Notes under the pieces: generated by a model
Seen by the model: only the letters and a program-made list of their open reading frames with translations
Databases searched by the model: none
What the model was told of the DNA's origin: nothing
Source of the DNA: Arenicola marina
Lineage: Eukaryota; Annelida; Polychaeta; Arenicolidae
DNA length: 64,000 nucleotides
Reading direction: 5' to 3'
Assembly: GCA_964019135.1 (NCBI GenBank)
Contig: OZ025252.1
Coordinates: 44,180,959-44,244,958 of the forward strand
Made by a program: the position numbers and the translations under genes
Part shown: piece after piece, positions 1 through 64,000 of the stretch
Position numbering within the stretch: position 1 is the stretch's first letter
Layout of the letters: each line of letters starts with the position of its first letter

Positions 1-239
1 TCATATCTCATGCAGCTCCTATGCGTAATAACATAACTGACGACCGAGATTGGAAAAAGTAAACAATTTTAAGTTTTTATATGAATCTTGGATGAAGAAA
101 GCATTAAAAAACATTGCCCGTTAAAAAGCGATGTAATATTATATCTTCCATCTGTTTTATTGGTGCGAATGTTAATGCCACATCTGAGTCCAAATGAAAA
201 ATTAAGGACATTTGTTAAGTAGAAAAAGAACTTCAGTAC

Positions 240-828
240 GGAACCATATACCTTCGATATACATTAACTAGGTCACAATGGTCTCAATTGGGGCAACTAC
301 GGTGCAGAATTTCACTAATTGAAATGGAAACAGGGCGTTTTACGAATATGCATTGAGAACAAATTTAGCATCCATGAATGCAAATGTCGTTTTTGTAGTA
401 CTGGGGAAGTAGAAGACGAAATTCAGTTTCTTGGTAAATGAAGTAAGTTTGACATATTTAGAGATACACTGTACAAAGATGTCATGGGACAATGATTGAT
501 TTCCCAAACCTGCCAATAGAGGACAAATTCATATATCTAATGCAAAATGGAAGTTGCGCGGTACTTAAATGAGGCGTGGGTATATATTCGAGAGTTATTG
601 TACATAACCGGCTAAGTGTACATATGTTCTCGTTTTCTTTGTTTCATTTAAATACGTTATATGTTAACATACTAGTGCCGTCTGATGGCTGTTCTAGTGT
701 GGTAGTTAATTTGAGGTCACTTATAAGTCCTGTGGGGATTAGATGAGATAACATTTGCATTTATGTATTGTGTGTGTATGTCTGTATTCTCGCATGTGAC
801 TATAATAAAAGAATATCTATCTATCTGA
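240..828 (+). mobile_element. Degenerate LINE (non-LTR retrotransposon) 3' end
   Basis: Around 376-435 one frame reads CKCRFCSTGEVEDEIQFL, which resembles the cysteine motif near the C-terminus of L2/CR1/Jockey-type reverse transcriptase ORFs. The preceding bases (about 315-350) give ETGRFTNM in another frame, also typical of this tail. The frames are interrupted by several stops and frame changes, so the copy is dead. A stretch near 505-560 reads like the final FPNLPIEDKFIYLMQN block. The 3' UTR-like tail ends in a short (ATCT)n run at about 814-826, as many such LINEs do. The exact family cannot be set without a repeat library. Confidence 0.6.
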
Positions 829-1120
829 AAAACTGTGTCTGGCCCATTTGAGAAGTGTCACACCAGATCAGATTCTAATTGGCTGTGAAGATTTAATGAT
901 TTCGGTTGCTGGTTTCGTCATATACCAAACATATACTGATACATAATAAATTTGAAAAACGTGATAACAGGCATTGTATCCGGTTTTAAAGCTTAAATTA
1001 TTATACAATTATATATGAACATACACAGCTTAATTACGCATGCACATTGCTACGTGTACTGTATCTTTTACTTCAAATAGATTTTTCGCTTACAAAAAAG
1101 TTATGCTCCCCAAGCATTTT
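829..1120. other. AT-rich stretch, nothing recognised
   Basis: This stretch lies between the LINE tail and the TIR element. I see no convincing reading frame, repeat or RNA gene in it. Confidence 0.5.
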
Positions 1121-1387
1121 TTACGGCTCCCGGTTTAGGACATCGCGATACTTTTGGTTACAAAAAGTTCTCTTGGAGCACGACTTTTTTTTCACAAAAA
1201 AATAGGCCGTTCCACAATTTGTCGCAGAACGAGTTAAAAAAAATTTCCCTAAAAATGTCGTTCCACTCTCTCCCCTGAAGTGCATCCTCCGCCTTCATAC
1301 AAACCTGGCCAGTCGTTTCCTGCCAACAAAACAAACAGTTTACACATCCCTTTCCACCGACTCTTATCTCTTATCATCCCATCCCAA

Positions 1388-1545
1388 ATTAGTAATCGGT
1401 TAATGCGAATTTAATTTAGTAATCGGTTAATGCGAATTTAATTTAGTACTGGCAAATGCGAATTTTATTTAGTACTTGTCAAATGCGAACTTAATTTAGT
1501 ACTTGGCAAATGCGAATTTCATTCAGGACTTGGCAAACGTGAGTT
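1388..1545. repeat. 27-bp tandem repeat, about 6 units
   Basis: Units built around AGTAATCGGTTAATGCGAAT recur at 1391, 1418, 1445, 1471, 1498 and 1525. The third unit onward changes to AGTACTTGGCAAATGCGAAT. The array sits inside the TIR element. Confidence 0.85.
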
Positions 1546-1639
1546 ATTAATTTCCCAATGGCGAATTGATTGGTTGTATATTCACGACATTTTAACCAAT
1601 TCTTGTCACATTGCTTCAATGGGAGAAGGGGGGGAAGAG

Positions 1640-1790
1640 CGGAGCCCTGTTCCCGGGATAACCCCCTACTCTTTGTGAAGAAGGACATGGGATCTTTATC
1701 CTGCGACCACACATGACCAGATATGATCAGAGCGGGGCTCAAACCACCGATCCACGTGCCTTTAGGCTCTGGGCCACCGGCGAATTGAAA
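1640..1790 (-). mobile_element. tRNA-derived SINE, minus strand
   Basis: On the minus strand a B-box-like GGTTTGAGCCCC (1735-1746) follows an A-box-like GGTGGCCCAGAGCC (from about 1781). The distal part contains ATCCCATGTCCTTCTTCAC. The same body and spacing recur at 15700-15850. The copy is nested in the 1121-2219 element. Ends are approximate. Confidence 0.5.
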
Positions 1791-2339
1791 AAGAAAGAGA
1801 ATGGCAGCCAGGCTGCCGTAACGGCCAGTGTGACCTATGTGATTCTTCCCCTGGTCCATTCCCATCCTCGTCCCGTTCAGCAAAAAACAAAATTTGGGAT
1901 GCGACTCAGGCTTTTCGAACGACTTAAGAAACAAAATACTTCCCCGAGTTAATTTTTTGATGGATTGGTGTTTTATGCCACCTTTGTGCACACATGGGAT
2001 AAACCGCACCAAGCAATCTCAAAGACAGATGGGGGGGGGGGGGGCACCTGCAAACCTATTATGATGCAGTCGATAACGCTACGACAAGGGGGCCTCAGAA
2101 AAAAACTAACTCGAGAATCGAAACTGGGCTTGGAACGAGTTATTTTTGTTGAAAAAAATAAGTCGTGCTCTAAGAGAATTTACAAAAATATCGCGATGTC
2201 CTAAACCCGGGCACCGTAATTTTCTCAGTTGTTTAATCATTAAGGCAAAATTACCCTACACGGATTTATGACAAGTGGAAGTATATCAAGAGAGGTTCCA
2301 ACCAAATCTTTGGATTGCGCAACATGTGAATGGCCGAAT

Positions 2340-5300
2340 CTCCATATCACAGAAATCGTGACGATGCAAACGCGTGTCCGACGTTCCCATGAGTTGGTTG
2401 GCACCAACTGGTTTATCGTCTCTCATACCCAGTGACGAGGCAGACGCGTTCCCGTTACGAAGTAAATGTCAGACAGTACTGGCGACCGGGTACTGCCAGG
2501 ATGGGGGCTCTGTCTCACATAGATCCACATACCCCAGCCGTGACGACGTCAACGCGTCCCCATCCAGGGGGTCTTGAGGCAGTGCCGCGTGACGACCAGT
2601 TGTTAGGGAAGACGAGAGTCCTGTATGACATACCCCGTGACGACGTCTACGCGTCCCCTTCACGGGGTATGTGATAGACACAGTGACGACCAGTTGTTAG
2701 GGAACACGAGCGTCCTGTATGACATACCCCGTGACGACGTCGACGCGTCCCCTTCACGGGGTATGTGACAGACACAGTGACGACCAGTTGTTAGGGAACA
2801 CGAGCGTCCTGTATGACATACCCCGTGACGACGTCGACGCGTCCCCTTCACGGGGTATGTGACACACCCAGTGACGACCGGTTGTTAGGGAACACGAGCG
2901 TCCTGTATGACATACCCCATGACGACGTCGACGCGTCCCCTTCACGGGGTATGTGACAGGCACAGTGACGACCAGTTGTTAGGGAACACGAGCGTCCTGT
3001 ATGACATACCCCGTGACGACGTCGACGCGTCCCCTTCACGGGGTATGTGACACACCCATTGACGACCGGTGGTTAGGGAACACGAGCGTCCTGTATGACA
3101 TACACCGTGACGACACCGACGCGTCCCCTTCACGGGGTATGTGATAGACACAGTGACGACCGGTTGTTAGGGAACACGAGCGTCCTGTATGACATACCCC
3201 GTGACAACGTCGACGCGTCCCCTTCACGGGGTATGTGATAGACACAGTGACGACCTTTGCAGCATGATAACCTGTCCGCCGTGATAAAGTGTCCGTCTGA
3301 CGTGCACGCATGCGCAGCGAATGGGGTTGCTATGTAAATAGCGCATTTTTGTTAGGTTTAGGGTTAGGTTAGGATTAGATTAGGGTCAGGGTTAGGGTTA
3401 GGGTTAGAATTAGGGTTCTGGTTAGGGTTAGTGACATGAAAGAAGCGTGGCCGGACAGGTTACAACGGCCGGACAAGTTACTATGTTACACCGGTTGTTA
3501 AGGAAGACGAGCGTCCTGTATGACATACCCCATGACGACGTCGACGCGTCCCCTTCACGGGGTATGTGATAGACCCAGTGACGACCAGTTGTTAGGGAAG
3601 ACGAGCGTCCTGTATGACATACCCCATGACGACGTCGACGCGTCCCCTTCACGGGGTATGTGATAGACCCAGTGACGACCAGTTGTTAGGGAACACGAGA
3701 GTCCTGAATGACATACCCCGTGACGACGTCGACGCGTCCCCTTCACGGGGTATGTGACACACCCAGTGACGACCGGTTGTTAGGGAACACGAGCGTCCTG
3801 TATGACATACCCCGTGACGACGTCGACGCGTCCCCTTCACGGGGTATGTGATAGACACAGTGACGACCAGTTGTTAGGGAACACGAGAGTCCTGAATGAC
3901 ATACCCCGTGACGACGTCGACGCGTCCCCTTCACGGGGTATGTGATAGACCCAGTGACGACCAGTTGTTAGGGAACACGAGAGTCCTGAATGACATACCC
4001 CATGACGACGTCGACGCGTCCCCTTCACGGGGTATGTGATAGACCCAGTGACGACCAGTTGTTAGGGAACACGAGAGTCCTGAATGACATACCCCATGAC
4101 GACGTCGACGCGTCCCCTTCACGGGGTATGTGATAGACCCAGTGACGACCAGTTGTTAGGGAACACGAGAGTCCTGAATGACATACCCCATGACGACGTC
4201 GACGCGTCCCCTTCACGGGGTATGTAAGACAGTAACGACCAGTTGTTAGGGAACACGAGCGTCCTGTATGACATACCCCGTGACGACGTCGACGCGTCCC
4301 CCTCACGGGGTATGTGATAGACACAGTGACGACCGGTTGTTAAGGAACACGAGCGTCCTGTATGACATACCCCGTGACGACGTCGACGCGTCCCCTTCAC
4401 CGGGTATGTGACAGACACAGTGACGACCGGTTGTTAGGGAACACGAGCGTCCTGAATGACATACCCCGTGACGACGTCGACGCGTCCCCTTCACCGGGTA
4501 TGTGACAGACACAGTGACGACCAGTTGTTAGGGAACACGAGCGTCCTGTATGACATACCCCGTGACGACGTCGACGCGTCCCCTTCACGGGGTATGTGAC
4601 AGACACAGTGACGACCAGTTGTTAGGGAACACGAGCGTCCTGTATGACATACCCCATGACGACGTCGACGCGTCCCCCTCACGGGGTATGTGACAGACAC
4701 AGTGACGACCAGTTGTTAGGGAACACGAGCGTCCTGTATGACATACCCCGTGACGACGTCGACGCGTCCCCTTCACGGGGTATGTGATAGACACAGTGAC
4801 GACCAGTTGTTAGGAAACACGAGCGTCCTGTATGACATACCCCATGACGACGTCGACGCGTCCCCTTCACGGGGTATGTGACAGACACAGTGACGACCAG
4901 TTGTTAGGGAACACGAGCGTCCTGTATGACATACCCCGTGACGACGTCGACGCGTCCCCTTCACGGGGTATGTGACAGACACAGTGACGACCAGTTGTTA
5001 GGGAACACGAGCGTCCTGTATGACATACCCCATGACGACGTCGACGCGTCCCCTTCACGGGGTATGTGACAGACACAGTGACGACCAGTTGTTAGGGAAC
5101 ACGAGCGTCCTGTATGACATACCCCGTGACGACGTCGACGCGTCCCCTTCACGGGGTATGTGACAGACACAGTGACGACCGGTTGTTAGGGAACACGAGC
5201 GTCCTGTATGACATACCCCGTGACGACGTCGACGCGTCCCCTTCACGGGGTATGTGACAGACACAGTGACGACCAGTTGTTAGGGAACACGAGCGTCCTG

Positions 5301-6300
5301 TATGACATACCCCATGACGACGTCGACGCGTCCCCTTCACGGGGTATGTGACAGACACAGTGACGACCAGTTGTTAGGGAACACGAGCGTCCTGTATGAC
5401 ATACCCCATGACGACGTCGACGCGTCCCCTTCACGGGGTATGTGACACACCCATTGACGACCGGTGGTTAGGGAACACGAGCGTCCTGTATGACATACCC
5501 CATGACGACGTCGACGCGTCCCCTTCACGGGGTATGTGAGACAGTGACGACCGGTTGTTAGGGAACACGAGCGTCCTGTATGACATACCCCATGATGACG
5601 TCGACGCGTCCCCTTCACGAGGTATGTGACAGACACAGTGACGACCGGTTGTTAGGGAACACGAGAGTCCTGAATGACATACCCCGTGACGACGTCGACG
5701 CGTCCCCTTCACGGGGTATGTGAGACAGTGACGACCGGTTGTTAGGGAACACGAGCGTCCTGAATGACATACCCCGTGACGACGTCGACGCGTCCCCTTC
5801 ACGGGGTATGTGAGACAGTGACGACCGGTTGTTAGGGAACACGAGCGTCCTGTATGACATACCCCGTGACGACGTCGACGCGTCCCCTTCACGGGGTATG
5901 TGAGACAGTGACGACCGGTTGTTAGGGAACACGAGCGTCCTGTATGACATACCCCATGATGACGTCGACGCGTCCCCTTCACGAGGTATGTGACAGACAC
6001 AGTGACGACCGGTTGTTAGGGAACACGAGAGTCCTGAATGACATACCCCGTGACGACGTCGACGCGTCCCCTTCACGGGGTATGTGAGACAGTGACGACC
6101 GGTTGTTAGGGAACACGAGCGTCCTGTATGACATACCCCGTGACGACGTCGACGCGTCCCCTTCACGAGGTATGTGACAGACACAGTGACGACCGGTTGT
6201 TAGGGAACACGAGCGTCCTGTATGACATACCCCGTGACGACGTCGACGCGTCCCCTTCACGGGGTATGTGACAGACACAGTGACGACCGGTTGTTAGGGA
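2340..6300. repeat. 94-bp satellite array, about 37 units, with embedded hairpin
   Basis: The unit is 94 bp. It runs GTGACGACCAGTTGTTAGGG, then AACACGAGCGTCCTGTATGA, then a 12-bp perfect inverted repeat (CATACCCCGTGA ... TCACGGGGTATG) around a 19-base loop rich in CpG and holding GACGTC, GTCGAC and ACGCGT, then a CAGACACA linker. Copies are highly similar from about 2589 to 6300 and decay at the left edge (2340-2560). A 90-bp variant lacking 4 bases of the linker appears repeatedly at about 5540-6150 and once near 4230. Overlapping minus-strand frames here all arise from the repeat and are not genes. Confidence 0.95.
3256..3489. mobile_element. 234-bp TIR insertion with telomere-like core, inside the satellite
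   Basis: The 94-bp periodicity breaks exactly here, and ACC is repeated on both sides (3253-3255 and 3490-3492), which suggests a 3-bp target duplication. The ends form an imperfect inverted repeat of about 38 bp: ATAACCTGTCCG at the left and, on the minus strand from the right, GTAACTTGTCCGG, each followed by a second TGTCCG block. The middle (about 3349-3436) is built of GGTTAG/TTAGGG variants. No frame codes for a transposase. Confidence 0.7.
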
Positions 6301-9300
6301 ACTCCTGTTACAGCAACTGGACTGGCCCTTCTTGAAACGATTTTTACCCCCGCCCATGCTTATATATATTACCCAACGGATCATTATGTTCTCAACACTT
6401 ACCACCCGTCAATTGTAAACTTGCCGCCGAGTCATTCACTAGACATTTCTGTTAACGATCCCGGGAGAGGGGCACGCGATATAAAAGCCATTATACGCTG
6501 TTCGATCATGAACCGAAGAAGAATTAGTCGATATGACATTGGAACAATCTATGCCCCCCCCCCCACCGCCGTCTCCATCCCTCTGAAAAATAAAATCCGT
6601 AACTGTCGAGGTGCGAAACGTGAATCTCAACTATCACAAAACACGTTAGCTGATAACCTTTTTTTTTTAACGAGCACGTAGCATCCCATTTCTGTAGTCC
6701 GATTGCGTATTTATAGAAGCGGTAGAAAGATAAATATAGATACATGCTAAATATATAAATACGAGAACTATTGTTAGGCATATCAACTGTGGATCAGACC
6801 TGAATAACACCAACGTATGCGGCGCCATATACCTTCAAACCAATTACTTTTATGCAATAATTTAATACTTTTAGCCAAAGCTACTTTCATCCCGACCGAA
6901 TATCATTCCGTTGACCGAAGTGACAAAATTCGGTCCACCTTGTGTCAAGATCCAACCGCATTCTGTCTACCGTCCTTTTCTTCTGCTTTTTTGTTTGGGG
7001 GGGGGGGGGGGGGGGTGGCACCCATACCATTTTTGAGAGAATTGTCTCAGACGAAACCACAAATGTCAGCCAGCAAACAATGGGGGGGGGGACACTACAT
7101 ATCGTTATATATATATATTATACCCCGCCCCTCTCTCTCTGTCCCCGTAGTGTTCATTCCAAATGTGCCCATAGGAGACAATTTTCTGCTGTTTCTGTTT
7201 CAATTTCAGTACATCCTTTGGTTGACGGAACTAAATTTGGTTCACCCCAAGGCGATTGGATAGAAACAAAAAGCACTTTGGTTGACGAAATGCAGTACGG
7301 TGTTAATGCACTTTGGCAGGACTATGGTTGACCGAATACACTTTGATAGGGAAGAAGATAACTTTGGTTGACGGAGCGAACTGGTTCACCCAAGGAAATT
7401 TGATAGGGGCAAAAAAAACTTCGGTTGACCGAATGCAGTATGGTGGGTGGCCTATGGTGGTAATGGAAGTACCTTCAAATGAACTTTCGTCAAGACATAC
7501 ATTTCATGGAAAAACCTATTATGAAGACCACATGAACGACGTAACACTTGTCGCCCAATACCAAGGCATCCCTTAATATAGTAAATGGTGTAGGAGCTTG
7601 TTCAATTAAAGGTATTCTCTTTCAAGAGCGGATCCAGGACATAGAAAAGGGCGCGGTAGGTCCTCATTGCGCGGATGGAGCTCTCCAAATATACAAAGGC
7701 GATGGGGGTACATAAACAAGGAAAGTCTCCTCAACTAAAATAGAATAAAAACGGGCCTGGCGTGATCCAGCCGAAATCACTCTACGTCAGAGCCATATGC
7801 GAATGGGCCGATTGAAAGTTAAAAGTAAAATATTGCACCCATCAAATTAAACTATTGTAAGCAAAAGATTCATCAACACTTTAGATTTAAACGTATTTAT
7901 TAGTGAACTGGGACAAATAAATTACACATCGAATCGTGTTTATATACAGGGGAACATAAATTATTCGAATTAGCACGAATTCGTAAATGACCAAGTTTAT
8001 ACATATATTCATGTGGATTACAGAAGGTTTCACAATTTGCTTGCTTGATCTCTAGGTCAAATAGTTTCTGATCAATGGAATAGTGATTGTGCAAGTAGGT
8101 TTCACATCAAACAACAAGATCACAACGGTCCATCTGATGGAAAAACAGTTACCTATAAAACGTTATCACTAACACTTCAGATTCATATAAAAAGGCACTG
8201 ACAGTGTCGTATGAATCTTAGACAGCTCAGAAGATTCTTCTGTACTGAAAATGCATGTCTGGGCTAAGGATTTTTTAAAATTCTTTTGACGGACAGAAAG
8301 GAAGCGGAACCGCCCTCCTCTTCGCAGGAGATATTGTTGGGGTTTGCCACTCAGCGAGAATGAAAATATGGAACTATTGAAATGCAACCGATTGACTTGC
8401 ATAAACCGGACCTACATTAATAGAGGAATTTCAAAGTGGGAATTAATTCCATGGATCCATGGAACCTGTCGCGTATATACTTATACTACGTATACATGCA
8501 AGCGGCACTGGTGTGTACAGGCGCCCGACACCGTTACTGAAGTCTATTGGTATACACACGATGAAGCAAACAATGAAATTGCTCGATACTTAGTAATGGT
8601 TTACATATCCTTGTTTAAAAGATAACCTATCGTAGACATTATACAGCATTTGCATATACAAAACAGGATACGTTCACTGAACCTTAGCATCTGACAACGT
8701 TTCACCTGCATTGTCCTTAATCTGGACGTATTCACAACCAGAATACCACGAAAAGTGCACTATACACATGTAGTTTAGATCAAATAAGAGTTAATTTAGG
8801 GCCTTGGATGTACAGAGAACAATTGCCGCTTGTTTACTACGAACACGTCACCAGGAGTATTTCGACGCCCCATATTTTGACTATTAGGACATAACACATG
8901 ACATATGGGCTGCGCGTATCTTCCAGATGTGGCAATAGTCCAGTAACAGGAGAAAGTACAGCTCTCTCTGCTGCCCTTTCCTTTCGAACGAACGCAATAA
9001 CCATAAATAACTGCACCAAAGAATACAGTTTAAGTACGGCTTTTACTAAACTCTTCCAGCGCAGTATGCTTCTTTATATTAGAGGCGCTCGAAATAGCAA
9101 CGATTCTAGAGAGTTAAGTTTTGAGATCATTAGTTTGCACTTCTTGTTGTAGTCACTACCACGTGTCACCCAGGTACCTATTTGTATCTGTCCTCTTCCG
9201 CCCAAGCATCTTCTTCACTAGGTACTAATACAATCCCACACCATAGGACGATCAATGTTTCCGACATACCGACCAAAAAATATTATACTATTAAGAGGAT

Positions 9301-10326
9301 TTAACCGGAAAATAATAACACAGATAAGAGAAATAAATCTTCGATTTCTTCCATCGATTTTAAGATATACAAATATTATACATAATAGCAATCGCTCTAC
9401 AGGTAGAGACCATCAATCTAACTGGTAAAGACTCAACCATTGCACGTGAGTTCATTGCGAGTTCATGAAATCGAACATAAATATGGTATTAATAATGGCA
9501 ATGAAAGTCGTAACCGTAGAAAGAGTGTGCAAAGTGTGTGATGAAAAAAAACCCCGACTTGTAGATGATGCCATAGGTGGCATTACGGCACAAACAGAAC
9601 AATATCTCACACAGGTTTTAGTAGACACAGAAAAACATCTAATTTAAATTGAACAACGATTTGTTTAAACTAACGGATCTAATCTGTAAAGGCCAGAACC
9701 ACGTTAACGAACGGAACGGAAATTCTGCGTATTAGAAATAGATTAACAAAACAATGGGGAAAACATTCTCAAAATGACTAAACGCAGAACTTTACGGCTA
9801 GCACCAAGTCGGTTTACATATGGCAACATAGAGAGAAGCTAGGACAAAAAAGAGGAATAGGAATCCTGTACTTAAAAAAACCGCAGGTATATTTTTCAGA
9901 TACCAATGTAATCTACTGAATGTCAAATATATTCATTTAGCGAGCCACCCATCATGAACACGTGTTAGAGCAAAGGAAATAATTTTTCTCATCGCAACTT
10001 GGCTTCCGGGCGCCATTGAACGAACATAAACCATCAGAAGAAATTGGCTCAATTTGTTGGATGGAAGGATATTTTTTTCACACTAAATCCGTACTATTTT
10101 TCGATATCGCAAATAGGAAACGGGACACATCTAACATTGTGCGCTACGGACGAGTAGGTGGGGGAGGGAGAACTCCATATTCCGTGACAACCTTGGATTG
10201 AGGTCAACATCGTTTAATTCAAACACCCAATAACAGAGCAAAACAAAACCAACTTTCAACAACTGGCAAATGTTAACAAAACAAAATTCCGACATGTTAT
10301 GACATTGGAGAAATGCAGAAGGCCGC
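6301..10326. other. Gene-poor interval
   Basis: No frame here shows a recognisable domain or splice-linked exon series. There are homopolymers (G19 at 6997-7015, G10 at 7082-7091), an imperfect repeat at 7200-7445, and short open frames that look random. A frame at 9465-9647 is open for 60 codons but matches nothing I know. Confidence 0.5.
7200..7445 (+). repeat. Imperfect tandem repeat (TTTGGTTGACGGA type)
   Basis: The motif CTTTGGTTGACGAAATGCAG and variants recur at about 7218, 7276, 7323, 7363 and 7421, at a spacing of roughly 40-60 bp with partial GGTTCACCC AAGG companions. It is a degraded minisatellite. Confidence 0.5.
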
Positions 10327-10392
10327 TCCACCCGGAGTCGCGACCGGGTGTCGCCACCGGGAGTCGCCACCCGGAGTCGCCACCGGGAGTCG
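10327..10392. repeat. 14-bp GC-rich tandem repeat
   Basis: About five units related to CACCCGGAGTCGCC / CACCGGGAGTCGCC lie head to tail. The frames open across it are repeat artefacts. Confidence 0.75.
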
Positions 10393-11043
10393 GCCTGCTG
10401 ACGACTGCGAAAATACTGGCGACATACCGAACAAACACGCAATCTTGCGCTATGATCAACTCCGAGTGTTCAACGCTGTGCTTTAGTCCACGGAGATTAT
10501 CTACCATCATAGACATAATATATATTATAATAACTTACATATATCTTAATCACGTTTTCCGGCCAGATAGCTACTGCCGAATGGCAGGCATTGGTGGGTA
10601 CGAGTGCTGACGCTGGTCATACATAGCGGGGAATAAGGTCGCAACTCGTATACAAGAGTCCATGAGTTTTTGGTAATGTCTTGTATATTATGCTTGTATC
10701 TAACTCTGTTATGACTTTAAACCAAACTTATTCCGGATACAACAAACGAGTCTTCTTTCTCCCTTTACCCCAGACGTCATGGCAACGGAATATCAAGTCA
10801 CCAAAAGTGATTTCGCGGTGGACGTCATCTCAGGACCAGAAGGCGGTAGAGCGAACTTGATAGTCTGCTTCAGACCTGAGAAATGGCGATGACGTCACAT
10901 TGGTGGCACTTCCCAACTGCCATGGTGCCACATCGAATGTTGTCATATCCACGGCCCTTCGAAAGAGTAGCAGGGCCACGCGGTCGTGAGCAGAAAGGAG
11001 ATGGCGCGCCGTCCGGACATGGCGTCATCGACAGCGGTCACGT

Positions 11044-14000
11044 CTACTTGTCTTTCTTCACGATAGCCTGAGCGGCCTTGGCGGCACCACCGTGCATGAT
11101 CTTCATCAGCACGGGTCCCAGGCCCTAAAAGGCAAGTACAGCAATAAGTTGTCGTGAAATTACAAGAATATCGATGTATATAACAAGAATCTTTATGTAC
11201 CGGTACATAACAAGAATATTGATGTACATAACAAGAATATTGATGTACATAACAAGAATATTGATGAACGTAACAAGAATTTTGATGTACATAACAAGAA
11301 TATTGATGTACATAACAAGAATCTTGATGTACATAACAAGAATCTTGATGTATAACAAGAATCTTGATGTACATAACAAGAATCATTCAGATTTCATATA
11401 TACATATTGTTTCATCATATTTCTTGTTTATAAATTAAAAAAACATTCGCTTGCATAGGCAAATAATAAACTGCGTATGAAACACCCAAGACAAATATCG
11501 TAAATTTCAATACATTTAATAGCTGTTGCTGTCAATGTATTACGTCTCAAATACATTATACTTACATTTCTAAACTATCTTTTTAATTGTTGACTGCTAA
11601 ATGAATGGTGACATATTTTCCTGCGTGGTACGAACTGGGACATGATTACATCGTGTCGCCGAATAAACATTACTCCAAGTCACAAGAAGCCGACTGAGAA
11701 CTCTGAATTGAACACCAGTGTCCTATTACACGTACATAGTTTAGCAGACTACGGGGCTTAGTCGGCTAAAATTGCCATTTACATGATAACTTTAGTCGAC
11801 TAAGTTCCTTACTCGGCTAAACTGCGTTCGTGGAAGAGCAATAACCATGATATATACTGATAAATCCCTGTGACACCCCGGCTCCAGCAATGACAGACAC
11901 AGACAGCAGCACTTACCACTTCCCATATAAAGTCTGCCAGTGTATCGATGTGAGTGCCAATATCTCGGTATGCTCCGCTGTATCGGATATACGCCCACGT
12001 GCCGAACAAGACAAGTCCGAGAACCATGAGCGCATTGAAGATGTTGGCCAAGCCCTCCAGGCCGATGACCCCCAGAATCCCGGAGACCACGTAACAGACG
12101 AGCAACACGGCAAACAGAACTGCCGGCGTGCGAGCCGCGGCAAAAATGTTCTTGCTTTCGTTATGTTTCACGTAATTCTGGTAGATCTCCTCCATTTCGA
12201 TGTCGAGTTTGTCTCCGTAGGCCTTGCTGAACTCAGGCCCGCCCATCTTCCGCGTCGCTTCAAAGCCCAGCATCGAGTATTGCTTAATCCGCATGTGTTC
12301 TTTCTCCAGCATTTCAGGTACCAGGTAAGGCTTGTCACCACCGCACACCTACGGTAAAAGGTAATGTTAAGGTATGGGTAGTGAAGGCTCCAGGAGGCAC
12401 CCATTACATTGATATGCACCGTTAAATTATGTGGCCCTGGCATAATGTTCACAAACATGTAATTAGGTCGGTGAATAAATAAGTAGAATGTATTTAACTT
12501 TCTACATATCTATGTTTAAAACGTTGAAATGACCAGTATTGAGCCCTTTGGGAGCATTGATCGGGTCAGTTAAGCCGGAAGTGTGGTATGGACCGACCAA
12601 CCCTACTTCAGCTGTTTATCTGTTTTAAGGGGTCAGATTGGGCCAGTAACTGCATTCCCGCTGACCTGCAGGGTATGAATCTATTGTATCGAGTACCTGT
12701 TCCATTTCTCTGCTGTACGTATCCTTAGCATTGCCCACCGCGGCCAGGTTGTTGGCTTCAGCTGTAGCCTAAGCACATAATAAATACACATAAATAAAAA
12801 ATATAGATACAGATATTGAGTCGTATCGGAGAGTATGAGTGGTACTGAAGCAAGTGGACTTGTTTCCCTCGTCACGGATGACATGGGAGTTAAAAGGTTT
12901 GGTTATACGACCGTAAAGACGCCGATATGTTCAACATAATTATATTATTGAAGCATATTTTATCACAAAATATGTTTGGGAGTGCTGGACCGTTATATCT
13001 GACGGCATAGGACACTTAAACTGTGAACCAGAAGTCTGGAGACCACACATCAGAGAACAAGGTGGTACGCCAAATTACGATTTACAGCCACCGAGTTGAA
13101 GTTGAGCGCGATTACCTGCAACATCGACTTGGGTTCCGGCAGCTCATCACCTTGGTAGATCTTTACATACGCCTAGAAATAAGGGTCCATATGACAATTA
13201 AACAGTTTTACTCCCGGCAATACCCATGCAACATTGATTACACGGATTGTATGGTGACACAAATGGGATGATTACACAATGGCGGATGCTCAGCGGTCCG
13301 TGAACAGATCATCTCAGAACTGATGAGCTTCGTGGCAAAAGGCAGTGTAAATGCTTGTTCTAATTGAACAAAGTATTCCATTCTTTCTTTACAAAGATAG
13401 ATAGAGTTAACTTAGTTATGCGTTAAACAACAATACGATAAACAGAAGACGCACCTTGAAATACTCGACCAACTCTTTGCCTGTAATCTTCTCGCCGTTT
13501 ATTTCCTTAATAACCAGGTTTTCAGGCGCCAGGACCAGAGGCACCAGCTTCAGAAGTTGGGTCTTGAAGTCTGGTTCGATATCTGGCAAAGAAAATGGCA
13601 CGTATCTTAGAAAACCACGTTGTAATTTAATAATAAAAAAAAAAAAAAATTACCAGTAGTAAACTTCAAGACAAAGGTTGTTCAAGTACCAGTCACCGGC
13701 AGGCTAATTTATATGGTTTATCTGCCAATTAGTTATTTTGCTTTATTAGAGTTTGTTCCAACGAGCTTTCAATTGATACAATACTTCATAACTTAATGCA
13801 TGTATACATTGAAATAACATAAAATTACCCGAAAGTCGTCCATCAAAGTGAGGGTTGGTGGCCACTTTTAATCCAGGGTGGGGCATGAGGAAGCATCCGA
13901 TACTTCGAAAACAGGACCTGATGTGCTCTCTGAGCTGCTGTAGTTCGTGGTGCTGCTTGTCTGACACCTGTTTAAAAGTTAATCCATTTGTTACAGTGGT

Positions 14001-17000
14001 CAGTTTGCTGCCACCTGAGCTTCCCAAAAACTAAGTAAGGAAGCTTTTGGTTAATAAACTAAGATAAGCGTGTGACCAAAGCTTGCAGAATGAGGCTTTT
14101 CTTGCCATACAACATAACGACAATCTACATTGTCAAACACCCAAAGGCAAATCGAAGGCTGATTTGCATAATATTATCTGCAGATGAGGTCAAATATAGG
14201 TAAAAAGAGTCCACAAAGGTGATAATACAAGAGTAGAAATACAGGTCAACAGCAACAAGGTGATAATATGTGTAATTCATAGGAAGTCTAATAAGGTGTA
14301 TAATCACTAATATGGTACCACGGGGAGCTCTCTTGGTATTCATCGTATTCAGTATCACAGATTAAAAGGAACACAAAAATGATCTGTGACTGTACCTCTA
14401 GTCTCTTGTTGAGAAGATCTTTTCCACCATCTTGGCCATAGCTGTATTGGTACGGGTAAGACCAATCCCGGACTAGAAATTGTAAGGTCTGAAACAATTT
14501 TGTCAAAAATATTGTCAGGCGTGTAAGTATCATGGTAAACATAAATTACAGTACCTAAACTATGGTGCTACGCTATTAACAACGAGGTTCCAGCTATCAT
14601 ATTATGGCCAATTACTACTTTTCGAACAATACTATTCGCTATTACATCAAACATGGTGTTAAAAAGTACAGAGCATATGGCAAACTATTGCTTACTAACT
14701 TGAAATGGTCTTGATCCACTATCTTCCATGGCAAGACGTCCATACTCCGTAAACAGCTTGAAGAATAAACAAAAACATTTATACATTCTAGAAACTGAAC
14801 CCTAAATTTACGTAGATAAATAACAGGTTATGTCCTGCATGAATACTTTTGCAATAAAAAATGTATACCTATATATCACAACTACTATTAATATAGGTCT
14901 GTAGGCGTAAATGACGATACGCGACATCGCTGTTTTTGAAAAACTCGACACCGTCATTGGCATACTAATTCCGAAATCGAACATTTCAAAATTCAACCCA
15001 AATAAAGTGTTACATTCGTTTTTCCACAATCCACAAACTATCACCAACATTGGTGGTTTGTATTGAGAAGAGCTACAACACATTTATAGTCTTAGGTGTC
15101 ATCGGGGATCATTAAGTACGTAGCAACACATGGGATACAGTACTAATTCGTGCACAGAAAAGTTCTGCAGCTCCCCAAGTAATACAGTGTACCTCAAGTG
15201 TGGCTGCAATGGGCGAGTGTGGGAGATACCAACATTGTATGAGTAGAAAGATTATTGAAATATTGGTGCAAAGTTATATACATGGCTGAATCTAGACTAC
15301 CCAGGTCCTTGTCACAAAACTTGATAGTGCTGGCAGATCGACTGGAGGTATACAGCTTAGAGATATGTTGTGTAAGTTAGGATTTGGTATTTGTTGGATA
15401 TTTAAAGATGTTGGAAATGTAATTGTCTTCATGAATGAAGTTAAACAGAGGTTAAGATTTCCCAACACGAATGAGAATCGGATATCAATAGCTCCAACAA
15501 ACTGAGAACACTAGCTCAATTAAAGACTTTAGTATAGCAAGAATTATATTTCAGATGTGTTGGGCACTAGCAAAGTTGAGACGTTTGTATATAGACATGT
15601 ATCTTATCTATCTGAATATTTTATCACAAATTGTACATGTATTAAGTACCATGAGCGTTGTGCCTAAAGTACTGATTAAAGATTGGCCATACTAAGTACC
15701 GTTACGTAGCGGAGCCAAAAAACCCTAATATTTTGAAGAAGGACACGGGACAGTTACCCAGCATGAAGATAAACATTCTCACAACGGGGCGCAAACCCCC
15801 AAACTCATGCAACCACAAGGCCATTCGGGTGGCCCCACTAGACAAGACTTTTCATAAAGTTTTAATTAAGTGTAGTATTTACCTGCAAATGTTGCAGGTC
15901 ATCTTCCTGTATATTCGAGGATATATTGAACACCTATAAAGAAAGACAAGAGATTGAACATGACAACAAAGCTACTGGGCTTGGTGCCTCCAATCCTTAA
16001 TTTACCGGTACACTGCAAATTAAAATAGTATATGCGTTGACTAACTTATAATGTGTGTACTCTCCTTTTTGTTACAACTAAATTTTTCAGTGATCGTTAT
16101 CTTTTAAAGAAATTTACCTGCACTGAGCTGACCATAGTGCTGAGGGCAAAGACTGTGGCACAGTCTTTGACTGTAGACTGGCTGTCAAATGCACCCTGAG
16201 TGTCCATCAGTAGCACTGAAATCTGAAAACACAATGGTTATCGATATAACATACAGTACTAGAACGCATTAGATACGAATACACTTTGCTTTCTAGTGTT
16301 GCTGCACTACCCACGACATGAGACAACATTAAAGCAAGATAGCAAATAACTATCAAAGAAAACTTGTTAACAAACATGAAAAGCATATTATTACTGATGA
16401 ATGAACAAAATGCACTTAAATGAACACTGAGAAAGAGTGGCATGAAGCATAATTAATGCCCTGATTTCATTAATTCTTCATTGTATTATATTATGTGTAT
16501 CAATTTGTTGAATGTTGGGCGGAGTCTTGCACATTATGATTCAGATCTGTATGCCTGGTTCTCAAGTTACCATACTCCCACAAGAGAGAATGCATAGAAA
16601 CATTAACACCAAATGACACATAAAGCTGCTACCGGTACAAACCTTTTCTCCAGAAGGTAACGTCATATCAAATGGTTCACTCCACATGAGAATACCAGTG
16701 GTATACCTCTCTGAGCCACCTTTCCAAGGAAATCCCTCCAGGGGTGAGTTATCATCCCCAAGCCAGTCTTCATTTCCCTACAACAAAGAGCAACAGTAGT
16801 TGGCAAATATCCTCAGCACCAGCACATTGCAGTTGCATTAATTTATTGATCTAAACTGAGGAGATAAACACACCCTTCTATTACATGTGATACCCTATTT
16901 AAATAAACAGTTATAAATAATTCGACAGCACTGATCAAATTCCTTCAATACACAAGTTATTTTAAAGCTGATACAGTTGTTCAAGTTGTATTTTTTCAAA

Positions 17001-18233
17001 AATATATACAAAAAAGACAACCATCACATTTTGAAAATGTAAATAATTGCTTATTACAGATATACTTTAGACACTAGACAAACAGTTGTATAAATAACAA
17101 ATTCACAACATAGAAAAGCTTTTGCATTTATATAATAATAATTTATATTGAATAAGCCTTCCTTATCATAACATTACATCTGAAACCGAAATTTGTGGGA
17201 TTGTCTATAGGGTAAAACTTACTCCTTTCTTTCATGCATCAAAAGAAATATAATGCAGATGACATCACATTGAAGCTGTTAAATACATTTTGAAATAAAG
17301 AAACTCAAATGGTTGATAGTTATAAATAAAACAATCCATAATCACTTTCAATGGAGATAAATACATCATTAGCTGTTCCCTAGAACTATCAAAATACCAT
17401 TTACCTCATCATCATTGTTGTTTGTTATCTTTTGTCACCAGCATCAAAGCAGACAGTGAAAACAGGCATCAAAGCATCTATATATAATCTCAAAAAATGA
17501 AACTTGTTGACTAATATTTACATTATCCATGTAATATAGAAATATTATACCTAATTCTTAATATAATTTTGTCGACATTATGGAAGTCTTGTGATTATCA
17601 CATTAAACTACCATGCAACAATTTATCTTTTTTTATTTACTTTGCATCAACAAAGCAATAAATAAATTTTGATCCTGACCTCTATAATTAACAACTTTTC
17701 TAATAATGAATACCTGAATTATGTTACTGAGAGCTTACAAACTACATATATTACAAAAGTTAAATGCTGAAGTCAAACAGAAAATTGATTCATAAACATG
17801 ACATACCTGAGCATTGAGGTATCGTAAAAAGAAGTCCAATAGAAAGGATTTGCCTTTACGAAAGGCACCAGCAACCGAAACAACAACAACCTTCTTGTCT
17901 CTCAAACATGGACTCAGCAAGATATCCTCTAATGCCTCTTCTTCCAATGTAAAGTTATGTTCATCAGTAGTGCTCACAATTTGAACAGGGCGTCCTTGAA
18001 GCTTAGCTCCTGTGGCTGACACTGCAAATACAATAAAGACTTAGAATGATCATACTCAATTGATAACCAAACAGATTTTGAAGAAGACTTACCAATATCA
18101 CCAATGATATGTAAATACACCACTTTTGAAATGTGATATTGCTAATAATTACTAACATCAAAGAATAAGACTTACTACTTGGTGTTTGTGAAATATAACC
18201 ATTTCCTTGCAAGGTAACAGGCACATCTAGCAT
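11044..18233 (-). CDS. ATL: Atlastin (ER membrane-fusion dynamin-like GTPase)
   Basis: Atlastins tether and fuse ER tubules by GTP-driven dimerisation. Thirteen coding exons with GT..AG borders join in phase: 18233-18176, 18021-17807, 16777-16643, 16222-16118, 15933-15883, 14756-14700, 14488-14396, 13967-13829, 13582-13455, 13172-13116, 12768-12697, 12348-11917, 11124-11044 (stop TAG 11046-11044), giving 540 aa against 558 in human ATL1. Motifs: P-loop GAFRKGKS (71-78), switch I SERYTTG (113-119), DTQG (143-146), RD of the G4 motif (214-215), GLKVATNP near 271, and the three-helix-bundle block [11 protein letters not shown] (347-357). Two membrane segments lie near 446-464 and 474-490, followed by the family signature TWAYIRYSG. 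The tail [20 protein letters not shown] looks amphipathic, like the membrane-binding C-terminal helix, but its sequence differs from vertebrate tails. The start at 18233 is the first in-frame ATG; an upstream non-coding exon ending at 18554 (donor GTAAGT) is possible. Confidence 0.95.
11165..11385. repeat. 21-bp minisatellite in the last atlastin intron
   Basis: About eleven units of ATGTACATAACAAGAATATT and variants, most 21 bp, lie just upstream (in gene orientation) of the last coding exon. Because 21 is divisible by three, long frames stay open in several phases; they are not genes. Confidence 0.9.
15700..15850 (-). mobile_element. tRNA-derived SINE in an atlastin intron
   Basis: On the minus strand a B-box-like GGTTTGCGCCCC lies near 15796-15785, an A-box-like GGGCCACCCGAATGGCC stands upstream of it, and GTGTCCTTCTTCAAAAT follows near 15747. 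The arrangement parallels the copy at 1640-1790, so both likely belong to one family. It sits between two GTPase-domain exons and touches no splice site. Confidence 0.5.
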
Positions 18234-18553
18234 ACATGGACAAATCAATAAATATCTGAAGCCTAACCATGAACTGCTGTTACCTATTTATTGATTTTAG
18301 TCAGAGCATTGACTTTTACACTGCTATGAGTCATAGCTCATTGGGTACAATACATTATATACAGGTCGACATTTACTAATATAGAATATAATCTAGAGAA
18401 TTTTTATACATCATAGATCTACCAACATCAGCCAATGTAATTTATAGGGACTAGGGGCTAGTTTGACAGGGCCTGCTTGCAGTAGAACATCTCTACTTTG
18501 AAAATAATGAAAATATGGAAATGTCATTTTAAAGGAATGTTGATTACACTTAC

Positions 18554-18640
18554 TTTGGCTACCGTCTGACAACAACTACCACAACAGCTAGGCGGTTCCG
18601 GATCTTAGCAAAGACTTGCGCTATGGACGGGGGGCAAAAA
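18554..18640 (-). promoter_or_regulatory. Possible non-coding first exon and promoter of atlastin
   Basis: A good donor (CCAAA then GTAAGT on the minus strand, 18553-18548) precedes the first recognised coding exon. If used, the frame in phase with the next exon meets a stop and has no ATG after it, so this exon would be 5' UTR. The block is more GC-rich than the introns below it. No TATA box stands out. Confidence 0.35.
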
Positions 18641-18970
18641 GTGGACCGGACTGCGATATCATCAGACATCACGTCCCGCCGCGATGCGCAGCGATAGTGA
18701 TCGTAGATAACCTGGTCATCTGGCCATGGCATCAATGCCATCATCATGGCATGTCAAGCATTTCGCAATTGACATATGCACGTCGTGTACCTTTGTATTT
18801 AAGTTGGGGGTCAGGATTTCACCATTTTGAACACCTTGCATACATGTACTCAAAAGGAAACCAACTCTATTGTAAATTTGTGGTTATGTTACCTGGGGAG
18901 CCAGGAGTATGTGGTGCAGTGGGATCTCGACCACTGCGATCGGCCATATTGACTTTTGAAATGGTTCATA

Positions 18971-19014
18971 TGACGTCACGCGCACTCCCATCGTGCACTT
19001 GCTGGATGACGTCA
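18971..19014. promoter_or_regulatory. Paired CRE-type sites (TGACGTCA x2)
   Basis: The full palindromic CREB/ATF site TGACGTCA occurs at 18971-18978 and again at 19007-19014, 36 bp apart, in the interval between atlastin (minus strand) and the ELM2-SANT gene (plus strand). Two exact octamers this close are unlikely by chance. Function is inferred only. Confidence 0.5.
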
Positions 19015-19926
19015 GTTTCAACCCCCGGAGCCACCTCACTGGTGTGTAAAATTATTGCGCTAAATCTCCCCCCACGACTTCTTTTTAAAGACCACAACCC
19101 TATCAATATTAATATTAATTTTTAAACAATCATGCTTTAAATGCAAAGGAGGAAACAATAAACACTTCGTTGGATCCTTTGTGTACTTTTGATGCCCATC
19201 TTCTGAGAACTATTTTCCATATTGACCCACTTAAGACCGACCCCGTCGAAGTTCTCAGGCTGGAGTAAATACGTATGGTAACTTTCAATATTAGGGACAT
19301 CGAGGTGGGGAACAGGCCTAACTTAAACATTGCAAATCCTCATTTTAAGCCTTGGATACTGTGAAAGGTAAGGTAATGTGAAAGGCGGATCTTCTGAGAT
19401 CTGATTTATGTATAGATTGTAGGCATTGCATGGATATTGCGAGCAAATATTGCTCCCGAATCGAGGTGGTATGAGCCAAATGTTGCTCGCGATTACGCAT
19501 CGTTTACTATGACAGCTCGGTGACAAGCACACCGAGCACCGGGTGTTTTTCCTTGACTATTCCAGTTATCAGGTTATAGATATTTCCCCGAATATGATTT
19601 TACCGTATTAGATAAGAAAATGCAATTTACTGCAAATAGAAATGCAAGCATTTCTTTCGACCAATGTTTTTCTTTACACAACTTGTTTTGTTGACAACGA
19701 ATATGTGTGGCGGTCGTGCTCAAGGAAACGATTTTTTGCTGTCGTGCTGCGCTAGTCATTCATTTTTTAAATTGTTTCAGTTGATTAGATCTGCATTTTG
19801 AGGCCAAAACACTAATAATGCGCCACCTTAATCTATCTCCAAGGTTGAAAATTGATTGATTGTACTCAGTGACCTCATCCGGGCTCACTCCTCAGATACA
19901 AACGTGGCGCTCGTTTGTGTTGAACT

Positions 19927-19941
19927 CCACCAGGGGGCGAC
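19927..19941 (+). promoter_or_regulatory. CTCF-like motif
   Basis: CCACCAGGGGGCGAC matches the bilaterian CTCF core (CCACNAGGGGGCGC type) at nearly every position. It lies between the two divergent genes, where a boundary or promoter-proximal site would be expected. Binding is not shown. Confidence 0.4.
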
Positions 19942-20344
19942 ACTTGCGACATGGGAACTGAGTTTTACGTGGCCCAGCGATGGCAGCTTTGTCAAATGTT
20001 GGCTTGATTTCCACGGCGTCAGATGTCGTGTGACATATGAGTCGCGGGAATGTCATATTGAAGTAACAATCCCATTTATTGATGGCCAGCCGTTCACTAG
20101 CGGTTTCTCCCATCGATAGACTCATTTCTGTTTGAATCCACCTGACTGATGCCGGATGTTAATACTTTATTGCCAAGTTCAAGGACATTTCATGGTACAA
20201 AATGGAAGCCATGTACACCCACGCATAATTTCCTTGCTGGGGAAGTCGACGGTTTGTCAGGCATAGTGCTTGTCATTTGGTTTGTAAGATATATATATGT
20301 GTGTGTAGTACACATATACCATAAGGTACCTGCTCACACATAAG

Positions 20345-20353
20345 ATGAAGAAG
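20345..20353 (+). CDS. Possible 9-nt first coding exon of the ELM2-SANT gene
   Basis: ATGAAGAAG is followed directly by a strong donor, GTGAGTT. Joining it to the exon at 22184 keeps phase 0 and gives MKK then ILLHKERD. It is the only candidate start I found that satisfies the phase of the 22184 exon, but a nine-base exon is weak evidence on its own. Confidence 0.3.
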
Positions 20354-22183
20354 GTGAGTTGTTTTGTTTGGGCTATGTTTGGCAGTGTTGTTACTATAAG
20401 ACAGTGTAACTGTGTAAGTGTTACTTCATGTGCTGTATTCTGTAAGTAACATATCCCTATTTTCAGCCTACAATCAGTCCATTGAGAAGTAGCCATACAA
20501 TATATAAGAAAGTTGTACTTTATAATTGATATATATCAGTTATCAGGCATTAAAAAAAGGTCTGTTAAAGTTTGTTAGATTTATATTAGTATATCTATAT
20601 GACATATATAGTGATATAACCTTATATGTTCTTAGCTAGTTTTAAATCTGTTACAGCTTATTATATTATCTAATCTATGACATTTTAATATTATTAATAC
20701 TATCTGTCTATAGAAAAGATGAATAACTTCTTATATATAGAGTATAAATAAAATTATAATTTGTTATTTTAATGTAATTTTTTTTGGCTTCTACCCATCT
20801 TTCTATCTTAATCCAGTTTCTAATGACAGATGGTATATTTTTTATTTTACCTCCATTTCTAAAGTAGCGCTGAACCCATTATAAATTTGAAAACAAATAC
20901 ATAGCCTACTATACATTACTGTCATACTTGGCCTACTATACATTTTACTACCACACATAGTCTGCTTTACATTTTACTGCAGATTTTAATATATTTATAT
21001 ATGAAACATTAGAATCTGCAGTGATTTGGATAAGTAAGCCAGAGGGTAGGTTCCTGAGGTCTTTAAAATTATGTGACATCCCAAAAATAATGGGACATTA
21101 ATTTAAATGAAATATTGTGTAGTCTGCCCACTATATATTTAAAATGTGTCACCATGACCCCTCATGGGCTCAATGAAATGCATCATTTGAAATTTGTGTG
21201 CAACAAATGACGCAAGATGCGTGCCTATCAAAATTCTAAACATCATGTAAGGAGTTTAAAATTATAGTAGTCATAATGATATAACATGATATAATTTATT
21301 GCAAGTAATATTTTTTGGTTAATATATTATGTAAGGCTAGGTTTAATCCAGCCAAGACATGAATGTTTATTTAGACCACAGATTTTTTATGGAACCCAGT
21401 AACTTACAAGTAATGATGCAAATTGGATATCACTGTTTTGAAATCACATTTCAGCATGGTTTGATGAATTAGACCAACTGGTCTTATAAGAATAACTAAC
21501 TAATAAGAATAACTAACTAATAAGAATAACTAACTAATAAGACTAACCAGTATAAATCATTCAAAATATATTGTGCATGCAATATAGTTATTTGTGAAAG
21601 GAGTTTATTAGCAGAAAGCAGGATGTATCCTGTGTACTATAATACCTGGTATATCCTTGTTTTTATTTGACCTTTAGCTAAATAAATAGGCTCATGAATG
21701 CAGATGGGATAAGAAATTGCAAGGATAGACTATTTGTTGCCTTTGTCTTTTTAAAACAATACAATGACATGCAACAATCTGTATTCAGTAACACCAGCAT
21801 ATAGATATATAAGCTAGAATAGTTTCTGCTTGGTAAGGCTGAACTTGCCTTCCTTCTGTAGTGCTGAAGCTTTAATTAGAAATATAGCATGCCTGGTTCA
21901 TTGCATAATGAGTAGCATCTGGACATGGTTCATGTCACAGACATTAGCAAGTCTCAGTCCATACAGTAAATGTTTTATGTTTGGCAGCAGATCCATCAAA
22001 TATTGTCAAAAAAAATAATGATCCCCAGGCACATGGCTGTGCTTGATTGTTGGCCCCTTCTGATAATCATGCAGATTTAAATACCAAATACAATGACCTG
22101 TCTGCCAATGCATTGCTATTCCTCATATGTTCTTATCCCTTGCTGATCATAAATTGGTACTTATTGTATCCTATTTGCTTCAG
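20354..22183. other. AT-rich interval upstream of the 22184 exon
   Basis: Probably intron 1 of the ELM2-SANT gene. It holds four copies of a 17-bp unit (TAAGAATAACTAACTAA) at about 21485-21545, a small hairpin with 9-bp arms (CTGCAGATT ... AATCTGCAG, about 20979-21021), and imperfect 30-bp repeats near 20900-20980. No coding is seen. Confidence 0.5.
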
Positions 22184-25100
22184 ATACTGTTGCACAAAGA
22201 GAGAGATATCTTGGCATCTCCAAATGCACACAGAATATCTCAAGATGAGGAAAACGATGACCACAACATCCGCAATGCTCACATACAACCCGAGTTAAGA
22301 CCACCTGAACCTTCCTACCCGGATAGCCTACATCTCGCGGCAAATCGGCATCTCACGGAAACCGCCCCATTTAGTGTCTTTCGTCCCCCTTTACCCTATG
22401 GATATGGTTTTCCCACGTCATTTCCGTTGCACAGGGACCGATACCCAGCCTCCTCTGGTGAAGTTTTCTTGCCCCATCACGTGCACCCTTTCCGTCTGCC
22501 CCACTTGCTTCCCCCCCAAAGCTCCCATGGCATCCCGAGCAGTACCAAGTCCCGCCCGGTCCCCCGTATTGTCATCCAGCCGGCTTTTGAAGGGAGGGAG
22601 TGGGGAAAGGGAATGAAACCCAGAATGAATGACCTTGCCGTCACACTAAGCGATGAGAAACAGGTCCTCCAAGCGGCTCTCCTGGGGCTGCCCGTCACGG
22701 CCCACCAAGCCGGCAGACTCCTCAGCCCCGGTCAGAGCTCCTCGGCTCCCAATCTACGGGCCGCTCATCATGGCGCCGCCGACAACAGCATGGACGATAC
22801 GATGCTGAGTGCCATTAATTACCACGATGGCGGCGACATGATGCAAGAGGGGACGTTCGACGTGTCCAGCAACTTGAACGTGGAGGATGGTATGCTCAGC
22901 GGCATGGGCGGCGGCCACCAGATCAACACGCCATCCGGCTCCTTCGACCTCTTCGACGGCGGCAATCAGATGGGTGATTATAACATGGATAACCACCAAG
23001 ACCTTCGCCTGTCGCCGCATCAGTTCGGGGAGGGCTCCAGCTTCACCATAGGTGAAGGAAGCAGCTCGTCGTTGCCCTCGCTGGATCAAGATTCTAACGG
23101 TAAGTCATGTGCTATATCTCTTTGTCTCCTGTTTTAAACCTGCTCTGGCCCACATAACAGCTGCTCAGGATGACCACTTGAAACTGTCAAGGCGAATGCA
23201 CACGTGTTTGCACAGCGACCACTGGCGCGAGGTCTTCCTTGGTGGTCTCCTTTAAAACGAATTTGGCTGTGTTGGCGAATGTGTCGTGTATTTCACGCAA
23301 CCATGTATGAGCTTTGACCTTGACGGGAAATGGTGTGTAAAGATGCACCTGTTGCCTTGGGAGATCAAGTTACTGGTAGGTACGTCTTGACAACGAGAGG
23401 TGGGTGCCACTGGCTGACAAAGCTGTGCCCTGTGCCATTAATAGATAAGGTTAATGACATGTGCTTTCATGTGGAAAATGCGGTTACATGTGGGTGTCAT
23501 TTTTTTTTTTAATTCACATGCTTTCTTTGCGGTTATTAATGATTATTGGAATTACATTGTTCGTTAGAGCAGCAGCAAAGGTCCTGTCAACATCTGTTAC
23601 AAACTCGATGTGTCAAACTAATGCAGTCTCATTTTTGTTACCTGCATGAATGCGACCAGGTTATGTGGGCTATTTTTGTTGGAACCTAATTACTTACAAA
23701 TAAATTTTTTCTCCAAAGTTATAAACAGGTGTGAATAAACAGTGCCATTGTTTAGTTTCGCGCACGGGTACTTTGACTAATAACATAAATCACTAGGCCT
23801 ATATGTAGTCTGAATGGTCTTTGGCATAGCAAAAAGTTGGAATATTGCAACGATGGGGCTAAGAAGCCATTTTGGCAGGACTGTACGATATTGGACACAG
23901 CTACCTCGACATCAGTTGGCCAGTTCCAAGACGTTCTATGACCCAAGTGGTGCAGAGAATAATAATAGTTATAGAGGGTGGCATGTTCGCTGGTTGTCAT
24001 TTTGAGCAACCGACTGGGGCTGCTGTAAGTTCTTTGCTTTTGTGAACATATGTATATTAAGTTATAGATGTAGAGGATATACTTCCATTATCTACAACAA
24101 TATAATATATGTGTCAGGAGCAAGGTGCGCTGAACCATTGCTAGCGTGCTTTTGGGTCTTCAAAAATGACATATCGACATCAGTTAACCCCTCCCCCCCC
24201 CATTTGACGATAACCCCCCCCCCATTTGACGATGTATTACCAAACGGCTGGTGAGGAAACCTTAGATAAATGAATTTAAAACGAAGGTAGTTTAATTGTT
24301 CGCCACGAGTTTGCCGAGCGACAAACTGCTCCCATGCTTGTCCGCCATCCGTACTTCCATGACCTGGTGGTGGGGATTGGAAACCAGACAACTGGTCCGT
24401 CCTACTTGCCTGGGCCATTATATCCGGCGAGGGCTTTTGCCAGTGGTGCGGGCATCGCGCCGTACCGCCAATATGGGCTGTTCTGTCCGCGAGGTTTCAG
24501 TCTCGCCGACGGAGTGCCGCTGAGATGGCTTCGGTGGGATGGCTTGGCGATTGGACCCCGCGGTCACCTTGGTCACCATCTGCCGCCGATGACGGCGCTG
24601 CCATCTCCGGCTGATCCGCTCCAGCCGCAATCTGGAAGCCCGACGAGATCGCCTGTGGCCGTCGGTATTTACCGCGGGATACTTACCAATTTATATATAT
24701 ATATCTTACTAATGCTGCTCGCAGAAATACCCCGCAGCGGTTTTCCCGGCCTCATCCTTCACTATTCCCTTCTCTTCCTCTCCCCCTCTCCTTCCCATCC
24801 CCCTTCCACTCCCCCTCTCCTTCCCTTCCCCCTTCCCCTTCCCCTCTCCTTCCCATCCCCCTTCCTCTCCCTCTCTCCTTCCCATCCCCCTTCCCCTCCC
24901 CCGAAGAGCAGACGCGTAGGGTTTCATCAGCTTGTCGTCTGTCCACTCGAGGTCATGCAGGTCGGCTTAGTGTAAAAGACGAAACGAAACGAAACGAAAA
25001 GACCGCGGTGCGTGCGTGCGTGGCATTGACTGACGGTTCAGGGTGGGGGAACAATGATCGTACAAGCGGCCTGGTGAGAACGTATGTGTCCTCCTGGATT

Positions 25101-28100
25101 TATGTATCTCGTGACGCCGAACTTCTATCCTTAAGCCGTGGGCTCTATCCATAGGCCCTAACTCCTAACCCTCATCCCAATCCCTCAACCCTAATCCCTC
25201 ACTCCTAATCCTAAATCCCAGATCGCTAATCTCTAATCGCTGACCCCAAATCCCTGATCCCTACGTCTGTGAGGGCCTTATTATTGTTAATGTCGGAGAT
25301 TAAGGGTCAGGGGTCAGCGATTGTGGTTCAGGGATTTGATCAAAGGTCAGGAATTGAGGATTACGGCTCAGATATTAGGGTTAATTTAGGGCTCAGGGAT
25401 TGGGAATTAGGGGTCGGGGATTAGGGCTCAGGGATTAGGAGTCGGCGATTGGGAATTAGGGGTCAGGGATTAGGGGTCAGGGATTCAGATGAGTTAGGGC
25501 CTGTGGATATCCCCTGGAGGTTCGGTTTAAGGCCCACAGCGTGGCCCAACGTAGGGGGGGGGGGCGGCGGCGAGGGAGACATAAAACCCGGATGACACAC
25601 AAGGCCCCCACTAACGTACGCTCAGCTTTGGCCCCCAACACTTCGGAATCCTCTGGATGCACGGCCGAGATATATCAGTCAAGCAGATTTGCATAGTGTC
25701 CACGGGGGGCGGGGGGGGGGAGGGTGTCCGACATGCACGTCTTCAGTTCAGTGCAAGGGCGAGAACGTATGGCCCTACTCCCGTTGACAGGCACAGTAAA
25801 CCAGTGCGGGTTGGAGGGACATGCAAGCGGGAATCCCAGGCCATCCTTCGCGAGGTGTCGACATCTTTCGTTTCGTCTTTTACACTAAGCCTGCAGGTCT
25901 GCCTGTGGGCTTTTTAGGGTATGACTGCGTGGGAATCGTAAAACCGATACGATATGCCACTGCCTCGTAATCGCAGTACAGAATATATAGCAATATCCTA
26001 TGGGTTAAACAAAAATTAGGTAAACATAAAAAGTCAACAGAAAGCAAAATATCGTGGTCAGAATTTAATTTTTTTTCAATGCAGATTTGTAAAATGTAGA
26101 TATTTTTTAACCAGACAGAGTAGCTAGCTATGAGGGTGGGATCGACTAAGGTATATATGCTGGTCATGCAAGAAAATACCAGGCTTGGCGATGACCTCAT
26201 GCTTGCGGACTATGCCCAGATCCTACTGATAAAACACGATGTATGAGACTTTCATTCATCCATTGCGCAATGTCTGGCCCGTGCGTTCCTGTAACCACCC
26301 AACTAAAACCACTCCTCTGGGATTACCCGCGAATGTAGATTAGTGATTCTGTGTCAAACCACACCATACTAACGCTCTCTTGACCAGGACTGGTTGTCAG
26401 AGATATTCACAGGCTTTCATAAGATGATTGTTCTGACAGGTTACCTTTTTTTGTATTTTTTGGCTTACTGTTGTAATTATAAATACGATTACGAATATGT
26501 ATATATATAAGTTAGATTTCACAGTGAATGTTTGTCTGTAGAATGTATGAAAAAGGTTATTTATTTAGATTTACATTACAATAATATTGTGACTTCAAAT
26601 GAGGGTTCGATGCAGTAGAATTGTCCTGTTGTAATATTGTAGTGTTGATGGTGAATCGGTTGCGTATTAGGCCCAAGATACTCTCTATATAGCTGCTACC
26701 GTCTAAAACAAAGCTTCCTTACTTCTTTACTTCCTCACTTCCGTTGTGACATTCGTGTTTGCTAAACAATTATGACCTGTTTTCATTGGATTTTTTTGGG
26801 CTTACGACCCACAACTGAATGAAAGAGGTGAACTATTCTCAATCTTCAGCGACTTATGGCGTTTACTGTAGTCCAGTCCAGTGGTACCCAATCGTCGCCA
26901 CGGACGACCATTGGAGCCATATTCACGTTCATGATTATTAATATTACTGTGCAGCTAATCAGGTGTGAAAGCGGCTTTTGCCACAGTAGATTAAATGTAC
27001 TGTTTACGACTATGGACCTCTTCATGGCTGACTTGATCCCCTTGCTCAACTAGCAACCTTTCTTTACATTACATGTAAACCTTGGGGAGTCCCAATACTG
27101 CCAGCCTCTCATAGGCTAATGTAACACCAAGGCGTCGTTTAAACGTTACATCAATATGTACGTATATATATTTTTTTCCTTGGGGACTACTGTCACGGCG
27201 CAGTCGTGGCTGGGATATTGCTCTCTCCTCGCATCTTTTGTTCCTTCGAGTCTGCAAGGACGCCCCCGGGACGCTCGTGAAGCCGCAGGTCGTGACTTGG
27301 AACTTGTTGAAGCCTCTTCGCATTGTTCATGATTAGTTTGTCATGCTGTAATAGATACATAAGCCGTTCGGTCTGAAACCGGAGTTGGTGGCTCTCAGCC
27401 CAGTGGACGCGAACGTATTGAGGCGGGGATATCCTGGACCCACGCCCCCACCCCTCACCCCAACCCGCACCCCCTTCAACCTTCAAACGAGAATATCTAC
27501 TGGATGAGCAGGTCGGTATCTGGTCTCTCTCATCCGCCTCGGGATTGTTTACATCCGGGCTTTTGACTACGCAAGCGCAGGCCAGATATGCCAATTAATC
27601 AACTGTTTCCATTTGCAAGTGTCCCGGGCGAGGGCAGATACCATGTACTGTTTACTGGATCGATGCTATGGGCCGCTATATCTCTTCGTTTAAGTGCGGA
27701 CAACGTTTCGGAATACATAGTGATGGTAAGGCTGGACATTATACAATACAGGGGCCAAAATAACCGTGCCGTGAAATGCGCGTGTTTCGAATAGTAGGCA
27801 CGAGATCTAGGCCTGTCGGATTCATTATAAGGTTGTCTGGGGCGGAGCTGAGGTTACCGCCTATTAAAGAGGAAGGTTGTCATACGGCGCTGCGCGTTGC
27901 CGAAGGCGGGTGGATGGTTCAGCCCTGGGCTGACCTAGATAACGCGGCCCACCGTACCATATACAGTGATTAGTCACCCAGCCAGAGAAAAAGCGAGTGG
28001 GGGGGGGGGGGTGGAGCTGCCGCACCGTCCACCATCCAGCCTATCCGCCAGTACCGCACCTCGCCGCTGATGCAAACAGCGCCTCGGTCGCCGCGTACTC

Positions 28101-31100
28101 ACGACTCTCGGCCGTGTTACTTCATCAAATATCGCCTCAGAAACTACGCCGCACGCTTTGTACGGCGTGTTGCGTGCGCCCTCTGCCGTGTGCCCGGGCC
28201 GTTCGGCTACCCCGTGCGGCGGAGCCTAGCCTCCTGCGATTATTGTGCATAACGCCATAAGGCCGACGGTACATGCAGACTGGTTGGTGCTGCGACCTTA
28301 CAATTACATGTGGCAGCGGGGAACAAGGCACAGAGAAGGGGGCAAGGTTGGCGAGGCCGCCGAGCCGCTGCGATCCGGTCCTCTACCCCCCACGCACCTC
28401 CTCCCCCGGACCAGCCGTTGTGGACTGACCCTGCATCGTCCTCACTAGGTTATGGGCTGTAATAGTTTCTACAGCATACTATATATATATATATATATAT
28501 ATATGTGCCATTTCTCAGTGCACTGGGAACCGTTATTCGCGCCACACAATGTAATTGGATGCAACTGCGAACCCCACCCCCTTGGACTAAGTACTGCCGC
28601 CACCCTCCTGCCACTCTCCTGCATGCTGCCACACCTTTTCCGGTCGAGGCCGCTTGACCCCACCAGGACTGCTTAACTTCCACCCCACCCCGGGTCCCCA
28701 TGTGGCCACGCCGCCTGCACTACCCGCTGCCGTCCGCCATGGCTGTCCACCCCTGGCTCCGTCTGCCACCCCAGTACCCAGGTAGGCCGTGCAGCTCATC
28801 TACAATGTATTACATGTACTACCATTGTGCATCTGTCTGGACCTCGCTTGTGTAGAACACACAAGGCACCTGTATGTGTATGTATATATTATGGTGTGGA
28901 ATTTCTATTCGAATAGAAATAGTAATCATTTATACTCATTTCCCTGCACACATGACACGCTTTCGTGTATGACACGCTCCATAATTGACTTAGCTAATTC
29001 TGCTAAAGCTGTTCATAAATGACGATTTAAAAAAAAGCTTTGATGACAATTGCTGTATGAGTAACATTGAAACTCCCCAAAACTATGAGAAAATGGTACT
29101 CCGACCGTTTGGGGCTCTGAGTCAGCAGTGAGTGACAGTATTTATGCAGACCTGGTATGCCGCAGGGACGTTTTTATCTGATTGCATCCTGTTTCGTTTT
29201 AAGTGTCGTGATGCCAAAGCGCATGTTACTCGTGTGCTAATGGTGTGAGCTGTTCCGTGTGGAATGTAATATAATTTAGAACGTGAGGTAGGAACTTAGG
29301 TTCATAGCCTGCAACGATCCACGAACCTAAGTTAGCGGTCAGTTTGCACATTTGATGAACCCCTCAACGCTGAAGAAATGGGTCTGAGACATGACTATTG
29401 TGACCCTCAACACAGACTCAAGGTTATGATTCGTCTTATGTACTCCCTTGCGCCCCCAGAACATTTGGACCACTCTGTTTAATTCTTGAAATTATAATGT
29501 TGCAAGAAATTACAGCTGATTTGACTGGTTTTCCAAAATCCTGAAATTTTACCCCCGGTCGACAGGTCAAAAGCGGTAACGGCGGGGCTTGCGTAGCGCC
29601 ACCAAGCGAATGGAACCTTTCATTAGGACTTGGCGGTGGGTAACAGCACGCCGTTGCAATACATGAATCTGAAGATGGTCATACATTGAAGATCAAAGGC
29701 CACTCCAGCCTTGGGGCTATCTTTGGTCTGCTTAGATGGTCCCCGTTTTCTCCTGACTTCTGTAAGGATCATCCTTTGAGTGCCATTGTTCACGACCTTC
29801 AGTCTCTCCGTGATGGCACGAGAATGGATATGAAAGGTTTCGCTACTTCCGGTTGGCGCCCACGCGCCTTCGCCGTTCGAAGCAATGCGCAATTGGGCAC
29901 TTGCAGCATTCCGTGGAAAAGGGTCAAGGTTGCATTGGTTATGACCTCATGCTCTTCTCTTAAAGTAGATCAAGGCCTTGCATCCGCGAAACAGAGGTGA
30001 TAACCACTTGTAATACCCGCACTGTTATCCCTAAGACGACGGTTGCCACGGAAACGTATTAAACCTCACTGGCTGCATACCATTGCCTAGAACCGGAAGT
30101 CGTGGCGTTTCCGTGGCATGGGTGTATATATATAATGGACTCCATGTGCCACGTAGTTGTCCTGGAGGCGGATTGCGCGCTTGGGCATCGATCGCGTCGT
30201 GACCATGGTGACCCGGGACGTCATTACGGAGTTAATGACCTCAGGCCGATACACACACAGCTTCCGCGTCGCCCGTGCCCCTGCCCCCACCCCGCGCTCT
30301 TTGTCAACCCCCGCGCGGCGGGTGTAAACATATGTCATGCATTAGATATATACCGCTATTGTATATGGCGCGGGGAACGTTTGCGTTGGTGGCCTTTTGT
30401 CTCTTGAACCCCTTGCTTCAGCCTCATCACACAGTCTGGTAAGCGGGGGGCGGAGGCGGAGTGGGCGTTAATTTGGACGTCAATGTTGTTTGTTGTGCCA
30501 TCATGATGTACATGGGTAGCGCCCCCCCCCCTCCCGGCCATCATGATGTACATGGGTAGCGCCCCCCCCCCCCTCCCGGCCATCATGATGTACATGGGTA
30601 GCGCTCCCCCCCCCCTCCCGGCCATCATGATGTACATGGGTAGCGCTCCCCCCCCCTCCCGGCCATCATGATGTACATGGGTAGCGCCACAGTCTGGTAA
30701 GCGAGGGGCGGAGGCGGAGTGGGCGTTATTTTGGACGTCAATGTTGTTTGTTGTGTTGTGTTGTTTTTTGCACTTGTTGGGAAAGGTAATGGTTTCCGTC
30801 GGGGCTTCACAAATATCAATTCTTTGTGACAAATTGTGATGCGCTATGAAGTAATTAGTTGGGGATGCGTAACAATACACGTTATAAAGACTGCTTTGGT
30901 GTGGATTACTAGAAAATGTAATGCTAAACCGATCCAAATTGTAGGGGGCCGGGATAACCATAACCGGGATATGGGATAACTGTCATCATGAGGTTTTTGT
31001 TACTGATGTCGCTGTTGTCATATTAGCTTATTTACCTGATCTATGTCTTCTGGTTCTGGTCTGCGATGCGTGATCATTAATTATCACAGTGACTGATGCC

Positions 31101-34100
31101 ATGTCCCTGTGATTACATGGCCGCATACCAGATTTTTTACAGTTTTTTCATCTGTTACTGGTTATGAGATTAGCAAATTTTTTATTCAAGTCGCCAGGCC
31201 ATCATGATGTACATGGGTAGCGCCCCCCCCCCCGGCCATCATGATGTACATGGGTAGCGCCCCCCCCTTCCCTCCCGGCCAGGGGGGCCTCCCTGGTGTA
31301 GTGGTTAGCGCACCAGACCGCAGATCAATAGGTCCTGGGTTCGAATCCGGGCTCTGGCACCTAATCTGGGGCNNNNNNNNNNNNNNNNNNNNNNNNNNNN
31401 NNNNNNNNNNNNNNNNNNNNNNNNNNNNNNNNNNNNNNNNNNNNNNNNNNNNNNNNNNNNNNNNNNNNNNNNNNNNNNNNNNNNNNNNNNNNNNNNNNNN
31501 NNNNNNNNNNNNNNNNNNNNNNNNNNNNNNNNNNNNNNNNNNNNNNNNNNNNNNNNNNNNNNNNNNNNNNNNGTTAGTGGCTATTGGGAGGCGTCGCCCT
31601 GTCCCACAGCGCCGAGACTTGATAGATCTCGGTGAATCATGCCTGTTTATTGTCGGTCTTAAGCGTTCCAAACACGCGCGTCTCCGTTATGATCCATTCA
31701 TCCCGGGACAGCGATAGAAAATAGATCAAAATATCCCCCCCCCCTCCCTCCCTGCCTCCCCCCCCCCCCCTCCCTCCCTGCCTCCCCTCATCCCTCTCCT
31801 TTCTTTCTTAACGCTTGAACTGTTCGCAAATTGCATGGAAGCATAGTACTGGACGTACACGATGCTTGCGGGCGAAACATGGTGGAAATAATGACTTCGC
31901 TGTGGGCAGCGACAAATATCTATTATGAAGTTTCGCTTTCAAGGATTTCTCGTGATTGATTTGAACTACGAAGTGGCATATCAAATGTCCCATCAGTCTA
32001 CGATAGCAACAAAGGTATCCCTTGCCTATAGTTATTGCTGTCACCCCGAATGAACCCTCTCGACTGTGCACGGCACTTTGAATACAGTTAAAGCAAAGCC
32101 TTAGTATAAGTCGATTTACGTATCAACATATTGGATTCTTATGATTTTATAACTTATGTTACGTTGTAACCCGAAACTAAGAAGTATCTTTTTGAATCAG
32201 TGTGTTTAAACGATATCCTTCCTTGTGTTTCAGACATGTGAACATCGGACCTCAGTACCAAGTGGAGCTGCCTCACTTTAGACGTAAGATACTTATTGAT
32301 TACCGCCCCTGTTCTGACCTTCTGGTCGGTCAAGCCGCTGGTACAAGGGTTCGAAGCCCTCGTTTTCAAGGCAGATCAGACAATGTCTCTACAAGAAAAA
32401 GTGCCATAAAAGAAAGAAAAGACCTTGCCGTTGTAGCATATGGCATGTTAAATATTCCTGCATTAAGCATCTAAATCGTGGGTTCGGGGAAGCCATGGGT
32501 TACCACAAATCTCTTATATGACTCGGAACAACCAGATAATGCAGATCGAGAAATATATGCTTCGTGTATTCCACAAAAATACATAATGGTTACTTAGAGC
32601 GTGTGTTTACTATCAATGCTGACTGATGGTTACGGACAGGTCATTTGTCACAGTCAATTTGTATAAGTGGCTATATAAAAATTAACTTTCGAGGTCTTTT
32701 GTTTCTGCTGAAAGTGTAACATAGATATTGTATGGGGTAGTATTACCAAAATTTAGTCCTCCCCGTAAATATATTATAGAATTGACAAACCTGTGTTTTG
32801 TTATGAAGGTCAGACGCATTTAACTTGGCCCTCATAAAAATGTTGATTGTTACAGCGTTTTTGTGTTCACAGCTAATGTTGAATTTTTCAAGCTATTGGC
32901 CAATTGTGGAGTCATCCATCCCCCACACACCGCCCACTCCGGCCCAACTGACGGGTCTTCGCTTCGTGAAGCAACCATTGTGCAAACGGGATTTGATAAA
33001 TAAATAATGGCGAAGAGGCAACAGAACGAAGAAATCACTCACTGAAGCGGGGGGGAATTAGACAGTGGGAGGGAAGGTCGGCGGATGGAGGGAGGAGGAT
33101 GTGTGCGGGGTGGGTGGGTGGAAAGAACATTAATAAATTAGGGGGTGTTAACGACTGTAATGATTCATAGCAGTGTCGGTAGTTCTTGCAGTCCCCGCCG
33201 CGGCGCTGTTAATGCGGCGTTCTGAGCCCGGGCCTCCCCCCGTCGTGAGGCTGGCTCTAAACAAAGGCCCCGTGGTGTGGTCGTTACGCGGCCATGAAAG
33301 GCCTGGGCCGGGGGACCCTTTTAATATCTCGTTACCAGCCATGGAGCTGGAGGGACGGTGTACAAATAACCTTGCAGGTATTGGAATAGCTGTTTTTTAT
33401 CACACTGATAACACTAGTGAAGCGCGCCCGTGGCCGAGTTTGATCCAACGTCACGCGGGATTCTCGTGATTTATGACCGAGAACCCGATGAGGCCTGACT
33501 AAGGAGATTGTTTGAATGGTAGTGCGTGCGAGAGTCCAGCGTTCGCCTGTAGAAACTATCGTTTTCGAACTCGTTGTTTAAATAAACGCCCCCGCCCCCC
33601 CCCCCCACGTGCAAAGAAATCAATGGTTCCTTCAACGACAAAGACAACAGGTACCTGTTAAGCACATTTGTATACTGTTTTTGCTGTCATTATTAATTAT
33701 CCAACACTTGGGGTAACGTGGTTGGGGGTCCGACTGGTGATGATAGATGATAGATAGCCTTTTCATTGTTTACTAAATAAAGAAAGGTAGAATTGTTCTC
33801 TCCGCGACCGGTGGCATTGACTAGGCCTCAATTCTGATGCGTGCATCATACACTTTCTGTATCAGTTTTCTGCAGTAAAGAAATCCCAAAAATTGACTTC
33901 TGATAAGCCATAAATCGACTCAAATAAAGAAAAGGGTCAGATATATATAACATGAACACGTTCTTAATCTTGAAAAGTTCGCATGTCGAAAAAAAGGTCG
34001 AGGAAGTAAGCATGATACATCTGGCAATAGTAGTGTAACCGTCTGTGAAGTCTAGTCAGGTCCTCGTGTTCCAACAGACGCCAGCAGGATGTTCACTAAC

Positions 34101-37100
34101 GCAGCTCCTCATTGCGCCTTGTTTTCCTGTCTCCAGGCAACCGACGAGAAGCGCTGGATGGGAACGACCGCGGCGTGCTCATGTGGGACCCTGCTATCAT
34201 GGAGGACATCACTGAAGACGAAGGTATGTGTCGCCATGCCAACCGCGTTGGCGTCGCCATGGCAACCTCGTTTGCGTCGTGCGTTATTACACCTTTTTAT
34301 AGGTACATTCTGGCGTCATGGTTCCGTAAGAAACTGTTGTCTCCCCCCCTCGCCGCGTAAAGACCCTCTCCCGTTCGTCGCATGGTAGAAACACTCTGGT
34401 ACGTGAGATTGAGCCAACTGGAATTACTTTGAGTTTCTATGGTCATAAAGCCTTGCTGAGGCAGGTCTCAATTAGTTGATCAGTGTAATGTCCTTCTTTG
34501 GACATTCACAAAACATTTCCTTTGTCACTATATGACGTCACGACATGGTCTTGTCATCACTACTTGCAGTGCAATATTACCAGGACTTCGCCTGCTGCGC
34601 TGCCATCCCTGGCAATGGAACCAACAAAGAATACGCGCTGCATCTCCTGCAACAGTGCAAAGGACATATCAAGGTAGCAGATGTTTAATCTCTTGCCAAT
34701 CATGTGCAGTTCGGTGACAGCTCACATCTCACAGAGCAAACTATTGTTTTAAACAGAGAAACCTGACACAGAGTCTTTCACCCAAACATTTCATGACGTT
34801 CTGGTTAAGGCAAATGGTTTCATTGATAGGTTTGTCATCTGTCCTTCAACAAGACAAACACTTGGGATATTGGCTTCGAACCCATTGATTGAATGGCATG
34901 TTTAATTAGCAGGATCTGCCATTTTATATATTTTCTGTGGTTGGGTGTATATACCATAGCATAGCGAGAATGCGCAACAGCTGTAGCGTGTTGACAAATA
35001 GTTCGTTCTCATTGTCTGACTGACAGCCGAGTTAAGTATATACCATGCCATACAGTAGTAGAAACTAGGCGTATATTTGTAATCATCTCAAGCATACGGA
35101 TTATATGATCATAATGTAATATTAATAGTACGTACCAATAATGTAATGCATTATGATCTATGTTAATAATCAGTGTGTTAATCACGTTCTTATTTGCGTT
35201 GCAGAAAGCCATGTTAAAGCTGATGCAGGGTGAACCTCGGATATCCAGACACAACACCATGGCTACCTACAAATATGACGGTCAGTACGGTAACTGAGTA
35301 CATGATTACCGTTAAACAAACCCCAGCGGATGCTTACTCAGTGCGCAAGTTCTATGAAACATTATTTTCATTATCACATTTGATTTCAATACTAACGCGT
35401 ATGTGTAAATATTCGGACAATCTTTAAATATATTAGGGTAAGTTTTCGGTCAGGGGAAATACTTATTTTTGTTTAGTATTGTCCGATTAATTACTTGAAA
35501 TACCATAGTGCAGTTAGTATGATAACTTATTATATAATTGAAATACCGGTTATAGAAGTCGCTGTACGGTACCAGTGTCGCTGTACGGTGCCGGTGTCGC
35601 TGTACGTTGCCAGTGTCGCTGTACGGTGCCAGTGTCGCTGTACGGTGCCAGTGTCGCTGTACGGTGCCAGTGTCGCTGTACGGTGCCAATGTCGCTGTAC
35701 GGTGCCAGTGTCGCTGTACGGTGCCAGTGTCGCTGTACGGTGCCAGTGTCGCTGTACGGTGCCAATGTCGCTGTACGGTGCCAGTGTCGCTGTACGGTGC
35801 CAGTGTCGCTGTACGGTGCCAGTGTCGCTGTACGGTGCCAGTGTCGTTGTACGGTGCCATTGTCGCTGTCCTGCTGGTATTGACGGCTCGGATGTATCAT
35901 GACGTCCTCCTTACTTCACAGAATGTGACTCCTGGACGTCGGAGGAGGTCGAGAGTTATCATCAGGGACTCATCAAGTGTGACAAAGACTTCTTTAACAT
36001 TGCTCGGGAGGTAAGCGCTACCCATGTAGCTAGGTGTCCGTTAGGTAGCCTAAATCCTGGACACAAGTCACGTAACGAAACCAGTTTCTTTTCGTTTCAA
36101 TTAAAGCCTTATTCTGGGCGAATAAGACTAACATTTGATAAGAAATGATTGCAGCAAGTGTTATTTACGCAACTATTGGAGACCCCCCCCCCCCTCCGCC
36201 TGATTTTGAACAACATTTGAATTGTTACAACGGAAAACGCACGCACAGACACCATTTTGCACGAATTTCTGAAAAATTACGGTAAGGGCCAAAGTTTTAA
36301 TCTGTTAACACAATGCCATTATTTTAACCTGCAGGTTGGTACAAAGACTGTGAAGCAGTGTGTTCAATTCTACTATCTGTGGAAGAAGGTCTGCGCGGAC
36401 GAATACCGCAAGCTGCGCATCCTTCGGCGCAAGCGAGAACAGGACGAGCTCTACAATCTGCGGTCGCGCAATGCGCAGGCGCAAGCTTCAGGCGCCGAAC
36501 AACCACCGGAGAAGTGCAATGGATACCCTTCCCCCAACGGCGACGAGGTAGGGGGTGTGGGTGTGGGTGCGGCGCCGAGGTAGGGGGTGTGGGTGTGGGT
36601 GCGGCGCCGAGGTAGGGGGTGTGGGTGTGGGTGCGGCGCCGAGGTAGGGGGTGTGGGTGTGGGTGCGGCGCCGAGGTAGGGGGTGTGGGTGTGGGTGCGC
36701 CGTCTCCGTGTTGTTATCCTAAAGCTGAACCCGAGCGGTTATCGTGTGTTGTTGATGATACATGTATGTTTTACTTCACATCGCGTCACTTGCTGTACGA
36801 CTTATGACATGATGTACGCATGTGTAGGGGGAATTAGTTTGATTACAAACTGCGCCATAATGATACATGGAGAAATACTGGTTACTGAAATTGATATCTT
36901 AGACGAAGAGAACTCTGCAATGCTCTAATTACTGTGTTACCTATCTCTTCTCCGTAAAAACAATATGTTTTTTTCCAATGTGAACAGATACCTAAATATG
37001 ATTTGTTTTGCCTCTGACCTTGCAGGATCATCACGACAATGCGGCTTTTCACTGTGATTACCCCGGGTGCACGGCGGTAAGGGCATGGCTTGTGTTAGGT

Positions 37101-37943
37101 CGCTGGTTTACAAGCTAATGTTCGACAGAATAAACTGGCCGGGCAAAATGTACAACTTAAGCAACATTAGATCATGGCATCATGGTGTGCATCTGTTTTC
37201 TAAGTCTGACAGTTAAAACATTTGATCCATCATGATAATCTATAGCTTGCAATGTATGGCATATTTATGTTCTGAACTAATATTTCTTACTTCACTTTAA
37301 TAATTGTGTCGTTTGGCTCTTTCAGACGTTCAACTCCAAACAGGCTCTAAATGGCCATATACGTATCCATGGCGGTAGTTATGGTAACCGGACGCGCGAG
37401 AATAGCCCGAAGCCCAGCAACGGCCGCGCCACTCCCTCGCCGGGTCCTCCTTCCAACAAGTCTGATGAAACTGAGGAAGGAGTGTACACGTGTAAAATAT
37501 GTGGAAAGTGAGGATTGTTCCCATACTTGATCTGAAATCAGTTCTCTGTCTGAATGTTCTAAAGAATATAATAATTCATATTTATCCTGCAATATAGGTC
37601 ATTCTGTGGTATTTTTCATCAAGCGTCGATTCATTTCGGGGAAAAAATACTTATAAAAACTGTCGGTATCTCACCAAAATGCTCGTATATTTAGGAATTG
37701 TGAAATGTTAATGTGCAAATATTTATGTAGCTTCATTTTTCATTTAGCTTCATATAATATGCCTCCACTACGCCCTGTTCGCCTAACTCTTAGTGTTTAA
37801 TGAAGATGCACGAACCTGACCTGTATATCTTAACTCTCCGCAGAGTCTTCACAAAGATAAAGAGTCGCTGTGCGCACATGAAAAGTCACAAACAGGCCGA
37901 TAACGCCGACAGGAGTCGCTCCCTGTACGACGAGAATGGATGA
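22184..37943 (+). CDS. ELM2-SANT-C2H2 corepressor subunit (ZNF541/TRERF1/MIDEAS family)
   Basis: Members scaffold class I histone deacetylases: ELM2 plus SANT recruit HDAC1/2. Recognised exons: 22184-23099 (305 codons, low complexity, Pro/His/Gly/Met-rich), 32234-32283, 34137-34223, 34570-34673, 35205-35280, 35922-36010, 36335-36547, 37026-37076, 37326-37507, 37844-37943 (stop TGA). From 32234 on, all phases join into 316 codons. ELM2 begins [13 protein letters not shown] and ends with [22 protein letters not shown] is [19 protein letters not shown] to [13 protein letters not shown]. Two C2H2 fingers follow: [20 protein letters not shown] with HIRIH, split by an intron, and [20 protein letters not shown] with KSH. 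The fingers favour ZNF541/TRERF1 over MIDEAS. Exon 22184-23099 ends in phase 1 but 32234 needs phase 2, so at least one exon in the 9-kb intron is missing from this model; that link is inferred from strand and spacing. Confidence 0.85.
24310..24666 (+). CDS. Uncharacterised open frame, possible exon
   Basis: A GC-rich plus-strand frame with no stop includes [19 protein letters not shown] and a Pro/Gly-rich stretch ending [11 protein letters not shown] near 24660. The composition resembles the Pro/Gly/His-rich 22184 exon, so it could be the missing middle exon of the ELM2-SANT gene. I could not place a clean acceptor in the right phase, and the frame runs on into simple sequence. No domain is recognised. 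Confidence 0.2.
24750..24904 (+). repeat. Homopyrimidine tract (CCCTTCC-type), about 150 bp
   Basis: The plus strand is almost purely C and T from about 24750 to 24904, built on CTCCTTCCCATCCCCCTTCC units. Such mirror-like polypurine.polypyrimidine DNA can form triplex (H-DNA). Confidence 0.85.
24964..25891. mobile_element. 928-bp TIR DNA transposon with 8-bp target duplication
   Basis: Both ends begin GGCTTAGTGTAAAAGACGAA and match perfectly for 26 bp (24964-24989 and the complement of 25866-25891). Perfect 8-bp direct repeats TGCAGGTC flank it (24956-24963 and 25892-25899). An 8-bp duplication fits hAT, P or Merlin-type transposases; the GG start is closest to Merlin, but this is not decided. 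The interior carries degenerate CCCTAA-type repeats (about 25150-25265) and the opposite-strand TTAGGG-like repeats (about 25290-25490). No transposase is visible, so it is non-autonomous. It lies in the 9-kb intron of the ELM2-SANT gene. Confidence 0.85.
28481..28504. repeat. (AT)12 microsatellite
   Basis: Uninterrupted AT dinucleotides. The neighbouring block 27800-28450 is GC-rich with many CpGs and a G13 run at 27999-28011; it could be a CpG island inside the intron. Confidence 0.9.
29623..29892 (-). CDS. Uncharacterised minus-strand open frame in the intron
   Basis: About 90 codons are open with a fairly even codon choice, including [18 protein letters not shown] and ending [11 protein letters not shown] before a stop. 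It opens at TTG, and the first in-frame ATG is internal. I do not recognise the product. It may be chance, an exon of an unseen gene, or a transposon fragment. Confidence 0.15.
   Translation of the reverse strand: MRIASNGEGAWAPTGSSETFHIHSRAITERLKVVNNGTQRMILTEVRRKRGPSKQTKDSPKAGVAFDLQCMTIFRFMYCNGVLLPTAKS
30430..31285. repeat. 41-bp minisatellite flanked by 68-bp direct repeats
   Basis: Five units of CATCATGATGTACATGGGTA followed by GCGC and a C-run of varying length start at 30499, 30539, 30581, 30623 and 30664. Two more lie at 31199 and 31238. A 68-bp sequence starting ACAGTCTGGTAAGCG and ending GTTTGTTGTG occurs on each side of the five-unit block (about 30430-30497 and 30688-30755). Confidence 0.85.
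31286..31372 (+). mobile_element. tRNA-derived SINE head, cut by an assembly gap
   Basis: An A-box-like TGGTGTAGTGGTTAGCGC and a B-box GGTTCGAATCC are correctly spaced, and the T arm pairs with one mismatch. The acceptor stem does not pair, so this is a SINE promoter region rather than a working tRNA gene. Its 3' body enters the N run. Confidence 0.65.
31373..31572. other. Assembly gap (200 N)
   Basis: Exactly 200 N bases, probably a placeholder length. It lies in the intron before the first ELM2 exon and could hide an exon or a longer SINE or minisatellite block. Confidence 0.99.
33150..33400. other. GC-rich block inside the ELM2 intron
   Basis: About 250 bp with many CpGs (for example GTCGTTACGCGGCCATGAAA) stands out from its AT-rich surroundings between the exons ending at 32283 and starting at 34137. 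The frame across it has no recognised domain. A regulatory element is possible. Confidence 0.25.
35560..35875. repeat. 19-bp minisatellite, about 16 units
   Basis: The unit is GTGTCGCTGTACGGTGCCA (19 bp) with few changes. It fills much of the intron between two exons of the ELM2-SANT gene and ends about 47 bp before the acceptor of the 35922 exon. As 19 is not a multiple of three, all six frames stay open, so the frames here are artefacts. Confidence 0.95.
36548..36698 (+). repeat. 32-bp minisatellite that repeats a splice donor
   Basis: Units start at 36548, 36580, 36612, 36644 and 36676 and read GTAGGGGGTGTGGGTGTGGG then TGCGGCGCCGAG. The first unit begins exactly at the donor of the 36335-36547 exon (GAG then GTAGGG), and each later unit recreates GAG/GTAGGG. 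Four further donor-like sites are therefore present. Reading past the first donor adds [11 protein letters not shown] and then meets a stop. Confidence 0.95.
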
Positions 37944-40900
37944 GAGTGCCGAGGATTAGGAAATTATAGGGCGGCGTCGCGTGCATTTATAGCTCTGATG
38001 ACTGCAACAAGTGAAGCGATGAGAGAGAAGATAGTGGACTTCTCTTTAAAGGAAATATCACCGATGTATCTTATATCTGGTATTGGTATTTGTGAGCTTC
38101 TAGTTGTTACGATGTGACACAAAAGCATGACAAAGGATCCGGAACCGAATCATGGGTCAGTTTATATTTTGCCAGCGTTGACAAAAAACTGAAGCCGACT
38201 CATACGTCGGTTCATTTTGTATACTTTAGCTGACAACGGAGCCGCGTCACGAGGCAATTTGTTTGGCGAGCGTTGACAACGGATCGGGAGCCGCATCATG
38301 GCCAGGATTGGGTTGTGAGCGTTTTGCCAGCACCCACGTTAGCTCTGTCAGACACGACATGTGTGGATATTGCTGTGGCAGGACGCGGCTATTTATAGAA
38401 CGTCGCTGGTTCGAGCGACGGCAGTAGGGTGATCTGACGTTTATACCAGTGACTGAATACGGATTTTCTTGGGGGTGACTGGATTCATCGCCTGCGGAAA
38501 CGCCGACAAGACTGCTGTTGTTTTATAGATAATGAAGCCTTAATGGAGAGCTGTTTACAGTGATTTCGCCTGCACGCTTCCCGCGAGGATTGTGCGCTCA
38601 GTCTGCTAGGTCGCGCTCTGCAAATATAAACAAGAATCCTTCTGTATAGGGCGGTATATATAGTGCTATGGTATCTGGTATTATTTGTCTGTGCCCCAGG
38701 TATATTTCTCCGGCGAAGTTGTTCCTTATACATAGTACATGGAACCTGTCCCGCAAAGAAACCTACTGATACATAAAATGTGTATATCTATTTTTGTAAA
38801 AGTATTCTATGGTCGACCTGTATTGAGATAGTCCGAGCATTAGTTTTCACGTTGTTTCCTGGTGTGTTTTCGATGGAGCTGTACATTGCGAGTACTTCGC
38901 GTTCTTTGTGCTTTGCTGGCAAGACCAGGCCTGGTGACAAAGGAATCTTTTTGCTGTCGAGTGCGAAAGGGAAATTGAAGCCGAAGCGAAGAAGCAGCGA
39001 CCAGATAGTGTAGTATTTTGATGCTCTACATCTTTGTACCTAGTTCATGCCAAATGACTTACGTAGTATCTCCAGAATGTAAAACGCAAGGACCAATGAG
39101 AATGCGTAACAATTTTGTACGTTATTGTTGGATATGTAACTGGCTTACATAAAATATATAGATATTTGTACAGAATTCGAGCTCTCCAACGCTTGGTCCA
39201 GCTCGTTTTGATGAAGGACTTCAAGGGGCTCAACACAACGTTACTGCACCCAATGACCTATACCATCGCTTCACTAATGCACCAGCATTTGCGCGCTTTC
39301 AGTACTTAATTTACTAACTTATCTGGAAGTAAATATAAAATAATTGAAGTTATTTTAAAATCTAGCTAAGCTTTTATATTCCTGGGTCCATTTAGTGAAG
39401 TGTCAAAACACAGTTCTCGTCACATGTCAAAAGAAACACGATTGGGAAAGAACGATCGCACAGGTCATTGGGTGGAGAAATTATCTGTTACGGCATCTTT
39501 AAATGTTGTTAGAATATTTCTGCGTCTGTAATATCGTTAAGAGAGAACCGTTCTATGTGCCATGTGTCTTCTTGTCTTCTACTCTTTGTCTGTTTGTTGT
39601 GTATTTCAATGGAGTGAATTTTTCATCTGTGTACATGTGTTATTCCTTACATATCTCCAGAGGTGCACAGGTTGCAAACTCTTGAAAGTGCTTTAAAGCG
39701 ACAAACGTCAAATCATTTGTCGATTGGTTTCTAGCATCCTGTGCAGATTGTCCCGTAGTGGGAGACTATCGGTTAGTAACCATCCCGAGGCAGTGACCGT
39801 AGCGACCTTGTGAACATCACCAGATCGTGTCTCTCTACAGGTCCAGACAGCCTTTCCGTGTGGCCCTGTGTCTACTGATGGGGGGGGCATTATGTATGTG
39901 GATCATGTTTATGTTGGCCTCCAAAGAAAATTCAGTCCCATGCAGCACGTCACGAGTTCATATATAGCCATGTCTCCCTATAGTAACTAGGCGGCCGGCT
40001 CAGGACGGCTTCGCCTGGTGTGGGTGTCACGCCAATAGATGAATGGTAGTTTCGATCTGTGTAACTTGGTTGGTTACACCCGAGTCCCACTGATTATGGC
40101 TGTGTCCCAGATCGGTTGCTTTATGTATCTCCACAAATAGCAATTTGTTATCTATCTTTTCTTGTCCATTTCGCCACGATCGGTCATCAAACGTTGCCAT
40201 ATCTGTTATTGTTTTTAAAACAAAGTTTGAATCTCTTATCACAGCCATACCTACTCGTTGGAGTCCCAACTTGTCTCATGTTTCTTGATGCCTTCCTTTA
40301 CGTAGTTGCACGTTCTTCGTGCTTCTGCTATTTAGTTGAGCCTTGAGAGTACGAATTGAAATTTTATATTGCATGGTGAATTTTTCGAAGTGTACCTTAT
40401 TTGCCGGGATTTTATCTTGTGTCTGATATATTCCTGTTTTAACTCTCTTTTTTTTCATTTGATGACTTCTGAATAAGTTATCAATATTTCATTACGACAT
40501 CGGGCTATCCTCTCTCGATTGCTTATGAAAATCTGTGCCATAATTTCATGATGTGAAAGAAACTGAGATAGATATAGTACAAGACGTGTGTGGCCATGAT
40601 AACAGGAAAAGTTACTTATCATTGATGCTCGGAAATGCTTTTAAGTCTGACTGGTACTGAAATGATTTTTTAAACTTTGTTTAAAGGTAATGCTTTAAGG
40701 CGCTCCTAAATTCAGTTGGCTATTTAGCATGCAAAACACTGCACTGGTTACTTACGGGTTTGCATATTATACTTAAAATGTTTACTTCAAGATATTAATC
40801 GACACCAACAAACAGATCTTAATGCTTGCCATTGCACCTTCAAATCTTGCTACTCTATTGCTTTATTGCGGTCCCAGTGAACATTTTGCTTTTCGTTGAA

Positions 40901-43121
40901 CGAAAGAGTGCAAAGTGTTGGAAAATTTGCGTACGACGTCTGGACAGTATGATAGAAATAATAGCTTTCAGCGTCCTTTTTTCTGGAATTGTACTAACCA
41001 TAATTGACATGTGCCATTCAGTGTGTACATAAATAGATATACAGATATGCGTTTTTAATGTTAAATCACAAATCTATCTACGATAGAATGTTATAATTCA
41101 GTTAGTCACCTGTGATAAGTTGCTTTGCTTTTGTCGTGTTTTATTTTTTTTGCAATATCCTTTGCCTAGACTCTGACTTGCGAACATTGAGTTCATACTG
41201 AAGACCGCACCGTCAATGACTTACATGTATTATCTTGCGAGGTTTACTTGGTGAACAATTCACGATGCCTAGGCTATGGGCTAATGAACGTGTAGAAATG
41301 ATATTTTTGTGCTTTAGGCCACTTTTGTGAGGGCTAACTTTTGCCAAGAAATTTTCCCGGGACAATGCAACTTGTGAAAATCACCTGTAGTCTGTCAGGA
41401 AGTTTTCGAAAGTTGATAAGCAAACCGGCTATGAATGGTTCTTGGAATTCCTTGTTTCATACGATGAAACGCCAAGGCCATGTTGCCGTTAAAGTAACTA
41501 CAATTGAGCACTGGTTATTTGTTTGCTTTATTCAAGTTCGACTTCATGGTACTAGCAGCACTCATTTAGCCCGGCAGACGATATATGCCGTGTTGCTTGC
41601 TGTAAGAGAGGCGGCCCTGCGAGTTATCTCAGAGTGGCTTTGTATGATGGTGTGATCTGGTCCTCGTACTTTTTCATTGCTGAAATATCCCGGTAAAACA
41701 AAAACCTGTTTCCCCTCATTGTGTGTTTGCTCAAATTTCTCTGGTGCGTGACGACCTCGGTGAAGTGTCGCCTGCGTGCGCAAATCGTATGTAAAGTGCT
41801 AATGATCACACGGATCACAATAGATTCAATACATTAGATTCAGCGCAAATGTAGCTACATGAGCCTACTGTACAAACACCGCGTTGACATATTCAGGAAC
41901 AGGTAACTTGTCCGGTACCGTTGGGACCTTGAATTCTATCCTTACCACCATACAGATAGATCCTTTGCTCCTGTCCAATGATGGTGGTTGTATGTTATGG
42001 GAACAATTCTGCGACAATTACTGTATTCCGGATTTGTACTGTAACACCATCATATGGAAAAGAGCGAAACAACAATGCCTGTCTGTATATATGGAAATGC
42101 AGGAACTATTGCATCCTGATAAAGTTATAACAGGTAAAGGCCCTGGGCTGTTAGCTTTCCTCCGCCTTTTTTTTCAAATGGTTTTGCCTTTGTTGCGAGT
42201 TATTATGTCTGAGTTTTATATGGCATAATTTCAGCGCAGATAGTGGTCCGGTACACGAATTTGAATAGACCATTTAGGAGGGCGCTTTGAGTGTGGTCTT
42301 CTTGTGGAGACATTCGTTCTGTATTCTATGACTAAACATGTTTTAACTTGGGTTCCCACTTGCTGACTGTCTCTTTCTTCACAAAGGCGGAGTGAAAGGT
42401 GAATCAGTGCTTCTATTTATGTTATAATTTAGAGTTACGATATCCCACGAAATCCATTTGTTGCAGTATGTTTAACGCATTCTCTATCATAATTCTAATC
42501 ATTATGTACATTTTATGCTGGTATTATATTCGGCTGCATGTAAAAACAATTTGTATAGGAGTGAGTGTCACTTCTGCATGGAGGCGACCTGTTGAAAGCT
42601 TCATCTTGTATTGTTTGGCATCTGTAGCTTTATGTTGTAAAGCGCAAATCGTGTGTGGTTGTAATGTAGCGTCAGACCGCCGATACAGCATGGTTGTAGT
42701 GTATACAGATTCTTTTATATTACCAGGCCATTCGAAAGTGTGAATTCAAAATTAGGTCAGTGCAGGTCATTCTGATGTATTTATTTTTTGTCTCGTAGCG
42801 GACAATAAACATTTTGTTCGTCTTTTATGTAAAACATTCTGGTAGACTGACATTTTGTGAACAGGTTCATCTAATATCCACAAATAAATAATGCCGAATC
42901 CGAAAAGCTGCAATGTATTTCGATACCGTCTGCTTATTGTCTACGAATCGTCAAATTTACTTCCGCTCGCCCGCCCGCGAGAGCGGCGTGCAGATTAAAT
43001 ATGGCGGATACGACTGGAACATTACTAGAACATTTCAACTACCCATAAACCTACTTGATCATGTGTTTTGAAGAAAGTCAATATGGGGAACGAGTAGTAA
43101 ATGGAAGCAGAATTCGATTAA
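37944..43121 (+). other. Probable 3' UTR or flank of the ELM2-SANT gene
   Basis: About 5 kb after the stop codon contains no TIR element, no tandem array and no convincing frame, unlike the rest of the window. An AATAAA signal lies at 42804-42809, followed by T/G-rich sequence. A long 3' UTR ending near 42.83 kb is plausible but not proven. Confidence 0.35.
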
Positions 43122-43523
43122 AGTTGCATATCGAGCTCTTTCCCGCCAAAACTAAATAGGGCAAAATACAAATAAGAATCTGTCCTTGAATCAAGATTTT
43201 TTTTTGTCGATACTCAACCCAAGCCACACTGCCGAATATAGTCTCTTAACCTTGCCCGTGATATCAATTTAGATCTACTACAAATTTTCAACTTAGTGGT
43301 AAACGTAATAAGGTTGTGTGATTCGCGATGTTTGTTATAAGTAGCAGGGCCGCGACAGAGTTCTGTGGTGTGTGGGGATAGACACGTTTGCCGCATCACA
43401 GCCAAAACGGCGATGTTTATCAGGTTTCTAAATTTAGAGAATGAACCAATCGACTTTTCTGCAAATGTTGATATAACTTTCGCCTGGGCTGAGTTTTGGC
43501 GGGAAAGAGCTCGATATGCAACT
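43122..43523 (+). mobile_element. TTAA-flanked MITE, copy 1 (402 bp)
   Basis: The ends are AGTTGCATATCGAGCTCTTT (then CCCGCCAAAACT) and its exact complement at the right. The left flank is TTAA (43118-43121) and the right flank TTCA (43524-43527), one base off. TTAA duplications fit piggyBac or Kolobok; the AGTTGC start is unlike the usual piggyBac CCC end, so a Kolobok-type MITE is likelier. Two relatives lie at 47183 and 57045. Confidence 0.85.
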
Positions 43524-44154
43524 TTCAAACAAAGGTGAACGCAACTGAGCCAGAATTTGTGAAGTATACACAATGAATTAACTGACATTATGCCGCTGCG
43601 AATTAAAAAAAACACCACTTCTTGTCTGCGGAATACTTTTAACTTTGCGTGCACACACAAAAAAAATCATGAAAATGGCATAAAACACCTACTCCAATAG
43701 TAACTTCAGTATGCTGGGTGCAGCATGCCAGTCAAAACGAATTCCAGAAATCCATAGTAAATATCAGAAAGGACACTTCAATCTTTGAAACGTTTCTTCA
43801 GGTTCACACAGGGAAACAATACTTGTCGGCATTTAACAGATTTTTCAACATCTTTCAAATTTTCCGACGAGGCTGGCGACGACCTACAAACATACGACGG
43901 AAGCGCCAAAAATTCTTGTAGATTTTTGTTTCAGTTTGCTTCCGATGGGCCTTTATCAGTCCTAAACTCGTTCACAGATATTCCTGCAAAAACTCAAGAC
44001 TAGACGATAATTCTGATAGGGCCAGTTCCCGGGCCAGTTATGACGAGAATATTATTGCGAATCTTGCGAAGGCTGTAATATTTAAGGGACAGCCGCGAAA
44101 CCTTTAAAATATATCTTAAATGTTTGCTGAATTAAATTATAGTACGAATGTTTA
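43524..44154. other. Intergenic stretch, nothing recognised
   Basis: This AT-rich sequence lies between a MITE and the inverted-array element. Short open frames at 43718-44003 show no known domain. Confidence 0.4.
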
Positions 44155-45462
44155 TTAGGGCCATGTAATTTGGCATTAAAACCGGGAAAAATATTACCAC
44201 GGGGAAAATTATTTGCACCAGGAAAATTATTTTCACCGAGATCGAATAAACGATTCAAACCGGGAAAAAAAAATTTCCACCGGGAATAAGCCATTTAAAC
44301 CGGGAATAAACTATTTAAACCGGGACTAAACTATTTAAACTGGGAATACACTGTTTTAACCGGGCATAAACTATTTTAACCAGAAATAATCTATTTAAGC
44401 CGGGAATAAACTATTTAAACCGGGAATACACTACTTTAACCGGAACTAAACTATTTAACCCGGGAATACACTATTTTAACCGGAAATAAACTATTTAAAC
44501 CGACAAACAAGTATTTTTTCCCTGACATACACCGGCCAGGGTACGCCGGCGTAAGTTCATAAACTAGCGGTCTCTCAAGTTATCGGACACGGAGGCGCAA
44601 AACATAATGGATGAAGAGAAAAGTAAGGATCTCAGTATGACTAAAACCCAAGTTAAAAGAAAATGACGCATAAGTTCCTCTCTTTTATATTGGCCATGAT
44701 CATTGTAATTAGGTATTTTATATTTAACGCCCTTCATTTCAGATTAGACTCGGACGTGAAACTTTATACCGATCTGTAAAACTTCTTTGATATATCAGTG
44801 CATCCGGGGCGTGTAAAATGACCACTTACACCGTCCCTCCCCCACTAGAGAACTTATCTGCTCAGTGTGAAAACGTGTCAACACATTGTTCCAGGTGAAC
44901 AGATTTGTTTTCCCGGTTTAAATAGTTTATTCCTGCTGGAAATAGTTTATCCCCGGGTGAAATTTTTTTGCGGTTCTTTGCCAAAGAGAGAAATATCAAG
45001 TTAATTGTGTCTTTTTTTATTCTGAACTACAGTTTCGAAAATATACTTGTAGTCAGTGCGGTAAGCCTGAAATATTTTCTATAATTGATCAGATTCTTTC
45101 ACAATCAATCAACTTCTTTACTTCAATTTGTTATCTTTTTGACATATATATCTGTATGGTTATGTTGATTGCTAAATAAAGCATTTCATAGAAAAAACGT
45201 GAAAAACATTATTCCCGGTTTAAATAGTTTATTCCTGTTGAAAATAATTTATCCCCGGCTTTTATAGTTCAGTCATTCCGGGTGAAAAACATTTTTTCCT
45301 GGTTGAAATAACCTTAGTTTATTCCCGGTGGAAATAATGTTTTCCCCGGTTTTCAGTCATTCCCGGTAAAAACGATTTTTTCCCGGTGGAAACAATTTTT
45401 GGCCGGTTTAGATGTTTAGTAAAAATTTTATCAAAATAAAATATATTGCTTGGCCCTGAAAA
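44155..45462. mobile_element. Element with inverted arrays of a 20-bp repeat (about 1.3 kb)
   Basis: From about 44175 to 44515 a unit near AACCGGGAATAAACTATTTA recurs roughly 15-18 times. From about 44905 to 45410 the same unit recurs in the opposite orientation. About 390 bp without the repeat separates the arms. The outer ends share AGGGCCA (44157 region) and TGGCCCT (45453 region), recalling the CAGGG ends of hAT elements. I found no clear target duplication. It looks like a foldback element with subterminal arrays. Confidence 0.55.
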
Positions 45463-45563
45463 GATCTAAAAGTATTCTCCTCATGAGACTTGGCCGCGTT
45501 CTATAAATTCTTTGGCCGCGTTTAGGCAGCGCCATTTATGGAAAGGCTGTAAATGCCACCTTC

Positions 45564-45740
45564 GCAAGGGGGCGCTTTGCATACCGGAAGCAACACGCTA
45601 TATCAGTAAAGGACTTCCGCCCAATTCAGTCGGCGAATTAATTTACGATTTTCTACTTTGATGCAAGGAAAAAGACTGCTGCGTATATGAACCGCTCAAG
45701 TTCAAACAATCTTATCACCCTGTGCAGTCCTGATCAGAAG
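45564..45740 (+). promoter_or_regulatory. Promoter region of the RBM4-like gene
   Basis: The stretch before the ATG at 45741 is GC-richer than its surroundings. It has a CTCF-like GCAAGGGGGCGCT (about 45565-45577) and an ETS-type ACCGGAAG (about 45584-45591), typical of TATA-less housekeeping promoters. The inference rests on motifs and position only. Confidence 0.4.
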
Positions 45741-48700
45741 ATGGGCGACGAACGCGCTAAGGGGACTGGCTCTAAGTAAGATTATGATTGGTTTCGTAAT
45801 TGACCATTGTGTGAGACAGTGAGTGTGCACCCCGCCGGCGACGGCGTCAGCGTCGGCGTTGCCTGCTAGTGCTAAGCATAGCGGCTAGCCTGGCGTCGTC
45901 GTGTTGGGTGGCTACACCTTCCTTTATAGACTACTGACTCGTAAAGTGTTATGGTATGCCTAACGGTAATGTCTCTGTCTGTTGTAAAGATTATTTCAAT
46001 AACTTAGTCTGGGTGAGGGTAAATGCTAGCCCTGGTACATGCCTCTGTTACCACGCCCGTAAACGGAGCAAGGGTGAGGGCCATGCTGCTGACACAGCCG
46101 AAAACAAGTAATCGCGGACCGGTGGCTCAAGTTGAAGTTCATAACAGAATAAATATGCAGTGCCTACCCGTCAAGTTGCTCCATTAGATTCCTGAAGCTT
46201 TCATGACTTTCGTCGGACAGTCATTTCTTTGGTCGGTAGTGTATTTTCTTGTAATCCGGGAAATTTTTGTCACCTCTCACTTTGTTTTGAACGCTCCGCC
46301 GCTCGCCGGAAGTAAACAAACTTAGCGTGAGCACTCGCTGCCAGGCGGCGTTTGTTGACATCCGGCAAATGGCGGAGCATTTAAAACAAAGCGAGAGGTG
46401 ACAAAAATCGCCCGGATTACAAGAAAATACACTACCGACCAAAGAAATGACTGTCTGAGGAAAGTCATGAAAGCTTCAGGAATTTAATGGAGCAACTTGA
46501 CGGGTAGGCACTGCATATTTATTCTGTTATAAACTTCAACTTGAGCCACCGGTCCGCGATTTCTTGTTTTCGGCCGTGTCAGCGGCATGGCTCTCACCCT
46601 TGCTCCGTTTACGGGTGTGGTAAGAGAGGCATGTACCAGGGCTAGGTAAATGCCCGATGTAGGCTTTCGATCTTTCTGATCTACAGTTTACAGTGGGGCA
46701 ATGTTAAAAAGAGTAGTTTATATGGATAGAGTGCATGTATCCAAAATGAATATTAGAGCCTTTTTACAACCAGCCAGACTTTTTTTGTCGATCCGGCTCT
46801 TTAAACAGTGTCATAACACATAAATGGCTATAATATTTACTTTGGATATATCATATCACCTTGAAAACGAAGTATAATAGCAATTAATATGTACTCTATC
46901 CATATAAACCACTCTTTTTAACATCACCCCACCGTAAACTTTAGGTTGGAATAAGATTGGCAGATCAGAAGTACATCAGTGATTTAACCTCAGCCACTTA
47001 ATCTTGTCGACTTAAATTGTAGACGCAGACTCCCTTGTGGCTCTGGGTTGAAGATGCAACCCTTTACTATGGCATGGCTCTCACCCTTGCTCCATTTACG
47101 GGCGTGGTCAGGGAAGCATGTACCAGGGCTAACCCTTTACGTGCTATTAAAAAATGCCTTTCTAACTTCATATCTTGATTAAAGTTACATATCAAGCTTT
47201 TTCCTGCCCAAACTAAAGAGGTCAAAACACAAATAAGAATGAGTCCTTAGAGTGATATATTCTGTAACTTTTTGTGTTACCAACCTCTTCTCGATGTCAA
47301 ATAAGTATATTCTATCTTGTATTTAAATCCTGAAAGCCTGTGAGCTATGCGGAGAGAAGTGAATTTATTCACTGGAGCAGGGTTTCTGAATTTATCAAGA
47401 GAAACAATTGAGTTTTCTGCAAATTTTGATATAAATTTAGCCTAGGCTTGGTTTGGGTGGGAAAGAGCTCAATATGCAACTTTAAGTTGTTGTTAATTAG
47501 CTGATGTATCTAAGTTTCACTTGCATATGTACCGGTTTAATATATATTCTGGCCACAAAAACAGCACCTTCGACCTGCCTGGCTAATTCAAAACAGATGT
47601 CGGTTGATGGAATTAGTTCTATGTGCATGACTGGAAAGAAGGTTACTGTAAAACTGTGTAGACACGGCGCAGTGCTCCTCGTATGTCAACATGCATTTGA
47701 CGTTTTAATTATGTACTACTCAAGTGAAAATGTACTTACTAAGCACTGCAAAAAGACCAAATAAATAAACTTTGGTGTATAAATAAAGTTTATTTCACCA
47801 ATATAGCAGAGTGTTACATAATAATAAAATTACCAATAATTACAAATATGCAAGATAATTAACCACAAGTTGGAGCGCTGCATCATATCTACACAGTTTT
47901 ACAATGACCTTCTTATCCCGGAAAACTTATTTAAAATAGGGGGCAGAAAAACTTTAAAGTAGATGTTAGGAGTTACTGTATAGCACTTATTAGAAACCTT
48001 TTGGGCACTGCCAAGATGTGATTGTGCAGGTCTACAATAAATAACAAGGGAGTAAAGTCTTCTGGTTGTGGAAATTGCAATATAAAGATTACAATACTAT
48101 ATAACATATATTGCTTTATGCAATCTAGAATATACATCCAGTTCTTTTATTACCAAATATTAATATTATATATTCAATCATGTCATGTCATATATATTTC
48201 TTTTTATTTCACATAGAGTCATAACAACCAAACTATTCGTTGGAAACCTACCTGAGACTTGCAGAAGAGTTGAGCTCCTTGAAAAGTTTGAACGATTTGG
48301 AAAGGTTGCAGAATGTGACATCATTAAAGATTATGCATTTGTGGTAAGCAAATAATGTGTAAAATTGTTCACCCAACTTTAACAGTCTCTCTGGTTGTGG
48401 TAGTTATACCATTTTATTAGAGTATGATTAATCTCGGCTTTTGAAGCATTAAATTACTGTCAGCTGCATAAATTTATTCTTATCATATTTATCTGATCAA
48501 ATGACCCATTTACTTCCAGCATTTTATAGAACCTGAGGATGCAAAGGCAGCTGCAGCAGCCATGGATGGTTCTGAATTTAATGGATCTAACATAAAAGTG
48601 GAGGTAACAGTTGTTTGTGTCCATTATATCACTTTGGATAAGATTTTGTCCTTGTCCGTGAGGTTGTTGAGGATCCAATATGGTTGCCTTACACCTCTGC

Positions 48701-51700
48701 TGATGCCATTCCAAATATCTGGTAAAGATGTTATAAGTCAGCAAGTATCATTCACAAACATTTTCCAATATGAGCTACTGATAAGGCAATTGCGGCTTTT
48801 GGTACATTGAATTGCCTGCTATATCATTATATCTGTTTAAAAAGGTGTTAAACCAATCCATTTATGTTAAATTGCTTATAGGTGTGTAAACCTAACCTGC
48901 AGGAGCTGGGCAGCCCAACATTTAAATGTGTAAATAATGTGATCGTGTCACTGTAGTTTTTAGTGATTAGCAAATTGAAAATGGTATTATAATAATATTA
49001 CAATATTCAAAACTAATATTATACTTGGCTGAAACATCCTCCTTAGCAAAAATACCTTGCTGAGATATCCTAGGCTGCGATGTCCCAGACCTAAACATCA
49101 TAGGCCGAATGTCTGCTGGCCGAAAAAATCTGTCCATCCCATGTTTTTTGTGATATAGGGTAGTATAGTAACCACTTTTGGCTAGCATTGGTAAATATTC
49201 GGAAATTGTTTTTTATTCCAGCTGTCCCACAGTCGAGTTCGCCAGAAGCCGGGTATGGGAGGCAAAAGCGAGTGCTACCGATGTGGGGAAGAAGGTCATT
49301 GGTATGTTGTCCATGATACAAGCAAATTTACTAGAATATAGATATTTTCTATGTCACATGGTGAAAGGATAGCAACTAACTGTATTTATAAATCATCGAA
49401 TACCAGTGTAATATAATATTTTTTTCTTGTTGCAGTTATTTTCGGGGTGTTCTTTGACACCCATTTTTCGAACATGTGTCTCATTTCATGGATCAAATAA
49501 AATATGAGATTGTACTTTGGTGACATCTTTATGTAATTTGTACTTTTTACAAAATTTTATGATTTAACATGGTTTATATGGGTTTACCTCTTGCATTTAC
49601 CTTTTCAATCTGTTCAGGTCGAAGGACTGTCACAAGAATCCAGGATAGTAAGTATCTATGATAACAAGTATACACTAATAACTGGAGTCTTATATAAACT
49701 TGTATAACAATGTCTTTGGCATCCCTCATTATATTGGCAATTAAAATCTGTCCAGCTATAGTGTTTTCACCATAAATTTAGAAAATAAATCATAAAAAGT
49801 CTTGGAAACAGGAAAGTCCTGTAAACGTTACTGCATTTATGTGGCTTTCAGTCGCGGCAGAGGCATGAAAGGGGGCCCTCCTAACCGACCCGACCGCCCA
49901 GACCCATATCTGAGAACGCTGAGGGATCCTTACCCCAGAGATCCCTACGCCATGTACAGGGATAGATACCCCCCGCCACCACCACTGCCAGACCGCTATC
50001 GCGTGTTGGCTGACCCCTACGAGAGGAGGCTGCCCCCGAGGGACCCCTATTACAGAGACACCGATCCCTATGCCCGACCCCCACCAGACTACTACAGGAG
50101 AACGCGCAGCCCGCCAAGGTTAGTTCTCATTCAACTGCTGTTTATGTGATCTATATATATATATGCCTACATAAGCCTGGCGCATGATTATCAAGGGTCA
50201 ATGAAGGTCTGATGTGAAGAGTTCCATTCTACAATTTATGTACATTTTTGAGGCGATGACATGCCACATGTAAGCGGAGAGTCTACTATGCACACCATGT
50301 TAAAATCCTGACCATGAAAGCCTCTTTTTAAATGAGTAATCTTTTTTCTTCGTTACAGAGATCCTTACTACGACCTATACTACAGGCGGTAAGTCACATT
50401 GTGTACCTGAAACCGAATGGACTAGTCACAAACCCGTAGACGTGCAGTTAAAGAGAGGTGTTCATAGATATCGTTGCGTACCGCCAGTTGGAAATGTGCG
50501 TGGATCTGATGCACCCTGCTGAAGGTAGGGACATCAGAAAGAAAGCGCAATGGCTGTCGAACTGCATTCTTTATGATGACGTCAGAGGGTTCAGACAATC
50601 CGGATGTTTGGTGATTAATTCTGAAGCTACAGCATTTTAGATACAGATAGGCGAATTGATGAATTGGCTTCAGTGGGAAAAATGAAATTGGAGGTGTTCT
50701 ATTTGAAGAGACAGATCTTATTGCAACTGTATATTTTGATTAAATGATAGTATATGCCGAACAGAAAGGGCTTAATGGAATGAATAGATGGGCTGGCATT
50801 GCATAAGGTAGGTACTTTAAACGATCAAGTTGATAGGCTTGTCCTCGCGTTGATATAATACAGTGGTTGTACAGATACGGTACAGATGTTGTCCCTCTCA
50901 CTACGGAGGCTATGCTTCACGTCTGGTCATTGTTTGATTGCATAGTTGACCTCTACAGTGACCACTGTGCCTAGCCCCGTACAGCGGTCCCTGAGATGGG
51001 TTCACAAGAGGGACACAACTGTTTCAGTCGTCTGCAGATTGTCCTGTATTGTTCTAGACGGGAAAACTGTACCGGGAAAACTTGTACAGTTTTCCTATTG
51101 TGTTGTATGGTACAAGGAAACTATGTGTGGTTTCTTTCCGCTCAGCCCCGCGGCGCCGTTGCCAAGTCGGCCGATGTAAACGCGTACGGTACTTGGGGTC
51201 TGATGCACGCACTCTACACGGATGCGGACGCCTAGAACGAACGAACGTCGCGAACGTCTAGAACGAACGATCGCGGTCAACAACCACGCGGTTACCAACC
51301 ACGCGGTTACCAACCACGCGGTCTCCCAACGGTCGCGGTCTTCAGCCACGCGATCTCCCGCCACGCGGTCTCCAACGGACGCGGTGTCCATCTGTCGCGA
51401 CGCTGTCCGGCCCCCAGTGAATCCTCCCATTTTCCTCACCTACGTAACTGTTGCCCTCCGTATCTTCCCTTCCCTGCAGCGTGGGGTCATCGGCTGCTTT
51501 GCGTAAAAAGTTACTTTCTAACTTGGAACTCCAATGAATGGAACGATTCACGGCATTGGTTCGATATTTAAGCTCGATGTTTCTTCGTTCTAGTCCTACC
51601 AACGTAAGACATTGGTTACTGAACAATCGTCGTGAGTACTTCGCGAGGACTCAAGCTTAGACCCTGTACCGTATTGGCTCGGCATTCCATTGACCTGTAC

Positions 51701-52823
51701 TTATGACGTTTTCAAAATTTCTATTCTACTCCTTAGGAGTACCGAGGAGTGGCCTTTTTTGTATTCGAAAACATGTAAGGGATAGAAAGCGTCTGACATG
51801 ATTTTTTTTTTTTTGTGGTAGCATTTTATGGATGTTTGCTTTTAGTACGTTCGAATAAATATGAACTACTAAACTGTTATTGTTTGTCATGTAATGAAAT
51901 TTAAGTGGACGTGCAATCGATTTTAGAATAACGACCTTTGAATATACCTATCATGATTTATGTGGCATAAATCAACATTTCACTCACTGTTTCCGCGGCC
52001 CGCAGTGACCGATCATCAAATTGTAGCCGAGTACACAGCAGATGTTTATCGTCTGCTGATATAAATATCTTGGCTGATTATTCAAAACTTTTAATACTTT
52101 CAATTGTTGTTGCCTTGCTATTTTTCGAGAAAATATAGTGTGGATTTACTATCAAATGGGGATAATCAGAATTTTCTTTTCGCTGCCTAATGTCGTAGAC
52201 CTTACGTGCTATCTGGTGAAGGAATCACTTCCGTAACTAGTAGTCATTACAAGGTAGTGCAATATACGAAATGGCCAATGAAAAAAGTTAAACTTGCCCA
52301 ATTGCACCGTAGTAACTGCGATATAGTGATATTTTAGCTCTTTTTGGGTGATTGCTGGATGTCATTTCTGCTGTTCTAATCCTGGAACTACTTTCATCTG
52401 GTCGCCACTCGGCAACACCAAGCTTTGGCTTAAACCGATTTGGTTCCCATGAAATAAACCTAAGGTTATGTATAACCCCAACGGGTCCGCTACTTGAACT
52501 GAGCGGGGGTACCATAACCTGGAGCGCGACTATTTGTATCAGGTATGTGTTTGGCGAACATTGCTTGGGTTACGCCGCTCACATCCCGTTCAAGGTTCGG
52601 TGTTTCGTTAGAATGGTTGGTTCCATTATTTTCTAGTTTGCATTTCATCAAGTTCCTCAAGTTTAGCTGATATATCAGCTTTGTTAATACAGTAAATAAA
52701 TTGAAATCAACATTGATATTATTGCTTTCTTCATATAGACCATATCGTCTTTGTTAATTATTGATGCCATTAATGTAAATAGATACTAACCAGGTTATAA
52801 TGGATTTTTCTTTTCACAGATGA
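45741..52823 (+). CDS. RBM4/lark-like RNA-binding protein (one RRM, CCHC knuckle)
   Basis: RBM4/lark proteins regulate splicing and translation. Exons join in phase: 45741-45775, 48217-48343, 48520-48603, 49222-49301, 49618-49647, 49852-50118, 50359-50388, and probably 52820-52823, which supplies only the last base of an Arg codon and TGA. The result is 218 aa. One RRM (about 16-84) has RNP2 LFVGNL (18-23) and RNP1-like KDYAFVHF (49-56). A zinc knuckle follows with C100, C103, H108 and C113 ([14 protein letters not shown]). The tail is rich in Arg, Pro and DPY repeats such as RDPYPRDPY and ends [14 protein letters not shown] plus knuckle match the second RRM and knuckle of lark/RBM4; the usual first RRM is absent. 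The terminal exon is the least certain part. The first intron (2.4 kb) holds four DNA transposons. Confidence 0.85.
46027..46644. mobile_element. 618-bp near-palindromic Mutator-like MITE
   Basis: The element is an almost complete palindrome. Arms of about 290 bp run from TAGCCCTGGTACATGCC at the left and its mirror at the right, and the inner segments GCCGGAAGTAAACAAAC and GTTTGTTGACATCCGGC also pair, leaving a short centre near 46330. Perfect 9-bp direct repeats GGTAAATGC flank it (46018-46026 and 46645-46653). Very long TIRs plus 9-bp duplications are characteristic of Mutator-like elements. It has no coding capacity. Confidence 0.88.
46684..46941. mobile_element. 258-bp TA-flanked MITE (Tc1/mariner type)
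   Basis: The ends are CAGTTTACAGTGGGGCAATG and, on the other strand, AAGTTTACGGTGGGGTGATG. They continue together through TTAAAAAGAGT and TTTATATGGATAGAGT, about 48 bp of TIR. TA flanks both sides (46682-46683 and 46942-46943). No transposase. Confidence 0.8.
47068..47131. mobile_element. 64-bp remnant of the Mutator-like MITE with its own 9-bp duplication
   Basis: The sequence from GGCATGGCTCTCACCCTTGC to ACCAGGGCTA matches the right terminus of the 46027-46644 element. Perfect 9-bp repeats ACCCTTTAC flank it (47059-47067 and 47132-47140), different from the GGTAAATGC of the big copy. It is therefore a separate insertion that lost nearly all of its left arm and interior. Confidence 0.8.
47183..47481 (+). 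mobile_element. TTAA-flanked MITE, copy 2 (299 bp)
   Basis: The ends AGTTACATATCAAGCTTTTT and, on the other strand, AGTTGCATATTGAGCTCTTT flank sequence related to 43122-43523 in the same orientation, about 100 bp shorter internally. Perfect TTAA lies on both sides (47179-47182 and 47482-47485). Confidence 0.85.
51279..51395. repeat. 13-15-bp GC-rich minisatellite
   Basis: Units such as AACCACGCGGTTACC recur about eight times and drift toward GCCACGCGATCTCCC. The array lies in the last intron of the RBM4-like model. Confidence 0.75.
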
Positions 52824-53399
52824 GTTTCCTGGTGCATTATTAACATTCCTGTAACCTTTTAGAACTGGTAAGTTGTTGTAAAAGTAACAGTCGTCCTTCA
52901 CTCGCTGTGTGTTCTAAAAAAAAATTATCTTTCAAGTGGAAATCTTAACTCAATGAAAGACTATTCTACGGACGCCACGCTACGGATAAAACGGTACAGT
53001 ACATTTCGGGCACGGTCACATTCTAGTGTACAGCCTCATCTAAGTACGGGTACCGTTTTCGACACTGACCGAATCATACAAAAAATATATCCACGAAACT
53101 AAATGTGGAATAAGTCCTTGTCAACCGAAAAAAAGGTTGGTTAGTTGCGCGGATGTAGTATTTAGATACCGGGAGTTATTTAGGCGATTTTTATGATTAT
53201 AGATTACGTCCTCGATGGTGCCATCCTCTGACAACCGCTGTGATCCTGGAAAAGAGAAGGCCTTCAAAAGGTGAATTGTCCCATTGTAAATAATGGTCAC
53301 TATTGAGAGTACTAATTTTAGGCTATACAATTTTGAAAATTGTAATTGACCCAAATATTTAATTAATTGAACTTCTGTTTTTTCTCAAATGCTCTAGGA

Positions 53400-53945
53400 T
53401 TGTGAGCAGTGAACCCTGAGCGTCGAAGCAGTGTTCCCAAAGAGCCAAGAGCAGTGACCTGTGGGTGCCGCGACCAGTGTATCCAGAGTGGGTGCCGCTA
53501 GCAGTGACCTGTGGGTGCCGCGACCAGTGTATCCAGAGTGGGTGCCAAGAGCAGTGACCTGTGGGTGCCGCGACCAGTGTATCCAGAGTGGGTGCCGCTA
53601 GCAGTGACCTGTGCGTGCCAAGAGCAGTGTTTCCAGAGCGACAGAGATATTTGGGTGCCAAGAGCAGTGTTCCCAGATGCCTGTGGGTGCAGTGAGCTGT
53701 GGGTGCCAAGAGCAGTGACCTTTGGGTGCCGCGAGCAGTGTTTCCAGAGCGACAGAGATCTGTTGGTGCCAAGAGCAGTGTTCCCAGATACCTGTGGGTG
53801 CCAAGAGCAATGACCTTTGGGTGCCGCGAGCAGTGTTTCCAGAGCGACAAAGATCTGTTGGTGCCAAGAGCAGTGTTCCCAGAGACCAGTGGGTGCCGCA
53901 GTCAGTGACCTGCGGGTGCCGCGACCGGTGTTGCCAGTGACAGAG
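53400..53945. repeat. Complex minisatellite between two convergent genes
   Basis: Short modules (GTGGGTGCCGCGACCAGTGT, GGGTGCCAAGAGCAGTG, TTTCCAGAGCGACAGAGAT) alternate in higher-order units of roughly 50-110 bp. Frames are open on both strands because of the repeat. The array separates the ends of the RBM4-like gene and MRPS10. Confidence 0.9.
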
Positions 53946-54554
53946 AGCTCTTAATTTCGTTCACTGTCACATGTGGTAAATTTTTGCAAATAAACGAGCA
54001 AGTATAATAAGTTTTCAAAGTTGTACATTTAGTTTAGATGCTATTACCGGTAGTGAACGATATCTGCGAAATAGATCCGGTTAACCGAGCTTATGTGGAT
54101 ATATCAAATAATGACAAACACATTCTGGGAATAACAATAATTCCAAGGCGAAATGTCACCGCGCGGAACTGGTGGGATATCTGTCCCCCCTCTGGTGAAA
54201 TAATATTAATATTTGGGCAGAAGTCTTCGGGACTAAAAATATGTCAACATATATTCGATAACCTAATTCCAAAATGATACACCTCGAAATGATGAAGACC
54301 ATGCACGTGGCTTCCTTTGTGTTATCCATATTAATAACCCGGAGGCCAATAAATCAGAAAGGTCTATAAATTTGAATAATAGTTTATTGTACAAATTTAG
54401 TACGCCAGTTCACAAATTATCAAATGACAAATATGAAATTTACTGCGCATGCCACCGCTATTGTCCGTACAATACAAGGTTTTGTGTCTATCTGACGTCA
54501 CGAAAGTATCACACTAGGTGCAACAGAGATTTCACTAATGTGGCTGGAAGGTAA
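53946..54554. other. Region downstream of MRPS10
   Basis: This is presumably MRPS10 3' UTR (minus strand) and intergenic DNA. The open frames at 54038-54277 and 54372-54554 show no recognisable domain. Confidence 0.35.
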
Positions 54555-57500
54555 TCAGCTGGCTTGCCGTGCGCTTTGAGCTGGTCGAGCGGCTATATGT
54601 TCGGGGAGTCTTCGCATCTCGTGCTGCAAGTGAAAAAAATGGAGATCAATGGCATTAAGTTGTTTATATAAAACACAATCGCCATCCGAACTTCAGACAA
54701 CGACGGATTTCTGTGTACGGCATAGTACACTGCTGCCCTATCCAGCCAAGGTACATAAACAAAAAACAAAAACAGCCTTGACAGTAGATACAAGCGATAT
54801 GATAAAAAAATTCGTTCTTAACGCTGATGGAGATGGTGTTCCATAGGACGCTGGTCAAGGCTGGGGTCAACATCAGAATCGAACTTATATAAACCCGATT
54901 TCTTGGAAAATTCAAGTCAGTCCACTAACGAACAGCGTTTTATTGAATGACTTGTTATAAATACGACATGGTTGCCCAATACGAAACTTGTGTCGTCCAT
55001 CTATCTGACTCCGAATCCATGTCAGACGGCTATACTGCTTATTCTATATTCAATTGGCAGTCACTAAAAGTAACCCATGCGTTCAACGCAGACTTCTGTA
55101 CTTGCTACGGCATTTGGCACCGAACAAAAGTGATCATCCCCCAATCTGATCGCCTCGTTTGACTGGCAGATTATGAAGACCTACTTTGAGAACGCGCTCT
55201 ATTGACTAACAGTCCATCTTATAGCGCTCAACCCATGGACTAACGACACCGGCATGTATTACCTTTGTCACTTTCATTGCAACTCCTTCGGGAATATTTC
55301 GTTGCACGTATTCAAGGAACGTATCCGCTGTCGATCCAGTGATGTGTTTTATCTAAGTAAACAAAGAACACTTCATCGTATCTGGCCGCATTCTTACCGC
55401 GTATAATTTGGATTTCACGAAAAATATAACTGGAATACTCAAGCACACAGAAGGTATCACAACCCTTTTGCGACTTATTGCAAAACATGACCCTTTACTT
55501 GTTCAGCTTCCTGTCAGTTTAGGTCGGTCCATGTACATTGATGTGAGCTGTGAGTGATCTTTGTACTATTTCCTCTCAATACAAGAAGGCAGCACCCATC
55601 CTTGAAAGCAACAAGAGACAATTATCACATGCATCCGGATTAACAGAAACCTCCTTACCTCTATTGTTTTCTTATGTGTTCTTGCTTCATACTGCACCCA
55701 ATGTTTCTTGTAAATATGGACAGACTTCAGCATAGTCCATCTCTCTATGATAGGTTTTTTGGGCGTCACCCTTAAGTGAGTAACAATACATTTATCCAGG
55801 TCAAGAGAAAAATTCGTATCTACTAATTTCTATCGCTTTACTCTTCTTAAAATGTAATGGCAACCTGTTATAGTAATCGAACAAAGAACACGGTACTATT
55901 CATATAGCGCGTTCGATGCATTAATTACGAAAATGCTTATTCAAATGTATGAATAGAAGTTGACGAATTTGACATTACTATTCACATTGTAATATCGTCG
56001 ACCAGTCACATACATGCTGACTATGTTAACGCCCAACTCTTGCGCAGCCATGGATAGAAACTTTGCGTAGCTTGACAACACCGTGGGATCATGACCTTTG
56101 ACCTCCACATCCATGGATTTGTATAATTTGTCCAGTTCATTCTGCTTCCCTGTACTCTGCAACAGGTTTAAATCCATTGTGAGGGATAATACAGGACGCA
56201 TGACAACACTAGGACACACGCTTTATATATACGTATACATATACAAATGTGTTATTTAGACAATACATTGTTACAAATTTGTTATTTAGACAATACATTG
56301 TTACAAATTTGTTATTTAGACAATACATTGTTACAAATTTGTTATTTAGACAATACATTGTTACAATTATTTCCATCTACCAGTAATACATGTACACTTT
56401 TCAAAGGACTGGTAAAATGTGCATATAGGCTGAAGTATGTATTCCAACTAAGTACACTGTTTTAGTTACCTGAGAAGCAGTTGAATATGTCTTTTGACAC
56501 AGTATCAGCGGGCTGCTTAGTATCGTGGACTGTGGTGAAAACCTGATGAGGAAGTGAACATGTATTGGTTGTGTTTAAAAATCTCTTAAACAATATATTT
56601 TATTTGGTTCTAGGTACATTTCAATTTCGTTTTCAATACATAATATCCAGGACAGTGATATATATAAACACTACCTGTTTTGTTGCTTATTATGCAGGAT
56701 ATATATACGCTGCGTCAGCTTTAACTTGTGAACTGTCCTGTCAATGGTTCTTAAATGTTATATATGGGGCATGACAAAACCAAACATTAACAATTACCTT
56801 ATACGTCTATTAGTGCTGATCATAGATTTAGTATTTGCAGATTCAGCCTCTCCTATATGTAAACAAATTGAGGTCTCAGAAAAATCAGGTGAGCATATAA
56901 GGTTTCTAACATGACAGCAAGGGTTTTCAAATAGTTTGGGATTAAAAATATGAATGCTAACAACACTGATACGGTTTCAGCTTGCTGTATAGCCAAATTT
57001 GTTCGTGCACATGTATAGGATCTCCTTTTCAGGAGATATTTTAAAGTTGCATGTGGAGTTGTTTCCCGCCAAAAATAAGCCTAGGCGAGATTTATATCAA
57101 AATTTGCAGAAAACTCGATTGTTTCATTCCATAAATTTAGAAACCTGATAAACATCGCCGTTTCGGCTGTGGTGTGGCAAACGTGTCTATCCCGGGACAC
57201 CACAGAACTCGGTCGCGGCACTGCTACTTATACCAAAGCATCGTGAAGCGCACAAACTGATGACGTTTACCACTAAAATGAAAACTTGTAGTAAATTGAT
57301 ATCACGGACAAGGCTAAGAGACACTATTTGGCAGTCTGGTATGGGTGGAGTATAGATAAAAGAAGTCTTGAATGATTCAAGGACTGATTCTTATATGTAT
57401 TTTGACCTCATTAGTTTTGGCGGGAAAGAGCTTGACATGCAACTTTAATTTAAATGTTGGCTTGGACCTGAAAAAAACAGTAAGTACCTGTACCTGTTTA

Positions 57501-60500
57501 TGCTGGTGCAGTAAAGTCTTAAATCTGCTGTCTTTGGAAACACAACTTGACTAGAAAGTATCTGAAATAAATAAACTAAAGATATAACTTGGTACTCTCA
57601 CAAAGCAGGTGAAATAGAAATAGTGATCTCTTGGCGCTATATAAATATCTCTAGCTGTCTCACCAACACTATTGTTTCATTTCATAAGGGACTTTGGCCA
57701 TGGTTTGTGAGACTAGAGATCTGCCCTAAGTAGCTTAAAAATATGGCTACCGATATAAAATAACTGAGATATTAAAATGCCTGATAAACAGCACAGTGAA
57801 GAAGCAATATGCCAAAGGCAACTATGCAACTTTAATTTAGATATCTCTTCACTTTTAAGGAATTCTAAGACTATTTTCAGTAATTTTGACAGGTATACCA
57901 GCCAAGTGTCCCAGAGCTCCTTAAATTTATGGGACATCTGATAAATATTGGAACATTAATTTAAAAGACATCTGGCTATTTTAGTTGAAGGAAACCCATT
58001 AAATTGCACTTTCATGTGTGGACAGCTGCATTAGAGTTCTTTAGAAGGTCCAAGCTGAATTATCAGCAAGTGATCCTCAGTCACCATGGCCAATCTGCTC
58101 CTGCATGGTGTTAGGGTCCAATTCTGGACAGAGAAACCCCTTTCACACCCAGCTGTTTGCATTTCTAGGGTAATCCCCAGTAAAGATACAGATGGGGCTA
58201 GCTTCCCTATTATTACAACATAAACAGTTCTAAATACAGATTCACTTACCTAGCTGACTTTTTAATGCAATCATGTATTTACAATACGTTCCCATGTCCC
58301 CTAGTGCCCAGTTCCCACAATGAGATTATTGCATGCAACTCCCCATCTGGAAGATATCTGCTGAGATTCTTCGTTCACATGGTGAGATTTGTCTTGGATG
58401 ATTTTACCTTGACCTTCAAATTGGCCATCTGTTCTTTAGAGTAGGCCTACCTTCTGGAGTATTCTCAACAGGCACGAATCTCAACGGCCTTGAATCACAT
58501 GCAATAATCTCATCGTGGGAACTGGGCTTTACAGCTTAATGAAGGTTTCATTTTAAATGTCTACACATGACAAATGATGCAGGAGATGGAGTGGGGGAAG
58601 GGGGGAATTAGGGATGAAACTTAAGCTGAAATGCAGCAAATGAATGCATGAAATTATCAAAAGGTTATTGTATTGTTTCAGATCAACTGGCTGCTAATCT
58701 GGGCTGCTAATATGGGCCTAGATCATCAATGTGAGCTCCTACTCACTGTTGCATTTAAAGATGGTGACTGACAACAACATTGCAGTAAAGTCACAATCAT
58801 TTGTCAAGTAAGGAACCCACCAACTCCTCATGGCTACTGCCCCCCCTTACCAGAACCTGCAGTACACACTGATGACGGTCCAGATAGTTTATGCCCATTT
58901 CGACTGCTGGATTATTTGACTACCATTGCGGATAGGGGTATTGTTATATGTATAACATATAGTCAATGTTTGAGGGGGTAGAGGCATGCCCAGGTGTTAC
59001 CAGAGCTGGCCTAAAGGCCAAGCCGACAGCTTGCTGAAAGCCAGCGATCATGAGAGTTGGCATAAAATTTACAAAAAGCTTAATTATGTCATGTGTTTGT
59101 CCACTATAAATGAATACTTGCCTAACTGAAAACCTTTTATAATTCAAAAATATCTATCTAATAGTCCCGGTGACTCTTGTAAATGACTCAGCGCTCATTT
59201 TTGTCAGAGCACCCTGTCACAAGGATTGTTTTTCGGCCACCATTGCCATTGTTCTCTAAAGTCTAAAGGGTCCAATGTTGGTCGTCCAGCTCAGCTTATC
59301 ACATGCTGTCAATTTGACCAACCGTTGAAAATAATCAGGGCGCCTAAGCAGTCAGCATAGACGTTCGGCTCTCGTTATGAAGCCCAGCGATTCGCACATC
59401 AGACATTTATTTGCGAAAAAGCAAGCCACAAATGAAAAGTCGAATGATTTGTAGTTATGTTCATTTTAAAGAAATGTGAAAACAGCAAAGATGTTTTTGT
59501 GAAATTGCATTTTTTTATGCCATCAGGGACGTTTCACCGGCAAAAAGGTTGGTGTTTGCTGCCACTTTAATGCGAGCCTGTTAGCGATGAAGTGGCTTGT
59601 TGTAAGCCCAGGTGAAGAGGGATTGTGATAGCTGTTTGTTTTCATTAATCAGCTTAAATATGGTGGGTGGGGCGAGCAACAGGGTGTATACTCATAATAG
59701 CTGAATGGCAAAACGGCAGAAGCATTTAAGAGGGGTGGGGGGGGGGGAGGGAGATGGGATGGTGGGAGGTCCCTTTCCACAGGCATATATGAGTTATCAT
59801 CCAGCAGTCAAAACAGACCTACGTTAAAGTTTGCCTAGGCCTAAACCGTCCAAACTGGCGACGGTCCCATGCCATGGCCATTGGCGATATTACCAGATAA
59901 CCAAATTCTGTACAATCATGTTGCGGACACAGCAAATGAATGAAACCAACTGTGCTGCAAGCGATGACTGTAAGTAAAGTTTTAACTCTTAGTCCGTGCT
60001 AGAAATAGGTTGAGATGAAAAATAGTTTCTTACGACAGATTTTGATACGTATTTGATTAAAAACATTTTGTTCGCCAAGGGCGCCGCCATTGTTGCTTCG
60101 ATTGATATTTAAATGCAGAAAAAAGTAAGACAGTCGATATACAATGTCTTTATGCGAAGTTTCTCACTTGCATAAAAGTTAGGATGTAAAACGACAAAAG
60201 CGATTTTTTTTTTTTAAATGGTTTAATCTTGTCCGGAATGGATCGGTTTGCATGCTGTTCTGTCCTAATGAGGCAAGGGGGCGGTGGCGAATGCCATGCA
60301 GAATGGCCGAACGACATAACGGCCGAGCCGCTCTCACCACCCCCTACCATGGGTGGAGGGGAGGGTGGGGTCGTCGAGCCGCCCGCCAGCGGATCAGTCT
60401 GCGCCTCGACGATTGGCTTAGTGTCGGCTTCGGCATCGGGGGGGGGGGGAGGAGGGTCTGGCTCGGGGTAGATGAAGCTGGCGATTGGTGTCAATTGTGT

Positions 60501-63257
60501 TTGTGTGGCTGGCTGCTGGGTGTGTATGGGTGGAGGGGTGGGGATGGGACCAATATTTACTGATTTTTTAGGAGAAATCTTTACGGTCGGGCCATTAAAT
60601 GCATCACTAAATTTTAGGGAATTGTCAATGGCCCCGTAAGGAGCATGGATAACATTTACACGGCCCGTAATGAGCATTGATAATGCGGAATTTGCATGTG
60701 GCCCGAAATATTCTTCACACGGAAACTCAGCTTCATTTATTCCGATTTCACGCGATTTCATTTTTGTGGCTTTTTCAATGGCCATTTAATTTTTGATTGG
60801 TATTATAGGAATCGACAACACATGTACAGTGGCCTTTGATAACAACTTATAACAGTAACACCAAGCGGCCCGAAAAAAATTTCAGTCTTTTTGTGAGTCC
60901 TAATTCACGAGGCCCCAATTCTGATTTTAGCAATCAGCAACAGCAGCCTTTGATAACAACTTGTGAAGCCTCGGATTCTGGTCGGTACGGTAACATATAT
61001 ATATATAATATTATTAAATCTTTATAACTGACACACCAAATTTCAGCGTTATCATTGCTTATTATTATTGAATAATGAAAATCACGTGAAATCAGAATGA
61101 ATGAAGCTGAGTTTTCGTGTGAAAAATGTTTCGGGCCGCGTGCAAATTCTGCGTTATCAATGTTCATTACGGGCCGCGTAAACGTTATCCATGCTCGTTA
61201 CGGGGCCGTTGACAATTCCCCAAAATTTAGTGATTACTTAAGCCCGGTCGTGAAGATTTCTCCTAAAAAATCAGTAAATATTGGTCCCACACACCCAGCA
61301 GCCAGCAACACAAACACAAGTGATACCCAGTGACAAGCCAGACACCCAATCGTCGAGGCGCAGACGATCCACCCCCCACCCCGTTCACCCCCCCACCAAA
61401 CCACCCCATCCCCCCTTCCCCCCACCCCCCTTAAATACCTTGGCCGTTTCGCAGTTCGGCCATTCCGAGTATACACCGCGGTGGCGAGGGGGTGGCGTAT
61501 GGCTGCTCTAATAGCAGGGGCGGATTGAAGTATTTGAAGGAGGGGGGGGGGGGCATTGTGAACTTGACGACCGGGAAGGGGTTGCGGGGGTACAAAATTG
61601 TGCATCATTCTTCCTCAAAAGGGGGGCGGGGTGTTCCACGCCTCAGATGGCTTAAATGTTGCATTGAGAAACGGCATTCGTCTTCAAAAGGGGGAGGAGG
61701 GGGGGTCCGGCCCTATTCAATATTTTAGAAACCCATGGATAGATAGGAAAATGTTGTTGGAGCAGCTAATAACTTTTACAAATATGACAATAGTTTACAT
61801 GTGTAGTATATTATGACTAATAATATTATTTCCTTAGTTGATCCGCTGAACATAGCTTTGCAGTTATCGGTTACATGCACTTCGTCCCCTCATTTTCAGT
61901 TTTAAGGTTTATTATAGGCCGATGTTTTATAAGCAAAGAATTATCTGCGGTCCTGCCATTTGCCAAGCAACGCGACTTGAGTCAAAATGGTGGGTTGTGT
62001 TGTTTGTGTTTGCCGTTCTTTCCTTTCATCCTGAAAGTACTTAATGGTGTACTTTGATACTGTTTGATGGTAAATGTAAATTAGCTCGATGGTGGCAGTA
62101 GAAATACTTTGAATTGACAATGATCGGGACGTCAGTGTGTATTTTTCAATGTCTTCTTTCACATTTTCAAGCTTTTGAAGTTGTCATCAGGGGATCGTTT
62201 CACTAAGAGTTACGAGCTCGTAACCGTATCTTTTACATGCTAATTTAACGACAGATCCGAATTTTGCGAGCAACGGAAATGAGCGTTATACCGCCATTAC
62301 TGGGGGGCAGCCGTCTTCGTGAAATTTATTTTCAGCCAATATTATTCAAAAACGTGTTTTCCATATATTGATGATAAATAAAAAAAATTTCCTTTATCTT
62401 CGGGAGGGCAATACGATTTTGAAATTTTACGAGCAAAAGTTACGAGATCTTAGTGAAATGACACCCAGGTCATTGACAGTCATTGACATTGGCTGATTGG
62501 CAGTCATCAGGTCATAGCCCTGTTGCATGCCCCTCCCTGGCTTATCCGCTTTGGGGAGTGGCCCGGAGGGCTATGAAGTAAATATTTAAATTTAGCCTTG
62601 ATTAAAAAATGTGCATTCTTCGGGCGGCGACTACAGAGAAGTAGACAAATTAACGGTCCTTATCGATGTGTCAAATTGTTCTTCATACCTGGGTACAGCG
62701 TTGCGTGGAACAGTTTAACTTCACAGAAGATCGATTTCGGTTGGGATCTGGTCACACTTATACCTATATATAGAAGACTGCTATAAGGTAGAAGTATAAA
62801 AGGACGGAATAAGCCATAACGGTCCAATACATGCACCATCTTGTTTATCACATTCGCTGTATCATTCGCCGCGAGGCGGAGCCACTTGTAGAATACGGGT
62901 AAACACAGAAGGCAAAACATCTAAGTGGAGTGTATCTTGACGTGAATCAATTTATTATTTATAAAGTCAAACCAGACCGGCATGACAATTCACACTAAAT
63001 ATATACATACATAGTGTTAACGACACTGTAGTTGCATCTATACCACTCTAACTTTCTTTTGTGTTAAAGTGGTTCTCAATCTCATGTACAAACTCATATG
63101 GAACAATCTCAATCTCAATATCATGTATTCTATACAAGGGGAATACTTTGTCCTCGAAAATTCTTTGGTGACTTGATAATACCAGGAAACAGCGCTACAG
63201 TTTATGCAGTTGCATATACATAACAGGTGCTGCCAGCTGGAAGCGCCTAGTGGCCAT
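54555..63257 (-). CDS. MRPS10: Mitochondrial ribosomal protein S10 (uS10m)
   Basis: This is a component of the small mitochondrial ribosomal subunit. Six exons join in phase: 63257-63220, 56542-56470, 56156-56014, 55770-55659, 55352-55263, 54623-54555 (stop TGA 54557-54555), giving 174 aa against about 201 in human. The N-terminus [12 protein letters not shown] to KTYSTASQ (about 1-37) is basic and free of acidic residues, as a mitochondrial presequence should be. Family motifs follow: [67 protein letters not shown] and LPEHI. The small first exon at 63220 is assigned because its phase (AT then G) and the presequence fit; it is separated by a 6.7-kb intron, so it is less certain than exons 3-6. 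The gene is convergent with the RBM4-like gene and head-to-head with DNAL1. Confidence 0.92.
56243..56366. repeat. 30-bp tandem repeat, four units
   Basis: Four near-identical units of GTTATTTAGACAATACATTG plus TTACAAATTT, in the intron between MRPS10 exons 2 and 3. The open frame across it is a repeat artefact. Confidence 0.92.
57045..57444 (-). mobile_element. TTAA-flanked MITE, copy 3 (400 bp)
   Basis: This is the reverse orientation of copy 1 (43122-43523), with which it aligns over its whole length, including the GATAAACATCGCCGTTT segment. TTAA flanks both ends (57041-57044 and 57445-57448). It lies in MRPS10 intron 1. Confidence 0.88.
57445..58303. other. MRPS10 intron 1 sequence, nothing recognised
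   Basis: AT-rich sequence with no exon-like frame, repeat array or RNA gene that I can support. Confidence 0.4.
58304..58529. mobile_element. 226-bp TA-flanked MITE
   Basis: The ends GTGCCCAGTTCCCACAATGA and, on the other strand, AAGCCCAGTTCCCACGATGA continue together through GATTATTGCATG, a TIR of about 32 bp. TA flanks both sides (58302-58303 and 58530-58531). No coding. Confidence 0.8.
58530..60284. other. MRPS10 intron 1 sequence, nothing recognised
   Basis: Mixed sequence with a G-rich run at about 59728-59755. No exon, repeat array or TIR element identified. Confidence 0.4.
60285..61485. mobile_element. 1.2-kb foldback element with mirrored arms
   Basis: The left arm (about 60285-60780) and right arm (about 61070-61485) are inverted copies, with strong blocks such as AAGATTTCTCCTAAAAAATC and GAATGAAGCTGAGTTTCCGT. 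The outer ends both contain AATGGCCGAAC and ACGGCC. Both arms carry the same open stretch ([23 protein letters not shown]), read inward from neither a shared promoter nor a known domain. Between the arms, GGCCTTTGATAACAACTT occurs twice as a direct repeat (about 60831 and 60945). Ends and target duplication are not resolved. Confidence 0.65.
61486..62187. other. G-rich simple repeats and unannotated sequence
   Basis: Runs of G with TTCAAAAGGGG-type modules occupy about 61530-61710. The rest up to 62187 is ordinary intron sequence of MRPS10. Confidence 0.45.
62188..62468. mobile_element. 281-bp hAT-like MITE
   Basis: The ends CAGGGGATCGTTTCACTAAG and, on the other strand, CTGGGTGTCATTTCACTAAG, then TCGTAAC in both, resemble hAT termini. 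GTCAT occurs directly outside both ends (62183-62187 and 62469-62473), shorter than the 8 bp expected for hAT, so the family call is tentative. Confidence 0.65.
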
Positions 63258-63345
63258 TTGACAACAAACAAGATGGCGCATGCATTCGCAGTTTGAACCA
63301 ATTCTGCAGACAGAAGACAGGCATATCTGCTATTACTGGCAATAA
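63258..63345. promoter_or_regulatory. Likely bidirectional promoter of MRPS10 and DNAL1
   Basis: The MRPS10 start codon (minus strand, 63257-63255) faces a plus-strand ATG at 63273-63275 only 15 bp away. CAAGATGGCGC at 63269-63279 matches the YY1 site common in such promoters. The plus-strand ATG opens MAHAFA and reaches a weak donor (GTTTGA at 63291) in the phase that DNAL1 needs, but I do not rely on it. Confidence 0.4.
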
Positions 63346-63559
63346 ATACAATTAATATTAGACATATTTCTATCTGTACTAATGCTACATCCAGAGCATA
63401 TGTGTCTTCAACATGCTAGCGGCTTGGTTTTGGTATAATTACGCCGGTTTTGGTCTGTTTTGGTTGGTTTCAGTATAACAATGTACCGTTCATACCTTTA
63501 TAGTTCTGTCGGCAAAGTGATTGAATACACACAAATGTGATCACTTTTTGTACTTGCAA

Positions 63560-63781
63560 AACTTTCCAACAAAAATTTTTACAACTTCTCCTCACGGCCC
63601 TGTTGCTGTTACGTCACAGTTCTCGTCATCTCCTGGCAGAGGGCGTTACGCTTACGCCACAGACCTAGGGAAAAGTGTGATGTGAGCAACGAGCTCTGTC
63701 TGCCGGGAGATCGGTGAGAACTGTGACGTAACAGCAACATGGCCATGAGGAGAAGTTGTAAAAGATTGTTGTTGGAAAGTT
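63560..63781. mobile_element. 222-bp MITE with 80-bp TIRs
   Basis: The ends AACTTTCCAACAAAAATTTT and, on the other strand, AACTTTCCAACAACAATCTT continue together through ACAACTTCTCCTCA, TGTTGCTGTTACGTCACAGT and TCTC. No sure target duplication. The right end is 46 bp upstream of the DNAL1 exon acceptor. Confidence 0.8.
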
Positions 63782-63827
63782 ACTGAACAAGAGTAAAATG
63801 TATTTCAATATTCTTGATATATTTCAG

Positions 63828-63869
63828 GCAACAAGAGCAACAACAATAAAAGAAGCTTTGCAAAAATGG
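63828..63869 (+). CDS. DNAL1: Dynein axonemal light chain 1, one exon (gene continues beyond the window)
   Basis: The exon lies between TATTTCAG and GTACGT and reads ATRATTIKEALQKW, which matches the N-terminus of DNAL1 (ATTIKEALARW in human), a leucine-rich-repeat light chain of the outer dynein arm in cilia. It is phase 0 at both ends. The start codon is unresolved: the human protein has only MAK before ATTIKEAL, so a small upstream exon is expected, possibly near 63273. The leucine-rich repeats must lie beyond 64000. The identification rests on 14 residues. Confidence 0.7.
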
Positions 63870-64000
63870 GTACGTATTGGGTACGTACGTATGGGTACAT
63901 TGTTGATTGAAAGAATTCTTTTTATTGTACTAAATTATATCATATATTTTATTTCTAAATCTGTAAGTTATGGATTTGTTCAGATAAGTTACATATTATA

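Follow-up and report, generated by a model that had tools for sequence, protein, structure and literature searches.

In a 64,000-nucleotide stretch of the Arenicola marina genome (the window), a minisatellite lying across an exon-intron border is, as judged from its sequence, a boundary-spanning "mirage", the structure named in amphioxus genes. The explanation that we consider probable is that this array grew recently and that its decoy donors are ignored or tolerated as near-neutral passengers. Taken singly, the array of the window is an ordinary case of a known kind, and the surprising part is the frequency of the kind in an annelid. On the basis of about 11% of the sampled donors, we tentatively put forward the possibility, still on the doubtful side, that a large share of the introns begin with 2 to more than 20 copies of the exon tail plus donor, preferentially at 5′ sites and with the donors intact.

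The host gene and the array at its exon border

Between 32234 and 37943, nine exons were read (Table 1; the upstream limit is where reading began), and when joined they were open to the stop codon and encoded 316 residues. The joined protein matched ELM2, Myb/SANT and C2H2 in Pfam, with the fingers placed after SANT, and its closest solved relative was the ELM2-SANT chain of MIDEAS (6z2j, E 3.2e-26). The gene was read as a putative MIDEAS/TRERF1/ZNF541-type gene, TRERF1 and ZNF541 being presumably grouped with MIDEAS in one gene family.

Table 1. Exons, donors and minisatellites of the ELM2-SANT-C2H2 gene, in window coordinates (a slash marks the exon-intron junction)
Feature	Position	Strand	Description	Basis
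ELM2 exon	32234..32283	+		Pfam ELM2 and translation
ELM2 exon	34137..34223	+		Pfam and translation
Second minisatellite in gene	34230..34279	+	23 bp × 2.2	Tandem Repeats Finder (TRF)
Exon	34570..34673	+	ends ...HIK	translation, solved-relative match
Exon	35205..35280	+		translation, solved-relative match
First SANT exon	35922..36010	+	ends ...ARE	Pfam Myb/SANT and translation
Exon, second part of SANT domain	36335..36547	+	71 codons, phase 0, ends ...GDE	translation
Boundary-spanning minisatellite	36538..36699	+	32-bp unit × 5.1, unit = CGGCGCCGAG/GTAGGGGGTGTGGGTGTGGGTG	TRF and unit comparison
Donor 1, GAG/GTAGGG	36548..36553	+	sole donor keeping frame into C2H2 exons	
Decoy donor 2	36580..36585	+	+32 nt, frameshift, stop in exon starting 37326	translation
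Decoy donor 3	36612..36617	+	+64 nt, in-frame TAG 36581-36583	translation
Decoy donor 4	36644..36649	+	+96 nt, in-frame TAG 36581-36583	translation
Decoy donor 5	36676..36681	+	+128 nt, in-frame TAG 36581-36583	translation
Exon	37026..37076	+	first half of C2H2 finger 1	translation
Exon	37326..37507	+	second half of finger 1 and first part of finger 2	translation
Last coding exon	37844..37943	+	end of C2H2 finger 2 and stop codon	Pfam and translation

Tandem Repeats Finder reported the array with period 32, 5.1 copies, 99% matches and a score of 317, far higher than the reporting threshold of 50, which served as the reference for this comparison. By direct reading, the intron side of the unit (22 nt, GTAGGGGGTGTGGGTGTGGGTG) was the same in all five units, and the exon side (10 nt) was CGGCGACGAG in the true exon and CGGCGCCGAG in all four copies, the two forms being identical at nine of ten positions with a single A/C difference (A in the exon, C in the copies). 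The identity of the four exon-side copies suggests recent growth. The original prediction had the repeat begin exactly at the border; the homology reaches 10 nt into the exon, the final 10 nt of which form the first exon-side copy, so that the unit of 10 nt of exon and 22 nt of intron spans the boundary without starting on it. Its central claim, that the minisatellite copies the real donor of the exon four extra times, was borne out, as GAG/GTAGGG was present in five of five units within an identical 9-mer (positions in Table 1). The authentic boundary lies at one copy, since by frame the first copy alone joins the next exon.

From donor 1, the frame stayed open across the two C2H2 fingers and ended at the stop codon of the last exon. 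The additions of 32, 64, 96 and 128 nt foreseen for donors 2 to 5 were obtained again by computation, and a stop in the second unit, also foreseen, was found for donors 3 to 5 but not for donor 2, which stops in a later exon. Between these stops and the last exon junction there were 157, 261, 293 and 325 nt for donors 2, 3, 4 and 5, respectively. A stop well before the last exon junction predicts nonsense-mediated decay, and at such distances decay would be expected with higher likelihood than the protein with ELM2 and SANT and without zinc fingers that had been proposed for late donors; a finger-less protein from the decoy donors is thus unlikely.

The donor 9-mer had an approximate score of 7.9 against a median of 7.8 for donors sampled in the genome (approximate weight matrix), and, the 9-mers being identical, the copies equal in predicted strength the real donor that they had been said to recreate. 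Predicted pairing with the U1 5′ end was −9.8 kcal/mol, and −9.6 kcal/mol for the donor of the preceding exon. Unpaired probabilities of donors 1-5 were 0.45, 0.51, 0.20, 0.16 and 0.45 by RNA folding in one of two folding windows, and RNA structure was rejected as the reason for donor choice because folding gave donor 1 no consistent advantage.

A genome search, scoring best candidates only, gave 129 matches in the assembly (867 Mb, 762 contigs), of which the locus was the one full-length match. The other 128 were partial (69-85% identity) and fell within the repeat part of the query; as the seven that were read (400 nt each) were generic G-rich arrays, mostly GGGTGT/GGGTGCG, no sign of a dispersed family of the 32-bp unit was found among them. 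Elsewhere in the gene, the second minisatellite starts at about +7 of the 34224 donor and adjoins it without copying it, and one of the eight donors read is array-spanned, near the rate in the survey below. The intron leading to the first SANT exon contains a 19-bp array of 16.4 copies (35558-35869), which ends about 50 nt before the acceptor.

Donor-spanning arrays in myosin and kinesin genes

The sample for the survey consisted of exon matches of myosin (77 rows) and kinesin (133 rows) in the same genome. Five kinesin rows on three contaminant-like contigs were left out, and flanks were examined for 165 of the 205 remaining rows. Donor positions were picked near the end of each match by the approximate weight matrix, a donor was taken as spanned where an array reached at least 5 nt into the exon, and a mirrored rule was applied to acceptors.

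By this rule, 18 of the 164 rows with a candidate donor (~11%, roughly one in nine) had the donor inside such an array, a rate to be read with the facts that some of the 164 are uncertain donors, as family matches may end at the domain end instead of the exon end, and that the genome search scores best candidates only and might favour repeats, a possible bias. Among the myosin rows 11 of 77 had a spanned donor, and among the kinesin rows 7 of 88; these donors were spread over 16 of 56 sampled 100-kb bins, and the first 55 rows (6) gave the same rate as the remaining 110 (12). With 18 of 164 sampled donors sitting in similar arrays, the array of the window is not special to its gene. Acceptors were array-spanned in 6 of 162 rows by the mirrored rule, significantly fewer than donors (Fisher p 0.018), or in 7 of 162 (p 0.036) when locus L069, seen by eye and missed by the script rule, was added. 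Five donor candidates had been dropped as unclear or short: in L038 and L054 (row 6743157) the exon end was unclear, and in L083 (~3 nt overlap), L025 (edge −3) and L104 (edge −1) the overlap was too short. One acceptor row (L054, row 6743751) was dropped from the acceptor count with its match inside the array.

Among the 18 donor arrays, periods ranged over 26-128 bp; the examined stretches contained 2.0-20.2 copies, 5-87 nt of exon lay within the array, and one exon was followed by as many as about 24 decoy donors. The arrays included L021 (62 bp, 24 decoys, KGDPIGGHINNYLLEK/GTAGGC), L054 (71 bp, 21 decoys), L060 (93 bp, 16), L041 (~100 bp, 14) and L111 (61 bp, at least three decoys in the short stretch examined, LGNVIMALANK/GTACGT), as well as L020, L128 and L148. 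As separate observations, acceptor and donor each lie in separate tandem arrays in L103, L111, L051 and L042 (two different exons in L042), and L028 (1276-1511, coding strand −) contains a unit of ~37 bp with polyC-CACAG TGTCATCATCAG/GTACGT in several copies; its 12-nt piece, acceptor-like at one end and donor-like at the other, gives the look of a row of micro-exons.

Conservation of the decoys was measured by wraparound alignment in 15 arrays (14 of the 18 and L083). The decoy GT was intact in 126 of 128 copies, so that no sign of erosion or purging was seen in these arrays. The donor 9-mer had 13/1155 mismatches, compared with 98/4695 for the part derived from the exon and 192/2582 for the rest of the intron part. 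Relative to the exon-derived part, the decoy 9-mers were conserved slightly better (p 0.03), which is unconvincing because the copies are homogenised and the cells not independent, and which was nevertheless counted against the near-neutral explanation. Very strong decoy conservation (p 1e-9) was considered and rejected, as units cut at the donor favour matches there and wraparound alignment brought the value to p 0.03. When 69 decoys of the 18 arrays were scored (at most the first six per array), 53 met a stop, 14 gave a frameshift without a stop and two were open in frame, and the distance to the first decoy was a multiple of three in two of the 18 arrays. Both the outcomes and the distances argue against the decoys serving to produce protein variants.

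Tandem Repeats Finder arrays covered 10% of the window and 22% of loci L012-L073 taken together (overlaps left in). With the region 101-600 nt downstream as the background for array starts (79-84 rows with long flanks), 5.7% of donors were expected to have an array start within the final 86 exon nucleotides, against the 11% that were spanned (p 0.01), and over −90 to +45 there were 39 array starts (uncurated, dropped rows included) against 14.8 expected (p 1e-7). Donors are without protection from arrays, with a modest excess near 5′ splice sites that may come in part from candidate selection by the search. The enrichment of array starts around donors is not predicted by a purely passive model and counts against the explanation that we prefer. 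In the 40 nt from +7, mirage introns (17) exceeded the others (123) in G-runs (p 0.003) and GC (p 0.0001), a richness to which the array itself contributes.

Origin of the array and use of its donors

The first extra copy would have arisen when the sequence was duplicated locally by slippage or template switching, perhaps where GGCGACG and GGCGCCG nearly match, with help from the G-rich intron start. GCGCCG is also present at the array end (GGGTGCGCCGTCT), and a slip between the exon GGCGACG and a downstream GGCGCCG-like stretch would yield the observed unit, with the A of the exon being older. Later copies would have been added recently by unequal exchange or slippage. The exon-proximal donor would normally be spliced, as the frame and the amphioxus cases suggest, and products of donors 2-5 would be cleared by nonsense-mediated decay; the decoys would thus persist as near-neutral passengers. 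The array of the window would then be one instance of a frequent kind, in a genome with abundant tandem arrays and with donors not protected from engulfment.

The five donors might instead truly compete at some rate, with the unit number setting the unproductive share as a copy-number dial on expression. This is unlikely in our judgement, despite the identity of the 9-mers at all five donors, their average strength, the G-runs beside each, and the premature stop reached from every decoy, which would fit a decay switch. In human IFI6, the repeat unit is taken by us to be 12 bp and hence to keep the frame, whereas the 32-bp unit of the window leads to a stop from every decoy, so that frame-keeping repeat donors of the presumed IFI6 type were not found here. 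Turri 1995 is said to be the source behind the statement on donors in this minisatellite. According to the available text, IFI6 (6-16, G1P3) resembles the array of the window in having minisatellite units that carry donors, and two of its downstream units are used as such (PMC4526556), a point in favour of competition. Amphioxus mirages, in the accessible parts of the reports, differ between haplotypes; that they reportedly leave regular splicing undisturbed (PMC3087553, PMC3902484) counts against competition, and in our sample, moreover, the structure occurs in many genes without fixed period or frame, and folding predicts no consistent access order among the five donors.

Intron gain offers another reading of the same repeats, in which the array is an intermediate of this process or a dual-specific AG/GT array, and the unit is recruited as an exon piece or spliced stepwise. 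AG/GT is indeed present in each unit, and models have been published for amphioxus globins and human UBC (PMC10809524 for UBC, in the text available). Nevertheless, AG/GT was not enriched at mirage donors (11/18 against 85/123, p 0.59), and the window units have a G-rich stretch instead of a pyrimidine tract before AG, which would make them poor acceptors, so that we hold this reading to be very improbable. In the available text on human UBC and VCX3A, dual-specific sites likewise have AG/GT in each unit of a genic tandem array and the UBC arrays are spliced variably, with coding monomers included in variable number, whereas in the window only 10 nt of exon are copied and no acceptor context is seen (PMC10809524). 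Intron gain through tandem duplication of AGGT-containing segments, as described in the part of the source available (PMC4974935), shares with the array a tandemly duplicated splice-site segment and differs from it in that the intron of the window pre-exists and no new intron is shown. It is also hardly credible that the copy number is an assembly error or the array a sequencing artefact: near-perfect GC-rich repeats are error-prone and one assembly was available, yet the first unit is distinct from the others, the copies have diverged in several arrays elsewhere, and donor-spanning arrays occurred in 16 of the 56 bins.

Known systems and genome context

The closest likeness is to the amphioxus mirages, which in the accessible parts of the reports are tandem repeats across the exon-intron boundary in the Adh3, troponin C, globin (BflGb6/BflGb9) and PGBD5 genes, with the splice site copied in boundary-spanning units of ~10-160 bp (32 bp in the window); the globin paper notes that mirage copies with AG/GT could serve as cryptic sites (PMC3087553, PMC3902484). 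Haplotype and somatic instability are reported there, whereas the array of the window is known here from one assembly, and the PGBD5 copies are imperfect whereas those of the window are nearly perfect. Amphioxus is a cephalochordate; the array of the window belongs to an annelid, where the kind is frequent in the sample. In another annelid gene with intronic minisatellites, the earthworm metallothionein gene, one clone had two extra exon 4 copies, one reversed, which were absent from the transcript, and neither a splice-site-spanning repeat nor a head-to-tail minisatellite of exon copies is described in the portion of text available (PMC12783039). These repeats may be a related phenomenon. Among the matches listed in openly licensed literature (titles and abstract starts), no annelid boundary-spanning array was recognised.

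If even rare use is made of the decoys, unproductive splicing would have in them a source that is genome-wide and variable in copy number; if they are never used, they would form a natural experiment showing that as many as two dozen or so near-identical sites downstream are passed over in donor choice. How the spliceosome chooses among identical donors is a long-standing problem, usually approached through artificial constructs in which a donor is duplicated, and a genome with many natural arrays of 2 to more than 20 near-identical donors at known exon ends would make it readable from ordinary RNA-seq. Such a genome would also tell whether the boundary arrays of lancelets are what generally arises where minisatellites abound, and whether they open the way to new introns.

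On the mitochondrial contig (15.9 kb), COX1 was stop-free under the invertebrate code, as well as under codes 9 and 13, and not under the vertebrate code. The mitochondrial genes lay, by eye, on one strand in the order cox1, cox2, cox3, nad6, cob, atp6, nad5, nad4L, nad4, a gap with tRNA-Val, nad1, nad3 and nad2, which we take to be the usual annelid order. The erythrocruorin linker family PF16915, presumably typical of annelids, had four matches in the assembly. Gene order and linker family both indicate an annelid, and amphioxus, the source first considered on account of its mirages, was rejected. On contigs C390, C504 and C536 (L044, L045, L047, L048 and L053), which are probably contaminants, kinesin frames cross in-frame TAA/TAG; some ciliates read TAA/TAG as glutamine.

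The window also contains a 94-bp satellite at 2538-6302 (~38 copies in two blocks), which is interrupted by GTTAGG-like repeats at 3351-3431. Similar units of 37-42 bp (GCCATCATGATGTACATGGGTAGCGCCCCC) occur at 30497-30688 and 31197-31267, about 0.5 kb apart, and the latter are followed by a run of 200 N at 31373-31572.
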